Below, piece by piece: positions 1-64,000 of a stretch of DNA of 64,000 nt (position 1 is the first letter of the stretch; each line of letters starts with the position of its first letter). The stretch spans positions 186,001 through 250,000 of the forward strand of contig JNEN01001244.1 of NCBI GenBank assembly GCA_000697355.1. The letters are read 5' to 3'. The DNA comes from Syncephalastrum monosporum B8922 (Eukaryota > Mucoromycota > Mucoromycetes > Mucorales > Syncephalastraceae). Below the pieces are notes generated by a model. That model was given only the letters and a program-made list of their open reading frames with translations. It ran no database searches and had not been told where the DNA came from. The translations under genes and the position numbers were made by a program.

Positions 1-3000
1 TGCATGTACCACCGTCTCCAGCACAAGTCTTAATGCGTCAATCACCATACTCAACAGAGACGGACCCTGTCAGGACGATGAGTTCCTGCATGCTGCATTC
101 TGCATCCTCTTACCTTTTTGGCCTGGTAATTCAGGAAGCTACTATCCGAGTCTTCTGTGTTTAGTATGTGCATATACACCTTGGCCAGATCGCCGCATAG
201 TTGAAATGAGGCTTCGTCTTTCTCGATCTAGTTGGAAATATGAGAGGCCGTTCGCGTGGGTCTGTGGCAGACATTACCGTGTCGAGACAATGGTGGGTAT
301 TAGAGACAATATATTGGATGAAGCTGATATCAGAGCGCAAGACACGCGAAGGTGTCTGTATGGTGCCTTGCATAAACATGCATTGTGACACCTTGGCCAC
401 AAACGCAAACGACAAGACGGAGTATTCCGATACAAGCGTAGGCACCTTTCGACCTGTACGAAGCGTAATTAGAGAGTCATTTTTTTAAATTGATGATAGT
501 GTACGCTTGCCTTTATCGTTGGTGACATTTTCTTTAAGCGTGCACAACAGCTCATCGTGCCTTTTGTAGAGGTTCAGCATCAACTCAAACGAATCCATAT
601 TCTCGCCGCGCACAAAGAATTCATGTTCCATTGCAGCCTAGAGAAAAGAGAAAAGAAAAGAGAGAAACCCAAGTCAGCATGCTTGAAATAGGTCTTGTCT
701 GGTGTCTACCTCATAGCATCCCAAGAGCAGCCGCGCTGACTGGTGATTGCGCGCACCGGCATGGGTGGCCAGGTCATAGCTGGCCGACTTGTCGAGTGCA
801 TAATCCTCGAGCTGGTTCTTGGATAGGCGATGCGCGAGCGACTTAAACATGGCCTGGCACTTTTCTGCACAGTCTTGTGTGACTATAAAAGCCCGTCAGT
901 ATCGCATTGAAGAAAAAGATTCTTTAAACTAACCTGTGTCGACGTCACCACTTTCTACCTCGCGGAGGGCTTTGAGAAGGGCGGCCAACAAAACATGTAC
1001 AGGCTCGGCCATTTTCCCACTCGACGCACCCTCCACGCAGGCTTGAAGTTTGATAGCGGATTGGATGCCTTCATCCGCCTCATAGACTTCCATAAACTAG
1101 TATGCTATTAGCGCAAAACAAAGCAGAGCCGCGCTACGGTTACCTGGGCACTCAAAAGTTCAAGAATGTCGCCGCGTAGTGACCCATATTTGACAAGCCT
1201 CCCGAGGCCTTCGTAGGCCGCCAGTCGGATATCCGACTGCTGGCCGAAACATCGGCGCAGTAAGGCTAAATATGCAGGTCAGAGCTTGCATCCATGCAAA
1301 GCCAATCTTTCACTTACCAAGCACTTCATAGGTGGATCCAGTTTCGGCTGCGTCGTCATGTTCGAGTTGCTCCTCAAGTAGACCCAGAAGACCTGTGACA
1401 GAAATCTTTCGACTATCCACATCTCTATCATTCAACATGAGTATTTTATCCTTCAGCCGTCAATAGCTCATTCACTTACCTGGAAAACATGCTTTTTCGG
1501 AGTACAAGCATTAGCGTATCGCGCAGCTGATCATTTGCTTTGGCTAACGGTTTAATGGCGAGCAAGAAGCGTTCGGCAATGGGCAGCGGGAGAAGGGTGA
1601 GATAGTCGAGGGTCTCTTTGAGCTAGCATACGCGCAGCATTTGAATTGAGGATGATGTTTTGCCAAATAGACTGCGTGCTTCCTTACATTTGGCGCAAAT
1701 GGTTCAATGGTATGTCGCTGCTCTTTGCAGATGCGTTCCAATAGTTTCAGGAACTGGGGTGCGCTGTTGGCCCTTGAGATGATGCGTGAAATAATTTGTT
1801 CCAGGACTTCTTGTCGGATAATGCGCTGGAGCTACACCAGGTGTCAGTATCATTATAAAGCCCATGTTATCTGCTTACTTTGAAAAGACGTAACAGGACC
1901 TGGGTCGCCAGGTCGACAATGGCTTCGTACGCATGGCTAAGCGTCGTACCTAGTTGATATTAGTCATAAGCACCTAGTCCATTTATTCTTTTCCTTACTC
2001 GTCGAGCGTGCTGGTGTGCCTTGAGATACGGCCGTATCGATTAGAGAAAGCGCCAGCTGTGTGATGGGCTGTACCACCTGGTCCCACCCCAAAATTGATT
2101 TCTCTGCAACGTCTAGCAAAATGTCCCGTATGCGATCCTTGCCGAGCTTCATGTATTCTACAGCGACGCGTTAAACATGCGCGAGACATGTCTGTTTAAC
2201 TTACGTAGTATCCAAGCGTTTTTTTCTACCTTGTCCGCATCCTTGAACGCAGAAATGACACTTGAACGTAGGAACTCAAACACCTGCGGCGGAATATCAG
2301 CAATGACAACGATAGGTCATGGATCTGACTTACAGCGTCTTCCATCCGATGGATCTTGGCCACGGAGAGGATGCATGCCATACAGAAAGTCTGCATCAGC
2401 TGGGAGCCATTGTTTCGGAAATACTTGAGGAGCTCGTTTCCGAGATCCTAGTGCAGATGTGAGACCAGGTGTGCTTGACAGAGGTCGACGAAGCCTTACT
2501 TGATCTTGCTTGATTGCAAACGTGAGGTGGAGCATGATGGTGCCTTCCATGTGACGCACACTAATAAGGATATGAGTCAGAGAACAATCGTATAAGCGGC
2601 ATCCTACGTGGCTTCGGGCGCTTCGAGGGCTTCCGGATCATGTTTGTTGAAAAAGTCGAAAATGGTCGACAAGACGAGGCGTTTGCTTCCCTAAACGCGT
2701 CTAAGTAAGACGGAGGTATCCTACTTGGCATCTTACCTTTCGCGAGAGGAGCAACATCTGATAGATAAAGGGAGGGAATTCTTCCAGCTCGAGGTACTTG
2801 AACTGCTTATGCATACGTTTGATAACCGCGTCCAGCTGCGCAGGTGCAAGCTCAATGTCATTCAGTGCAGAGGCAAGACCCAGGGCAATTGACGAGGTCC
2901 AATGGGCGGTAAACAACTGGTTCAGGACGGGGCCGATGTCTTGCGAGGGTTCGGCCACCAATGCTTGGTTGCACAGTTTGGTCAAAAGTTCATAGACGCG

Positions 3001-3644
3001 TGGGTGGGGCGTGGCGCCTTCGTTGAGATGGTCTGCGATTCGATGCGCCGCGTCGCACAGGAGCAGGGGTGGCAATACCTCGATCTAGTCAAGTTGTCAG
3101 GCAAAGAGGGGGCCTTCGTCCAAGCAGAGCCTATTCTTACCTCTGGCAAAAGCAAATTCACGAGACTTCCTACCCTGCTGGATGCAGCCGAGTTGCCCGC
3201 AAGTGCTTCGCCGGACCTGCCCAACCTAGGAAACGTTGAGACGAAGTGGAAAGCGCTATATTGGCCGACTTACCAGTCAATATAAGCCTGAAGCACGATC
3301 GCACGTCTGTACTGGGCGTCTTCAATCTCGCACAAGGAACCTGTGCAGCCCACGTCAGAATGAACACACTTGGACGTACAACTTGCATACCATCAAGAAT
3401 GCCTCGTACAAACGGGATAGGACCGGGATCGTCGGTCAGGGCAGAGGGTGCAAGCTGTTCCTGCAGCTTGTCTGCGATCTATCCAGCGCCCATCTTAGAA
3501 AAGGAAGAAAACGACACCGATCCAGCATGTAAATACTTTGTGTGCCTCCTGGTCATGGCGATCGGCCTGGCTCTGCTCCGTCGAATGCTGCGATTCACCT
3601 GGTACAGCCAAGTTGTCCACTTCTTTATCACGCGAGTCTGACAT
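1..3644 (-). CDS. FANCI: FANCI (Fanconi anaemia group I) homologue, partial: C-terminus runs off the left edge
   Basis: FANCI pairs with FANCD2 as a DNA clamp in interstrand-crosslink repair. The start ATG is at 3644; exon 1 ends at AHK and joins IADKLQEQL after an intron with acceptor GGATAG, matching the vertebrate N-terminus (KTADKLQEFL). Collinear FANCI blocks follow in order: an EEFPPFIYQMLLLSRK segment (about 2745-2800), RHMEGTIMLHLTFAIKQDQ (about 2510-2560), a GWDQVVQ..ALSLIDTA block (2000-2110), IIRQEVLEQIISRIISRA (about 1750-1830), and NQLEDYALDKSASYDLA (about 760-830). Further left, SVLSFAFVAKVSQCMF (about 380-430) and SLLSMVIDALRLVLE (about 20-60) continue the alignment. More than a dozen short introns break the gene. 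The TAA at 485-487 lies in an intron (acceptor CGTACAG), so the gene does not end there. About three quarters of the family length is inside the window. The residue aligned with the monoubiquitinated lysine is Asp (see findings). Identification rests on remembered family sequence. Confidence 0.88.
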
Positions 3645-3750
3645 CAAATGAAGAAAAAAGGAAAAAGAAAAAAAAATCGCGTTCTGATATGCGACGCGTT
3701 TCTGACCACTAATTTATTATATTTGCACTGAAGCATGCGAAATGGGGTCT

Positions 3751-5401
3751 TTAATCGTCATCCTCCTCCTCGCTGCTGTCCTCATTCTCGCGCAACCACG
3801 CCACGAAAGGCTCCATTTGCTTCAAGAAGATAGTCTTGCCCTGGGGGTTATGAGCCTTGTCAGCCCAGTACAGAATGGCATTGTCGGAAAGGACGTCATT
3901 CTTGTACAGGAGCTGCACAATCTGGCGGAACGACTTGGTGAGCTTGGCGTCTTCGTAGCAAGTGCCCTGGACTTTCTTGAGGACGACCAACTCGGTCTTG
4001 GGGGAGCTCGTAAAGGCTTCAAGGACACTCGACCATTGCTATAGTTTAAAATAAGTCCACTACTCTATCGAAAAGCACCCAGTGTGTGTAGCTAACCTTG
4101 ATGACACGCAAGACCTGCGACTCGACCTGGTCGGGACGGGCGTTGATCAAATCGAGGGTGCCAATGATGGCAGACCACACGATAGGGGCCACTTCAGGCT
4201 CGGTCAACTGGGCCCCCTTCATCTCCTGCTTAATATAGGACACAACCTTATAGGAAGGTAGAAAAGATGAGCTGAGGAAAAAAAAACGGAGCTATTTTTT
4301 TTTCTTTCTACCTCTGCACTGGCAGCTTCATCAGACATCATTTCGGTCAACTTGGCCCGGAGCTGGTACTTGATAAAATCCTTCTGATTCTTCTGATGGA
4401 ACGCGACCAGCTGCTTCATGTCCTCCGCCTCAAAGTGGCGGACGAGACATTCCTCCTCGCGCTTGTTGGGAGGGAAAAGCTCGATGAGTTTGGAATCCAA
4501 ATTGGCATTAATCAGGGTTCTGCCAAACTGCTCAATGGACTGCTCAGCCAAAATCGTACGGAACACGGACGTGGCGAAATCCAAGGCAGCACCATCCTTG
4601 ACAAGATAGTCCTTGAAGAGGACCTTGAGGACGGAGATGTTGATGAGCTGCATCGTAATGCAAAAGCCGGTGGTCTTGGCCAGCTTGTTGGTATCCGAGG
4701 CAGGCCATTTGTTCACAAACTGGAGAATGTGCTGGACAGTCTCCTCAAGAGTATGCTGCAGATATTTATAGCGACGGATGAGCTTCGAAAGCACACCAAT
4801 GTGCTGCTTGATCACGGCGGTATCATCATCTGCTTCGAAAATGCAGAATGGGTTCTTCTCGGCACTCTTGCTGATTGTGCCTCCTGGTTCTATAGCACAG
4901 GATTACAAATTAGAATGTCATCCGCTACGAACTTGACTTCCATTTTGTACGATATTTACCGAGAATACCACCAGTAATAAGAGTTTCAAAAAGGGAATCA
5001 CCGTACTTTTTGTAGTCAAGTGTGTTTCCAGCAGAATCAAGTCGGGCAAGGATCTCGTCGAAGTTTCCTTTCTCGATGGAAGAGAGTTGAGACAGAAGAC
5101 TATCCCTGAATACTAATACCACCACAAAAGCAATGGAGTGAAGTAACATAGAACACAATCAGTTTGATCCATCTCCATCCCAACGCACACGTTAGAATCT
5201 GGCGCTTTCTTACCTTCAGGCTCGTGTTTAGCTTGGGCTTTTTGGACACCCTAAAATCAAGATTACAATGTCAACAAGTCGAATTTTTTTTTCTTCAAGT
5301 AAAAAGGTGTTCATCTGTCCACTTACTTTTCTTTGTTTTATTCTAACACCATGCAGAGCAGGTTTGGTATTGGTTGTAGCCTGAGATTGGGTAGAAGTCA
5401 T
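3751..5401 (-). CDS. eIF5-mimic protein (5MP/BZW family, W2 domain)
   Basis: 5MP proteins resemble the C-terminal half of eIF5. They bind eIF2/eIF3 and compete with eIF5, tightening start-codon selection. Exon 1 is 5401-5327 (25 codons) and exon 2 is only 5250-5214. Exon 3 begins VFRDSLLSQL and runs into DSAGNTLDYKKYGDSLFETL. After a PGGT block comes KLIRRYKYLQ, the diagnostic BZW core (human KLIRRYKYLE). The C-terminal W2/MI domain ends in KTIFLKQMEPFVAWLREN followed by a short acidic tail (EDSSEEEDDD), as in animal BZW1/2. Predicted length is about 415 aa, normal for the family, with roughly six introns. Only about 106 bp separate its stop from the FANCI start, so the two minus-strand genes are tightly tandem. 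Ascomycete yeasts lack this family, which supports an early-diverging fungus. Confidence 0.9.
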
Positions 5402-7598
5402 ATAAAGTTCAGTCTTTCTTTAATCTCTTTTTGATTAAACACTTGAAGAGCTTCGAGAAAAGAAAGCAAAAGGATAACGAACGCATTCGCAACCCGTGAC
5501 TGAATATATACTGAACTTGAATTTCAAACGATCCGCATTTCCACTATGTATCCATTATAAACAGAGACCCGTGTATCTTGCATGTCATTGGTCAGTTTTT
5601 CGATCGCTCTCTTGCTGGTTTGGGGTCTTTCTTCTTCCTTGCCATTGGTCCCTTCAGTCCCCCCTTTGCCTGTTCCACTTTTATGCAACACCCATCGTCT
5701 CAAATTCTATCCGCATTGAACAAATCCCATTCGTAGAGGAAATGCAAAGGAGAAGAGCAAAAAAAGTGCCTCTATTCCATCTTCTCACATGGTCTTGAAC
5801 GGTTTTCTGTAACTCTCTTTTGGATTCCGCCTGACCCGCAGTACTCATGTCACGCCGTATGATGCTCACACCCCATGATTATGGATATATCTATACAGCG
5901 ACATCGGTTGCTTACCCACGATACTATGCTGCTCTCCCACAGAGGAGATCCTGAAGACGAAAGTAGAGATAGAGGATAACAGGAGTAAGATGCGACTATG
6001 TCACCGTTCAATTATTTTTATCGGGGTCCCCCTTCCACATTCAGTACCGGGTTCCGCAAACAAATATGATGTCATGCCATCTGCAAAGTGCCACCCTTTG
6101 CTCAGGCTATATACTTTATTATTGCACCGGCCCGTTGCTGTTATGTATAATGGTGCCTGAAAGCAAGTGACAGCAAGTTCTGAAGCTGCTGAAAAGGCCG
6201 TGATTGTTTCGTTGACCTTTTCTTTTTCTTTATTCTCATATTTACGTAAGAGTATCCACAACCGTGACGATATAGAGGAAAAGAAACACGTGAGGGATAG
6301 GGAAAAGCACTGAAAAGAAGACGTACTGTAAGATGAGAAAGGTGTCTACATGGATTTTTAAGATACATCTGACATTAAGACTACAAGGTAAAAGAGAAAT
6401 GTAGCATATAAGCTGTTGCAGCCGCTTCCATAAATACAATATCTACAGCATTCTATCTGCAGTGCTGGAGGTTGATTTTTGAGACGAAATGTATGATTTT
6501 ATGACAAGGCGATGCAATATGTCCATTAAAATGCACAATTATATTATACTTTGGAAGAAACAGCGCGGATAATATAAGCCTAATGGTGTCCAGGAGTGGC
6601 GATGAATGGACCGCACAGATCATGTTTACCGCATTTCATATCAATTTAACGCAGTATTGTATGATCAAGAACGGGCATCCCTACAAGAGTTACTGTGTCT
6701 ACGACCAAAGCGAAAACTTAACGCGATATCCGCAATTCGTTCACTTCATGTTAGTTTAGGAGCTCCAAACATATCATAAGAGAAAGCTTGGTCGTGCTGC
6801 TGCTGACGATAGCATAGCAACCGCGATAGGCCACTGTCTGATTCGTCAAAAGGCGGCTCTTGATGAAATCGACAGATTTTATCTAGAGAAAGGACATGAC
6901 CTTCTTACGTATCATATGTGAGGGTGATAATATACGTACGGTATAGAAGACAGCCAAAGGCATCCAGGTCTTCATAGAACGGGAACAGATGGTATCGTCA
7001 TGACAAAATATAATAAGCGTTACGTTGCTATGCTATGATTGATTGATTGATTTCAGCTGGTGTGTCTGCCTCACTAATCTTCAACGTCTGTACTTTACGT
7101 TCCTGTACTCTCCCGGATCATCCCTGGGTCTGTGCCCTCTGAGCGTTATACCCAATGTCCCTGCCAAGGATTTATATCAAGATAGACTGATAGACTGTAT
7201 TGCAGTCCAGACAGATCATGTATTACCAGGTCAATGTGCTGCTCATTCCTGCCGTCCCATTCTCTTTCTTCTGTCAGGCGCCAATGCGCCATCGAGTAGC
7301 AATACGTATCCGGAGAGCACTTAGTGTTGCTATCTTTATCGGATGAACATTGACTGCCTTTGAGAGTCAAAATTCATAACGATTCAAAAAGGCCATTTCC
7401 TTTGACTTATGTATTCCATAGAGGCAGGACGGGGGGAATTGGGGGCAATGGTGAGGGAGTACATGTAGGAAGGGAGGCAAGGGTCAGAAAGAGCTAAAAG
7501 GTATGTAGATATATATGAAATGTGTAAAGTGAGGGGATCCAACAAGTAAAAGAAGTGTGACAGAGAGAGAGAGATTATAAGTGAAAACACACGCGTAT
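5402..7598. other. Gene-poor 2.2-kb intergenic stretch
   Basis: This stretch holds the upstream region of the 5MP gene (right of 5401) and the 3' flank of importin-9. Open frames here are short and lack splice logic or recognisable protein. The sequence is AT-rich with poly(T) and pyrimidine runs. I see no tRNA, terminal repeats or coding relic. Confidence 0.5.
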
Positions 7599-10500
7599 TT
7601 ACTGCTTGAGAGCGTGTTCCAGGACCTCCTTGTCCGTTTCGTTCAGATGCTGCTGGCAGAGTTCCATGAAATGATTCACATTCTGAGACGAGCAGTTGCG
7701 GAAGAAATCGCCGAGGTACGCGCGCAGGTCAAGGTGGAAGAGAGGGTCATTTTTCAGCTCGGGATTGTTGCGCTCCTCGTCCTCGTCGAGCTCGGCCAAC
7801 ATGTCGGACAGGAAAGCGACGTCGTCGCCCTTCTTGCCGAAATCAAGATCCTCCCAGTCGTCCTCGTCCTCATCGTCGTTGAGCGACTCGGTTTCAGAAG
7901 TGCCGCCCAGAGGTTGGGCCTGTTCTGGCGGAGGCACTGCGTTAGCGAGCTCGCCCACGAGAAGCTCGATGATCTTGGCGTGCACCGGCAGGGCGGTGTA
8001 CTGCTCAGGATCTACAAAGTTGGTGAGAATTCAATAAAAGCTCAGGGTGCGACGATCGAAGCTTACTCTGCTTGGCCTTGGAGCGAGTAACAATGCCACC
8101 TACGATAGGGAATGCTGAGGTATGAGGACTACTGATATTTCTCTGAGTTGTATTGCATGAACTTACCTGAGGGGTTGACAACAATGGAGCCCCTGACTGT
8201 GATACTCTGCAAACGCGGATCGTTGATCAAGAACATCTTGGACAGAGCCACAGCACTAGATATATTCATCAGCAAAAAAAAAAAAAATAAAATAAAAAAA
8301 TCTACTTGTCGCCCTCCATTCGCATTACCTGACACGCTGCGTGTAGTAGCCAGCAAAGCTGTCATAAAAGTCGCACCACTTGTGCATGAGGATATCCAGA
8401 CCGCGCTGGTTGTTGATCTCGGTCTCGCACAAGAACTGGAACACTGTTTCCTGCTGGTGAATCACCAGGTGGGCAAAGACCATCACCAGGGATTGCAGGA
8501 AGGGACCATAGCTCGTGCTGTCCAGGCGGGCCAGCACAGCACGGAGGACTTGAGGCAGGATCGAGGCGACCATGTTTCCAGCCTACAGGACAGTTGTCAG
8601 AAAGGGAAAAAAATCTTGGTAGGTGACCCGATTTTCATGTCTTCGATATCTACCTTCTTGATGATGGTCAGAATCAAATCACCCACAAAGAAAGCTTCCG
8701 AATCAGAGCCAGAAGGCTCGAGCAGCTTGGCCACAAAGTGGACGACGTAGTCCAGACCAGACTTGCCCGCAGGGTCCCGCCTGGCAAATGCAGAACAAAA
8801 AAAAAAAAAAAAGCAAATGAGCACGACCTCTCTTACCAACAGTCTTGTTTTGCTTACCACTCGATCAAATGGTCGCAGTCCTTAGTGACATAGTTCTTGA
8901 CACACTCTTGTGCGCTCTGGAGCACCTCGTCGTCCGTGGAGTTCCAGGCGACTTGCATAAGCACACCAAACTCTTGGTCGGTGAACTCCTTGGGGAGCGG
9001 CGAAGGGCCGTACCGGATCATGGCCGTCAAGAGATCAATGGCATTCTGCATATACCGAGGTCAATTTCTACAGGGTCATGTATTCGTATGACTTACCGCG
9101 AGCACCACAGGCTCCTCCACCTGCGACTTGAAGACCTGGTCGAGGAAGGGCAGGGTGCGCTGGTACAGAGGAGTAAAGTAGTTGGGGCTTTTGGCAAAGT
9201 CCTCGACAATGTCCAACACGAAGCTGGCAATGATAGGATCCGAGCAGAACTTCTTCCAGATGCCGAGCACTGCGGGGGTCAGCACTTGCTCATAGTTGGC
9301 AGCGTTCTCGGTGTTGATCTATTGAATGATGAGCACCTGCTTTTGCCCCAGATAGCCGTCCTTGTACTCACGCGAACAGCTGCGCCCAGGGCTTCCAAAA
9401 GAAGGATGAGGGATTCCTCTGAGGCCTCGTTCAGCAGCTGGCAGGTCGCCTCCATGATGCTGACTTGGTGTGGGGCCACGTGCTGAGGATCAACGAACTT
9501 GCAGTAGCTTTACGCAAGGTTCTGTGTGTTAATAGAAAGCCTTTAGGGAGGCTCGGAACACTTACTTCTTCAAGCTACGCAGGGCCGAGATCTTGACAGG
9601 GATACCGCTGGAGGGGGCTTGGAGAGCGTTCACTGCGACCGAAACATACTGACTTGCCATCTCAGCAGGCAGTACATTGGCAAATTCAGAGGCAAATACA
9701 AAAGCGCGACCTTGCAAGAAGGGGTATTCTATCGGAAATAGAGCATGTCAGCTGCAATGGCCTTCACCAGCGCTACCAAATCGATGTGAAGACTTACGTT
9801 CAGCCTTCATGCTTTCTAAAACAACATGGTCAAACAAGCTGGAGACGTCAAAGTCAATGTTGCGAGCGCCCTTGATGGCTTCGGGCAGATCACCACGGCT
9901 GATGGCGAGCAAGCACGCTTCCTGGATTTTCCACCTAAAAGAAAGAGAGTGACATGTCAGATGGGGGGACCTCTCTTTCTCTCTCGCCTTCCTTGCCATT
10001 AGACGTACCATTCAGGGTTACCAGCAGCGCGCATGCTGTTGGACTCGGAGATGTGGCGCTGAAGAGCGGACTGGAGCGCCTTGTAGAATGCATTTTCAAA
10101 TGTGTCTTGCAGTTCCTGTCATCTAGGTGAGTCCCTTGCGTCTGTTCTGCAATCCGAATGTGAAGAACTTACAAAGACGACATCCGTGGCAGCCACACGG
10201 GCGTTGAAAGAAAAGGTGGCATCCTCCTCATCAGCGACATACTGGTTCGCGTCGCTCGACCAGGTCTCGGCCTGCTCCTGGGTGATCTGCATGTAGGCAA
10301 TCAGGACATACACCAGTTCCTGGAAGAAGGCGGTCGGCGCTCGGTCCACGACGTAGAGGTGGCGCACAGACTTTTTGCTGCACGAGGCAATGATAAAGTC
10401 AAAGAGGGCGTACAGCAAGTTTTGCGAACCGATCTCGTTGCCGTCCGAGTCCTGGAACGTCTCTGCGGCATCGGCCGACTCGGAGACGGATTCGGCGACG

Positions 10501-11701
10501 TAGCGGTCCTTGAGGGCCTGGAGCTCCATCCAGATCGGCTCAAGGATCTCGGGCAGCGAGGCGACGATGAGCTTGGGGAACTCGGCGCTCAGGTTGCAGA
10601 TGCACTGGACGAGCAGACACGTATGAGTCACGAGTACGAGCATGGCTTAGGAGTGATCCGACTCCATCCAGCTTTGTGCTATGGTGATCCTACCTTGACG
10701 ACTTCCATCTTGAGACCATACTCCTCCGTGGCTTTCTCGGGGTCATTCTGGACATGGTGGCGCAGGATGGTGTGGAAGGCCTGAAGCCATTGGGGCATGA
10801 GAGGAGCGATGAACTGGTCGCCAAAGGTAGCATTCTGCTCCTCACGGAGGGTGGAGAGCATCTGAATGCAGCTGTTGAAGATGTTGACGGCGCGGCCGCG
10901 GGTGCGGAAGGAGTAGACGGTGTCGTTGGTCAGGATGGTGAAGAGCTCGGGGATCAGGACGGGGCCGATCTGGGGCAGCTGCTGGATGCTGATATCGCGC
11001 GAGACCATCTCGGACAGGACACGCATGGCACCGTGGACGCTGTCGGCGCTGTTGGACTTGAGGTAGCTCAGCAGAATATCAAGCAGGTTGTGCCAGTCCT
11101 CGGGGAAGTCGTCGTGGGCAATGCGCGACACAACGTAGGCGCACACGACACGGATCTTGGACTCGGGGTCGGCCAGACCGTGCACGATCAGTTCTCGTAC
11201 GGCTGCCTTGCTCTGTACACACCGATAGCATTAATTGCCTCCCATTCAAATGTCGCTTGCTCGTTTGTTCGCTGTGCGTTACCTCAGCAGGGGGCTCGGG
11301 ACCAACAAAGGTCTCTTCACTGCGCGCAGACCAGTGCGTCTGGAGATACGTCTTCAAGGTCAGTGCTGCGAGGTAAACAGGCGGTTAAGGACGATAGAAA
11401 CACAACGGGTTCGTCATATCCAATGAACAATAGCATATAAATATATATGAATAAGAAAAAAAAAAAGGATATCTGACGCTGGGGCACAGCAATGTCTCGG
11501 GACACCGTCAATCGGGTCAAGCTGACCGGGTACTCTGCCAGGGGGATTAGCTCATGAAGGACTCGAGATCATAGACAGGTGATTGTCTTTTATTTTACCA
11601 GGAGCCGCAGCGAATTCCTTAAGACGCTGCTCGGCCGCCGAGCGAATGCCACCGTCGCTGTCTGTCACGCGAAGCAAAGTCTCATATACAGCCTGATCCA
11701 T
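7599..11701 (-). CDS. IPO9: Importin-9 / Kap114-type karyopherin beta
   Basis: Importin-9 carries core histones, TBP and some ribosomal or actin cargo into the nucleus under RanGTP control. ATG at 11701 opens MDQAVYETLLRVTDSDGGIR, followed by an importin-beta N-terminal segment (TLKTYLQTHWSARSEETF matches human LKQYVETHWCAQSEKF). The HEAT-repeat body includes SNSADSVHGAMRVLSEMVSR (about 11000-11060), HGAMRVL being diagnostic, then ADEEDATFSFNARVAATD (about 10190-10240), KWKIQEACLLAI (about 9890-9940) and SLVMVFAHLVIHQQETVFQF. Near the C-terminus a long acidic loop (DDEDEDDWEDLDF) precedes NDPLFHLDLRAYLGDFFRN, the family's conserved end. The protein is about 1,000 aa with more than a dozen introns. 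Length and domain order are normal; no breaks seen. Confidence 0.92.
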
Positions 11702-12008
11702 CCTTGATTGATTTTACGTCGGTTCGAAGCAACGCGTGAAATGAAAAATGAAAAAGACTTCACAAAAAAAAGTTTGTAACGCGCGCGCGCGCAGCACACA
11801 ATCAGGCGCGTGTGTAAGATTCAGGGCACTTTGTGCAGTTCTGATTGGCTGATCCTTGTTTTACTACTGCTCGCACGGATAGACCTTTTTTTCTCTCTAT
11901 TTCTCTATACAATGCGTGTCTACTTTAGAAACATAAAGTACATGATGCGATGTGTGTGCGTGTATATGTGTAAATGCGTGTGGGATAGGTGGAGTGATGA
12001 ATGATAGC
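11702..12008 (-). promoter_or_regulatory. Upstream region of importin-9, with a (CG)n run
   Basis: About 300 bp separate the importin-9 start (11701) from the stop of the upstream tandem gene (12009). An A-rich run (11763-11771) and an alternating CG tract (11780-11792) lie within 100 bp upstream of the ATG. A TATA box is not evident. The limits of the promoter are inferred. Confidence 0.4.
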
Positions 12009-13939
12009 TTAGCGACGGCCCTTGGACTTTTTCTGTTTTTTCACCTTTTGCTGCACATTCGCAAGTGCGTTGCTCTGTTCCAAAAGGTCCTGATACATTT
12101 CGATCGTTTTACGCACAATGTCCTGTTCGCTGTTTCGGCACAAAAGAGCATATGCCAGGCGCTGATTCTAATGGAAATTCTTGAGTTCAGTGTGTTCTTT
12201 CCCCTTTTAGCTTTGATAGGTACCTTGGTGTCATTTACTTCCGTTATTTTGGGGTATTCGTCACGACGTTCCGTAGCAAGCTGGACACACGTCGTGTACA
12301 CCAGTCGTTCCGCCCGACGATCTTTCATGCCCGTGAAGCCTTCTTCTTGCACCTGGTCAAACGCTGACTGGCTGCAGTACACGCAGTAGACCGTGATCAT
12401 CAGGTCGTCTTCGAAGATACCATCCTTATTGGCAAAAAACGGGCGGTTGTTGTCTTCTACTAACTCCTCCTCCTCCTCCTCCTCTTCTTCCTCGTCGTCG
12501 TGAGCGTGACCATGGCCATGACCATGACCGTGATCATGGTCATGGTTATGGCCCTCGCCACCACAGCAGCCGTCCTCCTCATGACGCAATACAAGTGAGT
12601 CCATGCGCGACTGGACATGTTCCTTGGCTTGGTCTTCCGTCAAAGTCGATTCGCTGCGAAGGATCCGGACGCAGGCATCAAAGATCTTTTCGCGGCCGAA
12701 CGAGATACAGTCGAACGCATTGTCTTCGTAGCAGAAGCCGTACTTGGCGAGCAAGACGCTGTTTGGATGTTCGCCATACGTGTTGAAGATCTCATCCTGT
12801 GCCTTGACGGGGCGATCCAGCACCATGTCACACGTGTCCTTTTCTTGCTCCTCCTCGTCCTGCTTCCAGAAATTGACCTTTCGCTCCTCCAGGTCCTCCA
12901 GGTCAGCCAGGGATGTATCTTCCTCTTCGCTTTCTTCCTGCTCCATCATCGCTTTCAGTTCTTGAGGCATATTCTCCATGTCTTCGTCGTCTTCCACTTC
13001 CTCGGCATCGGACATGGCCTCGTCCTCGTCCTCATCCTCGTCCCCGTCTTTCTCCTCACCCTCCTCTTCATCTTCGTTCTCGGTATCGTCACCCAAGTCT
13101 TCGCTCTCCGCTTCTTTTTCTTCCATCTCGAGGGCTTCAAGGTAGCGATGCTCACAGTACTCGGGGGCACCACACGCTTCGCACACTTCAAAGTCGCTTT
13201 CAAAGTGCACGTGCTCGCTGCCTGCGCGATGGTTGAAGATATCAGCAAAAGGCACCATGGCCATGCCGTGGTAGGCGTCAACCTCGAACGAGCGCGAGGC
13301 GACCAAGGTCGAAATGCGGCAAAAGAGGTCGAACGAGTAGTTCTTTTCAATGTCAGTAAAGACGTAGGGATGCTCCTCTAGCAAGGGCTTCACGATCGTC
13401 TCGTAGTCGTCCCGGATGTCGTTCTACATACACAGCATAAGAATCATCCCTGTCCTTCGGACGCGCCTAGGGTCGTCTCTTACCAGATCATTGTGCACTG
13501 AGGCATCGATTTCCGTGCCCTGGAGCCAAGCCTTCTCTTGCTCGGACCAAAAGACAGGCAGGTCCTCGGAGAACGGCAGCGCCTGCAGGTAGCCGTACCA
13601 GGGCGACTCGTCGTGTTGCGAGAGTTCGTACAGGACAGCCAGGGCGAGCGAGCAGCCGCCGTCAATCTGCTCGTCTTCGAGGATATTGGCGATGCCGGTT
13701 GATTTTGTCGACAGAATAGCTGTCTTGGGTATCTGGACCACTACCATTCCCCTAGTGTCAGGCTCCCGATTCCAGCAGCACAGAGGATACTTACAAGGTT
13801 GGCGATCGGATAGATCGCGTAAGGCAAACACGCCAAAGGAGCCGTTCGACAGACGAATCTCGAGATTCTTCTTGTCCCATTTGATTTCATTGGTGTCGAG
13901 CCACGCCAGGAGCGTCTTGAGCTTTGCTTCGGTGGCCAT
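12009..13939 (-). CDS. SET-domain protein lysine methyltransferase (Rkm3/Set10- or SETD6-like) with acidic and His-rich inserts
   Basis: This family methylates lysines of ribosomal or other non-histone proteins using S-adenosylmethionine. ATG at 13939 begins MATEAKLKTLLAWLDTNEIK. The split SET domain follows: NGSFGVFALRDLSD, then VVQIPKTAIL after intron 1, SLALAVLYELSQHDESPWYGY, and the core motif YHGMAMVPFADIFNH with the NH of the SAM pocket. A Cys cluster (CEACGAPEYCEH) resembles Rkm3/Set10 more than histone methyltransferases. An unusually long acidic stretch (about 13,140 down to 12,830) separates this from NTYGEHPNSVLLAKYGF, the conserved SET end. A His-rich run (12,490-12,560) precedes the C-terminal Rubisco-LSMT-like substrate domain. 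The last exon gives NQRLAYALLCRNSEQ and ends with a KKQKKSKGRR tail at 12009. About 600 aa. The exact subfamily and substrate are uncertain. Confidence 0.82.
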
Positions 13940-14353
13940 AATAGACTATGTGACAAGACTTGCAAAAAGCTTGAAAATTTGCTTTGGCGGCATTTTTTTG
14001 ACACCAGCGAATAAGAATGGCAAGAACACCTGGGAGCCAGGGACGATCCATGACGAATAGAGCACACTCTGTCTTTTTTTGTTTATATACCCTCTCATCT
14101 CTCTGGTAATTCCTACCTACATAAGATTATGTTTGCACGACATACCATAGAGTGCGTCGACTTTGCACTGTCTGTCGATCCATTATACTTATATTTTTCA
14201 AGCCAGGTTTATGTTGAGAGGCTGAACTCTGTGGGGTCGGACTTAACGCACGCAGAAATCTTTTTGTCTTTTTTTGCTCTGCACAGGGAAAGCGAGGGGA
14301 CAGGCTGTCAATTTCTCTTTTTTTTTTTTTTTTTTATCAACGTCCACAACGGC
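13940..14353. promoter_or_regulatory. Bidirectional promoter between the SET methyltransferase and UTP18
   Basis: The two ATGs (13939 minus, 14354 plus) lie 414 bp apart in divergent orientation. The region holds a TATA-like TTTATATA (about 14080-14090) and an unbroken poly(T) run of 17-18 (about 14319-14336) just before the UTP18 start. Poly(dA:dT) tracts commonly exclude nucleosomes in fungal promoters; that role here is inference. Confidence 0.5.
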
Positions 14354-16300
14354 ATGCCAACCGCAACCATGAATGGCACCCAGCGCCCGTCCAAGAAGCG
14401 CACCGAGGACGTGTTTGAGAAGGACGAGGAGGAGAAGCGGCTTGAGGCGTTCCTGTTTGGCGATCTCGTTCAAACCGATTTATGGGACAGAACCGGAAAC
14501 GAGATGTACTCGAGCGAAAGCGAAGACAACAATGAGGACGATCAGGACCAACAAGAGGAGGAGGACACAGCCGCTGATGGCGAGGTGCGTTACAAGTAGG
14601 ATCCAGTCTGAAATGAGCGTGAGATCTGACATTGTCCCAGTTCTTTTTCGATGCAGGACCTGCTGGCTTCACCATGGACAGCGAGCCCACGCCGGTCAAC
14701 ACGGGAGACGCCATGGACGAGTCCTCGGATAAGAGCGAAGCGTCGGAGGCAGACGAGACAGATGAAGAGGACGACGAAGAGGAGGAAGGAGAGCGATGGG
14801 ATGCGAAGTATGGATACAAGCGGGCCCCGGCATGGCACGACTCGGACGACGAGCGGCTTCGCATTTCCCTCTTGGGCTCCAACAAATTAAAAAAGCTGCG
14901 TAAAACTGAAAACGAGGACGTCGTCAGCGGCACCGTCTATGAACGCCGCTTACGAAGCCAGTAAGTCTTATCAAACTGCCTGTATCGAGAAGGACACTCA
15001 TCCTCTCTGTTTTCATGACAGACACGATAAAATGTACCCGCGACCTGGATGGGCCGTACCGCCGTCCGAGCGCCAGCAGCGGATACGACGCGGCTCCTTC
15101 GACTCGGCCTCGGACTCGGACGACGACGTGGACTTGAACGAAGAGCAGCGCAGCGACGAAGACCGTCTCGATTTGCTCAAGAGCACGTACGGCATCCTCG
15201 ACCAGCGCCGCCAGCACCGCTATCTGCCTCCGGGCGAGATCAACCTGCAGCGCGATCTCAGCGGCAGCAAGCTCGGCGGCCGGACGCGCCAGGCCGTCAC
15301 CGCCCTGCAGTTCCACCCCAATGCCCAAGTCCTCATGTCTGCCAGTTCAGACAAGACCCTGCGTCTGTTCCAGATCGACGGCCAGGAAAACCCCAAGATC
15401 CAGTCCGTCTTCTTCAAGGACCTGCGCATCCGCAACGCTGCCTTCCATCCCTCGGGCGACCAGGTCTTTGTCACCGGCCGCCGCCCGTACTACTATATCT
15501 ACGACGTCCAGGCCGGTGCGATCGACCGCTGCCCCGAGATCCTCGGCCGGACCCAGGATAACTTCCAAAGCAACCTCGAGGCCTTTACGCTCAGCCCCGA
15601 CGGCCGCTACATGGCCGTGCGCGCCATGAACGGCCACATCATCATTGTCAGCACACGCACCAAGCGCTGGGTCACCGACCTCAAGATGAGCGGCGCCGCC
15701 GTCAGCATGGATTGGTCGAGCGACGGCAAGTTTTTGCACACCATTAACACCGAAGGCGAGGCCTACATGTGGGACGTCGGTCAGCGGGACTGTGTCAAGC
15801 GCTGGATCGATGACGGTGCGTACGGCACCACCCGGATCAAGACGAGTCCAGAGAACAAGTATATGGCAATTGGGTAAGTCACTCGGGATAGATACGGGCT
15901 CTTTCTTTGCCATATCCATCGTTCACTCACACACACATACACACACTTTTTTTAAAAAAGATCTGAGAGTGGTATTGTCAACGTGTACGACCAGAGCGTG
16001 TACCAACCCGATCTGTATCGCCCGAAACCGCTCAAGCAGATTGGCAACCTGACGACCAAGATCACCGACCTGTGGTACAACCACGACTCACAGCTCCTCG
16101 CCATCAACAGTGCCGTCACCAAAGACGCCTTCAAGCTTGTGCATCTGCCGTCGTGCACGGTCTATCAAAACTGGCCTACTGCCCGCACCCCCCTTGCGCA
16201 CGTCACAGCATGCTCCTTTTCACCCAACAGCGACTATATGGTCATCGGCAACCATTTGGGCAAGACCATGCTGTTGCGCATGAACCATTATGCTCTATAA
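14354..16300 (+). CDS. UTP18: UTP18, U3 snoRNP / SSU processome WD40 protein
   Basis: Utp18 belongs to the UTP-B complex needed for 18S rRNA processing in the nucleolus. Four exons (14354-14584, 14641-14960, 15022-15873, 15961-16300) join in frame to 580 aa. The N-terminus has KRTEDVFEKDEEEKRLEAFL and acidic linkers, then WDAKYGYKRAPAWHDSDDE, typical of Utp18 (family motif AW.DEDDE). The WD40 propeller follows: AVTALQFHPNAQVLMSASSD, LRIRNAAFHPSGDQVFVTGR, AFTLSPDGRYMAVRAMNGHI and SMDWSSDGKFLHTINTEGE. The last blade ends in TPLAHVTACSFSPNSDYMVI and NHLGKTMLLRMNHYAL. A second in-frame ATG (14369) could also serve as start. Divergent with the SET methyltransferase gene. Confidence 0.94.
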
Positions 16301-16456
16301 ACCTCTCCATTATTATTTGCATTCCATTCTGTCTTTTCTTTCTTTTCCTTTTACATGAAACAAGCTATATATTCAAATCTATCATTCAGTGAGTCTAATG
16401 GGGTACGGAGAGAGGAGACAGTTAAGAGAGATAATTAGGTGTACAGGAGAGTAGGA

Positions 16457-16473
16457 TGTGTGTGTGTGTGTGT
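16457..16473. repeat. (TG)n microsatellite
   Basis: Eight TG units between the convergent ends of UTP18 and the ADCK kinase gene. A simple repeat with no coding context. Confidence 0.9.
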
Positions 16474-16519
16474 AAGAGAGCGGAGAGGAAAGAAGAGGAT
16501 AGAGAAAGAAGGTGATCGA

Positions 16520-18443
16520 TTAAGCGTGCGCAATGGCCTTGGGCTGTTTCTGCTGTTGCTTGCCCGTGAGCCATCGACCGACCCAGCTCGTGGATCCGAG
16601 CTGGTACAGCCAAAGCAGCACTGTGAGCGAGTAGTATTGCCACCAGACCTCGGCCAGGCGTTTAAACAGGGCCCAGTGGAACCCGAGATCGCGGATCTGG
16701 CGGATGAGCTGGTGTCGCGCGTCGAGCCACACTGCCTTGGCGCAGTAGCGTCCCATGATGACATACGTCAAGTGCTCGTCGGGGGAGGTGCGCAGGACCT
16801 CGTCCACATGGCGGAGCAAGTCATTGGTCTTGAGGAGGAGGAGCACGACGCGCGGCAGGCGGCCTAGGATATCCGACAAGTCCATGAGCATCTCGAGCGC
16901 ACCCGCCGACATGTGGTCTAGCTCGGCGTCGCTGCGGGCGGACGAGAGGTCAGCAGTCTGCACCGTCTCCCAAGCGCGTCCAGTCATGATGCAAGCAAAC
17001 AGCTGATAGGTGTCTGTGCCACCGACGCGCTTGGCATACGTCCGGATACCGTCGACGTCGCCTTGGATGAGAGACGTCCACAGGTGAGCATAGTCGACGC
17101 GCATCTGGTCGGTCAAGTCGCGGTACAAGCCGTGGTCGATCAGGACCAGGTCGAAGTTGTACTGCGATTGCTTTGGGTTCTTGGCTGGCCGCACAATCAC
17201 GTTGCCCGGGTCTATAGACAAAATGAGGTACGTGAGCTGTTGGCAGACGGTCGACTTTTTTCTACAACTTACGAGGATCGCAATGAACAAAGCTAAAGCA
17301 GCATAGAATGAGGATCGATATATGTATATTTGGATGGGGACTTACCCGTGCAAGAAGATCATCTTGGAGAAAATACGGGTGAGTTCGGAGGAGACCTGGC
17401 TCGGGTCAATGTTGTGTTCTTCCATGTACTTGATATTGTCGATACGCGCACCGTCAATAACTATCCAAGTAGCGGGGTCAGCTTGTTGGCTTCTTGTGTG
17501 TTGTTTTTCCCCATGTGTACTTACATTCCATGCAGAGAATACGTCTGCGGGCCCAGATGATCTTGGGCACGCGCAACGCAGTCCGCGCATGCGCGATATC
17601 ACTCGCAAAGTTCTGCTCGACCAGTCTGGCATTTCTCGCCTCATGCACAAAGTCCAGTTCACGCGGCAGTGACTCGCGCATCTCGGCCGTCAGCCAGTCA
17701 AAGCCAAACTCGGGAAACGCCTTCTTGATGACATCAAAGATCAAGGACACCGTCTCCATATCAATCTTGCAAAACTCGTCGAGGGCCGGGTGCTGCAGCT
17801 TGACAGCCACCCACCGCTCCCCCTGGTCGTACGCCTGGTCCGAGCGCAAGCGTGCCTTGTGCACCTGCGCCAGCGACGCTACGCCGATCGGATTCCAGTC
17901 AAAATAGTCAAAGATCGCCTCGATCGGCTGGCCATAGTCGGTGAGGAAGAGCGCTTCGACGTCCTCCTGAGGCGTGGGATCGCACCGATCCTGCAGCACC
18001 GCCATAGTCTCTGTCCATTCCGGAGGCAGAATGTACACCATGGCCGAGACGTGCTGACCGAGCTTGATGTAGATGCCGCCGAGGGATTGCAGCGCTTGCA
18101 GGACGCGGTTCGCACAACGCAGGTGGCAGGCCTTCTTGGCGGCTTTGAACTCGTCGTCGCTCGCGTAGTGTTTCGACAGCGTTTGCTTGTAGTCGAGCGC
18201 GACACGTGCGCCGACCCAACCGGCCGTGCCGCAGCGTTGCACAGCGACGGCGACATGGCGACAGTCTTCGTTGGTGTAGTAAAGCGCAGTGCCCGTCGCC
18301 ATTGTCAGTGCCGTCGTGGCGCCCAGCACTCGGCTGGCGCGTCCCAGCGCAGACCCACGACGACCCGCGGTTTGCGTGCTCAACGACCGGGCCGCCAGTG
18401 GCTTTATGCCCGGTGACCGACACAGCAGCGATCGCAGCAGCAT
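16520..18443 (-). CDS. Mitochondrial ABC1/ADCK (UbiB-family) atypical kinase, MCP2-like
   Basis: UbiB-family kinases act on mitochondrial lipid and coenzyme Q homeostasis; MCP2 is the inner-membrane yeast member related to ADCK1. The N-terminus (LLRSLLCRSPGIKPLAARSLS) is an Arg-rich presequence and is followed by a hydrophobic segment near LGATTALTMATGTALYYT. The family KxGQ motif is in GGIYIKLGQHVSAMVYILP, the Ala-rich loop is GVASLAQVHKARL, the Lys strand is WVAVKLQHP, and the EL.D motif is RELDFVHEARNA. The catalytic DPHPGN is split by an intron (donor after GATCCTC, acceptor CTATAG near 17215), and the metal-binding DxG equivalent is LIDHGLYRDL. The C-terminus has a hydrophobic stretch (YYSLTVLLWLYQL) and ends PKAIAHA. 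About 580-590 aa, roughly four introns. All signature residues are present. Confidence 0.9.
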
Positions 18444-19460
18444 CGAGCAAAATGAAGAAAGAACAGAAGGGTGTCGTACAAGTCAAAAGAACCCCACCCT
18501 GAATTTTACTGCGCGCCTCGCATTCAAGGGTAGAATCTTCGGGCCGAACATATGATTTTATAGAAGAAAAAGTATATTTCACTTTTTTCTTTATTATACT
18601 CGCATCAAGACAGGAACCTTCACTCTGGAAAGTCGGTTGTGAAGCACATGCTGCTGCTGTGCATGTATGTGCTATAGATTAGAAATAGAAAAAATGGAAA
18701 TAGAAAGGGACTTTTACTGCATTTGACAAAGTCTCCCTTCTCCTTGGGCCGTCTTTCATATAAACAGCAACGACTAAAACTGACGCTTTCCTTAGACTGC
18801 CTACATTCCATTGATTATGATGCTATCTCATGTGACTTAAATACAGTAACAATAAGCCATCAACGTGAATCGTTTTCATTTTTATTTTTAATGGGCTGAG
18901 TCCATGTGATCATGCACACGAAGAATGCAACATGTTGTCCTGGCAGTAGTTGAGTCTGTCCATTGACATGCCAAGTTGGCTGGGTGATATAAATGACAGT
19001 GACACATGTGTCAATGGTTGTCGGGTCATCTTACCTCGTGTTTTCTTAAAAAAATCAAAAGAAAGAAAAAAGAAATACTGTCGTCCATGCAAATCAAGAA
19101 AACAGAAGGCGCTCATAACTTGTTCTGGCTGGATCATGTTTGTTTGTACCTGTCAACTCCACGTCAATCAATCTTTATTTTTTTCCCATTTTTTTTATTT
19201 GATTTGATGAAACCCAGGGCTCGACACTAGGAGGAAATAGAAAATTTAGTTGTAAAGTGAAAAATGCTGGAAGATCCCTCTCAGCACATGACTGGCTGAA
19301 CTTATTTTTAGAAGGTGCAGCAAACCAAAAAAGATGGGCGGTCTGCACCTTTTTTTTCTTCTTCCCTTCCTTGACTTTTACTTTCCTTCCGCCTCTCTCG
19401 CTTTGAGCCACTTTTCCATCTTTCTTTCCTTTATTCACATCCATCACACATAGCAGCATC
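18444..19460. other. Intergenic region between divergent genes
   Basis: One kilobase between the ADCK kinase start (18443, minus) and the TBC start (19461, plus). It contains pyrimidine-rich DNA just upstream of the TBC ATG (19345-19440) and AT-rich DNA in the middle. I see no gene or repeat. Confidence 0.5.
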
Positions 19461-21304
19461 ATGACCGCTGAAGAACTGCACAGCAAACCAGCTTCCGTCC
19501 ACTCACACAGCTCGTCGTCCTCCGATTTCGGCAAATCCTCGTGGGACAACCGGTCAACCAACGAGTCGATCGAAACCGTAGCCACCTCACCACCTCACCA
19601 GGATGAACCACAGCCTCAGCAGAAGCAGCGGGCAGGTCGGCGGCGCACCCGGGGCATGACCGTCACGCAAAAGGACATACCACAGCCACCTCAACCACAA
19701 GCCAACGAAGACCAGGAGGAAGAGGAGGAAGAGGAGGAGGCGTCGTCTGTACCACAGGAGGAGAAAGAAGCGCCAAACGAACAACTGCAGCGGTCAGAAC
19801 AGGAGGGCCAGGAGGCGGCATCAATAGGAGCCCCCGCAAATGAAGTACATGAAGATATTGATTGGGGTAAGCTCTCTTGCTCTTTGTTTCATTTTCTCCT
19901 GCACGAGTGAAAATGTGTCTCACTGTAATCAATCGTGATAATTTTTCATAGAATTTTGGTCCAAAGTCATTTCCGACTTTGAAAGTGTCACCAAAACCGA
20001 GCGGCCAACGCTCTCTGTTCATATCCAGCGCGGGGTACCGCCTTCGCTGCGAGGCATGATCTGGCAACTGCTGGCAAACGCAAAAGAACCGCAACTCGAA
20101 GATCGCTATGCTCACCTGATCAACCAAGAATGCGTCTATGAAAAAGCCATCGTCCGGGACCTTCCGCGCACCTTCCCCACCCACGACTATTTCCAGTCGC
20201 AAGGCGGCCAGGACGCCCTCTTCAATGTCGTCAAGGCCTACTCACTGTACGACACCGACGTTGGGTACTGCCAGGGCATCTCGTTTATCGCCGGACCTCT
20301 CCTTTTGAATGTATGCAAAAAAATTTAATGAACCCCACTCTGGATAAGACGACTGATATGCATTTGGTATCATTCGATAGATGCCGGAAGAAGAAGCGTT
20401 CTGCGTCCTTGTACGACTCATGTCGCACTATGGCCTACGCGGCCACTTCACCCCGCAACTCGACCTCCTCCACCAGCGCCTCTACCAATTCGACGGGCTC
20501 CTGGGCGACCACCTCCCGCACGTCCACCGCCACTTTGAGACACAGGGCATCCGGTCCAACATGTACGCCTCGCAATGGTTCATGACCCTGTTTGCCTACA
20601 AATTCCCCTTGCATTTCGTGTTTCGCATCTACGATATCCTCCTTGCCGACGGCATCGAAGCCCTGTATACCTTTGGCCTGGCCCTGCTCCAGCGCAACCA
20701 GGCCACCCTGCTCAGCCTTGAGTTCGATTCGCTCGTCAACTATCTAAAGCACGACATGCTCGACGTCTACGAAGACAACGTCGCGGAGCTGATCCGAGAC
20801 GCCTACCTCATCAAAATCCCCCAGAAGCGCTTCCACAAGCTCGCCAAAGAGTACCGCGTCGAGGCCGCCAAGGCCAACAGCGAAGCCGAGGCCATCGAGG
20901 CCTTGCGGAAGCAGAATAAGACGCTCACCGAGACGGTCAAGTCCCTCGAAAACAACCTCACCCTACTCAACAAGGAGCACGCGCAGGTCGCCAACGAATT
21001 GATTGAGAGCAAAATGGAAGTGGCCCGGGTGAATGACGAGAATGACGCACTGCGGCAACAATCGCACGACCTCAAAAAAGCGCTCGAGACGTTGCCCGGT
21101 GAAATCGAGGCGCAGGTCAAGGAGGAAATGGAAATTTTGGTGACCAAAAACGCCGCGCTTGTCCAGCGCAACTCGGCCTTGGAAGACCAGATGGCCTATA
21201 TGGAAAACATGGTCGCTGATATGAAGGTCAAGTTTTCCGACAGCGAGAATGACCGCGAGACGCTGCGACAACGTCTAGCAGAACTCAAAAACCTGTGCGA
21301 TTAA
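19461..21304 (+). CDS. TBC-domain Rab GTPase-activating protein (Gyp5/EVI5-like)
   Basis: TBC proteins accelerate GTP hydrolysis by Rab GTPases in vesicle traffic. Three exons (19461-19866, 19952-20310, 20381-21304) join in frame to 562 aa. The first 135 residues are low complexity, Glu/Gln/Pro-rich with a long Glu run. The TBC domain starts at FWSKVISDFESV and has VPPSLRGMIWQLL, the arginine-finger motif IVRDLPRTFPTH (IxxDxxR), and the glutamine finger in DVGYCQGISFIAGPLL (YxQ). The TBC fold continues through QWFMTLFAYKFPLHFVFRIY. After residue 400 a long coiled coil (heptads from EYRVEAAKANSEAEAIEAL to RLAELKNLCD) matches the Gyp5/EVI5 layout. The stop is followed directly by a 23-nt A run. 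Confidence 0.92.
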
Positions 21305-21596
21305 AAAAAAAAAAAAAAAAAAAAAAAGAAAAATACATTATATATATTTTTTTTCTTTTTCTTTTACGTCTAATTTCTCACTGATGCTGTCTTCTTTTGG
21401 GCGGGTTATACGCTGCGGAGATCTGATCCCCGTTCAATGCCTTTTCTAAAAGAGGTGTCTTTCTCCTGGGTGCATTTCACCGTGTCAAGAAAAAGGACCT
21501 ATAGCAAAAGACAAAAAAAACCAAATATAACGCCTCTCGTTTTTCCTTTTGTTTACCCTCCCCTCTCTTTTCCCTTCTTTCCAGTTCCTCATCGTC

Positions 21597-23091
21597 ATGT
21601 TCTCCATTGCTCGTTGCCATCCCCTCAAGTCTTCTCTTGGTTTCTGCGCCCGTCGCGGTTACGCCGCCGCCGCTGCTGGTGAACAGGTACGCACACACTT
21701 ATCTGTCATAACCATGGTGATCACTCATATATATCTGTATCTGTCCTTTATGAAGCTCAAGAAGACGGCCCTGTACGACTTCCACGTCGGCCTGGGCGGC
21801 AGCATGGTCCCCTTTGCCGGCTACTCCATGCCTGTCTTGTACTCTGGCATGGGCGTGCTCGCGTCCCACCTGCACACGCGTGAGAAGGCTTCCATCTTTG
21901 ATGTCTCCCACATGCTCCAGACTCGGTAGGTGACTCCATAGGCTGGCTAGCAAAGGCATAGCAAAAGCATAGCAAAGGCGCTAACCATTGGCTTGCAGGG
22001 TGACCGGCAAAGACCGTCAAAAGTTCTTTGAGAAGCTGGTCGTGGCTGATCTGCACCAGCTGCCGGTGGGCCAGGGCACGCTCTCGGTCTTCACCAACGA
22101 GCAAGGCGGTATCATTGACGACACGATCATCATGCAGCAGGAGGACTCGCTCTACGTCGTGTCCAACGCTGCCTGCGCTGACAAGGACCTCGCTCACATC
22201 CGCAAGCATCTTGCTGATTTCCAGAACCAGGGCGCCGACGTTGACCTCCGCATCATCGATGATCATTCCTTGATCGCTATCCAGGGCCCCAGCGCCGCCA
22301 AGGCCCTCGAGCAGCTCGTCGGCAAGGACCTCAATGACTTTGGCTTCATGCACGGCCGCTTCCTCGACGTCGCTGGCGTGCCTTGCCACGTTGCTCGCTC
22401 CGGCTACACCGGTGAGGATGGCTTTGAGGTAAGACAACAGAGAGGGTAGAGGAGGATACATCAGGACTGACCCCCATTTTTCTTCTGCCCTGCAGTTGTC
22501 TGTGCCCACGCCCAACATTGTCGAGGTCACCGAGAAGCTCCTCGCTCACCCTGACGTCGAGATGGCGGGTCTCGGTGCCCGTGACTCTCTCCGTCTCGAG
22601 GCGGGTCTGTGCTTGTATGGCAATGATCTGGATGATACCACCACCCCTGTCGAGGGCGGTCTGACCTGGACTATCGGTAAGTCCAAGCACCTTCAAGTCT
22701 ATGCACAAAGTCCACTGATTTCATCTTTCCTTTTCTTTTTCTTTCCTCATTTCTAGCCAAGTCTCGCCGTGAGACGGGTGGCTTCCTGGGTGCTGACAAG
22801 ATCCTGAGCCAGATCAAGGATAAGAAGCTGATCCCCCGCCGCCGTGTCGGTCTGATCGTGCAGGGCGCTCCCGCCCGCGCCGGTGCCGAGATCCTCAACA
22901 AGGAGGGTGAAGTCATTGGCACCGTCACCTCTGGCTGCCCTTCGCCCAGTCTCAAGAAGAACATTGCCATGGGCTATGTCAAGAGCGGTTACCAAAAGAG
23001 CGGCACCGAGCTCTCCGTCAAGGTTCGCAACCGCGTTCAGGACGCTGTGATCTCCAAGATGCCCTTTGTCCCCTCCAACTACCACAAGTAA
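21597..23091 (+). CDS. GCV1: Aminomethyltransferase, glycine cleavage system T-protein (mitochondrial)
   Basis: T-protein transfers the aminomethyl carbon of glycine from lipoyl-H-protein to tetrahydrofolate in the mitochondrial matrix. ATG 21597 opens [20 protein letters not shown], a typical presequence; an ATG 48 nt upstream is in frame but less likely. The mature enzyme starts [15 protein letters not shown] and contains [36 protein letters not shown] (folate-site Asp) and GYTGEDGFE. It ends with [20 protein letters not shown], the conserved Arg region, and the C-terminal barrel ([28 protein letters not shown]). Five exons, about 400 aa, normal for the family. No defects seen. Confidence 0.95.
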
Positions 23092-23618
23092 ATCGGACCT
23101 GTAGATAGCAAAAAACGAACGACGCAAACCTAGTCATATACTCCACACGGCTCACACTCTATATATATAAATATTAAAATGAAGCATATACAAGCCAAAC
23201 CAAAGTATACCGTAACAAATGCCAAAGACGATGATGCAGGCTGTGTCAAATATTGTATGTGGGCGGGAAGGAGAGAGTGCGAGATGGAATGAAACATCCT
23301 GCCCAAACGGTGGAACGCTCTTGCTGAATATGTACTAGTAACTGTCTCAAGGTAGAGTGATTATCAAGCCTGTAACGGCTCGTATTTCGCTGTCAAGCGT
23401 AACACGCAAGTACCAGCATTGGCAAGTTTGGACCCGAAACGTTTTCGAATGTACATCCAGGAATGTCTAGATACCTGGACCTAGCTTATATCGATGGAGC
23501 AGGAAAAACAGTATCTATGTAGACCTATTCGCATAGCAAACTCAAGGTAGAAAAAAAATGCTACATTTGTATTGTTTTATTGTTCACATATCCACAATGC
23601 CATTCTCGTCGTCTTTTC
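23092..23618. other. Intergenic region between convergent genes
   Basis: About 530 bp between the converging stops of GCV1 and cysteinyl-tRNA synthetase. AT-rich, with a TATATATAAATATTAAA stretch after the GCV1 stop that may act in 3'-end formation. Nothing else recognised. Confidence 0.5.
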
Positions 23619-26522
23619 TTATTTTCCCTTGTTAGAGTCTGATGCCTGGTAAGACGAGAAACCTTCCAGGGTATCCTCGAGGCCTTGCTTTTGCAGATAC
23701 TCGGCGTACTTGGTGTACTCTTCGTGCATCTTGACCTGGGCCTCCTTGTCCTTGATCAGCTTCTTCTGTTGACTCTTGGACATCTCACCGTCCTTGACTG
23801 CCGCCAGCCGCTCCTTCTCAAGGTCTTCGGGAGACTGCTTGCCCTTGAGGAGACGGTCGTACGCTTTCTGCAAACGTGCCTGCTTGGCCTCGTTGGCCTT
23901 GGCTGCCTTGGCGTTCTGCTGCTTGATCTTTTCATCACGCGACTTGATGGCTTCTTCGGGCGTGGTCAACTTGACGAGGGCCTTGCCATCTATAAGGAGT
24001 AAATGGAATGAATACCGTTGTGCTAAACCACAGTGTGGGACGCCTCCATGCCTCCTCTGCCTTACCTTTCTGGTCATCCAAAATGATACCGAGCGGGATG
24101 AGGTGGGTGTCACGCAGCTCATCGCAGAGACTCAGGTATTCCTTGGCATCCTTCTTGTCCAGTGCAAATTGGCGGACCTGGTCACGGAAGCTCGACAGCT
24201 GGCGGATGCACTGCATCAAGAATTCGCCCTGGGAATCATCGCCTGTGGTAATCTGGCTACTCATCTCCACGCCAAAGACCTATCAGAGTAGAAAACCGCA
24301 TTGTCAACCGAGGGTACGCAAGGAGGGGACGACTCAATCTTACGTCGAGCATACGGGAAACCCAAGAAGAAATGTCCTGGAGGATATCGACGTTCACGAC
24401 GCTCGCGCCGCCCGTCATGTACTTGTTGGTCTGGTTAATGAGGGCCATGATTTCGCTCATAGCGCCGGCCGTGTTGATCGAGTCGCAGAGGGATTCGTGC
24501 GTAGCGTCCATGCGATCGTGGAAGCTGTAAAAGAGGGAAAAAAAAAAAAAGAACCACCTTAGCATTCAGACCGCCCACTGTGTACTTTCCCTTCCATTTG
24601 CCCTTTTCACTTACTATTTCAGGAGCTCCTTTTCGGTATCGCGGATACGATGGCTGAGGGTGCCGTCCTGGAGGGTAGTAGCACCACGCGAGCCGTCGGA
24701 GTTGACGCGGTCCGTCAAGGCATTCACCAGATCAAAGAAGTTCTTGATCGTGGTCTCCATCTGGATGGCCTCGTGCATGCTGCTCTTTTTGTAATCCATG
24801 CGGGCGTTCCACTGGTGGAGCAGGAAAAAGATACGCAGCTGGCGGGCCGAATACTCCTTCAAGGCTTCCTGGATGGTAATAAAGTTTTTCAAGCTCTTGC
24901 TCATCTTTTGGCCTTCGACGTGCAAATGACCGGCGTGCAAAAAGTAGTTGACCCACTGGTGGCAGTCAAAGTAGGCCTCGGCCTGGGCGAGCTCATTGTC
25001 GTGGTGCGGGAAGGCGAGATCGATACCGCCCGAGTGAATGTCCATGTTGTCGCCCAAGACCGCGCTGGCCATGACCGAGCACTCAATATGCCAGCCCGGG
25101 CGACCCTTGCCCCAGGGCGAATCCCAGACCGGCTCACCTGGTTTGGATGCCTTCCAGAGCGCAAAATCGTTGGGGCTGCGCTTGCCCTGCAGCTTGGCAC
25201 CGAGCGAGCCTTCGCCGTCCTCGATCAGGGCCTTGTTGCCCTTGGACCAGGGCTCGATCTTGGCATAGCAGTGGCCCTTTTGGCCGTCAAAGCTCGCGGT
25301 GTCAAAGTAGACTGAGCCGTCGGCGGCATAGGCGTAGCCGTTCGCAATGATCTTCTCGACATAGGTGATGATCTCAGGGACGTACTCGCTCACACGGGTC
25401 TTGATGCTGGGAGGCAGGACCTAGTATGGGAATGGATACGTCAACGGTGGCACCTCGCTTCCTCTTCTGTTTCTACTTACATTGAGAGCCTTCATATCCT
25501 TGAAATACATGTCTTCCCAATAGGCCGGCAGTTCGCGGAACACGGCGGGGTCCTGCATCTGGCTGCCTTTCTGCTCAACCCGATGAGCATACACACCCAT
25601 ATGCACTCGCCTTCCTGACGGGGCCTGTATAGCTTACCTCTTTGTCGAGCCACTCACACAAGACGTCCTTGGCCTTATCAACCAGGGCATGGCCTTGCTC
25701 AGCCGAACCAGAACCTTGGGCATTGACGTGAGTGGTGGCTTCCTCGATGGCATAAAAGCCGGCATTGGCCGCAGTCAACTTCATCTTGAACTTTTCGTCC
25801 GTAGCCACGTGTTTCTCAATGACTTCAGGGGTCATCTCCTTCATCAACGAGGGCCAGCTCGCCTTGCCCTTCTTGGCAACCTCTTCGTCGAACTTGTCCT
25901 GGAGGTAGCGTTCCCAAGCGGCCTTGACGTCGGCGATCAGGGCCGTGTCCAACTTTTGGATTGCTTTTCGCATTTCTTGGAACAGGTATTCTTGGCGCGC
26001 GCGCAAGATGATCTGTACACGCGGTGAATAAATAACATATGCGGGTGTTTGAGGGGGGGGGTTGTGGAGAGTGGATGGCCGGATCACAAAAGTCACAAGA
26101 CCTTACCTTGTCGTCGATATCCGTGACGTTTTGCACAAACTGGACATTGTAGCCGAAATAGGACTGCAGCACGCGACGGATGATATCCATACTCAGGTAC
26201 GTTCTTCGAGACACAGTGAGCGAGACGTGTTCTGACATTACCCCCCAAAGGTCTATTATCTACCTCGCGTGGCCCATGTGGGCTGCATCGTAGACGGTAG
26301 GACCACAGTTGTACCAGCTGATGTGGCCCGGTCGCTTCGAGACGAATTCAGACTATCCTTTCGTGTCAGACAAATCACAAACGAGACGATGGCGGGCTGG
26401 GGGTCGGGACTCACCTTGCTCTTTGTCAGGGAATTGTAGAGCTTCAAGGTAGGGCGTGGCTTCGAATTCGTGGCAGGGTTCAGCCATTCTGGGTTGCGCG
26501 AACTCGACGTGTCGGTGGCCAT
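23619..26522 (-). CDS. CARS: Cysteinyl-tRNA synthetase (class I), likely dual cytosolic/mitochondrial
   Basis: Charges tRNA-Cys with cysteine. From the internal start at 26522 ([16 protein letters not shown]) the order is [27 protein letters not shown] (zinc Cys plus the HIGH-equivalent HMGH), then [11 protein letters not shown]. The insert typical of eukaryotic CysRS (Lys/Glu-rich, about 25,620-26,010) follows. The second zinc ligand is in [14 protein letters not shown] and the third in [16 protein letters not shown]. The KMSKS loop is [13 protein letters not shown], and the DALR-type anticodon domain ends in a Lys/Glu-rich coiled tail ([20 protein letters not shown]). About eight introns. 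Protein about 770 aa, a normal eukaryotic length. An in-frame ATG at 26594 adds 24 residues (see next entry). Confidence 0.95.
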
Positions 26523-26594
26523 GGTGCGAAGAAGACGAGTGGAGGGAGGGCGGATGGGCTTACGAGTCAACAGACCGACAAATGCAACTCGCAT
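26523..26594 (-). other. Alternative N-terminal extension of CysRS: predicted mitochondrial presequence
   Basis: An upstream ATG at 26594 is in frame with the CysRS start at 26522 and adds MRVAFVGLLTRKPIRPPSTR followed by LLRT. The 24 residues contain five Arg and one Lys and no acidic residue, as expected of a matrix-targeting peptide. The upstream ATG sits in a weak context (T at -3), the downstream one in a strong context (ACCATGG), an arrangement that allows leaky scanning. Use of both starts is inference. Confidence 0.6.
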
Positions 26595-26988
26595 TCAATG
26601 GAATCTGCTTTTCCCTTTTTTTTCTGCCTTTTTTTTTTTTTTTTTGTCTTTCAGTCAGGACCATTGAATCTCAGTTGGCCGCAGCCATGGTAACTGCAAT
26701 AATGTGAAACCCACCTGGATATTGAGTCATACTTTGGTCCGCAGTAACAGTAACAAAATCCACTCCTTTCTTCTTTGCTTTGCAACCAATAAACAAAGAA
26801 ATCATTGAACGCCCTCCTTCTTCTCTCCCAGCACCAACATAATGAAAAGAACGGACAGGAATACAAAGGGAAAAAGAATTAAAAAAAAAAAGACATGGTT
26901 CACTATGTATACAAATGATATAATGGAAGGTGAGGGAATATGCAAAGCAGAAAAAAAAAAGGTATGTACGCAACAAGAGATATCAAGC

Positions 26989-28708
26989 TCAATCCGAGGA
27001 CGACCATCCCCACGAAAACACGTAGCTGACCGCCACAAGTGCGACCGTGAGTCGATACACCACTGCGAACGATGCCTCTTGGTTTTCAGCAAGGAAAGAG
27101 GCAGCCAGCGCGCCGAGGGCTGGACCCAATGCACTATACAAGGCCGACAGTTTGCTCACCTGAGTCGATCGCAGATCTTCCTCCGTCCAGAGCAAGATAT
27201 TGGTCCGTTGCGCCATGCAGAGCCATATCAACTGAAATGCCAATCCTATAAATGTCGTACATGCAAAGGAGGAAAGAGATACGGTCAATCAGCCCCTTCT
27301 TTTTTGTTTTTGTCTCTTTACCTTGAGCGAATTGACAGACAAAGATCCAGAGAGGCGAGTGCTCGGCGCGCAGACACGCATACGAAAAGGCACAGACAGC
27401 CAATGTCCCGTGCACGACCGCGACCGTGCCCATGGCCGTCAGTCTCGGTGCCCACTATCCAAAGCAAACAAAAACAATGAGCATAGGTCAACACACGACA
27501 GCCGCATTACCCAGTGCACAGTGACATGGAGCACCACGTCGGCAACCAAAGGCAGCATGAGAGCCAGGCCGCAATAAATGGGATCCAGCGCGAGGCTCTC
27601 GACGAGAAACACGGGCAGGAGCGCATTGATCAGGCCGTAGATGAGGCCGAGCAGGAGGGCCGAGACAGACATGCTATGGAGCTGCCAGGGCAGCGTGGTG
27701 GGTCCGACTTGGCGTGGCAGACCGAGGGTGGCGAGGGGCGCATGGGGCGGCGGCATCGGCAGCATCGCGAGATCCTTGGCAGAGCTCAAGCTGGGCTGGG
27801 CATTGGTCGGGTAGCGGTGCGGATAGCTCGTATGGGTGGCACCATACTCATGGTAGTACGACATGGTGGTCGTGACCGAGTTGGCAGAACACGTCGATTG
27901 GTGGCTGTCACGACGCAGGAGCGAGGGCGTGTACTGCGAGCGGCCGACCATGAGGCTGTCTTCCTCGGAGATGTGTGACAGTGGCTCACCAAAGAGACTG
28001 TAGGGCTTGTAGTTGAACGTATTGTGGGTGGCAGCGTTCTTGAGGAACGAGGGCGGCAAGCCCTGCTCATACGTGTCGTCATCGTTGTTGGGCTGCACCA
28101 CGAGGCCACCTGCCGTCGCGATACCGACCAAGATAACGAATGCCACTAAAAGACATGCCCCCGATGCGATGTACACCGCGTCAAGGTCCAATGCCACCAG
28201 ACAAACGACAAGAGCGGAGGCCAGGACGCCCACGTAGCGTTCGCGGTCTATCATACAATTTAGCAAAATGTAAAAATGTAAGCGATTGGAAAAAACAAAG
28301 GGACGTGTTTCATCATTGAAACCTACCATACAGCCACGATTTGGACTCGCCGAAGCGTTTGATGACAATGACGTCGATGAAGGCGGGGTGTGCAGCGGCA
28401 GCATAGATGAGGAGGATGGCGGTCAAGAGGAGGTAGAAGCGAGGAGAAGCATAAAGCGCAAAAAGGGCTGCGGTGGCGAGGCAGGTCAGTGCGGCGATGG
28501 CCCGTGGGAAGGAGCGTGGGTCGGGCGACCCATCCCACAACGCAGTCCAGAGATTGCAACTGATCAGGCGACATGTCCACACCAAGGCCAGAAAGAGACC
28601 CACCGCGAACAGGCGCAGGTCTTTTTGGCGCAATAAGAGGGGCAAGTACGCATCGAAGGTCGTCGTTCCCGCCGCATAGGTCGCTACGAGGATCTTGACC
28701 CAGTCCAT
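26989..28708 (-). CDS. Multi-span membrane transporter, MFS-like
   Basis: The ATG at 28708 (ACAATGG context) starts MDWVKILVATYAAGTTTFDA, the first of about twelve predicted membrane segments. Others include FAVGLFLALVWTCRLI, LTCLATAALFALYA, VGVLASALVVCLVALDL and CLLVAFVILVGIATAGGLVV. The two halves are separated by a hydrophilic loop of roughly 110 residues (Ser/His/Pro-rich, about 27,740-28,090). The second half has LHSMSVSALLLGLIYGLINA, LMLPLVADVVLHV and IGLAFQLIWLCMAQ, and ends YVFSWGWSSSD at 26989. Four exons. The 6+6 topology with a long central loop fits the major facilitator superfamily, and the sequence recalls the MFS_1_like/MFSD6 group. The substrate is unknown. Confidence 0.7.
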
Positions 28709-29423
28709 TGTATACAAATAATAACAATAATGCTGATGATGGTGTTGATGATAAAAAGAGATAGGCTATCAGTGCGTGCAATGCGAGGAGTAAGTTTATA
28801 GCAGGTGACCACCCAAGGTCGGGAGGGTGTTCCACGCCAAGGCAGAGCACAAGGAGCGAGAGAAGAGAAGAGGAGGAAGAGAAAGCAAAGGACAAAACGC
28901 GCGACAGGTTTCATTTTATTGCACGCATAAGGCAATGACGTGGTGTGGTGTTGCACACACACATCCAGGATGCACCCAGGACAGAGCATCAGACGCATAC
29001 ACAAACACATACACATACACATGCGCAAAAGCAGCTCTACAGCGATCCCCTCGCCCCTTTGATCGTGGAGATTCCCTTTTCTGGATGACTGATAGGAAAG
29101 ATAAGGATGCAGGACCATGCCATGCGCACATAGCTATATATACTAATCATACAAAAGGTAGAAGAGATAGGAAGGTAGCTGGCACGGCATGCAAAGAAAG
29201 AGCGGAGGGACAGGCAGGCCTGGGCCTGACAAAAACAAAACCACCCGATCCCCACAAACACGCATCAACAAGCAACATAAAAAAAAGAGGTCGTACAGAC
29301 CGCAAGACTTGCTTGCATCGGCATTATTGTGTTGAGCTCAGCCACCTTCAATTACCCAAAAAAGCACTCTCACCTTTTTTTCCTCCCCCCTCTCGTTTTC
29401 AAACTTCGAAGAACTTTAAGATC
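28709..29423. promoter_or_regulatory. Divergent intergenic region
   Basis: Separates the MFS-like gene (minus) from the small basic protein gene (plus) by about 715 bp. Contains CA-rich microsatellite-like stretches (about 28,950-29,025) and pyrimidine-rich DNA just before 29424. No gene seen. Confidence 0.4.
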
Positions 29424-29968
29424 ATGGCAGGACAGATTCAGCGCATCGGTAAAGCAAACAAAGAGCAGCTCGCACCGTATATTATAATACCGTTTGTTGA
29501 CTTCAATAATAGTCAAGAACTCGATACCCAAGAACCCCAAGGGCATTGGCAAGGGCAAGCCCTCCCCCATTATTAAGGGCCGTCTCATGTCCAAAAAGAA
29601 GCAGAAGCAGTACGAGCGAGCTCTTAAGAATGTACGACGGAAATGAACCAGAGAAAAGAGATATGCAATGTAGAATTCTGACGTGTCTTCGTTTTCTTCT
29701 CTTTGCTTTTCACAGGAGCAAAAGCATCTGCTCAAGCGTGGTTTGATTGATGCGCCCGAGGAAGAAATGACAGGTAAAGTATTGTATATATACAGTATAG
29801 AGTAATGGATATGGAGTTTCAGCAATAAGACTCACTCAACCGGGTCATATTGCAGATGGTCAAATGATGCTCGCTCAAAAGGTGAACCGTGTCACGATTG
29901 ACATTCCTGCTGAAGTCCTCGCCGCCGCTGCCAATGGCCCTGGCACCACTCTCGGTCAGCCTAACTAG
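29424..29968 (+). CDS. Small basic protein, possibly an Alb1-like ribosome-biogenesis factor
   Basis: Four exons (29424-29448, 29513-29631, 29716-29773, 29856-29968) join in frame to 104 aa; the first exon is only 25 nt. All junctions are GT-AG. The protein starts MAGQIQRIVKNSIPKNPKG, has a Lys-rich centre (GRLMSKKKQKQYERALKN), then EQKHLLKRGLIDAPEEEMT, and ends VNRVTIDIPAEVLAAAANG plus a short tail. Small size, a strongly basic N-terminal half and a helical Lys/Gln/Arg segment are reminiscent of Alb1, the partner of Arx1 in 60S export, but I cannot confirm homology from sequence alone. The gene itself looks real. Its 3' end has a second copy 1.7 kb downstream. Confidence 0.72.
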
Positions 29969-30105
29969 ATTCATACCTTGTTGAAGCATCCTCCTCTTCT
30001 TCTTTACTTTTGTTCTATCCGCATCTCTGTTACTTTCATCTTCACCCAAACACACACACACACACACATCTTACATCAGCATGTACTATTAAAACCGATC
30101 GATAT
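29951..30105 (+). repeat. 3'-end/UTR segment duplicated at 31675-31820 (copy 1)
   Basis: From the last codons of the small basic gene (CTCGGTCAGCC) through ATCAGCATGTACTAT to a CGATCGATAT end point. It aligns with the downstream copy in the same orientation with scattered substitutions and small indels. Confidence 0.75.
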
Positions 30106-31275
30106 AGAATCAACCGCCCAAGTTGGCCGAGGCGGGCCAGTTCCGATTTGCACCACGGCATAGGCGCTTCTGCAGAGAAATATTCATTCTATTGATCGCT
30201 TCCCACCTCTGAAGGTTGCGGCGGGTGTCCGAGGCATCGCAGCAGCATGTTTCCTCATGTGCTCGTATGAAGCGTGCTTTTGTGGACGCCCAGTGATCAG
30301 GATTGCTTGCGACCAGAGTGAAACTGAGCCATGTTATTATTCTAATCACCGGGTCAGAACGCTGGTGACAGCTTGGGGGGCCGGGATTCGTGCATAATTT
30401 GCAATGTGCTCGCCAGGCCACTCTGTTTAGATACGATAAGGGGAACCACAAAGGTATAATGGTAGCTGCATGAAGATGGTATACTACATAAGTCGTGTGA
30501 GCGCCAACAAAACATATAAAAAGACTTCAACTGGCAAAAAATAATTTGAAAGAGTTAGAGAAAGCTATCCGTGAGCTTGCGAAGTAGGGAAGGTGGACAG
30601 GTGATTTGAAAGGTGTCCGGTGAAATCTGGTCGCTGGTCGCCAGTCTCCAGGACCCAGCGACCTGGTGCCCTATGATGACCCGTTTGGGGCGGTGAGTCT
30701 TATGCAGCTGTGACAAGCAAAGCATGCCCAGTTGTCGAACAGAGACGAGGAGCTTCATCTTGTAATACTCCTCTCTATTTCTTTTGCTTCTTTAAACTAT
30801 GGATCACACATGTGACGGTTGTCACGAAGCTTTTTCTTATTATACGAAGCTCAGAAACCATGATCGTGATTACATGTCCATTGTAAGGTGTCAAGTCCTA
30901 CTGGCAACCACAGCGGATAAGTTACACCCACCTTCCTTTTACATCCATTTGCTGACTTCTCGTTTGTTGCCTCCCCTTCTTTTTTTATGAAGGCTCTACC
31001 CTTCTCTCTTTTTCTTTCTTTCTTTCTTTCACAACTGCTTCATCCTTCCCTCTCTTCCCCGTAACAAACTTATCCTCCCCTCCTTTTTATTTTTTCTGCC
31101 AACCTCAAAGCATTTTTTGTTCCGTTGGAATCGCCTACTCCAGCATCGAGGCTCGAGTTCCGAACCCGCACCATTTGGACTTTGTATGACTAGGAGTCCC
31201 CACACCATGCAGCACCCTCGCAAGAACGGCTTGCTTCCCAGCTTTTCCTTATCTTAGCCAACAAGGTGATCAACG

Positions 31276-31688
31276 ATGGGGGAAAAGGCAACTCTTTCCT
31301 TGGTAATGATTGAGGGTTTGATCAACGATATCAAGCAGAAATCAAGATTGGCAAAGGCTTTGGAGTCTATCAAGGAGCTGTGCAAGGGATCTGACTGCAT
31401 GCCCATCATCAACAACTCGCAGCCCAACTCAGTTCTCGTCCACCCACCATCTGCTGCCTTAACGCTTACAGCTGGATCAGTCCTTTCTCTTCCAACTTGC
31501 CAGCATCATTTCGAACAAGGCCGAAGACCTCAAGAAGAAAACCTCGATCACCAATGCCAGATACCATTATACACAAGTGGACATGTTTCTCTCTCTTTCT
31601 AGCTCTATACTTTTGGTACCTGCTTACTTCCTTTTCATTCCTCTCTTGCAGTTCCGTGACCATCTACCTACCTTCTTGGTCAGCCTAC
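31276..31688 (+). pseudogene. Uncharacterised open segment(s), possibly a gene fragment
   Basis: An open frame starting MGEKATLSLVMIEGLINDI runs about 100 codons. A second frame in the same interval, more protein-like, reads LDQSFLFQLASIISNKAEDL then KKKTSITNARYHYTQVD, and a final short exon-like piece ends FRDHLPTFLVSLLDK at 31688. Joining them needs splice sites I cannot place with confidence. I do not recognise the protein. It could be a fungal gene with missed introns or a truncated copy, because the DNA directly after it is duplicated from the neighbouring small gene. Confidence 0.3.
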
Positions 31689-31820
31689 TAGATAAATAAC
31701 TTGTTAAAGCATCCTTTTTTCTTCTTTTTCTTCTTTCTCTACCCGCATCCCTGTTACTTTTATCTTCACACAAAAACATCCACCTTTTATATCAGCATGT
31801 ACTATCAAAGCCATCGATAT
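31675..31820 (+). repeat. Copy 2 of the small gene's 3' end
   Basis: Begins CTTGGTCAGCC and continues through CTTGTTAAAGCATCC, ATCCCTGTTACTTTTATC and ATCAGCATGTACTATCAAAG to CATCGATAT. It matches 29951-30105 in order and orientation. No recognisable copy of the upstream coding exons accompanies it. Confidence 0.75.
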
Positions 31821-32230
31821 TGTGGCAGCTGCTTGTTTATCATCGAGAAACGGGTGACAAGGATCATATGGACTACCTAGATAATTCACCCTGCCGGCGT
31901 CCATCATCACATTCGTCTAGTATTAAACTAGCCTATCGAGATTCATTCTAAAGTCAGTTGGTCGTCCGACTGAAACGCACTTCCTACATACCTACGGCAG
32001 AGCCGGGTTCGTTATTGCGCGCGCAAGGCGGCAGGCCGCCACCTCATCTAACTAACGCGCCCGTGGAGGGCACGCGTCTAATTCTTTTCGTTAAACTCAT
32101 GTCTCATGATATTTCATCCGATGTGAGTCACTTACCATGATGGGTGGGGCTGGAGATATTTGGAATATATCTATAGTAAAAGGTTTAAACTACTACCGGC
32201 TTCTACCGTAGGCTAGGGCGGAGGAGGAGG

Positions 32231-32275
32231 ACAAAGCAAGGAGAACAAAGCAAGGAGAACAAAGCAAGGAGAACA
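32231..32275. repeat. 14-bp purine-rich tandem repeat, about three copies
   Basis: Unit ACAAAGCAAGGAGA repeated three times head to tail, within a longer purine-only stretch (32,217-32,300). Confidence 0.85.
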
Positions 32276-33699
32276 AAAGGAACGGAAAGGAAAAGGAGCG
32301 GACCTGACATCAAATGAGTATATGTTGACAGGTTTCAGTTTCTTATGTAGTTCAGTTTACTTACAGACAGAGGGAAAAAAAGCAGGTGAAAAAAAAACCT
32401 CTGAGAGGAAGGGGCGCGAGCGGAAAAGAGGAAGAGAGACGCAAACGGGAGAGAAGACGGGAGGAGAAGAAAACGTAATACAACAAGCTACGTATTCGTT
32501 GGAATAATGTTAAAGCTGTCCGATGTATTGTGTTTATAACGCGACAACTTACTTTCGTGCACACCGGTGCATGGACGAGCAACCGGTGGCAGAGGGACTT
32601 GAGGGGACCTCGTGTCGTCTATGTCGTCTCTGTTAGATTATACCCATAGTTCTATGTATAAATGTACTTGCCGGAGAAAAAGACTTTGAGAAGGACAAAG
32701 AAAGAAGAAGAAAAGCAGACGTGGGAGAAACCAGCTGGACTTTATATAAGATGGGCCTCGGTCGATTGTGAGACAAGAACATTGATTCGGTGAACACCAA
32801 TGGGGATAGGAAAGCAGACAAGCGGACACTGATAGTGATCGACGTCAAGATTTTTATCGCGTTTCAAAGTCTACATTGACCTGTTCAGGTATCACATTTG
32901 CGAGTGGGAAAAAGAGCACAAAAGAAAATGCCCTTTTTCTTTGTCAGACGTTTTCCACGGGAGTGGCATCAGATATCAAAGTCATTCTTGACTTCATATC
33001 TCGTCAGACAACATTCGCAAAATCAAGAGATGCATTAGGTGCTGAATCGGCTACAATCGAACCTCTGCATTGCTTAGTAGGGGAACATCATAATAGTTGA
33101 TAATAATAGACAGCCTTTGGGAGGGAGCTGCTGGAGCCCATGCGTCGCCATCATATTGCTAACTTAGATGGCCTATGTATTTGTTTCCATTGTGTCTATC
33201 ATCAATAGAGGGGATCAAGACCACAATACGTCCTGTAGGTATACCAATATTAATAAAAATACACCATACGGAATCGAGTTATGAGTGTAATGGTCCGAAC
33301 ATGTCAGAGATGGAAAGGATATATAACAGAAGACTAGTTCCGTGAGTAGCAACCTGTTACATATCAGATGAAACCTCTCTGGCGATGTCGACATGTTGTA
33401 GATATACAGTACATCGCCCATCGACGGCTGATGTTATCCATAGTGACATATGGAAATATAGAATAAGTATAATGTAATCGTCGTCTCATACAAACGGGAA
33501 TCATGTCCATTGCACTTGCTCAATACCGCATGGGCGCATTTCTGGTAACCAGACAATAACATACTTCAGCCACAGAATCACCCTATCAAAGGTAAAGGGA
33601 TCAATCCATGACGCGGAGCGACTTGTCGTAGTCTGTCAAGGATGGCCCACATTGACACAGAGAGAAAATACTCGAGGATTGTGGCTACCGCTACGGACC

Positions 33700-33951
33700 T
33701 TGTCGTACTCATAAAATACACGAGATTAAGCCAAATGTTGATGCACGGTTGTACTTCCATTCGAGAATTATATAAAGCGAGACCTGTTATGTGTGAGGCT
33801 TAATCATTCTCATGTTTTCTTGTTTGTAGATGCTGAGAACTTTTTATTTTGCAATGGATGGATTGGGATGGATTGGGATGGGATGGGATGGACCTTTGGG
33901 GTGCATTACAAGCGAGAAAAGAAGGAGAGACGGGGCAGGGCGGAAGCAATG
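33700..33951 (-). ncRNA. Candidate omega-RNA region directly 3' of the Fanzor ORF (speculative)
   Basis: TnpB and Fanzor guide (omega) RNAs usually overlap or follow the 3' end of the nuclease ORF on the same strand. This interval is the matching position for the gene ending at 33952. On the minus strand it includes a CCATCC/CCAATCC tandem block (33854-33892). No structure was computed, so the boundary and even the presence of an RNA are inference. Confidence 0.22.
33854..33892. repeat. GGATGGATTGGGAT tandem block
   Basis: Degenerate G-rich repeat of GGATGG/GATTGG units ending in GGGATGGGATGGGATGG on the plus strand, 60-100 nt beyond the Fanzor stop codon. Confidence 0.85.
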
Positions 33952-36900
33952 TCACTGATGTTGTTCGATGATCTTCAGTACTGTGGCTTCTTGGTCGAAG
34001 GGCAGCAAGGTTTCGCCATCGAATATCTTGCTGGCGCCAGCGAGAGCGATGCATTGTGCTGCCGTTTTGTCACGACCCTGGGTCCCCATACCCTGCTTCA
34101 CAAGGTCGCATTCTGCATTGACGCAGCGAGAGACGCCTAGGTTCACTTTGCTCTGGCCTTTTTGGCGGTAATGAGGATGGATGATGGGCTGAAGACAGCA
34201 GCTGCAAGTCTGTGAGCTTCGGTGCTCGTCGGTAATGGCTACGACAGCGTGTCTGGCCTCGAACTGGCGCATCTTCCTGCCGCCGTACCGAAGATGACCT
34301 CTGATTGTGGAGCCGACACCAGTCCCTTTGTTTCCAATGAAACGTATGGGTATTGCCTTCGCATTTGTGTGCTTCTTTGCAAGCTTGCGTTCCTCTGCGG
34401 CATAGCGCTGATATGCGCGTTTCTTTTTTATCTCTGCCGTGTATTTGAGGGACGCAAGTCGTGCACTGTTGTAGAACCAACGCAAATGCGGAGACATCTC
34501 TTTGCGCATCTGATGTATATTTTTAAAAGTTAATGCCATAATAAATAGTCTAATTTGAGTACAAACTTCATGCGCTTTGAGCAAGTCGCCCACATCTCGA
34601 CAGGCTGACAAACTTGTTGCTGAAAGGGCGTTCTCGGCGGCAGAGACGCACGGGTGAAGGCTCTTCTGAGTCTTGATGAGTCGCAGGTGTCTCGAGGTGA
34701 AGGACTCATGGTGTAGGTGCTTGGCGCTGGTTTTCAGGAGGTGGGCTTTTTTTGCTGGTGGTAAACCACCGTGCTGATTTCGCTCGGTCGGGATGTGCAC
34801 CGACGTCGCCAATGTACATAAACCATAATCGGTTCCGCTCAGCCCAAACTTGGCGTTCTTGTCCTTGAGCTCACTCAGGTCGATCATGTCGACGTAATCT
34901 TCCAACCCGTGCTCCTTCTGTGATGGTCGGATTGGTGGTAGACCAGCTGGTGGCGTGTCTGCAACTCTAACTTCTTTCGCCTTTCCTTTGCTTTTACGGT
35001 CTTTCTGTTCTTGATCACGTCTTGTGAGCTCCCTTTTGACTCTGTAAATGGCCATCGAAAAGTCCTTTGTATCGCGTTGGAATTTTGCTTGATCAAGCTG
35101 GGATAAACTTTCATTCAAAAGCTTTTTGTCGACAGCTTCCTTGCCTTTTTTAATCTTGCTTAATAGATCTTGTAGTTGTACTTCGTTCGCCTTTTCGAAA
35201 TAATGATTTGCGGTGTTTGCCTGACGACGATATGTTCTCCTGATTTCCCACATGGAACTGCGCGGTGGTGTTCTGCGAATGCCTGTAATTCGAGCTTTCA
35301 AATTTGGAGTCACTTGGATGACATTGGTAAAGGACAAGCCGTGTGACCAGCATATGTCGTCGATCCTGTCCAAATCGAAAATTCCAGCGAACATATTTCT
35401 CTTTTGTTCACGGGCAGTGTCAAGGTTCGTGATGGGCTTGTTGTCGTTTCCATGCAGAATGTAGTCAGAGTGCGCCCCGCCTATGATACCCCATATCGTC
35501 GGAGCGTCCAGCGTCATTGAGCTAAGGGCGCCACATGAAGGAATCGGTACTAGCTTGTGTCTCTTTTTTGAAGCGTGTATGGCATCCAGAATCTCGTTTG
35601 CTTGTCGTACAAACGGCACATACTGGCCTAGACAGAATGATTTATCTGTTAGCGGTGTCGGGAAGTACGGCTTGAAAATCGCCACAATCCGACAACCGCA
35701 TCCAGCTCCTCGGCCGTGAGCTCCGTCTCGTGCAGCCAGGCTTCCGCGGCATTAGCGAAGGAAGGTTCAGCAGCGTGGCCTTCTTTACTGAGCAGTAGGT
35801 GCTTCATCAGGCCACCCAGTTGCCGAGTTCTCGCGATACTGGTACCCTAGTTGATGCAACGTTATTATACAGGATATAGATAATATTGCAGGTTTGATGA
35901 TTTACCTTCTCCCTTGGCGACTTCCCCTTGGATTCTGTCTTTTGCTCAATGGCTTTTCGCTCTTTCTTGGCTCTCTTTTTCTGTGCCCTTTTGGCGGCCT
36001 TGCTCTGCTTCGTCTTCGTTTCCGCTATGGCGGCGCTAGCCTTCTTGATGTCATTGCATTTTCAGTAATTCATTAGCTACTGTAGATGTATGTATGCATA
36101 TTGATAGATGTGCCTTCTACCTTTTCTTGAACAATTTCTTCTATTCGTTGTTCTATTTTCTGCAAGTTTTCGTTCGACCGCTCAAGCTGCAACTGATATC
36201 TTTGACGGTTCTCGAGTTGAATGGGGTCCATGTAGTTGTTGGTAGCCTTGCGCAATTTCTTCTGCTCCTGGTATCTTCGTCGTTTCAGTTTCGCTAAATC
36301 TTCTTTTTTGCTGCTTCTTTGACTGCTCTCGGCTTCATGTGTCTGTTCTTTGGGCTTGTCGTCGGGTTTGTCGTCGGGCTTGGGAGACAATATTAATTGG
36401 AACCATGCCTTGCTGAGGGAAAAGAGCATCTTCCGCACTGTCTGTGGGGACCACATATTTTTCAGGTCCGCAGCATAGCGCTGGACAGCTTGAGTCAGGG
36501 CATAAGACATGCCTTCTTTTGAAGGTCGAGTTCGATGAAAATCTTGCTGCTCGTAAGGTAAAAGTTTGGTCCATTCCGGATGCTTATCGCGGTTGTGTCT
36601 ATCATGTCCGAGGTAGAATGTGTGGACGGATGATATATGCTCAGGCCCGAAAAGCTTCATGAGATCATCGCTTTCTGTGAAAGTATGCTCTGGTGGCCGC
36701 ATCACCCTTATCGTCCTTATATCTGCTGGCAGTGAACCCTGCAATGGAAAGCGGGTGTCCGTGGGAATTGCGAGATGCATCATAGTCGCCAAAACGAGTA
36801 GCGCAAGGTCATTGATGTCGTCCGAAATATACTCCATAGCTTCTAGGAGTTTGTTTTTGATGGTCGATTGGGTGGGTTCGTCCATGTCTTTTCGTAGTAT

Positions 36901-37451
36901 GCTACTGATAGTCGTCGTACAAGTTCTGGTGTATTCAATGTCAATGGGCGTCTGTGTCTTGGGCAAGTCTTGTTTTTGTCTGACAGGGGTAGACTCATGG
37001 ATCCGATCAAAGTTGTCATTTACAAATTTTTCCAGAGCACGCTAGGAGCGTATTGCTTGTGATTTCGGAAATGAGCGGCCATCGACTTTCGTTTCAAGCT
37101 GCCGATATCGTCAGCTGTGTCAAGGAGCCCATGTGGCATCGTTTTCATGCTCAACAGTTGCTGTCTTCTTTTATTGCATGCTTTCGTAATCTTCTCGATC
37201 TCTTTTTCGTCTGTGGGCTCAGAAGATACTTTAAGCGATCGGATGATTGTCTTGAGCTTGTTGTCAAATGCTTGGTGTAATAGATCGATTGCTCTTTCCT
37301 CGGTCAATTTGGATGTGGACCCTGATGCCGTTGAAGACGCAGACGCTGATGCGGAGGATGTTGTCGCAGAGGTTCCGGCTTTTAGTGAGACAGGTAGAGG
37401 CCTGAATGTCGAATCGGTAACGTTTTGGCGAGTTTTTCTGCGGGGGGCCAT
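33952..37451 (-). CDS. Fanzor: eukaryotic TnpB-like RNA-guided endonuclease, six exons
   Basis: Fanzors are transposon-linked eukaryotic relatives of TnpB/Cas12 that cut DNA with an omega-RNA guide. My exon model (37451-37024, 36979-36121, 36043-35906, 35846-35669, 35627-34567, 34509-33952) is in phase throughout: 3222 nt, 1073 aa. RuvC-I is FGLSGTDYGL (Asp801). The region usually carrying the RuvC-II Glu reads FIGNKGTGVGSTIRGH and lacks an acidic residue; instead TDEHRSSQTCSCC supplies the Fanzor-type alternative Glu (about 983). Zinc-finger Cys are at about 990, 993, 1017 and 1022, and RuvC-III is GRDKTAAQ (Asp1035). The N-terminal 530 residues are unassigned; they include a Ser/Ala linker, a coiled stretch and a Lys-rich block (about 430-475) that could be a nuclear localisation signal. 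The introns are 41-78 nt; the 41-nt one (35668-35628) restores frame and has CTAAC upstream of its TAG. The 57-nt last intron is frame-neutral. No transposase lies nearby. Confidence 0.88.
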
Positions 37452-39136
37452 AGCTGACAATATGCGAGGAGATGAAAGAGATGAAAGCGGATAAGGTGTA
37501 TGTCGAGAAATGAAACGAAGAAATACAATGATAATGACGTTGAAACAGCAACAGTGATCAAAACGCTGAGACTTGGACCAGCTTATCTCTGTTGGGTTCA
37601 GAAATCTTGCCCGTATTCACATACGCTGAACTGAGGAAAAAAAGTTGAGGTCAGAAACAGACACTGATACTGCATGAATCCTCCGGCTATAGGAAGTTAC
37701 TGGCTTCATATCATATAGATCGCGAATTCAATGTGGAGACGCAAACGGGGCCGCTTTCGCCATCTAATATAGCGCAACAATAAGAAATGTATCTCTGGAG
37801 ACGCTTCATACTGTATTATACAGTATATATTTTCATGAACATGATCCGACGTGAATCTACGACCTATGTTTCGAATGTGAGTGATTCCCTCGTCTACGGC
37901 TACGAGTCTCCACCCTTCCACTTAAGATTCGCTTGCTCTAGTCCATTCCCACCGCTAGATGGAGCCAGCCCCATATCCTCGTTTACGCTTCGCGTCCGTG
38001 GAAAAAGCTGGTTAGATATGATCGTCCTTGCTATGGGCTTTTCCAACTTCAGCCTGACATATGTAGGATTCAAGCGGTATATTATTCTGATAGGTTTGTT
38101 CGGCTTGTTTTCCCATTAATAGCAGAAGACCTACATTGTTTAATTATTAACAGAGTATGGGTCACTCGAGAGATTACGGCGCCTAGATTCCATTGCTTCT
38201 CTCTTGTTTCCTATTCACTCTTCTATTGGTTCCCTCGTCGGACTGGCCCATCTTACAGCCAAAAGGGTCCTGACATAAAGACGCCCTGACGGGAATTGAA
38301 CCCGGGTCTCCAGCGTTCTGCTTATGTAATTCCGGATGATACAGAACCCTAACCTTTTTATAACAAGCCGTGGAACTCGCTTCGCTTCGTCCACGGCTGA
38401 CACTTCGATTGCGTTCCGTGTGTGAATGAGCCACGTCGCATGCAGCTGCGGGCCATCACAGCTTGCACTCGTTCTTCAGGTTTCTCCTGTCCAAGTCGAA
38501 GACTAGCTTGGCGTAAGGCTCCCAGATCCCTTTGCCGGGGGGCGTCGTACCCAGTTGCCGATAGAAACATTCATGGAAATCATATTGCAAGGCTTTCCTC
38601 TATGTGTATGCCGATATAATACCGTATACAGTATGTAGATACCGAATACATGCAATCTGTATGTCAGGAAAGGCACGTCACAGCTAATTTCCCTATGGGT
38701 TTCTTAGTATTTTTCGCCTATTTTTCCTATGAATTTTTGGAGAAAAAGTCTTCAACAATTTTTAATAGAGAATAAAAAATATGGGGGCGCGCGAGGAAAC
38801 GAGAAGTTCTTTTCTTCACCGTCGTCTTAACAGGACCTTTCTCGCAAAGCTACCCGAAGTAAGGTCTACATAGCGACGTAGATAAAATACACAGCAAGCT
38901 ACCTTGATACCCCTGATGCATGGAGCTTTCTGCTTCAGGTCACTTTATGGTCTTGCATATGCTCATTACGGTCGATTTTGGATTGCTTTAATACGTATGA
39001 GAATAACTTAAGATATACAGATAACTGGCGACGACGACAAGACAAAATAAAAAGGACGCTTCCATCGAAGCTAAAGAACAATCTCCCTAACTTGTAATTG
39101 AGTTACATGAAAATGGATTGCCAGGCCTCATTATGT
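37452..39136. other. Gene-poor stretch upstream of Fanzor
   Basis: Holds the presumed Fanzor promoter (37452 onward) and AT-rich DNA with TATACAGTATAT-type palindromes near 37,800. A tRNA-like fragment lies at 38281-38345. Open frames on either strand are not protein-like. Confidence 0.45.
38281..38345 (-). pseudogene. tRNA-like 3' fragment (possible tRNA-derived relic)
   Basis: Read on the minus strand the segment contains GGAGACCCGGGTTCAATTCC, close to the variable loop/T-arm of eukaryotic tRNA-Glu, followed by CGTCAGGGCG. I cannot find a matching 5' acceptor strand, D-arm or anticodon arm upstream. It is therefore probably a decayed tRNA or SINE head rather than a working tRNA. Confidence 0.35.
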
Positions 39137-40647
39137 TTACCCTCTGCGCTTATTGTTGTCATGACTTTCTTCGACGGGGTCAGCAAAAGGATCTGCGAAT
39201 GGATCGTTCTCTTGACCAGATGATGCTGCCTGCGGCGAAGACAGACGTAGACCAGCCAAGTCTTGGACAGCAGAGGAGGTGGAGTCATCGTAGGGTCGTA
39301 CCGGAGGAGGAGGGGGAGAGCGGGTATGAGGCGAAGACGGCTGAGAAGGGGACTGTGGAGGCGGAGAGGGAGAGGTGGTGGTTGCAGGGATATGCAAAGG
39401 CACTTCACCCACAGCCATGGTCTCGTACATCTCAAGGGCACGCAGCAGTTCCTCGTTGGTAGCAAGGAGCGTGCCAATCCACTCCTCGTCTTCTACCAGA
39501 CGCGCGTAACGAACAATTTTCTTTTTCGATTCCTCGCAGCGCTGCTTGTAGTCCTGGAGACGCGCATCATGCTGCAGGTCGATTTCCCAGCGATCTTCGG
39601 ACGTGTTGATGAATTTAAGTGCATTTACCAGATTGTTCCAGTTTTGGTTGGCCAACGCGACTTCTTGTATGATCTTTGGCTTGGCTGCCTCAAGGTCAAA
39701 GCGGCGATTAGCACCAGCTGTGCTGCTACTTCTTGGCTTGGTCTTGGTCGGCGGAGGCGAGTTGGATGGAGGCATCGACATGCGCTTCGGCTGCTTCATC
39801 GGAGGGGGCGTGGTCTGAACAGGACGAGGTGGCATTGTCGGCGTGGCCTCGGGCGATCGTCGCGGCTGTGCTGAAGCACCCATGCTCCCCGAACGGCTGC
39901 GTTGTTTAGCCTTTCCATGTCCAAAATCAGTCAGAGCTACGAGTAATAAGCGACTTCGGTAAAGTGTGCCTTACAGGGCCTACTCCGAGCTTGGATCGTC
40001 CCGAGTCGTACAGATCACGGAGGACATGCATGCCAGGCTCGTTCTTGTACTTGGCTGCACAAGCCGCCACCATGCTCAGCAATTCTTTACGCACTTTCAT
40101 GTCCTCGGCCTGACACAGCATAGGTTAGCCCTCTTCGCCTCTGCCCCAGATATCCATTGAGAACTTACTGAAGACGAAAAGATCAATTCGAAGCGCTCCT
40201 TCATCTTATCGTTCGTCACCAGTTGACCTACGCACGTCGTACTCAGATACAGTATGGGCATCCCTCCCTTCTGCACTACTTACGGCGAAACTTTTGGTTG
40301 GTGTTTTCCATCAAAAGACGGAGGACCTTTTTGATAAAGCAACTGTGTCAACTGGGTTCAGCGACACGCCTCATAGCGACTATACTACCTCGATTACTCT
40401 GAGCTTTTGTTGGCTGGTACCATGCTTCAAGCGTTTGCGTGTGGCCTCGATAGCTTCATAGGCGCCACTCTCTTGCATCATGATGGACTCGGTCAACTGC
40501 TGGAAGATGTACCAGTCGATCTCCTCATAGTTCGACAGTCGTTCTGCAACAAAGAACAGTCATAAGCGTGCACCCCGAGAATAGAGATAACGTACCAATA
40601 TAGAATGTGACAGAGGTCTTCTGAACTTCTTCGGTAAAGATTCCCAT
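39137..40647 (-). CDS. VHS and GAT domain protein, LSB5-like endocytic/actin adaptor
   Basis: Yeast Lsb5 binds Las17, ubiquitin and Arf3 at cortical actin patches. ATG at 40647 starts MGIFTEEVQKTSVTFYI. The VHS domain follows over several short exons: NYEEIDWYIFQQLTESIMMQ, ESGAYEAIEATRKRLKHG, QLVTNDKMKERFELIFSS, and VRKELLSMVAACAAKYKN with YDSGRSKLGVGP. A Pro/Ser-rich linker (RRSPEATPTMPPRPVQTTPP) leads to a GAT-like three-helix domain (KIIQEVALANQNWNNLVNAL to GTLLATNEELLRALEMYETM). The C-terminal tail is Pro-rich with two adjacent DPFADPFADP motifs of the kind bound by AP-2 or EH-type partners. Ends at 39137. About 430 aa. Identification rests on domain order. Confidence 0.82.
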
Positions 40648-42488
40648 CGTGCTAAAGAGAGCAATGAGAGGGAAGTTGTTGTGTTCAAGTCAAAAGGAAA
40701 AAAAGGTGCAGGACAGAAAAGAAACCCCGGTCAGCGGGCCTTCTGGTTCTGTGAAGCGTGTAATACGCAAGATTAATAAATGAAAAAGTAAAACAAGGTC
40801 GACTGTGATATCCGATGGGGAATCTACCCTGCCTCATCTTTCTTTCTTTTGCTCCTTTTCTGTGTAGCTGCTTATGCGCTCATACCAAAATAAACAAATA
40901 TAAAGATCTGACTTATGGCCGTAGATACAAGTTACGGAAAATGATGTCACCAGAAGCTCACAAAGGATGCGGCCTTCTGCCAAGCTTTTTGCACAAAATG
41001 ATCTGTGCACCCGCAGCCAACTTGCTCGTAGCTCTTTTCATGATATTTATGCACTTCAGAGAGCCTATTCACTGGATATAGGCCTCGGGAGCTGCAAGGC
41101 TATCCTACCGTCACCCTAATGATGAGCTTCCCGCTGCTTTGCAAGCAACAGTACTCTGAGCTCATCTGACGCGGTTTGCCTCGTGTAATGGATACAAGCA
41201 AACTACACGCGAGAACGCGAATGCAGTACCTCCATTGTAAGTCGCTACAATGTGGGATAAAATTAATACTTTTTGTTTACTTCAAGGCATTTGCAATGTC
41301 CGTACACCCTTCCACAAAAGGCAAATGCAGATGGCCGATGACAGCATCAGAAAAAGATACCGAGAATAAAAAGTAAGAGATGCCTACGTTATCACGATCA
41401 TCTGCACGCGTAGTCCCATCGCACTATTCGTCTCAGTTGTCTTGGCTATTTCTGCACTATTAAATGGATCTATTTTGCTATTTTCCGGGTTATGAATCCC
41501 TTTCTTACGCCTTTTATTAAAAAACCAGCGTTGTTGCAGCGAAATTATTGTGTCAATGTCTCAAATTATCGAGGTAGATGAACCTAAATTGATCCATAAT
41601 CATGTGTCCCATAAGCTCAACGGACACCTCCACTAGTGCTTATTTTGCTTAATGCCTCTTCCACCGCCTGCCGCAGGCGTCGTGCAGTACGAGGCACAGA
41701 GCGCGTGCCCTCCCAAAGTTACCATGTTGGTTACAACCCTCTCAGTTCTCCTTCCGTAATGAATAAGAAGTGAGCAGTAGAGATGGAAACGGAGACAGAG
41801 ATAATGCTTATTACATTAGGTAGATGTAGGCAAGGTGCAGCTCATTCAGCTTCTTGCACCAAACATGTATGTACTGTATATACGAAGACAGACACAATGG
41901 TTTCCGGAAACTGCCCTACTAACTTATATCTAATAGAGCATTCCAGGCCAGATGGAGTTATCTAGTCAGCACGCTTTTCCGTCTGTTCGTCACAAGCCTT
42001 TTCATACACATCCTTTTATGCAAGAGAGCTTTTTTTAAAGGCCTTCCAGGATTGAACGAAGTCTTCATTGTCAAACCCAGACTGCAACAAACTCAGAAAT
42101 AAAAACACCACTTCGACTTCCTTCACCCGTAGTGCATGCCTGTCATGTATCCATAGAGGAGCACCAATTAAGTTTCGTTGATGTGGTAATTCGCATTTGC
42201 CAAAAGCTCCTATCATCCATGCAGAGTCAAGCGTGCGGCCAATATCTTTAGCGCGCCCTGGTTTTGGTGCGTAGGCACAATATGTACAGTACAATACATA
42301 CAGTAGCTGCAGATGCAGTGATAGACGTCAAAAGTCATTTGCTTTTTCCCCTCGATTTATCCTTCTTATGTACGGAAGTGTATGCGATGATGATGATATG
42401 GGGCGGATATGAAGCGGAAGCGAAAGAGAGTGGTTTTGTAGAGAAAGAGGGCAAGTATGAGTGGATGAATCTGTACAGTACACGTGGA
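40648..42488. other. 1.8-kb intergenic stretch
   Basis: AT-rich with no supported gene. A GC-rich palindromic island (41661-41714) shares a GGAGGGCACGCG-type word, in inverted orientation, with the island at 32,017-32,078. A minus-strand open frame at 42016-42294 (ends WKAFKKSSLA) is not recognisable. Confidence 0.45.
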
Positions 42489-42869
42489 TTAAGGGTTCCC
42501 AGAGGCAAGAGCTGAACTACCGGGCTGGTCACTATCCGGGGTAGGGCAGGGGGTCGTGTCGGTCTGTGCGTGCAGTTGCGGTTGCGGCTTCTCACCCATA
42601 AACGTGTATTTGGACTAATACCATAGAGTGTGAGGACAGACTATCCCACATCCATGCCTCAACCTTACCAGTTCCTCTTGGAGTTTGCCTTCTTTTTTCA
42701 GTTCCATTCGACGATTCACAAGCACACCAATATTGACCATGTAGTAAACTAACAAACATACTCGTGAGCACTTGGAGCCTGGCTCATCGAACGTCTTACC
42801 TGTGGTCCCTGCAAGTAATAAAACAGCTGACTTCTGAGCAATGTCTGCGATCGACCCCGGGAAAGGCAT
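42489..42869 (-). CDS. Small single-span membrane protein, COX14-like cytochrome oxidase assembly factor
   Basis: Three small exons (42869-42800, 42748-42669, 42614-42489) join in frame to 91 aa, with GT-AG junctions and a phase-1 first intron. The protein starts MPFPGSIADIAQKSAVLLLA, whose hydrophobic helix continues GTTVYYMVNIGVLVNRR, then turns charged (MELKKEGKLQEELSKYTF) and ends in a Pro/Gln/Thr-rich tail. One N-terminal membrane helix preceded by an IADIAQ(K/R) turn and followed by a basic/acidic helix matches the Cox14 family, which regulates COX1 synthesis in the mitochondrial inner membrane. Other small mitochondrial membrane families look similar, so identity is moderate while the gene model is good. 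Confidence 0.6.
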
Positions 42870-43082
42870 GTTTGATAAAAGAAGTTGATAGAATATGCCA
42901 AAAACAACAAAAAAAATCCAAAAAATTATATTCGGCTCTGAAACCACCGCCGCCGCATGACTCAAAATACACCCGCGCATTCTTTCCTTTCTTCAGTGAC
43001 GCCAGTGCCACAGATTTATTATCTTGAGGTAAATGCTGTATTGGTTGCTCTATATATTGGTTTACAAATCTAAGAATCTAAA

Positions 43083-44339
<1,257 letters not shown>

Positions 44340-44704
44340 GTCAGTTCAAAATAGGTGATGATAATAAATGTATATGAAGGCAATGTCCATGTCCAGGGCG
44401 GGTTTAAATAGTTTGTGCTCGTCCCTGATGACAAATACAGACCTCCCAATCGCGAATTTCTGCGTCGGACGTCTAAAAAAACGCTGTCAAGAAGTTGCAT
44501 TAGATCAAAGTCATTGGCTTCCTCCCCGCCGTTGATTTCTAAGCAAAGCAGAAACCAAGGGGGCCCAGGAATACTCGATGCTTTACATAGGTCAGTGTGA
44601 AGGATGCAGAGACAGATGATTATTAATTATGCGGAAATTTCTATCAAGGTATATGTTACAAGCAAGGCATCTACAGTACATAGATGATATTATAAATCCA
44701 ACGT
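44340..44704. other. Short intergenic region
   Basis: 365 bp between the old yellow enzyme start and the siroheme synthase stop. A TTTAAATA sequence lies near 44,404. Nothing else seen. Confidence 0.4.
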
Positions 44705-46297
44705 TTAACAGACGCCTTCGGGGTCGTGTAGCTGGAGTAAGCTGTTGCCTTGGTCGAGCGATTCTGCCAAAAGCGTACTAGTCACCCCACTGTCAGAATG
44801 CCCTTCAGACTTGAGGACATGGATGGCGTGGCCCACGACAAGCAAACCCGGCGGCCGGCTCCCCCCGGCACTATCAAGAATATCGCCAATGGTATCCAGT
44901 GTACCCCAGATGATGCGCTGATCGCTGCAGCTTGCGCGTTCGATGATGGCGCATGGTAAATCGGCGGGATATTTCTGCTTTGTGATGAGATCGGCTGTGA
45001 GTGCGGCCAGTCGGTGGATAGCCATTAAAAAGACGTCTGTACGACAAGGTTCGTACGTAGGTAGCGGAGCAGGTGAGTTTTTAGCGCCTGTGCCGGTGGT
45101 GACTAAGAATTGGGAGGCCACGGAGCGGTGGGTGAGAGGAATGCCTGTGAGAAGCGGGCCTGCAACGGCGGAAGAGAGGCCAGGCAGGACGAGCGGGGTA
45201 TAACCGTGTTTACGGAAGAACAGGACCTCCTCACCACCGCGACCGAAAAGGAATGGATCGCCTTGCTTGAGACGGACGACCCGCTTGCCTTGGCGCAGGG
45301 CTTCCAAGGCCATGCAGTTAAACTCTTCCTGGGCCGCGTCTGCATTGCCCGGGAACTTGCGAGCAATGCGCAGCTCGCACTTCACAAGAGCTACGACTCC
45401 AGCGGGAACGATTTTATCTGCCAACACCAAATCAGCTCCGTCAATTGCCTTGCGTGCAGCCATGGTCAGTAGATCGGGGTCGCCAGGGCCAGCGCCCACG
45501 AGAGTAATGGAAGCTTGCGAGGCGCGGCCCGACGGGGAGGCAGAGGTACTGGGATTGGGATTGGGATTGAGAGTGAGAGGGACAAGACGGGTTGGATCGT
45601 CGATGCTTTCGTAGCCTTCGTCGTGGTGATACGCGTTGAGCAGGTCTTCCATGTCGCGGTCGGACAGCTGGGCCAATCGGTCCATGCTCCAGTACTCGCA
45701 GATTTGGGCCAGCCACTTCATGCGTCGACTACGAGCAGCTGCGCTGGGATCCGACTGGCGTACTTTTTGCCGCAAGAGCCCCACCCGTCGCACAGCATCA
45801 CCCAGACGCGGCGGAAGAGACCCAGCAATATGCCGCCGGATACGGTTTGACAGCTTGGACGCTTGCCCATTCGTGGAAACGGCAATCTGAAGCGACTGAT
45901 CGCGGTGGGTCGAGGTCATGAAGAAGTCGCACTGGTCATTGCTGTCCGTGACATTGACAAACACCCGGCGTCTGTGGCAGTTTTCGACTATGTTCTCTGT
46001 GTCGTTCGACTCGCAGACAAAGACCAAGTCGTGATCGTCGAGAAGCTCGGGCGAGAAGGCGGCTCCAGCCCAAGCGATTTGGTCGTGTGTAATTCGGTAC
46101 TCCAGCTCCTGGCAAACACGAGTACGATCGCCCACCAGAGACACTTGCCCGTCGGCCTCCAGAACAGCAAGGACACGGCTCGCAGCAACGGTGTTGGTAC
46201 CAACGACAAGCACTCTCTTGCCCTTGAGCTGGAAGGCGACCATCAGCGATGCGCCTCCCTGCGGCACAGGTACTCGGGGTGAAAACTTGGAGGTCAT
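44705..46297 (-). CDS. Siroheme synthase: fused precorrin-2 dehydrogenase/ferrochelatase and uroporphyrinogen-III methyltransferase (MET8-MET1, CysG-like)
   Basis: One 530-aa exon carries two enzymes of siroheme synthesis, the cofactor of sulfite (and nitrite) reductase. The N-terminal half is a Met8-like Rossmann domain: MVAFQLKGKRVLVVGTNTVA (glycine-rich NAD loop), DDHDLVFVCESND, and VFVNVTDSNDQCDFFMTST with the Asp (VTD) corresponding to the catalytic Asp of Met8. Next come LSNRIRRHIAGSLPP and the helical C-terminal part of Met8. After a short Pro/Ser linker the SUMT domain follows: ITLVGAGPGDPDLLTMAAR (SAM site), DLVLADKIV, VRLKQGDPFLFGRGGEE, LPGLSSAVAGPLLTGIPLTH and the SAM-loop TGTGAKN. 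The order matches bacterial CysG and some fungal fusions; budding yeast uses separate MET8 and MET1. Confidence 0.93.
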   Translation of the reverse strand: MTSKFSPRVPVPQGGASLMVAFQLKGKRVLVVGTNTVAASRVLAVLEADGQVSLVGDRTRVCQELEYRITHDQIAWAGAAFSPELLDDHDLVFVCESNDTENIVENCHRRRVFVNVTDSNDQCDFFMTSTHRDQSLQIAVSTNGQASKLSNRIRRHIAGSLPPRLGDAVRRVGLLRQKVRQSDPSAAARSRRMKWLAQICEYWSMDRLAQLSDRDMEDLLNAYHHDEGYESIDDPTRLVPLTLNPNPNPSTSASPSGRASQASITLVGAGPGDPDLLTMAARKAIDGADLVLADKIVPAGVVALVKCELRIARKFPGNADAAQEEFNCMALEALRQGKRVVRLKQGDPFLFGRGGEEVLFFRKHGYTPLVLPGLSSAVAGPLLTGIPLTHRSVASQFLVTTGTGAKNSPAPLPTYEPCRTDVFLMAIHRLAALTADLITKQKYPADLPCAIIERASCSDQRIIWGTLDTIGDILDSAGGSRPPGLLVVGHAIHVLKSEGHSDSGVTSTLLAESLDQGNSLLQLHDPEGVC

Positions 46298-47017
46298 ACG
46301 ATGCGTAGTTTGTTGAAAAGCAATACAACCGCTCGAGTAGGGCTATTGAATTATTTATATTATATGCAAAAGATTTTGATAGCTCTCCACGAACGAATGA
46401 TAACAGGCCGAGATGATCCCATTGTCGCAATTTCTGATCTTCTATTTTCTGATTGGCTGATGTTCACACCATCTGCTTTTAAACTTTCCCCGTTCTACTT
46501 CCCTTCGTACCTGGCTGGCACAGAACGATGCTCATTCTACTCCGTCCGGTTCCGTTACCATGTAGCTATATAGCTTCCTATTCATAAAAAATCGACAGCA
46601 AGCAGCATCTATCTTCTATGTAGCCAAATGAATCTGCGTGGAGCATATCTTCATCTTTATCTCTTGTCTAAATGTGAATGTGCTTATCTCTTCCTCGCGC
46701 TACAAGCTTTCTTAATATGATAAGCGAGCCCGAAAAAATAGAGATGCGAGATAACAGTAATGCCGATTTGTTTATAACTACATTTAGTTGGTACCATGAT
46801 AGGTAAAGGGCGAACCAGCGGCCTACCAAGTGTAACCAGACTCCTTATGAGAAAGCTCAAAGTGATATGTGCTAGCTGATCCAATTTATTTCTTCAATCG
46901 GGACAGTATAGAATGCGAATGACGCATGATTGCAAACGAGACAAAGCGTACATATCAGTATGAGAGATAGTCTCCAAAGTAGTACTAACAACAACTATAA
47001 TAATTATAAAAGCAAGG
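46298..47017. other. Intergenic region
   Basis: 720 bp, AT-rich, between the siroheme synthase start and the acyltransferase stop (tandem, both minus). No supported gene. Confidence 0.45.
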
Positions 47018-48416
47018 TTATCCAAATAAACCGTGGTATACAGTGGAGAGCACTTTGATGATGGGGATGTAGGGAAGCAAGCAAATCCAAATCTGAGCGA
47101 GATCGACCAGCGAGTTGTTCAATTGGACTGGGAGATCGACACGACGCAGCTGCTGCCCAGTCGGGAATCTGCCTTCCTTGTAGAAATACTCCATCATCTT
47201 GTCCTTTTCCACCCAACGCTCATGCAGCCATTTAGAAAACACCTCTGCGTCTTGCGTAGGAATATCCTTTGTGTGGTACCGTCGGATGTGCACATGGACG
47301 TTCCGTGGATAATGGCCCAAGAAAAAGATACCACGGATGGTATAGACATCTTCCGGGTTTTCGGTGGATTTGATGCCGGGATAGCCAATCGTAAAATCAT
47401 AAAGCCATTCTGTACTCTCACCTAAAGTGTTTAAGCACATCCTCAGCCCTGTCGACCGGGGTAACAGCGTGAATCGGTTATCTTTCTATGATTTACTTTA
47501 AACTCAAATAATCCTTATCCTCTACGCTTGACTTACCATATCGTTCTTCTCAGCAAAATCTTTCGACCGCTTTCGGGTATCTTTGGAGATAACTAGACAT
47601 GGATAAGTCATGGCAAATACAGGCCATGGATGGATCTCATCGTCACTTACCTGTGCCCTCGGGGAACAGCACAAGCCAGAGCGGATTGCCGGACTGCTTG
47701 GTACGCTCCAAGTTGCTAATAATATTGTCTTGGTCGAGGGCCAATTTGCGCTTGAGGAAGATGAAATCGAAAAATTGCATGCCCTAAGCAAGAAGATTCA
47801 GTTATAGCGTCAACTCGAGGCCGTAGGTTGCATGCTCGTACCCTAAACACACAATGACAACATGGCATGAATATTTGCCCTAGAAAACGCGCTATTCTTT
47901 TGCTGAGTACTTACAGACCATAGACCGGCAAATTCTTTAGAGAGTGCTTGAGAATGATCTTAAGAGCGCCATGTGCCTTGGCCATGTAAGCTACGCACCA
48001 AATATAGACCCAGTCCGCATAAATCTAGTTGCAAGGGGGCCATGAGTCAGTTATTATGCGTCAGGTAAAGGGTAGTGTCTGTTTACTTGATGATTCGCCA
48101 TGACAACGATCTTATCTGGGAATGCCAAGCCAGTATGGGATGCGCCAAAGACGTCTTCGGTGGCCATCTTGTCGAAGCAGTTTTCATCACAAGTCAAGAC
48201 AAATGTAGTAGGACAGAAATATTGGACGAGGGCCACCAAGTTTTGCGACCACATGCGCATCGTGTAGCTAATGTAGCTGAGATATAGAGCCCGGTTGAAG
48301 GGCAATAGGAAGAGCGAGAGGAGCTGTGCAAGGACGGTGCAAGTGGACTGCAAAAATAAGCCCCCATTGACAATAAACGCTTGACCAATGGCCTTGGCCG
48401 TCCATGGTGAGGCCAT
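47018..48416 (-). CDS. PlsC-type lysophospholipid acyltransferase (AGPAT5/LCLAT1-like)
   Basis: Membrane acyltransferases of this group acylate lysophosphatidic acid, lysophosphatidylinositol or lysocardiolipin. ATG at 48416 opens MASPWTAKAIGQAFIVNGGL with two hydrophobic helices (to LLSLFLLPFNRALYLSYISY). The catalytic HX4D is in VVMANHQIYADWVYIW, split by an intron after NHQ. Substrate motif III appears as LWLVLFPEGT, just before another intron. GHYPRNVHVHIRRYHTKDIP is the C-terminal motif shared by AGPAT5/LCLAT1 and yeast Cst26-like proteins. A C-terminal hydrophobic helix (IWICLLPYIPIIKVL) precedes the stop at 47018. Six or seven exons, about 370 aa. The substrate cannot be read from sequence. 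Confidence 0.88.
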
Positions 48417-48762
48417 GACGAACGCTATGAGAAAGACGAAGGAAAAGAGAAGAATAAGAGCAGCTTAATGCCCTACTCTTATTTTGCGCGCCGCTTTTAT
48501 TCACACACAGCTCGGTGTGCGTGGACCGGGACGGGCATATCTGCTGTGAAACAGCATATCCGCTCTCGAGCAGGACACGTGTGCATATGGTCACTGTCAC
48601 ATGGGGCCCATACAAATGGAGCTTCTACCGCAGAAATCATAATCCATCCTCGTATGTTTGTTATTCTGGCAGATTGCCTCTTTATTATATGCTCTGGTAT
48701 AGCAGTGTGTTATAATGGTGCTGTTTTTCTCTGGTTAGATATATTGTGTAGAAAGAAAAGTC
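48417..48762. other. Upstream region of the acyltransferase gene
   Basis: 346 bp between the acyltransferase start and the likely stop of the LtrA-family gene. No gene seen. Confidence 0.4.
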
Positions 48763-51477
48763 TTAGTCGAGAAGGTCCACGCACGCTACAAAAGCCCTGC
48801 GGTTAGCTACACAAAAGGAGATATCGTCATTACACTTACATTGGAATAAAAGGCACGCAACCATAACTCCAAGCATGGCGAGTCCGTTGAGGCTGGTATA
48901 AGATACTGCCGTCAAAGCAAAAAATACGATGGCATTCAGAACGCGCGAGAAACAGATGATTCCGGACCATTTCGCTGATGAAACAATATGAGTAACCAGA
49001 AGTACAGAGTATCATTACATACCTCCTTCAATGGGTGTGTTGACCAGTTTGATCAGAGCATTGATGAATATCACCAGGCCACCCGCAACCCAAAAAGACT
49101 TGAAGACGTAGGATGGATCCAAATGCTCTGAAGTCCCTCCACTCTCGGAGGACGAGGAACCTTCACCGGCGGCAGCTTCAGCTACGGCTGATGAGAGCTG
49201 CAGTGCGGATATGAGCGTGGACGATATGGCCGAATGGGCCTCTTCTTGGAGAGCTTCGGTCCCACCCAGGTGATAGATGGTAATCGTGTCCGTAAGCGCA
49301 ATGCCAAATGCCACCTGGCACAGGTGAAGCGGGAAATGCAGATACATCCAAAGCTGGCTAAGTTCCACTTCACCGAGAACCTATGCAAGATCAGTCAGCG
49401 ACAGCTTTAGCTCTAATGCGGCTGAGCTCACTTCTTTACTGAAGTCATCAAAATACATGAAAAAGAACAAAAAGATGATGACAACGCCAAACATGTTGGC
49501 GACCCTATAAAAATATGCTTGAGTTCTACATATCGTCAAGAAAGGGTTGGTTCTACTTACACAACGCGCACTTCAGTACCAGATTCCATGACTGTCCGAA
49601 TAAATCCCATACAGTTTTCACCTATATCAAAGTGTAAGCATCGCTATGATCATATCATTGCATAGTGGACATTTTACCCAGGACAATAATGGTAAAGAGG
49701 GCAAATCTTTCGCCCAAATGACTTGCAGCAAGAGAGACTTGCCGGTTGCGCTTGAGCATAATATGAACGACGACCTCGGTGAGGATGGAAATATACCATA
49801 ACGCGAAACGGGATGCTCTCTGATCCGGTCCGGTATAAAGTAGAGAGATACCCCACAGAATTAGCGCGATACTATGAGTAGCAACATATGCCGAAAGAGG
49901 TCTCTTTGCAAAGGAGCCTGATAGGGTAGCGGCCCATAGGACAACGCTGTACTCAATCAGGAGCACGGCTTTCATGACTGTAAAAGCATATTAGCCTAAA
50001 ATTCTTAAAACACAGCAGTGTACGTACCCATATATCCAATGATAAATCCACGAGGATTGTCCCAAAAGTCACTACTGGCACCGGCCATGCCGACAAGACC
50101 GCACAGCTCGATGATCTTGTAGATATGGTGAGCCACATCGGCCGAATCATAGCGTGACGAATAAAGCGCGCTCGCACACCAAGTCCACCAGACAACGACG
50201 AACCATGCGGCGTAGACACCAAGCTCGTGTGAGTCGACAATATGGTGCTCATGGGTAAAGGTGGCCAAAAAGCCAACATAGAACACATCGCCGAAGAGTT
50301 CAAGCCACGTGGCAGAGGTCTCTGTACCAATTTCGTCTGACAGGTCTGGATCCGGAAGCATGAAAATAGGACGGCGCGTCTTCTCATCAGATGAGCCTTC
50401 TGCTTCCTCTAGCTCAGGATAGAAGAAGACGAGTTCAAGGTAAACGTTGGCATTCAAATCTATTATTTTCGGCTTCAAATCCATCTGGGGCTTCTCGTCG
50501 ACGGGTTCAGTCTCTGTTGCAGCATCCGCTCCTGTTATCTCGCGCTTAGTACTAAAATCTGTTTAAAATATAAGTAACGTTGTGATACAGCAGAGTATAG
50601 TGTAGTGTGATTTCATACGCTGTAGCTCAGCTTTGACATCCATTGTTTTGTGGATCTTGAGGGAGTAGTCTCGGCCACTTTTGTGGAAAAACTCGATAAG
50701 CTCATCAGTATCCTTGATACCATATAGTTTCAGGATTTCATCTTCGGTAAGATTGAGCTAAGTATATGGAGCAATATTAGACAAAAAATCATTTGCGGAG
50801 TCATTCATACCGGCAGCTGCAACTTATCCACGATTGGCTTTGTGATACGAATGGCTTGGTCTCCCATAAGATGACGAAAATGGATCACTATAAAGTAAAA
50901 TTTTGTTCAACCGCCACTCTTCCAAACCGGGAATATGCATCTGCCACTCACTTGTCCGGACCCGAGCAGCCCTATTACCCTGGTTAGAGCTAAGTGTCAA
51001 CGAGGAGACGACAAAAAACACTTACTCTTCTTCTGCCAGTTTTTCCGGAGCAGCAGCAAGTGATTTCTCCATGCCATCTATTTGATGATGCTTCTCTTCC
51101 CAAACTTTGCGTTCTTCTTCAAACTCCTGTTGTCGCTTGCGATGCAGCTCCAACTCTTTGATCGGGTGTAATATGGCTTCACCAAAAGTTTCATGGGCTG
51201 TGCGTTTGATCGGTTTGCCGTTTTTGTCGTGAAGCGGGCTGACATTTTCAGCGCTCTGTGAAAGAGGATTTGAGGCAGACGAGTTGCGAGAGCTGACACG
51301 CTGAAGGATTTCTTCACCCAGCTCTATAGCGTCCCCAACGGCACTAAAGCGGCCTCCTTCAAGATCACCTTCTTGGTTGTGACGCGAGTGGCGGTGGTGA
51401 TCGTGGTGGTGGTGGTGGTGGTGGTGATGCTGACGGCCGTGTGCCTGTCTACCTATAGTAAGACCTCTACTCGCCAT
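48763..51477 (-). CDS. LtrA (low temperature requirement A) family membrane protein with poly-His N-terminus
   Basis: Bacterial LtrA was named for growth at low temperature in Listeria; the molecular function is unknown. ATG at 51477 starts MASRGLTIGRQAHGRQ, followed by a run of nine His and an HDHHRHSRH stretch. The cytosolic N-terminal region (about 330 aa) has a charged coil (LELHRKRQQEFEEERK). The LtrA core begins SATWLELFGDVFYVGFLATF, the family's first helix (typically ELFFDLVFV). Membrane segments follow across many short exons: WFVVVWWTWCASALYSSRYD, IIELCGLVGMAGA, IALILWGISLLY, LTEVVVHIML and LGERFALFTIIVLGE (the conserved ERF..IVLGE). Also present are VANMFGVVIIFLFFFMYFDD and VFFALTAVSYTSLNGLAML. 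About 11 introns, roughly 760 aa. The last exon and stop (48763) are the least certain part. Confidence 0.83.
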
Positions 51478-53219
51478 GATCGCCAAACAATCAGGAACGA
51501 AAGGGTAAAATTAAGATAATAAAGGCAAAAAGACAGAGAAAGAAAAGAAGGAGATTTCCAAGCTTTCTTGGAAGTGTATCCGTTCGTGTGCCTCGGCCTC
51601 GGAGTTTCTTTCGCGTACCGACATACCTCTGAGCATCTGGAGGTGAATACCGGGCATACTTTTAGGTGGTACCAACCAGCCCTGCTCATATTGACGCTAG
51701 TGAGCACCATGTTCACTTAATGGCATGTGAGGCGCAAGTTCGCTTTCGTACGCCATGAAGTAGCAGATCATCATTCAACTATTCCTAAAAAAGAATAATC
51801 TTCCCTTCCCCCTCTCTTCCCTTTCTTCTTTTTCTTGCCTTCCCATTTTTTCCTTCTTCCATCTGCTTTAGCATATAGGATTTATGCAAATCACACAATA
51901 CATTTTACAAATGAAAAGAGGTATTCTATTCTGCTTATACAACTACTAAGTATTTGGCCGCGTACTCTTGACACAGCTGCTGTTCAGGAGCACGGTCATA
52001 GAAGGAGTAACCTAAAATGGAAACACCAATACCAAATATGCACGCATGTACTTTTACGTCTCACCACTGTTTGTCGCGTTGTCTTGCCACCAAAAAGTGA
52101 ATTGTAGCCATGCAAATTTAAAGTTGCTTTTTTTCCCAGAAACTGGGTCAAGATTGTTCTTGACAGCACATAGCGTTTGTTGATTCTGGGGCAAATATAA
52201 TATGCAAATCATACATGTATGAAGAGTAATGATCGCAAAAGTAGAAGTGCCCATCTTGCCCTTCTCTTTCTTGTTCTCGCTGCCTTCTTCCGCTATAATT
52301 GAAGTCTATATTGTGTCATGTGCAACTGTCTCTGTTGGTACCATGTAAGTGCCGTTTCTGACATTTCCTGAATTATTACAGGTAAATGCTGCCTTGTAAA
52401 CAAATGTATTTCTTTTTGCTTCAGCGCTGCCAGGACGTCTTTGTGTATGCAAAAATGAAACATTTCAGAATCAGCTGACTTCACCTTGTTGCCTGCCTGG
52501 TATATTATATTTTGTCAGTGTCTTCGCTGCCTGGAAATATCACGGTTATTTTATCTTCATGTATGGTGTTCATCTCGAGGTCAGCAGTACAATATATAAC
52601 CACGATGCACGCATACCAATATTATCGCAAACACCATGGCATAGAGGCGGATAGAAGAGTGCTTTCGTCATTGTCAAAATACAGGAGCTTGCAATGAAAA
52701 CATCTTCTTGCGACAATAGGAAAATTCACATGAGTGACATTCAAGGGTATTATGGCAGCATAATTGGACGATAGATCAGAAACTGAGAAGGGGAACACAT
52801 CGGCGAAAGGTAGACAGCCGGGACGTCTGCGGCATGATCCTGCGAGCACTGAGATTAAAGTGGGCGTAGCACACGGATCAGCATCGACGTTCGAGGTGCA
52901 GCAAGAAGGGAAAGGAACAAACGGCCAGAATAGTTGAGGCGATTATGCAGGATGCCCAATTGATGTCATAGAAAAAATAAAATAACATGCCTTTGATGGA
53001 GATTGTTCTTTGATTTTCTTATATGTCATGGAAGATTTCGAAGTGAGAAGAACAAAAATGATGATCCCCCATTACCTTATTTGGTAACCAAGCAAAGCTT
53101 GTTTTGTACAATATATAATACGACTTGACTTCGCCTTTCTTTTTTCCACCTTCATCACATTCCAATTGCGAATATACAATCATCTGAACAAAAGACCCAG
53201 ACCATATCACACACATCAA
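51478..53219. other. 1.7-kb intergenic stretch between divergent genes
   Basis: Pyrimidine-rich near 51,800-51,860, otherwise AT-rich with short unsupported frames on both strands. No tRNA or repeat recognised. Confidence 0.45.
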
Positions 53220-53720
53220 ATGCATAGCGTAATGGAACCAAACTATGGCAGCCCACTTGCCTTTCAACGACCCACAATGCCCGCGCACCTGCCGCAGATT
53301 CGACGCTTTACAAGTAAAGCAACGGAGCAGGATCAAACGTGTATTCATATCGTACGATGTCTCCACCAAGCCAAGATGATCGTGTCAGAGCTCCAAACAT
53401 TCTCCAACACAGTATGGTCGCCTCTCTCGCATGCCGAAGATGCCGAGTACGGTCCATTCGCGGGACCGCGCTTCGTCGAGCAAGTCGATATTTATCTCAA
53501 AGATACATTTACCCGGTTCACCAAGATATATTACATCCTCTGCGGCGTCCTTTTCAAGTTAAACAAAAGCAATTCACGGATACCCCACTTCCGTCTCAGA
53601 TCGTTCCGTGATGATCTTCACGACGAGTGGCAAATTATGTTGGACATCCGCAATCGCCTTACAAAGCATATCGCAGAATGCTTGTCCAGACAAAATGATC
53701 TGATTTGTTACGCGCATTAA
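53220..53720 (+). CDS. Uncharacterised single-exon 166-aa protein
   Basis: The first in-frame ATG is 53220 (MHSVMEPNYG). The sequence looks like a real, mostly helical soluble protein. A short Pro-rich N-terminus (PLAFQRPTMPAHLPQIRRF) is followed by TCIHIVRCLHQAKMIVSELQ, FVEQVDIYLKDTFTRFTKIY and DDLHDEWQIMLDIRNRLTKH, ending ECLSRQNDLICYAH. No signal peptide, membrane segment or known motif is visible. It converges with GNL1 and has about 560 bp to that gene's stop. It may be a lineage-restricted fungal gene; function unknown. Confidence 0.6.
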   Translation: MHSVMEPNYGSPLAFQRPTMPAHLPQIRRFTSKATEQDQTCIHIVRCLHQAKMIVSELQTFSNTVWSPLSHAEDAEYGPFAGPRFVEQVDIYLKDTFTRFTKIYYILCGVLFKLNKSNSRIPHFRLRSFRDDLHDEWQIMLDIRNRLTKHIAECLSRQNDLICYAH

Positions 53721-54286
53721 GTTACCCACTGGATACCTAACCACCTATAGCTGTATATATCCCTGTACATATCCCATCGCCCGCAGATTTGACAATTTTA
53801 TTCTGCCTTATTGTACATGACATCCCACGTACACTACAACTTGTTCTTTTTGCATTGCAGTACATTTATACTCAAAATGGTTATACAGTATACGATTTAT
53901 TTGAATTCTACGCAATACAATCTCTTGTGTCGTTTACTTTTGCTGCGGTAATTTGGATTTTTTGGATTTTCGTGGTGCAAACGAGGTGTCCATGACGAGG
54001 TGTGTAAAAACGTGCTCACCCATCGCTCGTTGGGGCGGGCTTTGTACCAGTACCAGTTCAATGCATGGGTTACAAATAAAGAGTACGGCTCAGTAACAGA
54101 GAGGCATTATTTGAGGTCCGTGCTTCTGCGACTTTCTTCAACCGAAAATGTTGCGAGCACTGCCCCGCTGTACGAAAATAAATATTAGAAAGCTTTAAGC
54201 GTTTGAAAAAAAAAATTCTTATATGCATGACGTTATATTATACAAGTATGTACTGCATGCACAGTCAAAACCATGACGTTGACCGT
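53721..54286. other. Intergenic region between convergent genes
   Basis: AT-rich 3' flanks of the orphan ORF and GNL1. No gene or repeat recognised. Confidence 0.4.
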
Positions 54287-56700
54287 TTATCCATCCTGGT
54301 TCCCTAATGTGGCGAAAGCCCCACCTTCAATTTCAAATTTTGCATCCTTGTCGGCCTCATCCGTATCCTCGTCCGTATCCGTCTCCTCCTTGTCTGCCGA
54401 CCCGTACTCCGTATGCTCTGCTTCCCTCCGCATCGCTTCCTCTACCCGGAGCTTCTCGTATTTGGTGGTTCCAAAGAACTTTGGTGGTTTAAAGGACAGC
54501 AGGATGCGACCGTCGTTTGTCAGCCGGAGGATAGTGTTCGCCGCTGTCCAACAGTGCACTCTGTGAAACCATTACCATGAAATTGATAGTTTGTTTTCTT
54601 ACCTCTATACACATCAGGTCGAGCGGCTTGAGCGGTGAGGTAACCACGGAGCTGGGCGTATTCTGTAGTGATAGTCAGCGTCTGTCAGAAAAAGATGGAC
54701 CTTCATATGGTTATAATAATAATCATTACCTTCACAGATGGACCAAGCTGACCAACAGTAGGAATTGGCCTTATCCAAGTCCGGGGGTGTCAACGCAAGT
54801 AATTTCTCCAGCGGAATACGTTCAGCCTTGAATATAATGATAAGCAAACAATCCGCCGCGAGTGGTCTTTGTATAACGAACCAAATATTGGATCACACTG
54901 TAAGGTTCCTGCACTTGAGCAACTGGGAACATGCCGGACAGAATCTGCAATGACGTTGGTACATGGATACAGCGTCCTCTTAGACCCAATGATTACCTGG
55001 AGTGCGCGCGGCAATTTGGTTGGAAATACAAGGCCTGGTGAATCGCATAAGCGGACAACGTCGTTCAGATGAATGGTTTGAAAGTGCTTTGTGTGGCCTA
55101 CAATTTGTGTGTTACGAACTTGCAGTATATTTATCTCACTCATAGATGAGTAGTACCTGGAGTGCGACTTGCGCTTACCACCACTCTCTGCATGATGCTG
55201 TTGATAATAGTACTTTTTCCGACATTTGGATGACCTGCACGGTACCAGAAAACATCATAAATTACCCAGATACTGCTGATTGAACCTGCTCTTACCGACA
55301 AGACCGATGGTGATATAGTCTTTGTGAGGTACCACCTGCTTCTGCGTAATTTCCATGATGCGGCCAAATTCGTCGTCAAGACCAATCATGCTGTCCGTAT
55401 CGCTCGTTTCTTCATCACTTGTTTCCGTCTCTTCCATGGCATTATCATGATCGTAGCGATGAATCAGTTGATCCCAGTCGACATGGATACCCGGTTTATC
55501 CACACAGGCCTCAGCGCATGCAGTAAGGATATCTTTTACGCCTTGAGCGTGATATGTACGTTTTTTGGGTCGTTTCACGCGGGTCTTCAGAACATCTAAG
55601 TAAGGTGACATCAGTAATGATAATCTATGATCTTATACCTAAGGATTACAAGTCTTGGTATCATCGATCAAAGCTTTGTCGCGAGGGTAGCAACTGAATG
55701 GAGCGATGTGAAGCTCTGGAAACTTCTCTTCAAAATATTTCCGCCATGCAAAAACGGTGAATTCAGAGACAAGGTCTACCTAAACAAGTATCAGCAAAAC
55801 GCTTGCTACAGGGGCGCTATTATCCGCCTACCTTGTTGAACACACCAATCATTTTGCGCTTAAGTGTTTTAGTGACATACTCGTAAAGTGCCTGCGGGAA
55901 ATGGATCAAAGGGTGTCTTATATCCATAATGACGAGAACTATATCGCTAATTTCCAATACACGCCATCTATCAAAGTGGGGATGCGCAAGTTAATTATAG
56001 CCATGGGCAGATAAATACTTACAGCTGGCGCCAGACCTCGAGGTTACTTTCAAACAGACAGCGATCATGAGTTGTATCGTATTTAGCACGTGTCTCCTTC
56101 ATCCATGAGGCAAAATAGGCGTTTTCATGCTCTTCCAATTCTTCCTTGGTCATGGTGTAGCTCCAGGTGGGACGGGTTGGAAAAGGTATTATCGATTCGT
56201 CGCCTACGCCTGTTTCCAAGCCGACCTATATTAAGACAGGCTGAGCACTCTTAAAATAGGTGCGATGGTTTAATTATACGTCAGGTGGCAAGCGCTCAAA
56301 AGGCTTCATGCTCTGTAGACGGGCTGCTTGGATTTCTGCAGGCGTCTGCTTTTCGAAGTAGGACACGAGGCTGCTCAGACAACAGCAATCAACTTTTGCT
56401 CTTGTGCGTATACCTGTTGCACTTACGCGGGCCGATCGCTTGGCCTTGCCTGCGAAGCCGAAGGCAGTGACTCGCCCAGTACAAAGTGGTCTGTAACTGA
56501 AGTGGGTTGGGCTGTGTTTTCTTCAGCAGGCTCGAGATCAAATATCCTTGCAGCTGGAAATGACCGTAAGACGGCGGCTCCATTGAGAAAAAAAGATCAT
56601 TGGAATTACATTTGGACGCTTTCCGTGCTTTCCGCTCTTGTAATTGCGCCTTCTTTTTTTTGCCACTAAAAGGCTTCTTTCTTGTGGTTTTGGGCGGCAT
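54287..56700 (-). CDS. GNL1: GNL1-type circularly permuted GTPase (HSR1/MMR1, YlqF/YawG family)
   Basis: GNL1 relatives are circularly permuted GTPases, many acting in ribosome assembly; GNL1 itself is nucleolar/cytoplasmic. ATG at 56700 opens MPPKTTRKKPFSGKKKKAQL, the basic family N-terminus (human PRKKPFSVKQKKKQLQ). Then IPFPTRPTWSYTMTKEELEE, CLFESNLEVWRQLWRVLE and DIVLVIMDIRHPLIHFPQAL. In the permuted order the G4 motif comes next (MIGVFNKVDLV), then the acidic linker with TSDEETSDTDSM, G1 (TIGLVG..NVGKSTIINSIM), G2 (SRTPGTT) and G3 (RLCDSPGLVFP). The C-terminus has CEWDICEA-like and GRILLSFKPPKFFG segments and an acidic Asp/Glu tail ending at 54287. About ten introns, about 580 aa. All G motifs are present. 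Confidence 0.92.
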
Positions 56701-57270
56701 GTCAGGACTGCAGGAAAGAAGAGTGCACGTGCTGATTTTCATTCACAGGCCCCAACGTCGGTCATTGAGTTACTTCGGTTTAAAATAATCTACCCACTAA
56801 ATGTATCTACTACACAGTGAACGTGTTGTATGTATTACTCAAACTAGATTTATCTTGGCAAGCTATTTTGTCGAGCGATCGTATAATGTAAGCGGCGCTG
56901 GTGCGATATAATACTCACCTCAACATGTGCGGGTCAGCTTCCTTGAAGCGTTTCCTTTTCATTCACTACACAGGTCTATAGCCATGGGGAAAGCATTCCG
57001 GTTATAGGTAATATATGATACATATACATTTTATATTTATTGACTGATAGTGATATAGTGTCAGATAAAGCTAACTGGCACGAGTATTTGAATAATACAT
57101 ACAATTGGGATCGGGTAATGACAGATGGGAATATATATAGAGAGGAGCATATATAGCACAAAGGAGCGGCGGCATATATACGGAAACTACACTGCGTGAA
57201 GGAATTGCGGAAGAGGGATGTTTGATGAGAAAATGTAAAGGAATGCGTGGATATATGGAAAAGAGGCAAA
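56701..57270. other. Intergenic region
   Basis: 570 bp AT-rich DNA with TATATA runs (57,120-57,180) between two tandem minus-strand genes. Nothing further seen. Confidence 0.4.
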
Positions 57271-58985
57271 TCAGTATTCAATAAGCAGGTCTTTGGGACC
57301 TTTCCAAACACTGATTAGGACAGCGGTGGTGAGGATAACAGCAAAGCGGCACCACCGCCAGACAGCACGGAAAAACTGGCGTACGAGCCGTCTAACCCGT
57401 CCCAGAAATGACTTGGGCGCATCAGTGATCTGTTGGAGCTGGAAAGACACCGGACTGGCTCTTGGATAAAGGTCGCGGCAGGGAAAAATGTCGAAAGCGT
57501 AAGGACCTTCCTCAAAGGCTTCATCATCGTCGACATTATCACCAGTCGCACGCTGGAAGTCGTACTCGGCCAAGTCCAGGCATTTGTCGTCACTGTGCTC
57601 CTCTTCAAGCTTGTTTATGAAGCCCAGAGCTTCGTCCAAAAGCTGGGGATCAATACCACTAGCCTTGGCGAGTACGGCTTCAAAATCATTTGGCATATTG
57701 TGAAAGGCAGCCAGCGATTTTTCCGTGAAATGCGAGACGGATGAAGCTGAGGGCGAGAAGAAAATACGGCTCGGCTGATCATCGTCTTCCTCGCGCTTTT
57801 GCTTGAGCCACTCGGACTCAAGTTCGCCTAGAAGTGTGTGCCGATGATAACCTCCGTCATGGCCGTTTCCAGGGTCACCGCCGCATTCGCTTGGCACAGG
57901 GGTCGATTTCGGTGAGTATATATTGACACCTCGTTCCTTGAGCTTCTGCAATACGCCACGATGCTCTTCTAGACTTTCGTTGAGCTCAGCAATGTGCCGG
58001 AATTGCCTTTCATAGGCCTCTTGTAAGGTCTCGTAGTCGCTCTGTGTAAACTGGAACTGTTCAAACTGCTGCTTCAGCCGACGTAGATCTATGAGCGTTG
58101 TACCGAGCTTTGATTCGAGTTCTGCTTTTGTTTGAGCAACGGTTGTATTGCTGGTTTCGAGTTGTTCAATCTTAAGTAAAAGTTCCTCGACCATAGGGTC
58201 CTCCGCCTCATGGGATGAATGGGTATTCGTTGTGGCTTGGGCAGTTTCCATCCGTCTTTGACGTTGGTTCATCTCTTCGAGCTCTTGGATCTTGGTAGTC
58301 GCGATTTCTAAGTTGCTTTTCAGGGCCTCAATTTCTGCTTCGAGCTTTCTCGTTTTCTTGATGTTAGCGCGACCGGCATTCTCATGCTCAGAAATGGCCA
58401 TTTCCAGGCGTTTGGATAGCTCAGAATTTTTGCGCTCGAGTACTTCGATCATGGCTTCTCGGGTGCGATGGGAAGGGACGAAACGCATACCGTCGTCGTC
58501 GTCGTCGTCATCCTCGTCGTGATCATCGTCGTCGATACCCGAGTCGTTTTCTTCATTGGTGACTAAAGATGTGGATGGCGTAGGCAGAGGCGAGCCGTCT
58601 ACTCTGTGAGAGCGTTGCAGCAAGTCTTCATAACTTGTCTTTAGCTTGATGTTGTTCTCCAGAAGCGACTTGCCGATCTCCGCGGCAAGCATCAAATCTG
58701 TGTATACTTCACATGAGTCTACTTGCCAAGAGGCCCTGTACCTTCCTCCCAACAAATATATGTACACAACGCACCTCGTTCTTTGTCTTTAAGAGCTGAA
58801 TATGCATTTTTAAGCATAGGTATGAGTTCCGTGGACGACTTTTCCGCCATCCAAGACACCGACGATAAGAACGATGTCGTTGAAAGAGAAGGAGATGGCG
58901 GTCCAGGAAGATTCAGGCCCGAATTGTTGCCTTCCTTTGCTGAAACCGCACTGAGATCCAGTTGGCCAGGCTTCAAAGGTGTCAT
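57271..58985 (-). CDS. Tail-anchored coiled-coil protein with CC1-box and Spindly-like motifs (putative dynein-dynactin adaptor)
   Basis: Two exons give 545 aa. ATG 58985 starts MTPLKPGQLDLSAVSAKEGN. An intron after KDKER joins DLMLAAEIGKSLLENNIKLK (residues 71-90). This matches the CC1-box (AAxxG) by which BICD, BICDR, Spindly, HAP1 and TRAK bind dynein light intermediate chain; BICDR/TRAK read DL.LAAELGK/DLELAARIGQ. An Asp-rich loop (about 118-130) and a coiled coil (about 147-332) follow. HTLLGELESEW (about 358-368) fits the L-hydrophobic-x-E-hydrophobic Spindly motif that contacts the dynactin pointed end. Near the C-terminus a basic segment (LGRVRRLVRQFFRAVWRWCR) leads to one hydrophobic helix (FAVILTTAVLISVW) and about ten residues, a tail-anchor layout. 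The cargo membrane is unknown. Motif recognition is from memory, and other tethers or golgins remain possible. Confidence 0.7.
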
Positions 58986-60054
58986 TATGGAGTAAAAAAG
59001 ACAACTTTTTCAGGTTGGGGTTGGGGGGTAAACAGGATAAAGACTCAGTCAAAAAATGAAGATTCTCATTTTTCATGTCCTTTGGGAAATTCGTTTGAGT
59101 ATCACATGCTTTTTTTGCATTAGCAATCATCTCCTTTCTTAGGCTAAAAGCTTGTCGAATTCAGGCGTTTCTGGATCTGTGACACTGACGAGCAGAAATG
59201 CCACCGGAACTGACTCTTTTTATGCGTACTTCTCGCTCGAGTGGTTCGGATGCTCCGAGATTTGCCAAATGACTCCAGGAATATACTCCAAGCCTACCGA
59301 AGAACTCACATTAGCAGCCTGCTGCTATAATGGTCTCGATAGCTCCCACTTTGATACGAACAAAAAAAAGTTTTGACAAAGTCTATTCTAACAAAAGTCG
59401 TGAAAGAGTGAATGTAAATAGAAGATACCGGAGGTGGATTGGTGGGAAAGCACAGCAGACCTTGAGTTTAACAAGTGAAACCTACGTTACGCTTGGACGT
59501 TACATTATATATCTCATTTGAGACTGGAACCATTGCTATATTCTTGAAAGCGTTTCTGTTCCGACCCATGCCAGCACTTTCGCCTATCAGTTTGTTCTCC
59601 TTGATGAGTGTCACTACACAATCTCGATCATCCTCATTAGATTTTATTTGTAACACTAATCGAAGCATATGTCATGATCGGCTATCTACGAAATTATCGA
59701 TTTATGTGTCCACCCTCGTTCTGCCTGCCATAGAGCTATCAACGCTTACGTATTCGTTCCAATAAAGAATCCCCAGACTGTGCTGTCCCTTCCTCCAGTC
59801 TCTTGTCTTGCCTAACGATTCTTGTCTTGCCTAACGATTCTTGTCTCGCCTTTGGTCTCGTCCTCTCCCTGTCGAGCCACAAAAGATCCCTGTGTATATT
59901 TCAACTTCCTGGCCTATCTACACCTTCGTGGATCATAATTATCCTAGAGTCACGTCTTGCCGGGCTCTCCCATTGCTTCCTGCTACCTGTCTTGCCGTAT
60001 TTCTTAGGGATTTACCATTATTATGGTCGTCTTAATATGAAGCTCGTAGATTAG
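58986..60054. other. Intergenic region with tandem repeat
   Basis: Upstream DNA of the coiled-coil gene, followed by AT-rich sequence. A pyrimidine-rich block (59,780-60,010) carries the 19-bp tandem repeat and ends at the LINE relic. It might be an LTR remnant, but no matching partner copy is in the window. Confidence 0.4.
59801..59850. repeat. 19-bp tandem repeat, 2.6 copies
   Basis: Unit TCTTGTCTTGCCTAACGAT occurs at 59801-59819 and 59820-59838 without mismatch, followed by a partial copy TCTTGTCTCGCC. Confidence 0.9.
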
Positions 60055-62960
60055 CTCCTATCTCTTGTTCGATGTACCGGTCGGGAGAGATAACATTAAT
60101 GTTGATGTAGAGGGGTATTTGAAAGAAAAGTTGATCGATGCAGCGGATTAGGTCCTGGGGGATTCAAACTTAAATAAGCACACAGAGAGATTGCGGGGTG
60201 GACCCGATCATACAGTATGCTTTTTCCTGATCAAGCATAAGGCCAACGCTGGAGATATTTTGAAGTTGAGCCAAGTCCATCATAAGTCGTGCCAGGAACA
60301 CTTGATCAGCAATAAATCATTACGAATGAAGCTGATCTGGAAAAGACCGGTCAACCGGGGTACTACGTGAGCCATACGCCCAGGGAGGAGACGCGTGAAA
60401 TTCTTGGCATCGCAGCAGAACAGGGAAATCGGCTTCCAATTGCGGAGGAGTGCATAGTCGCCTGATTTGGTAACAAGGCGATTGAGGAGCGCAGACAGGT
60501 TGCTGCAAACCGTTGATCGATGAGGGCTTCGCGAAGGACTTAATTGAAAAGGTGTTTAGTAACGGGGTGAACTATGACAGGCAAAGGAAGGTGTATGGTA
60601 GTCCGTCCATACCGGGGCTGCTCGTATGTGGCATCCGATTTAGACTGACAAGTATTTCATCATGGTTGAAGCAGGACATCTCTCGCTGCGTCAGTGAGAC
60701 CTACGTTTGGCAAGATGGCCTGTAAACGCATTTCTTGTGCGTTACTATTAACGGGTTGCATTAAAGATAGCTCTTGGTAGAACTGATAGGGGCATTCTGC
60801 CAGACCTGATAGGTCCGAGGCTAATGTCCTATCGAGTCGCTGGAGCTGCTGGATTTGCTGGTCGTGACGTTGGCAAAGGCGTTGATGGAACCATTGGGTG
60901 GAGCGTTCGCCATGTTCTCGCCATCGCAGAACTGCTCGTAGCAGTTCCGCTTTTTGACTTCTAAAGCATTGGATTTGCGTCTCTACTTTGCGCATGTGGA
61001 CCTGTTGGGTAGGTGCGAAGGACTGTCGGCCGGGGTTCTGCGTGAGGATGGTACGTTGATTACGTAAGATTTGCAGGTGCCGGCCGGCGGTCCTGGCTTC
61101 GCGTCTGCTGTACATACTGTTGGCATAGTGTGCGGAGGGGCAGATGGGCAGCGGCGGCTTCCAGATGTTAGAAAGATATAATCCTGAGGTACCAGATGGT
61201 TGGGTCACCGGAGCCCCGGACCTTTAGGCAGTATGACGGTAATTAGATGTACCGCCGGGACATAATGGTCAGGGCGGGGTACGACTGTGACCTGTGGTCG
61301 ATGCGGTTGGTGTTTTACTCAGGTAGCGTTTTACTCAGGTACTGTGAGGAGGAAGACAATAGTAGTGCCTCTGTCGCAAGTAGCAGCACTGCTGGTGTTC
61401 GGATCGCAGTGGAGTAGGTCACACCAGTGTTGGTGTTTCCATACTTGCCATACCGGAAGGGAAGACGTACTGGGACCGATGTATGTTGTAGTGAATGCCA
61501 CCCCAAAAAAAAAAAAAAAAATTGCTGCGCGGAGGCGGACGATCAAAAGAGGTGATGACTGGATCTGTGTCAAGGAAGGTCCTCTATGTGCAGGCTGGGC
61601 AGCGGCATACAGGACATAATTGGTGAAAATTGTTGCAGTGTTCAACATTTGCAGCGAGCAAGGCACCCCGCCTGCGTTGAGTTCCAAGATAGTTGAAGCG
61701 AGAGGACTGACTATAACAAATGTGGCCACAGTGGGTGGGCCACAAGCTGGAGGAGACTTGTAGAGCCAGGTCTAGTCGTGGATATAGTGAAGGGTCGCTA
61801 GCATGCGTCTCTTGAAGACCGATAAAGTCATAGCGTAAATGATGCATGTATCGGCCAAACAAACGGTGTCGGGCCATGAGGATTTTGCGTAAACCGCGAC
61901 AATTAAAAGTTACTACGGTTACGTGGTTCACAGAAGTGCCTTTCAGCAACGGCGATCGGTCTTCGTAGAACCGAGTGGGTTTTATACGGAACTAGCTCGA
62001 CAGCGCGGTGTTTCCGCTTAGGATTGGCTTAGGATTGGCTTGGGACTGGACTGCGATACCGACAACATGACCAGAACGAGCGCGCATGTGACTGTCAGGT
62101 GAAGCTTATGTAAATAGGATCGTTCGGTGTGGTAGTAACTATACTGAACACTGTAGTCGGCGGAGTAAGCACCTTAGGGCACGTCGGGAATATCTGTTAT
62201 AGACTGTGATGGAGGATTGGGGCGAGATCATATCGACATCTATCGTGGAGTGGTTTCTGGGGTGTGCATTGATCCACTAGTTGGAGTGGACGAGTGCCGA
62301 GCTTGCATTAACTGGAGTGTGGTCGGACATTGTAGTACTGTAGAGGCCACAGTGACTGATGGTGCTTGTGTGCTATCTCGCTCTTGTTGACTTTGGAAAT
62401 GCTCTCCGGTAAGTTCGGGCGGCTTGGCTTTGAAGACACCGAACGAGGACTGGCTTGGGGACAATTGGTCACCAAATGGTCGTCTGAGTTAAAACAGTAA
62501 CGCTTTTCGCGATTCAAACGCGTCTATCGGGCTTTAAGCTTGAAGCAGGGACTCTGTGCTTCTCTTTGTTGCAGAAGTTGCAACGGAACGGCATGCCAGG
62601 CTAGCGGCCGGTAATGATACGTTAGCGCCCGCTGACATTAACTTCAATTTTAAGAACTTCAATTTCATGATTGAGGGCTTGCAAAGGGGTGTCTTTTGCC
62701 GTTCCGGCAGAAGTCTCAATCATAGCAAAGCCTTTTGAATTAAGCTGTCCTCCTGCGGAGTAGGCGCATAATTGCACATGCAAAAACATTCCCGTAGCAG
62801 CTGAGCCACTCTCGAACCATAGGTTCCAAAACGAGATGGCTACGGCGAACTTGAATTGTCTGGCATGTTCATTGATAGTCGCGATAACGCTCGATGTCTC
62901 AACCATGGCGTAGCTAGTGCCCTTAAGTTCTTGTATGTCGTTAATAGGGGTAATCATAGT
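60055..62960 (-). mobile_element. Decayed non-LTR (LINE) retrotransposon: ORF1, AP endonuclease and N-terminal RT, 3' end missing
   Basis: Order on the minus strand is that of a LINE. ORF1 remnants (62957 to about 62300) include two GFAMIETS-like segments and a CCHC knuckle (YCFNSDDHLVTNCP) whose second Cys is Ser. The apurinic-type endonuclease begins at about 61,925: VTVVTFNCRGLRK (Asn/Gly-Leu loop) then DFIGLQETHAS (catalytic Glu). The linker before RT (about 61,200-60,750) has ILRNQRTILTQNPG and ELLRAVLRWREHGERSTQWF. RT begins with FLARLMMDLAQLQNISSVGL, LDQEKAY and DLIRCIDQLFFQIPLYINI, then stops matching near 60,055. Stops and frame changes interrupt every part. No YxDD motif or 3' tail follows, so the copy is inactive and truncated at its 3' side. 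Confidence 0.78.
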
Positions 62961-64000
62961 GGGGAGACCTCAAATATTTGCGGCGGCTAGACAAGGAACC
63001 GGGCTAGAAACGTATCAGGAAGCGGCACCAGTAATAGCGTCCCGTTGTAAGGTTTTGGTAATACCTCCAAGGCACGTAACTAGCTTCGAAGTAAAAAATG
63101 TGGATAAGAAGGTAATTGATACGGCCAACCCCCTCCTACTAAATGAAGATCGATTTGAAGCACAGCCTCTGTAACGGTCTAAATACTGTAGGATGACTCT
63201 TTATGCTGACTACAACAACTCGTACATATGCATTTAGCTCAGGCAGATTGTGTATTTATATTTCTCTAGCGTCATTATCACTGCTTGCAATAAGAGTTAA
63301 ATAAGCAAAAGATCTTCCAATATGACAATACGCGTCAACGCGCGTCATAGCCAAGAATTCAGGAAGAAAGTAGCCAGAGAGGTAATGGCATCGTGTCCTA
63401 AAACGACAAATACTTATAGTGCATTTTTAAACAGATCCGTGGCCGTTGTGGTATAGGATTATCTATTTAGTAGTTGTGTCCTTGATGAGTAAGCCGTCAT
63501 TATGATATTTTATGATTGGATGTACGATTGCTTCACACATACAATATACGTGACCAAGCATCTTCAGAGGCAAACCACCCTCGGGGAGAGCTATATGCAT
63601 ACGACTTACTGTAGTCAGTATAGAGAGTCATCCTATTAGGCTACGACAGAGGCTGTGGTTCAAATCGATCCTTATTCAGTAGGGGGGGTGGCCGCAAGGC
63701 GGAGGGAGGGTATGGCCGTATCAATTACAGGGTAAGAATTACCCGAGAAAATAAAAAAGGGTAAAGTAGTGTCAAATGAAAGAAAAGGTACGAATGAGCA
63801 CCAGCAAAGTTTTGTATAAAAACGTACAAAAACAATAAGTTAGAAAGTGGAAAATGTTAAGAAAAAGATAAAAAGGTAAAAAGAGGGACGAAAAGGTAAT
63901 ATACTAGCAAGTTTATCGGGGTCATAGTTGGGAATGTAGTTTGACAATGCCGAAATGGAGTTGTGCAGACTTGTGTTTTTCGATAGTATTTTGATGCAGG
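62961..64000. other. Repeat-flanked AT-rich end of the window
   Basis: No supported gene. Contains the inverted repeat pair (next entry) and purine-rich, GT-rich AT DNA from 63,740 to the end. Confidence 0.45.
63112..63728. repeat. Inverted repeat pair (about 61-bp arms) enclosing 470 bp
   Basis: Arm A (63112-63172) reads GTAATTGATACGGCCAACC on the plus strand. Its reverse complement reappears as arm B (63646-63728), ending GGCCGTATCAATTAC. Both arms share ACAGAGGCTGTG, TTCAAATCGATC and GTAGG with only a handful of substitutions. Arm B has about 23 extra GC-rich bases (GGCCGCAAGGCGGAGGGAGG plus three) at about 63690-63712. The outward ends are GTAATTGATACGG. A target-site duplication is not clear. 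Confidence 0.78.

Follow-up and report, generated by a model that had tools for sequence, protein, structure and literature searches.

The window, i.e. the whole 64,000-nucleotide stretch of Syncephalastrum monosporum B8922 DNA analysed here, contains on its minus strand an interspersed repeat of 6.85 kb with changing flanks, probably a Helitron-like element (31928..38776), which carries a Fanzor-like gene. The ATG of this gene is at 37451 and its stop codon ends at 33952, confirming the start, stop and strand of the gene call in an earlier note made from the letters of this DNA, and the encoded protein would comprise about 1,100 residues. The exon-intron structure was derived from alignment of the window copy with six siblings, individual introns being covered by only some of these. 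In the resulting conserved model, four exons on the minus strand are separated by three GT..AG introns, all in phase 0. Exon 1 (36121..37451) holds the N-terminal region and is followed by intron 1 (77 nt, 36044..36120), by the lysine-rich exon 2 of 46 codons (35906..36043), by intron 2 (59 nt, 35847..35905), by exon 3 with the RuvC-I motif GTDYG (34567..35846), by intron 3 (57 nt, 34510..34566), the length of which varies between siblings by non-multiples of three, and by exon 4 (33952..34509), in which motif reading places a GNKGTGVGS motif, the repositioned glutamate, a C4 zinc finger, RuvC-III (GRD) and the stop codon. As read from the alignment, the nuclease gene has three introns with splice sites conserved among the siblings. 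The presence of introns, as first described, is hence borne out by the alignment, but with four conserved exons rather than the six first proposed, and the long N-terminal region pointed out at the same time is real and common to the siblings. That exon 1 represents a separate gene was rejected, as the siblings keep the same order and the phase-0 introns. The N-terminus of the annotated protein P0002 also looks similar, by eye, to the last part of exon 1.

The four exons of the window copy add up to 3307 nt (1331 + 138 + 1280 + 558), which is not a multiple of three. Relative to the siblings, exon 1 is one base shorter near 37028 (in comparison to all four siblings that cover the position) and exon 3 one base shorter near 35678 (both covering siblings); apart from these two frameshifts, the four-exon frame is free of stops. 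The chain of six exons and 1,074 codons without internal stop, as originally put forward, is therefore not confirmed by the conserved exons, and would presumably need two extra joins stepping over the frameshifts. A single open frame of 514 codons holds exon 1 in C78 and in C186 and runs across the place of the first frameshift of the window copy, which makes an intron at that place unnecessary. A possible intron of 45 nt near 37040 was also considered and rejected, since its removal leaves the frame unchanged (alignment read by eye). Accordingly, the window copy appears broken, the frame being lost twice, unless both losses represent assembly errors, and in view of these two one-base losses the claim of the earlier note that the gene is apparently intact, and possibly active or host-maintained, is unsupported for this copy, which belongs to a family of transposons.

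An intact and expressed gene, in which the frameshifts are assembly errors or fall in extra small introns as in the six-exon model, nevertheless deserves consideration, although we regard it as unlikely. The assembly is a draft and both places coincide with or adjoin short A or T runs, the frame is otherwise without stop, and the window copy is close to C91, C79, C186, C115 and C42 (dS 0.06-0.15, shared codons); yet the additional base is present in every covering sibling at both places, exon 1 reads through without an intron, and stops or frame-breaking differences are encountered in other copies, too. Specifically, C78 has internal stops, C91 a stop within exon 1 and C42 deletions, and C79 is two bases shorter than the other copies at the start of exon 4. 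Decay is thus common in the family. C186 and C115 are open across the exon-1 portions recovered, and no intact full-length copy was found among the sibling copies examined.

The motifs GTDYG, DEHRSSQTCSCC, CVNAEC and GRDKTAAQ all fall within one 599-residue frame, in agreement with the RuvC-I, alternative glutamate, zinc finger and RuvC-III motifs initially reported for this locus, and the D...E...D residues of the window copy are arranged in the expected order. Without intron 3, the spacing is D, 184 residues, SSQT, CX2C-X23-CX4C, 11 residues and RD. The founding Fanzor motif of Bao and Jurka (2013), D-X(125,275)-[TS][TS]-X-X-C4 zinc finger-X(5,50)-RD as given in PMC3627910, is accordingly present in the window protein. 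The Fanzor fingerprint described in PMC10711439 combines DPG at RuvC-I with a glutamate that precedes the zinc finger by six residues. The glutamate of the window protein is located exactly six residues before the zinc finger (E-HRSSQT-C), but RuvC-I reads DYG in place of DPG, in the window as well as in C78, L014, P0001 and P0003; the annotated protein P0002 is without a RuvC-I motif. The Fanzor search expression of the same source, which asks for CxxC..CxxC and a DPG-to-E distance of 120-160 residues, does not capture the window protein, in which the D-to-E distance is 181 residues without intron 3 and the second zinc-finger pair is CX4C.

A profile match was named in the earlier note as a check on its Fanzor assignment. 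The match of the window protein to Pfam PF07282 (E 0.088) is under the cut-off, and Pfam alone hence does not show Fanzor identity. A family profile built from the window protein, P0001, P0002 and L013, in contrast, aligned, using hhalign, to three proteins of Fanzor type encoded in the same genome with E 2.7e-6, a probability of 88.6 and a score of 54.5, compared to 13.6 for the reversed target and at most 18.6 in 20 column-shuffled targets; scores of 46.1 and 35.1 were reached against the two DCG proteins alone and the DPG piece alone, respectively. In a PDB search with the family profile, all five matches were below significance, with SpuFz1 (8gkh) ranked first (E 0.079), PpFz1 (9cf0) fourth (E 0.28) and an unrelated archaeal protein (two entries) in between. 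The AlphaFold2 models are of low confidence (pLDDT 40.3 and 38.4), and an NCBIfam search with four proteins returned one unrelated match only (E 0.018). The order and spacing of the motifs, the profile match within the own genome and the Fanzor1 structures among the PDB matches, albeit below significance, support the identification as a Fanzor nuclease, and the gene is predicted to encode a TnpB/Fanzor-type RuvC nuclease. The family falls within the 2013 definition of Fanzors, and would be expected to function as one, but lies outside the 2023 fingerprint.

The gene is dispersed in its own genome. Across the 27.5 Mb and 198 contigs searched, the 599-residue frame has at least 31 translated matches, in at least about 18 separate places. 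Nucleotide matches to the window region were present in nine of 12 retrieved regions, and in seven of these nine (C78, C186, C42, C91, C79, C115 and C169) the element backbone was recovered at 83-96% identity in the main blocks. Five of the eight backbone copies, with the window counted in, run off a contig end, as expected because near-identical repeats break assemblies.

In gene orientation, the element ends 3' with ..TAGGCTAG at 31928. The 5' terminus of the window copy is degenerate (TTTATTCTC), and the coordinate of this end, 38776, is therefore approximate. Both terminal modules, at the 5' side (38430..38776, minus strand) and at the 3' side (31928..32750, minus strand), also occur in short elements without the nuclease gene. 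A search with the left end (31928) gave 44 matches, 36 of them starting no later than query position 17 (position 14 is the terminal base), and a search with the right end (near 38776) gave at least 54, the best 40 of 91 candidates having been scored. Left and right ends are 0.4-1.6 kb apart, in search coordinates, at C105, C181, C68, C179, C43, C170 and C162. The two short elements that were read, C181 and C105, have the ends in common with the big element, but not the middle; the nuclease gene is absent and the longest stop-to-stop frames comprise 156 and 138 residues, respectively. The 3' end is CTAG, in gene orientation, in all 26 copies inspected, with T as the next base in 25 and TTT in 23. 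A 5' end consensus was matched at 20 of 26 loci inspected, 17 of which start with TC, the window copy being one of the three that start with TT; one of the six misses, L094, had been chosen by guess and not from the search. A tRNA search returned none.

Classical Helitrons are defined, according to PMC3627910, by TC and CTRR ends and a 3' subterminal hairpin. The 5'-TC and CTRR-3' ends are both found in the family. At the 3' end of the window family, the hairpin is no better than in shuffles in three of three copies. A sister subfamily has a hairpin, ATTTCG-GAA-CGAAAT, 8 nt before the terminal tetramer (paired by eye), the stem being fully paired in three of six copies (one with a G-T pair) and containing one mismatch in the other three, with CTAG as the tetramer in four of the six. 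Helitron insertion falls between A and T; here, the base preceding the 5' end is not A in every copy. A search for terminal inverted repeats in the element gave none, and, by eye, no target duplication longer than TTT was found in any of five two-ended copies (the window, C181, C105, C68 and C170). We consider the carrier a probable Helitron-like element. Another type of transposon, e.g. MuDR or Crypton, is improbable as the carrier: MuDR-type Fanzor elements with 9-bp target duplications are described from Rhizopus, Phycomyces and Mucor by Bao and Jurka (PMC3627910), and the missing transposase and the lack of a clear 3' hairpin in the window family would be compatible with such a carrier, but the absence of inverted repeats, and of longer duplications in the five copies, the TC...CTAG ends and the hairpin of the sister family speak against it.

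As ten other frames of the element that were scanned have no Pfam match over the cut-off, and a transposase was not found in it, the Helitron-like element is taken as non-autonomous and would be moved in trans. Rep and PIF1 helicase matches without stops are present at C72, one locus with Rep plus helicase in the genome. A RepHel was not found within the element, since searches of the whole genome for Helitron Rep and PIF1 brought up nothing at C167. At C189, a 5'-truncated helicase runs into a stretch that shares 70% identity with some 570 bases from the 3' region of the element, and the similarity to C72 stops one base before that to the element 3' tail starts. As proof of an autonomous partner, the C189 helicase was rejected, since a nested or adjacent insertion fits equally well: 12 of 15 element copies match from exactly the junction base, leaving the arrangement ambiguous, and the other three match from a few bases either side.

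A further property of the family emerges from comparison of the window copy to C78, where a segment covering the RuvC/zinc-finger half of the gene and about 1.1 kb of 3' UTR (32780..34800, minus strand) belongs to another lineage and is here referred to as an exchangeable cassette. Measured in 150-base bins, the two copies are 86-99% identical from 38626 to 34877, except for the outermost bin at 60%; identity drops to 55-80% in the RuvC/zinc-finger half and to 40-57% from 33976 to 32927, which is about the level of unrelated sequence forced to align; the bin after 32927 is at 64%, and from 32776 on identity is again 86-100% until the C78 contig ends. In C78, the kilobase of non-coding DNA adjoining the nuclease core hence differs along with the core, the rest having been retained. 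Along the coding sequence, the window copy and C78 diverge by dS 0.076 and dN 0.026 in exons 1-2, by dS 0.309 and dN 0.090 in exon 3, and by dS 1.764 and dN 0.125 in exon 4. The cassette of C122 is of the C78 type (87% over 1,229 bp, about 400 bases of 3' UTR included) and C169 contains pieces of it, rendering an assembly chimera the less likely explanation of the C78 mosaic, although it keeps some weight because C78 runs off a contig end. The other cassette type is shared by the window copy, C91, C79 and C42.

As judged from these substitution rates, with dN/dS at 0.07 in exon 4, the predicted nuclease core has been under purifying selection in the past. The low exon-4 ratio between cassette types would also be anticipated if the host had domesticated the nuclease gene for a function in the cell; we deem domestication highly improbable for a dispersed multi-copy family with transposon ends and decaying copies, in which copy pairs with dS <0.2 have dN/dS values of 0.14-0.85.

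According to PMC11423790, the solved structures of Fanzor1 have the guide RNA bound at the RuvC/TNB surface and at the RuvC-WED junction, and the guide RNA of SpuFz1 spans the region between the stop codon and the 3' end (PMC10432273). Combined with the shared exchange in C78, this suggests that nuclease core and guide scaffold may possibly have been exchanged together, with one mosaic copy as the basis. Regarding a guide RNA itself, 73 of 200 column shuffles fold equally well as the last 58 nt of 26 copies, and the last 400 nt of five copies gave z values from -1.9 to 0.6 across nine windows; neither a guide RNA nor a convincing conserved RNA fold was found at the element 3' end in these tests, and the window is without an Rfam match at the gathering score. 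Only tentatively, we suggest that these large eukaryotic nucleases form a lineage of their own, which combines the TnpB-like motif D-hydrophobic-G with the Fanzor glutamate and was spread by Helitron-like elements, and that in this family the RuvC/zinc-finger half and the 3' UTR, with a putative guide scaffold in it, are swapped together while the N-terminal half and the element ends stay constant.

Based on the combined evidence, we propose, and consider likely, that a non-autonomous Helitron-like fungal transposon carries a divergent Fanzor-type nuclease gene for a repositioned-glutamate protein of about 1,100 residues, and that the window harbours a fairly young, already frameshifted copy. 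In the envisaged mechanism, the element would be mobilised in trans by a RepHel protein, and the nuclease, equipped with an RNA derived from the 3' region, would cut matching DNA. Cutting of matching or empty sites may then favour the retention or spread of the element copies, by analogy with what has been proposed for TnpB; a similar role is suggested for Helitron-linked Fanzors in PMC10432273.

Fanzor1 proteins are among the closest known systems. SpuFz1, and PpFz1 of the mucoralean fungus Parasitella parasitica, likewise possess the D-E-D order of RuvC residues and a glutamate that precedes a C4 zinc finger by six residues, and Fanzor1 genes likewise reside on eukaryotic transposons accompanied by shorter 'ghost' relatives without the gene, as described in PMC10432273, PMC10711439 and PMC11423790. 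In contrast, RuvC-I is DPG in Fanzor1 and DYG in the window family, most Fz1 proteins have 600-700 residues (PMC11423790) compared to about 1,100 here, and the window protein has CX4C as its second zinc-finger pair and falls under the Pfam TNB cut-off. Fanzor1 genes within Helitron2 elements are known from Chlamydomonas (PMC3627910), and the elements CRe-1, 2 and 3 of Chlamydomonas reinhardtii are, according to the same source, also non-autonomous, with an intron-containing Fanzor1 gene and truncated copies. The window element differs from these in its TC...CTAG ends, its fungal host, the cassette exchange and a protein larger than most Fanzor1s, and short inverted repeats in pairs, as in Helitron2, were not found in it by eye. 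The same RuvC-I and RuvC-II signatures are shared with TnpB homologues that combine a repositioned glutamate with D-hydrophobic-G, a clade compared here by its description in PMC10711439, whereas the window gene has eukaryotic introns and a eukaryotic host. No published account of the DYG lineage or of cassette exchange was found in the literature searched, subscription papers and supplements lying outside that search.

Should the lineage be confirmed, DPG would not be a universal feature of eukaryotic repositioned-glutamate nucleases, and searches based on DPG or on the Pfam TNB cut-off would thus miss large Fanzor-like proteins in early-diverging fungi. The Helitron-like ends bear on the question of why RNA-guided nucleases travel with single-strand transposons, and cassette exchange would constitute a natural experiment on which half of the protein co-evolves with the guide RNA.

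Three protein searches matched one, one and three proteins, the best ~8,000 candidates having been scored in two of them. Pattern and tblastn searches of GTDB and IMG/VR, of limited reach, gave pattern matches, and a prokaryotic or viral relative was not found there. The nearest named relatives among the matches are a Syncephalastrum racemosum protein with 43% identity over 96% of residues 300-599 and, from the best ~8,000 candidates scored, a Mortierella alpina protein with 33% identity over 22% of the 599-residue frame. Within the same genome, 25 of 34 PF07282 matches are over the cut-off, and three Fanzor-type loci were read, with motifs assigned by eye: C154 has DPG, and C173 and C164 have DCG. 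All three likewise contain the repositioned glutamate, the C4 zinc finger and RD, but differ in being over the PF07282 cut-off and only remotely similar to the window protein; C173 and C164 are 97% identical to each other.

A sister subfamily of elements, distinguished by a hairpin before the terminal tetramer at the 3' end, has its 5' end in common with the Helitron-like window element and its hairpin 3' end in common with divergent DYG-nuclease loci (named, like the DPG and DCG variants below, for the RuvC-I motif). One copy lies on contig C132 of the same genome (locus L098, 269600-273600), with related loci at L014, L021, L023, L024, L030 and L049, and no frame longer than 103 residues was found within this C132 element. 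At L021, L023 and L024 the sister-subfamily tail is positioned downstream of the nuclease gene and runs in its direction; at L014 and L030 it is inverted relative to the gene. Among several short element copies, TCTA/TCTAC repeats precede many of the 5' ends, which suggests that the copies inserted into repeats of this kind or, alternatively, that the 5' end has grown.

At the 5'-truncated Helitron helicase locus on C189, a sharp junction (L053, 4697/4698) separates helicase-like Helitron sequence from the 3' tail of the window element, and a glutamine-rich frame adjoins this junction.

A profile search of the S. monosporum genome returned 34 matches to Pfam TNB (PF07282), 25 of them over the cut-off, and Fanzor-type variants of the DPG and DCG types occur in the same genome, at loci on C154 (L097), C173 (L095) and C164 (L096). 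On C159 (L018), a frame that stays open for at least 1,080 residues resembles the N-terminal part of the DYG nuclease family and continues into a long acidic region; no RuvC part was located for it.

Within the window, the element is flanked by a minus-strand frame (39137-39970) with a GAT domain match slightly under the cut-off (29.8 vs 31 bits), and is neighboured by a further minus-strand frame (44705-46342) that carries sirohaem synthase and tetrapyrrole methylase domains.
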